A stretch of DNA of 6,636 nucleotides from a bacterium (GTDB taxonomy: Bacteria > Hydrogenedentota > Hydrogenedentia > Hydrogenedentiales > SLHB01): assembly GCA_024231375.1 (NCBI GenBank), contig JAAEQP010000449.1, positions 1-6,636 of the forward strand. The letters are read 5' to 3'. This document shows, piece by piece, positions 1-6,636 of the stretch; position 1 is the first letter of the stretch, and the number at the start of each line of letters is the position of its first letter. The position numbers were made by a program, and so were the translations under genes. The notes under the pieces were generated by a model, which saw nothing but the letters and a program-made list of their open reading frames with translations, did not search any database and was not told the origin of the DNA.

Positions 1-1007
1 GTGCCTTGGGGCGTGGGCAACTTTTCGCGAAGCAGGATGTTGCCCGCGGCCGCTCCGTCTGGCATGAACAACTCGTTTTCTGCGTTGGGGTTAACCCGAA
101 GGTCGTATTCGCCAAAGTCCGAAATAATCGCCAATTCGTTCCGAATGCCGCTGATGCTCATGTCGTGTCCGATAACCTCGGCAATGGTCTCGTCTTCGAA
201 CACGACCGTGATGCGGCCGAAATCGTCCACGTTCTGCATTACGCGGAAATGCTCGCCCGACGCGTCCGGCTGATGTTTCATCACCTGCGTGGCCACGGCC
301 GACACCCGTTTCGGGCGAATGGGGCCGTCGCCGCGCAAGATGCCCTCCACCTGCTTCAGGTAGAGCACAGGGCCGAGGGGATGGCAGGCCTTGTTGAACA
401 GTGCGCCACCACCGGACTTCGACGGCGTGTCGTAAGCGGGCGCATGGGACCCCTGGTGCGCACAGATGCCGCGTTGATATAACACCTTGCCCTTGCCAGC
501 CTTCTGGGCCTCGGCGATCAATTCGACCAACCCCTTCACGCCATCGAAGTACACGAAATTCTCGGCATAGAGCAGTTTGGACCCGTTGGCGCGTACGACA
601 TCGAGCACCTCCGCCAACCGGGTCATGGTCTCGGCCTTGCGGGTCTCGGCGTCGGCATCGCGCCCTTCCTCGTAGCCGGGCCAGATGGCCGGCGGCTTTT
701 CGAGGACAATGACATCGACCCCCGCCTTGGCGGATTCCTCCACGTAGCGGCCGTGGGTGTAGTTGGCGCACGCGATGTTGTCGATGTTGGGCTTCACCAC
801 CGCCACCATGGCGGCGTGGTCGTCGTAGGCGCGCGTGATACCATGGGCCGCCGCGAACCGTTCCGCATTCTCGACCCGGCCGGATGTGGCCCCGGCCAGT
901 TCAATGGCGACACCATTCTTGTGCGGAATCATTCCGTACACCTGGGCAGTGTAGTCCGCGGCGAATCCCGTGCCGTTGATTGTCACCTTGACCGTGCGCG
1001 TGTCCAT
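1..1007 (-). CDS. Gfo/Idh/MocA-family oxidoreductase, N-terminal part (runs off left edge)
   Basis: This reading frame is open from ATG at 1007 to the left edge without a stop, giving 335 codons; the C-terminus (family length is usually 350-400) is missing. The N-terminus has a Rossmann dinucleotide-binding strand and turn, VTINGTGFAADY (residues 8-19), with the glycine pattern of the family. The signature EKP triad is at 103-105 (VIVLEKPPA), followed by YAENFVYFDGV at 147-157 and GGGALFNKACHPLG at 199-212, where His209 sits at the usual catalytic-histidine position. Members are cytoplasmic NAD(P)-dependent dehydrogenases, mostly acting on sugars, inositols or sugar derivatives; the substrate cannot be told here. 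About 20 mostly charged residues (106-127) lie between EKP and the next helix, more than is usual. The start is supported by a purine-rich GGACGG four bases upstream of the ATG. The gene is divergent from the fusion gene at 1391. The family call is firm; the substrate is unknown. Confidence 0.9.
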   Translation of the reverse strand, partial: MDTRTVKVTINGTGFAADYTAQVYGMIPHKNGVAIELAGATSGRVENAERFAAAHGITRAYDDHAAMVAVVKPNIDNIACANYTHGRYVEESAKAGVDVIVLEKPPAIWPGYEEGRDADAETRKAETMTRLAEVLDVVRANGSKLLYAENFVYFDGVKGLVELIAEAQKAGKGKVLYQRGICAHQGSHAPAYDTPSKSGGGALFNKACHPLGPVLYLKQVEGILRGDGPIRPKRVSAVATQVMKHQPDASGEHFRVMQNVDDFGRITVVFEDETIAEVIGHDMSISGIRNELAIISDFGEYDLRVNPNAENELFMPDGAAAGNILLREKLPTPQG

Positions 1008-1070
1008 CGTTCCGTCCTATCCTGTCGGTTGGGCCGCTGGGCGGCTCGAATGGGTTGTCCCTGAACGCGC

Positions 1071-1098
1071 ATTGTAGCGCATTGGAACGTCGCGTCAG
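1071..1098 (-). promoter_or_regulatory. Candidate sigma70-type promoter for the oxidoreductase gene
   Basis: On the minus strand, TACAAT (1076-1071) matches the -10 consensus at 5 of 6 positions. CTGACG (1098-1093) is a weaker -35 match (4 of 6) with a 16-base spacer. Transcription would begin near 1064, leaving a leader of about 57 bases before the ATG at 1007. The -10 lies inside a tandem near-repeat, GCGCATTGTA then GCGCATTGGA on the plus strand (1067-1086), which could be an operator. Seen by eye only. Confidence 0.35.
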
Positions 1099-1124
1099 AA
1101 GGCTGGCCAGCGCGTGGGGTGTCG

Positions 1125-1250
1125 GAGGCAAGAGTGCCTCATCACAAGTGTGCCACCCACAACCGTGTTGTGGGTGTCTTGCGTGTGCGTGGTTGCGGCC
1201 CAAAGCGAATTCGGACACCCACAAGCTGACGCTTGTAGGTGGCACACGTG
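1125..1250. repeat. Nested palindromic intergenic element (REP/MITE-like)
   Basis: This non-coding element contains several interlocking inverted repeats. The outer arms are 1148-1162 (GTGTGCCACCCACAA) and 1233-1247 (TTGTAGGTGGCACAC), complementary at 14 of 15 positions. The inner arms 1168-1178 (TTGTGGGTGTC) and 1214-1224 (GACACCCACAA) are perfectly complementary over 11 bases. Each outer/inner pair can also fold locally: 1156-1174 makes a 7-bp stem with a 5-base loop, and 1218-1239 makes a 9-bp stem with a 4-base loop and one mismatch. A separate perfect 6-bp hairpin (GAGGCA, agag, TGCCTC) lies at 1125-1140. The single strand could therefore form either one long stem or two terminal hairpins. 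No coding capacity is apparent. The symmetry is that of a dispersed REP or miniature inverted-repeat element, but no target-site duplication is obvious and copy number cannot be seen from this window. Confidence 0.7.
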
Positions 1251-1311
1251 GCACCACCCCGGAGAACGTGGCGCCAACATGACGCGAGTGCCCGAGACCC
1301 CGAAACGCTGC

Positions 1312-1341
1312 TTGGCAGGCGGCGGCCCATGTGACTATACT
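1312..1341 (+). promoter_or_regulatory. Candidate sigma70-type promoter for the fusion gene
   Basis: TTGGCA (1312-1317) and TATACT (1336-1341) each match consensus at 5 of 6 positions and are separated by 18 bases. Transcription would start near 1348, giving a leader of about 43 bases that contains the AGGGAGG ribosome-binding site. It lies just downstream of the palindromic element, on the side facing the fusion gene. Position and match are seen directly; activity is inferred. Confidence 0.5.
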
Positions 1342-1377
1342 GACGGAACGCTGAACGTGGTGCAGCAACGTAGGGAT

Positions 1378-1393
1378 AGGGAGGTTGCGAGTG
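1378..1393 (+). promoter_or_regulatory. Ribosome-binding site that decides the GTG start at 1391
   Basis: AGGGAGG (1378-1384) ends directly against an in-frame TTG at 1385, leaving no spacer, but it lies six bases before an in-frame GTG at 1391, the normal distance. The GTG is therefore the better start, and the longer TTG start would only add two residues. Confidence 0.7.
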
Positions 1394-3859
1394 ACGGAGC
1401 CGAAGTCAACGGGTTCGATAGCGTCGATTATCCTGTGCGCCGGGAAGGGACGGCGGATGGGGACCTCCCGGACGCCCAAGGTGTGCTTTCCCGTCGCGGG
1501 CAAAGCGGCCGTGGCCCACATGCTGGAGCGGCTCGAAGGACTCGGCATCACCACGAACATCATGGTCGTGGGTCACCTGGGCGGCATGGTGGTCGACGAA
1601 ATCGGACCCCAGTTCCCTCAAGCCCTCTTCGCGTATCAGAAAGAACTTCTCGGCACGGGCCACGCCACGAAACAAGGCGCGGCCATGCTCCAGACCCTCG
1701 GCTTCGAGGGCGGCATTCTCGTCGTTGCCGGCGACAAGTTCGTCGAACCCCACGCCCTTCAGAAGATGATTGACGCGTTCCATGCGCAATCGGCCGACGT
1801 GGCCTTGCTGGTAGCCCCCAAGAACCGCTGGCCCAGCGCGGGCCGAATCGTGACAGGCGCCGACGGCGGCGTACGCCGCATCATCGAAAACGCCGACATC
1901 CGCGATGCCCGTGAAACGGGCCGCACCTTTGACGTCGACGGCGAGAGCCTCTCGGCGGACGATGTGGAGGAGCGGGTGGAATGGGTCAATCAAGCGGTAT
2001 ACCTGTTCAGTGCTGAGAGCCTGTTTCACTCCTTGGCCGAACTGGCCCGCGACAACGCCCAGAACGAAGAGTACCTGACCGACACCATCGACCACCTCGT
2101 CGACGACGGGTGCCGTGTGGTTCCGGTGCCTGTCGACGACCCAGAGGATTGTCTCGGATTCAACAGTCCGTCCGAGTTGATCGAGATTGAAGAGCATTTC
2201 CGCCACAAGATGGGTCTGGACGTCACCGAACAGGTAACCCTTGATCCGCGCATCTTCAAACCCGCGAAGGAATGGGCCGCCCGTCTTCGCGAACCGGACC
2301 ACGACCTGAGCCGTCTGTTGTGCGTTATCTACGGCAAGGACACCCACTTCCAGCGTCAGAAACGGCTGCGTCTGCTCGAAACGGTGGAGTTGTTCATCGA
2401 CCGCTTTGGACCGGACGGTGATGTGGCTGTGATTCGCGCGCCGGGCCGCGTCAATCTGATGGGGCGGCATGTGGACCATCGCGGCGGGTGCGTGAACCTC
2501 CTCGCCATCGACCGTGAGCACATCCTCGTTGCCCGACGGCGCGCCGACACCAAGGTCCGTGCGCGCAATGCCGATGCCGGCAAGTTTGAAGATCTCGAGT
2601 TCACCATGGACGACCTCTTGCGCCAGGTGCGTCTGGACGACTGGCGCGAGTTTGTAAACAGCGAGACGGTTGTCGACATGGTGCGCGATCTACAAGGCGG
2701 CTGGGGCAACTATCTCAAGGCGCCCATGCTGCGGCTGCAACAGGAGTTCAAGACGCGCCGTATCCTGGGACTGGACTGCGTCGTGAGCGGCGACATCCCC
2801 GTGGCCGCCGGTCTGAGCTCGTCGTCGGCCTTGGTGGTGGCCATGGGCGAAGCTCTGTCGCTGGTAAACGGACTCGATGTGGCCGCGAACGATCTCGTGG
2901 ATCTGTGCGGCGAGGGCGAGTGGTTCGTGGGCACCCGTGGCGGCAGCGCCGACCACGCGGCCGTGAAGCTCAGTCAGTACGGCCAGGTCGCGAACGTATC
3001 CTTCTTCCCCTTTGCCATCAACGAGTATCTCCCGTTTCCAAAAGGGTACTCCCTGGTCATCTGCAACTCGCGGGTCCAGGCGCGCAAAGCAGCCGGTGCC
3101 CGGAACGCGTTCAACGAACGAATCGCCTCGTACGAATTCGCCGTGGAATTGGTGAAGAAACGGTTCCCCAACTACGCACCCCTGATTCATCACCTGCGCG
3201 ACATCACCCCGTCCGGGCTGGGTGTCCGCGCGGCCGACATCTACCGCATCCTGCTTGACGTGCCCGAGTCGGCGACCGTGGACGAACTGCGCGCCGAGAT
3301 CGGGGATGACTTGGTAGACCGTGTGCTCGCGTCGCACGCGCCACAACCGTCGTATGCTCTGCGCGGACGGCTGCTATTCGGTATCGCCGAATGCGAACGG
3401 AGTCGGCATTGCGTGAAGATGTTGCGCGAAGGCGATCTTGAACGATTCGGGTCGTTCATGAACATCTCCCACGACGGCGATCGCGTGGCTGCCGCTCAGG
3501 GCGAGCCGTACCACGCCCCATCCGACGACATGTACCTTCGCCGCAACATCGAATCGCTGCACAGCGAGGATCCGGATGGGGTCCTGGCTGGGCAGCTCTA
3601 CTCGCAGCCCGGCAGTTATGCGTGCAGCATTCCGGCCATCGACCGCATGGTCGACATCGCCCTCGGCACGCCCGGCGCTTTGGGCGCCCAGATCTCGGGC
3701 GCAGGTCTCGGTGGATGTATGATGGTGCTCGCGCCGGAAGACGCTGCCGAACTCGTCATCAAACGGCTCCACGTCATGTACTACGAGCCCAACAACATGG
3801 AGCCGGATGCGCTGGCGATTACGCCTATCGCGGGCTGCTCGCCGCTGGTGGCTGGGTAG
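1391..3859 (+). CDS. Bifunctional sugar nucleotidyltransferase / GHMP sugar-1-kinase fusion
   Basis: An 822-residue cytoplasmic protein with two catalytic domains (numbered from GTG 1391). Residues 10 to about 265 are a GlmU-like nucleotidyltransferase: LCAGKGRRMG (15-24) and TPKVCFPVAGK (28-38) match the NTP-binding loop and Lys motif. GTGHA (88-92), AGD with Asp115 as a likely Mg ligand, Asn200, NEEYLTD (225-231) and GFN (256-258) follow in GlmU order. GlmU's acetyltransferase helix is absent. After a linker, residues about 345-822 are a galactokinase-like GHMP kinase: GRVNLMGRHVDHRGG (352-366), the phosphate loop VAAGLSSSSA (471-480), GTRGGSADH with candidate base Asp521, and the glycine-rich motif 3 QISGAGLGGC (767-776). 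The expected chemistry is sugar plus ATP to sugar-1-phosphate, then transfer to an NTP giving NDP-sugar. The sugar and base are unknown: Arg359 replaces the galactokinase Glu, and Leu86 replaces GlmU's Gln before GTGHA. The gene is a single unbroken frame, apparently monocistronic. The domain calls are firm; substrates are not. Confidence 0.92.
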   Translation: MTEPKSTGSIASIILCAGKGRRMGTSRTPKVCFPVAGKAAVAHMLERLEGLGITTNIMVVGHLGGMVVDEIGPQFPQALFAYQKELLGTGHATKQGAAMLQTLGFEGGILVVAGDKFVEPHALQKMIDAFHAQSADVALLVAPKNRWPSAGRIVTGADGGVRRIIENADIRDARETGRTFDVDGESLSADDVEERVEWVNQAVYLFSAESLFHSLAELARDNAQNEEYLTDTIDHLVDDGCRVVPVPVDDPEDCLGFNSPSELIEIEEHFRHKMGLDVTEQVTLDPRIFKPAKEWAARLREPDHDLSRLLCVIYGKDTHFQRQKRLRLLETVELFIDRFGPDGDVAVIRAPGRVNLMGRHVDHRGGCVNLLAIDREHILVARRRADTKVRARNADAGKFEDLEFTMDDLLRQVRLDDWREFVNSETVVDMVRDLQGGWGNYLKAPMLRLQQEFKTRRILGLDCVVSGDIPVAAGLSSSSALVVAMGEALSLVNGLDVAANDLVDLCGEGEWFVGTRGGSADHAAVKLSQYGQVANVSFFPFAINEYLPFPKGYSLVICNSRVQARKAAGARNAFNERIASYEFAVELVKKRFPNYAPLIHHLRDITPSGLGVRAADIYRILLDVPESATVDELRAEIGDDLVDRVLASHAPQPSYALRGRLLFGIAECERSRHCVKMLREGDLERFGSFMNISHDGDRVAAAQGEPYHAPSDDMYLRRNIESLHSEDPDGVLAGQLYSQPGSYACSIPAIDRMVDIALGTPGALGAQISGAGLGGCMMVLAPEDAAELVIKRLHVMYYEPNNMEPDALAITPIAGCSPLVAG

Positions 3860-3861
3860 AG

Positions 3862-3878
3862 ACGGGCGCTGCCCCCGT
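3862..3878. other. Convergent gap with a small GC-rich hairpin
   Basis: The 38 bases between the two stop codons (3859 on plus, 3898 on minus) hold a short dyad. GGGC/GCCC (3864-3867 with 3871-3874) has a 3-base loop; alternatively ACGGG pairs with CCCGT (3862-3866 with 3874-3878). Neither strand has a U-run after it, so it is not a convincing intrinsic terminator. It may only reflect base composition. Confidence 0.25.
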
Positions 3879-3897
3879 AGGAGCGTGCCTATCCTCG

Positions 3898-4716
3898 CTA
3901 CCGCTCCACTCCCCATTGCGACGCCGCCCGGTCCAGGATGCGCCGCGCATTTCCACCGAGTATCTTCACCTTGTCCGCTTCCGGGATGTCGGCGCCCAGC
4001 ACCTTGCCAAGCTGCTGCCCTTGGCTGAACAGGGCCACGTCCGATCCCCACACAACACGCTCCGCACCCACGGCATCGACAAGCCGGCGCACAAGCCCCC
4101 GCGGACTCAGGCTGTATGTCAGATCAAGGTAGACATTCGGCGCGTCGTGCGCAAGCTGTACATAGGCAGCTTCGTTCGCCGACCCCGAATGACCGGCCAG
4201 CATCGAGGTGTCCGGATATCGTGCCGCCAATGTTCGGATGGCGTCGAGTTGGACGTCCTGTCCCCACGTGTGAAACAGCACCGGCATGCAACGTTCGTTT
4301 GCAGCCGCCAAGTAGGGCCCATAGCCGTCGTACAGGTACGTCACATCCCGGTAGTCGTAGAGCTTGAGGCCCGTATACCGTGACAGCCGCGCTTCAGCCT
4401 CGCGCACCGTCGGCGGTTCGCGCGTTGGCCACGGTCGCAGATACCCAAGAATCCGTCCCGGACACGCCGCCATGGCATCCAGCACAGCTCGATTCTCGCG
4501 TTGCGAATCCACCTGCGACACGGGCGCCGAGGTGGTCACCAAGGTGATGTCGACTCCGGCTCGGTCCATGCCGGCCACGATGTCCTCCGGCCCGGTTCGA
4601 TCGTATTGCACGCCGAACCGCACGCGGATATGGGCGTGCATGTCGATGACTTCGATGTGGTCCAGGGGGAGCCCCCTCCGTCCCCGCTCGAGAACCGTCA
4701 GCTTGCCTCCGCTCAT
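3898..4716 (-). CDS. Amidohydrolase family protein (Amidohydro_2), apparently catalytically intact
   Basis: A 272-residue protein of the metal-dependent TIM-barrel hydrolases/decarboxylases related to 2-pyrone-4,6-dicarboxylate hydrolase and ACMS decarboxylase. The motifs appear in the expected order: DMHAH (25-29) with metal ligands His27 and His29; GLKLY (116-120); VLFHTWG with His149; LAGHSG with His176; and VVWGSD with catalytic Asp226. The C-terminus has the usual ILGGNARRIL helix (Asn in the family's G-N-A-x-R-x-L pattern). There is no signal peptide, so it is cytoplasmic. The exact substrate (hydrolysis or decarboxylation of a small carboxylate or lactone) cannot be read from sequence. 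It is the second gene of an operon. Its ATG overlaps the upstream stop in ATGA (4716-4713), implying translational coupling, and GGAAGGGG lies about seven bases upstream. It ends convergent with the sugar fusion gene. Confidence 0.88.
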   Translation of the reverse strand: MSGGKLTVLERGRRGLPLDHIEVIDMHAHIRVRFGVQYDRTGPEDIVAGMDRAGVDITLVTTSAPVSQVDSQRENRAVLDAMAACPGRILGYLRPWPTREPPTVREAEARLSRYTGLKLYDYRDVTYLYDGYGPYLAAANERCMPVLFHTWGQDVQLDAIRTLAARYPDTSMLAGHSGSANEAAYVQLAHDAPNVYLDLTYSLSPRGLVRRLVDAVGAERVVWGSDVALFSQGQQLGKVLGADIPEADKVKILGGNARRILDRAASQWGVER

Positions 4717-5483
4717 CGCACGACCCCTTCCAGCAGCCGTTCCATGGTGCCAGCTCCCACCGCTCGCTTGGCGCCGTCCGAGAGCCCTGAATACATCAGG
4801 TGGGTGACCGCGGCCATGGGTTCCGCCACGGGGAACCCCGTGCCAAACAACACCCGCTCAATCATGGGACGGCCGGTTGCATCGCAATGTTCCGACAGCA
4901 GTTCCAACGCGCCGTATACCACGTAGTTGGCGCCCATCGACAGGTAGACATTCGGGAACGCCCGTAGAAAGGGCACCGCACTCCGCTGCTTGATGTATTG
5001 CACATCCACCACGATCAGCGGCAGCTCCGGGTAATCCGTCGCGATACCGGCCAGATCCCCGAACGGTATCTTGCTCTCCGAACACACCACCGGCATCCGG
5101 CGATCCATCAGTGCCCCAAACAAGGCCCCGCTGCACCACGCGCCCAAATCCCATCGGTCGTCTGTCGGCCGGATGGTTACCGCGCCCGCACCCTCGGCGA
5201 TAGCCGTTGCCACCTGTTCATCTTCCGGCGCCATGTCGTACGCGCCGTTCGGCACCACAATCGGACACGGCAGCAGTTTCGCGCGATCCCGGCACGTCGC
5301 GTACAACTCACGGTTCGCATCCGGCGCATCCCGCAACAGATCGTCCGGAAACGTCCGTACCAACGCGCGTCCGATGTCCGCGCGTTCCATGTCTCTTAAA
5401 AGGTCGTCAACCCCGACCGGCGCCGCCTTCCCCGGCGAAGGTCCGCCGAACCCCGCCTGCACATCGAACAGTGTCACACTCAT
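4713..5483 (-). CDS. Amidohydrolase-fold protein lacking the metal ligands (probable pseudoenzyme)
   Basis: A 256-residue protein whose length and motif spacing parallel the downstream amidohydrolase, but with every catalytic position changed. The DMHAH strand is replaced by FDVQAGFGG (6-14), so His-x-His becomes Gln9-x-Gly11. MPVLFH becomes MPVVCS (Ser135), LAGHSG becomes IVVDVQ (157-162), and VVWGSD becomes VLFGTG (Gly216). The rest of the barrel and the C-terminal helix (VGAGTMERLL) still follow the family pattern, including FPNVYLSMG (176-184), the counterpart of APNVYLDLT. It is therefore likely to be a non-catalytic partner or binding protein, not a hydrolase. No stop or frameshift is present, which argues for retained function. 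ATG 5483 is chosen over GTG 5489 because AAGGAG (5494-5489) sits five bases before it. It is first in the operon, coupled by ATGA to the active paralogue. Fold assignment is by eye from alignment with the neighbour. Confidence 0.75.
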   Translation of the reverse strand: MSVTLFDVQAGFGGPSPGKAAPVGVDDLLRDMERADIGRALVRTFPDDLLRDAPDANRELYATCRDRAKLLPCPIVVPNGAYDMAPEDEQVATAIAEGAGAVTIRPTDDRWDLGAWCSGALFGALMDRRMPVVCSESKIPFGDLAGIATDYPELPLIVVDVQYIKQRSAVPFLRAFPNVYLSMGANYVVYGALELLSEHCDATGRPMIERVLFGTGFPVAEPMAAVTHLMYSGLSDGAKRAVGAGTMERLLEGVVR

Positions 5484-5488
5484 TGCCA

Positions 5489-5494
5489 CTCCTT
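5489..5494 (-). promoter_or_regulatory. Ribosome-binding site of the amidohydrolase operon's first gene
   Basis: AAGGAG on the minus strand, five bases before ATG 5483. It overlaps the alternative GTG at 5489 and so excludes that codon as the start. Confidence 0.75.
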
Positions 5495-5544
5495 ACGGCA
5501 CAAGACCCCCGCGACTCCTCGCCGCGAAACGCGACCGCACAAAG

Positions 5545-5550
5545 AGTATA
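5545..5550 (-). promoter_or_regulatory. Candidate -10 element for the amidohydrolase operon
   Basis: TATACT on the minus strand (5550-5545) is identical to the -10 proposed before the fusion gene. It would give a leader of roughly 55 bases. No good -35 hexamer is visible 16-18 bases upstream (TGGGTA is a 3 of 6 match), so activator dependence or a chance match are both possible. Confidence 0.35.
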
Positions 5551-6002
5551 GCGTCGAATCTCTACCATACCCAGTGCTAAAGAATCCCAAGTTTCCATCC
5601 ATGTGCATTCACGACCACAACAGGAGTCCCGAAGCAGCCAAATTCAGCGAGTCGGTTGTAGTCTGTGCGGGCGATGAGGCCGGTTTGTACCCGTCTTCCG
5701 CCCTCTCCCAACGGGAGAGGGGTGGGGTGAGGGGTCTTTAATCTTCCTGCATTGTGTCCGATTCCGAAACTGAGGAGCTCTGAGTACCCAGCAGTCAGAG
5801 GTTGCCGTCGCAATGGGGGCGATGCTATTCTGCCCACAGGGGAAGCCTTCCTAGCGCGGGCTGCGGTGAGAGAGAACGGACATCGTGTGACAGGATACGT
5901 GTGTCCAGTGTGATTCTGGCATACACGACAAGGCTGGCAAGGTTCGCGAATGGCGGCAGGTTGAACGCCGTGATTCGCAGGACATGCTCGGGAGACAAGC
6001 GA
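5551..6002. other. Intergenic stretch without a convincing gene
   Basis: About 450 bases lie between the divergent amidohydrolase operon and NHL-protein gene. Its right part may carry the promoter of the NHL gene; the best by-eye match is TTGCCG (5802-5807), 18 bases, TATTCT (5826-5831), only 4 of 6 at each hexamer. The left part contains the hairpin repeat at 5701-5721. The minus-strand frame across it reads through that repeat and shows no domain, so it is not called as a gene. No tRNA, riboswitch or CRISPR-like structure was recognised. Confidence 0.6.
5701..5739. repeat. REP-like hairpin repeat with G-rich tail
   Basis: CCCTCTCCC (5701-5709), a three-base AAC loop and GGGAGAGGG (5713-5721) form a perfect 9-bp stem. 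A tail GTGGGGTGAGGGG follows. On the opposite strand this reads as CCCTCACCCC-type sequence leading into the stem, a pattern known as a common dispersed intergenic repeat in many GC-rich bacteria; when translated it gives the familiar PHPTPLPLGEG artefact. There is no U-tract beside the stem on either strand, so a repeat is preferred to an intrinsic terminator. Confidence 0.6.
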
Positions 6003-6636
6003 ATGCGGCGTTGGACGGTGCTCGGGGTGCTTGGGACTCTTCTCGTTGTGCTGTGGCCTGCCGCGGTCCACGCGGACGGGCAACTCACCTACCAGTTTGA
6101 ACGCAAATGGCCGGTGCTGCCGCAGCCGTGGTATTTCGACGATCCACATGACGTGGCTGTGGATGGTTTGGGCAATGTCTACGTTGCGGACACGGACAAG
6201 CATCGAATCCAGAAGTTAGACTCTGATGGTACCTTCCTGACTAGGTGGGGGAGCGAAGGCACCGAAGATGGCCAGTTCGACAAACCGGAGGGAATCGCGG
6301 TTGGCCCCGATGGCTCGGTGTACGTCGCAGACACCAACAACCACCGCATCCAGAAGTTCGACAGTGATGGCGCGTTGTCAGGCACGTGGGGAAGTCAAGG
6401 GGCCGCGGATGGTCAGTTCGCCTGGCCCAGAGCCGTCGCTGTAGACGGGGCGGGGCATATCTACGTCGCGGACACGGACAACCACCGCATCCAGAGGTTC
6501 GAATCAGATGGCACTTTCCTGATCGCCTTGGGGAGTGAAGGCACCGGTGACGGTCAGTTCGACTCCCCCCAAGGTGTTGCGGTAGACGTGTCGGGCAATG
6601 TGTACGTCGCGGACACGGACAACCACCGCATCCAGA
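6003..6636 (+). CDS. Secreted NHL-repeat beta-propeller protein, N-terminal part (runs off right edge)
   Basis: The frame is open from ATG 6003 to the right edge, 211 codons, so the C-terminus is missing. Residues 1-24 are a type I signal peptide: MRR, a hydrophobic core, then AVHA before Asp25. There is no lipobox cysteine, so the product is exported to the periplasm or outside. From residue 36 it is made of NHL repeats with the pattern DGQF-x2-P-x-G-[IV]-AV-D-x2-GNVYVAD-T-D-NHRIQ-[KR]-F-x-SDGTF. YVAD begins at residues 60, 107, 154 and 201, exactly 47 apart. NHL repeats are blades of a (usually six-bladed) propeller that binds protein, glycan or nucleic acid ligands, or rarely is enzymatic; no function can be chosen. 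GGGAG at 5990-5994, eight bases before the ATG, supports the start. High nucleotide identity between blades suggests recent duplication. It is divergent from the amidohydrolase operon, with no evident functional link. Confidence 0.9.
   Translation, partial: MRRWTVLGVLGTLLVVLWPAAVHADGQLTYQFERKWPVLPQPWYFDDPHDVAVDGLGNVYVADTDKHRIQKLDSDGTFLTRWGSEGTEDGQFDKPEGIAVGPDGSVYVADTNNHRIQKFDSDGALSGTWGSQGAADGQFAWPRAVAVDGAGHIYVADTDNHRIQRFESDGTFLIALGSEGTGDGQFDSPQGVAVDVSGNVYVADTDNHRIQ
6180..6636 (+). repeat. 141-bp tandem coding repeats (NHL blades)
   Basis: Units begin at 6180, 6321, 6462 and 6603, each exactly 141 bases apart with no indels; the last is cut at 34 bases by the window edge. Those 34 bases are identical to the start of the third unit, and the second unit differs from it at only a few positions there. 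The middles of the units are more diverged. The array probably continues past the window. Confidence 0.9.

Follow-up and report, generated by a model that had tools for sequence, protein, structure and literature searches.

The window, the whole 6,636-nt stretch of DNA analyzed here, carries on its forward strand an open frame that runs from a GTG at 1391 to a TAG at 3859 and encodes an 822-residue bifunctional protein, a GlmU-like nucleotidyltransferase joined to a galactokinase-family GHMP kinase. An AGGGAGG, picked out by eye, lies upstream of the GTG at 1378-1384. The nucleotidyltransferase domain spans residues 9-278 (1415..2224) and includes a GKG loop, K30, Q83, GTGHA (88-92), D115 followed by K116, G151, E166, N200, NEEYLTD (225-231), and N258. 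The GHMP kinase domain, GALK2-like in extent, occupies residues 295-820 (2273..3850). It contains motif 1, APGRVNLMGRHVDHRGG (residues 350-366, 2438..2488), in which R359 stands at the position of galactokinase Glu42; the ATP-loop motif GLSSSSAL (residues 474-481, 2810..2833); GGSADH (residues 517-522, 2939..2956), of which D521 is the predicted catalytic base; and F574-N575 at the position of galactokinase Tyr233/Asn (3110..3115). The other genes of the window encode a Gfo/Idh/MocA oxidoreductase, two adjacent Amidohydro_2 proteins by Pfam (3898-5489, reverse strand; their frames overlap by 4 bases and have no NCBIfam match), and an NHL-repeat beta-propeller protein of which the window, before it ends, holds the first part (5802-6636, forward strand). 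Imperfect inverted repeats at 1143-1250, upstream of the fusion gene, have 22-nt arms (1145-1166 and 1229-1250) that are 86% complementary and are possibly a small repeat element.

We confirmed that the two-domain fusion is real. The initial annotation placed a transferase and then a kinase in a single frame, and Pfam, a PDB sequence search, and an AlphaFold model (pLDDT 87) all agree on this layout. The Pfam matches score above their gathering thresholds in both halves: PF00483 and PF12804 in the transferase (best stretches, residues 12-244 and 13-221), and PF10509 (333-383), PF00288 (440-526), and PF08544 (737-793) in the kinase, in which the galactose-binding-signature, N-terminal, and C-terminal GHMP domains are all present. 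NCBIfam matched 32 families, including gal_kin and many GlmU models, and the best 25 of the 32 all fell below their cut-offs; the gal_kin equivalog model gave 160.2 bits against a cut-off of 226.65. The best PDB sequence match is GlmU for the transferase half and human GALK2, a GalNAc kinase, for the kinase half. AbGHMP (PDB 9ulx) is a weaker relative, and a search of the open-licence literature gave no paper that names it.

How widespread is this architecture? When 5.8 billion proteins were searched for homologues, 7995 candidates were scored and 1381 of them reached E <= 0.001. Among the best 120 of these 1381, the window's own protein included, precomputed Pfam calls assign both domain types to 114; the six with no transferase call (P0029, P0047, P0051, P0052, P0054, and P0055) are mostly short. 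Because both domains occur in 113 of these best 120 when the window's own protein is set aside and 119 remain, and because 131 of 142 pooled proteins (again with the window's own) are at least 770 aa long, the fusion is not an assembly error. Close members, with 57-71% identity, belong to Hydrogenedentota where named, and distant members, with 38-48% identity, to Chloroflexi, Anaerolineae, Phycisphaerae, Brocadiia, and Kiritimatiellia where named. By the listed matches, 9 of 68 genomes of Candidatus Hydrogenedentota, the phylum of the nearest genome (G001), have the fusion: it is complete in G001, G022, G048, G049, G050, and G065, cut by contig ends in G066 and G067, and divergent in G020. Each of the 68 genomes gives at least one match, in most cases a different kinase or transferase. 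The fusion is a large family present in several bacterial groups rather than an isolated event. None of 24 pattern matches on viral contigs was a relative, and none of 85 matching plasmid records covered 80% of the query; the best 20 of the 85 match the kinase half at 24.5-25.8% identity and are galactokinases where the gene is annotated.

The two halves appear to have been inherited together. For 8256 pairs of proteins, the correlation between transferase and kinase distances is r = 0.925, the pattern that joint descent of the halves would give; this count used 129 of the 142 proteins, leaving out all those shorter than 795 aa together with P0047, whose N-terminus looks frame-shifted relative to its relatives. 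Neither half has run free, since mean pairwise identity is 47% in the transferase and 54% in the kinase. In a 20-sequence alignment, the spacing from D169 to N200 in the transferase is 93-138 residues in 13 distant members and 32 in seven close ones.

Conserved motifs had been described in both halves, and this description stands: the named motifs are present by eye, and the predicted catalytic residues are near-invariant across the pooled homologues. Counting rows with a residue at the site among the 142 pooled proteins, the window's own included, K30 is kept in 129/130, Q83, G88, T89, and D115 in 131/131 each, G151 and E166 in 132/132 each, and N200 and N258 in 136/136 each. In the kinase, the GLSSSS serines and D521 are present in 142/142. 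We take the catalytic roles of these sites from the GlmU and galactokinase families, mapped by alignment, and on this mapping both active sites look intact.

The sugar pocket of the kinase is altered throughout the family. Galactokinases read G-E-H-T-D-Y in motif 1, and the Glu of this motif contacts O6 of the sugar. The claim that the kinase has three galactokinase motifs is therefore only partly right, since the motifs can be recognized by eye but motif 1 is G-R-H-x-D-H (G-R-H-V-D-H in the window), a difference that makes galactose an unlikely substrate. The family reads G-R-H-[VI]-D-H in 138 of the 139 rows with motif 1, the remaining row having Glu for Asp, and Arg is found at the R359 position in all 139. 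In the Lactococcus lactis galactokinase, galactose is contacted by Arg36, Glu42, Asp45, Asp183, and Tyr233, which we take to correspond by alignment to R353, R359, D362, D521, and F574. Three of these five contacts are kept (R353 in 139/139, D362 in 138/139, and D521 in 142/142) and two are replaced, Glu42 by R359 and Tyr233 by F574, which is Phe in 141/142. In addition, His follows the predicted catalytic Asp (H522) in 142/142, where Gln is found in 14 compared kinases with the G-E-H motif. The fusion kinase has its fold, GHMP domains, and predicted catalytic Asp in common with GALK2 and the galactokinases but differs from them in motif 1, where Arg replaces Glu and His replaces Tyr, and in having Asp-His for Asp-Gln. 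GALK2 also has the Phe of F574, but it retains the motif-1 Glu.

The transferase half also departs from GlmU. It keeps the GlmU fold and most of the active-site residues, including the conserved catalytic ones, but it lacks the C-terminal acetyltransferase of GlmU, a left-handed beta-helix, and has the GHMP kinase from about residue 295 instead. Nine aligned GlmU proteins have DxPL after the catalytic Asp, whereas the fused family has D[K/R] and is one residue shorter; of 131 rows, 83 have K after D115 and 48 have R. PKVC or HKVC is found where most of the nine GlmU proteins have PKVL. Ten aligned proteins (P0148, P0150-P0154, P0156-P0158, and P0160), some possibly partial and one named archaeal, have a close transferase domain and no GHMP Pfam call. 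Eight of the ten have a GDK loop, with Val in P0153 and Ala in P0156 in place of the Lys. The Lys is thus a trait of the transferase subfamily and not of the fusion, and it need not be linked to R359. The transferases with no GHMP call may be the unfused ancestor type.

What sugar might such a protein use? The two sites that would handle the same sugar each carry a basic residue, R359 and K/R116, that has no counterpart in characterized relatives. This is most simply explained by a sugar with a negative charge, of which a uronic acid is the commonest case. The residues suggest that an acidic sugar would fit the pocket better than galactose. The Arabidopsis galacturonokinase GalAK reportedly has Ala at the galactokinase motif-1 Glu and loses activity when this residue is changed to Glu, and a Tyr-to-Phe change is said to let the enzyme take GlcA. 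GalAK is a stand-alone plant kinase, and these results would point the same way. We therefore offer glucuronic, galacturonic, or an amino-uronic acid as a tentative substrate, with a probability that we put somewhat short of even. R359 and K116 might instead form internal salt bridges and not bind sugar. A broader proposal is that this widespread family serves one kind of acidic sugar, uronic or N-acetylhexosaminuronic, through a basic residue in both sites and would make UDP-uronate directly from the free sugar, bypassing UDP-glucose dehydrogenase. We regard it as rather doubtful, slightly more so because K116 also occurs in relatives with no kinase domain.

A serious rival is salvage of an N-acetylhexosamine, in which the kinase would form GalNAc-1-P or GlcNAc-1-P and the transferase UDP-GalNAc or UDP-GlcNAc. 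The nearest solved relatives of the halves, GALK2 and GlmU, both handle N-acetylhexosamines, and F574 is common to the fusion kinase and GALK2 in the alignment. Likewise, G88, T89, G151, E166, and N200 of the GlmU-like pocket are invariant wherever a row has a residue to compare, PIG-L and polysaccharide deacetylase genes neighbor the fusion at one locus each, and many members bear the name N-acetylgalactosamine kinase in one source (jgi). That name is automatic, however, and the best 25 of 32 NCBIfam models all fall below cut-off. Moreover, the motif-1 Glu kept by GALK2 is Arg in 139/139 rows here, and the transferase is without the DxPL loop of GlmU. We consider this alternative rather unlikely. 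Conversion of galactose to UDP-galactose in one enzyme, which would bypass the Leloir exchange step, fits the galactokinase-family fold and domains and the kept pocket residues R353, D362, and D521, but two of the five galactose contacts are replaced family-wide. In addition, the four fusion-bearing genomes read have separate GEH[TV]DY kinases in frames of 442-489 aa (L004 in G001, L052 in G050, L058 and L062 in G049, and L060 in G048). We consider this reading very unlikely.

It is also improbable that one half is regulatory, degenerate, or barely active. Yeast Gal3, a non-catalytic protein with a kinase fold, is among the fold matches, and the pyrophosphorylase half of a zebrafish enzyme is barely active (PMC3938481). 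Against this stand the mean pairwise identities given above and the near-invariance, in both halves and over the pooled homologues, of the residues predicted to be catalytic. We prefer the acidic-sugar reading, with two working halves, to each of these alternatives.

The genes around the fusion point to no particular sugar, and the substrate evidence from context is weak. Across ten fusion loci, the window included and several ended by contig ends, no neighborhood is conserved, so the substrate reading is drawn from residues alone. L038 and L043, which are close relatives, have three neighbor clusters in common, and the one other shared neighbor is a transglutaminase-type gene in L001 (16261-17700) and L039 (6306-7754). 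That gene is no more than about 6 kb from the fusion in either locus; the two loci are otherwise different, and it may be there by chance. Its Pfam name is taken from L001. Pfam was run on selected neighbors and found Wzz and Polysacc_synt (L038), GH38 and polysaccharide deacetylase (L039), PIG-L (L001), an FGE-sulfatase domain (L044), and PilZ (L040). It also found an HD domain together with a purple-acid-phosphatase/FG-GAP protein (L041), an RNA methyltransferase (L042), a PQQ propeller (L044), and patatin, MotA/MotB, and others (L001).

Within the phylum, the fusion kinases form a group of their own. In a FastTree phylogeny of 49 kinases, 17 taken from the 142 pooled proteins and 32 non-fusion ones from loci of the phylum, they make a clade with support 0.993. 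Its sister is a stand-alone family with support 1.0, and the two together have support 0.889; the sister's motif, GMH[VI]DTHGG, was read in 22/22 loci of the stand-alone GHMP class. This class has 31-37% identity to the fusion kinase and is found at E <= 2.5e-42 in 54 of the 68 phylum genomes among the matches listed. It adjoins genes for a VWA protein, a long TPR protein, and ExbB in three of seven loci examined (L046, L049, and L051), with ExbD in L049, and at L019, at a contig end, it adjoins a VWA gene.

That the fusion simply replaces GlmU is not supported, because separate GlmU-like frames exist in the same genomes. The fusion transferase is the best GlmU-type match in all seven fusion genomes given. 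Both GlmU halves match a separate GlmU-like frame of ~400-480 aa in 10 of 11 genomes (seven with and four without the fusion); the frame in G022 has 329 aa, and one matched piece in G049 has two stops. No match in any of the 11 genomes searched reached the GlmU model cut-off.

The fusion belongs to a known general kind, the kinase/pyrophosphorylase fusion, as a variant with no characterized member found. Plant FKGP is of the same type as Fkp, the L-fucokinase/GDP-fucose pyrophosphorylase of Bacteroides fragilis. The likeness to Fkp in order and logic that was noted at the outset holds: in Fkp, the pyrophosphorylase is N-terminal, the GHMP kinase is C-terminal, and the two catalyze consecutive salvage reactions (PMC11982464). 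That protein has 949 aa, an N half that includes a left-handed beta-helix domain, and GDP-fucose as product (PMC11982464). Here, in contrast, the N half is GlmU-like and the kinase, matched from about residue 295, is galactokinase-like; no fucokinase model is among the five Pfam matches or the best 25 of 32 NCBIfam matches. A further precedent for the order, which the initial annotation did not name, is zebrafish DrGKUP, a glucuronokinase and putative UDP-GlcA pyrophosphorylase found through the Arabidopsis glucuronokinase. As described in its paper (PMC3938481), a 260-aa NTase precedes a 357-aa GHMP kinase, and UDP-sugar salvage is proposed. The authors aligned the NTase with 1H5T (E. coli glucose-1-phosphate thymidylyltransferase) and 2PA4, and they state that the bacterial and archaeal NTases in their tree consist of that domain alone. 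The pyrophosphorylase half gave no activity in standard assays, and the full protein gave a small UDP-GlcA signal after 70 hours (PMC3938481). By analogy, the fusion likely works like Fkp and DrGKUP while being built from different subfamilies and being without a defining feature of Fkp. The annotation knew of no characterized enzyme with this exact pairing, and among open-licence papers we found neither one describing a GlmU-type and galactokinase-type pairing nor a lab-tested member of the family.

We think it likely that the protein is a one-polypeptide salvage enzyme whose sugar is probably not galactose and, at best guess, is acidic at C6. The C-terminal kinase would use ATP to phosphorylate the anomeric oxygen of a free monosaccharide, and the N-terminal domain would join the resulting sugar-1-phosphate to a nucleotide, most likely from UTP. 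The product would be an NDP-sugar used in building surface polysaccharide or other glycans. The data show the domain make-up, the conserved predicted catalytic residues, the joint inheritance of the halves, and the altered sugar pocket; from these we infer the two activities, the UTP donor, the salvage role, and the acidic substrate. Many members are automatically named N-acetylgalactosamine kinase, a name for which we found no supporting test. With pocket changes this invariant, the substrate is open to testing on a short panel of sugars, and one-pot enzymes of this kind are useful for making sugar nucleotides. If the proposed role is true, the family would extend the short list of known sugar kinase/pyrophosphorylase fusions by another independent pairing, from phyla that are poorly cultured.
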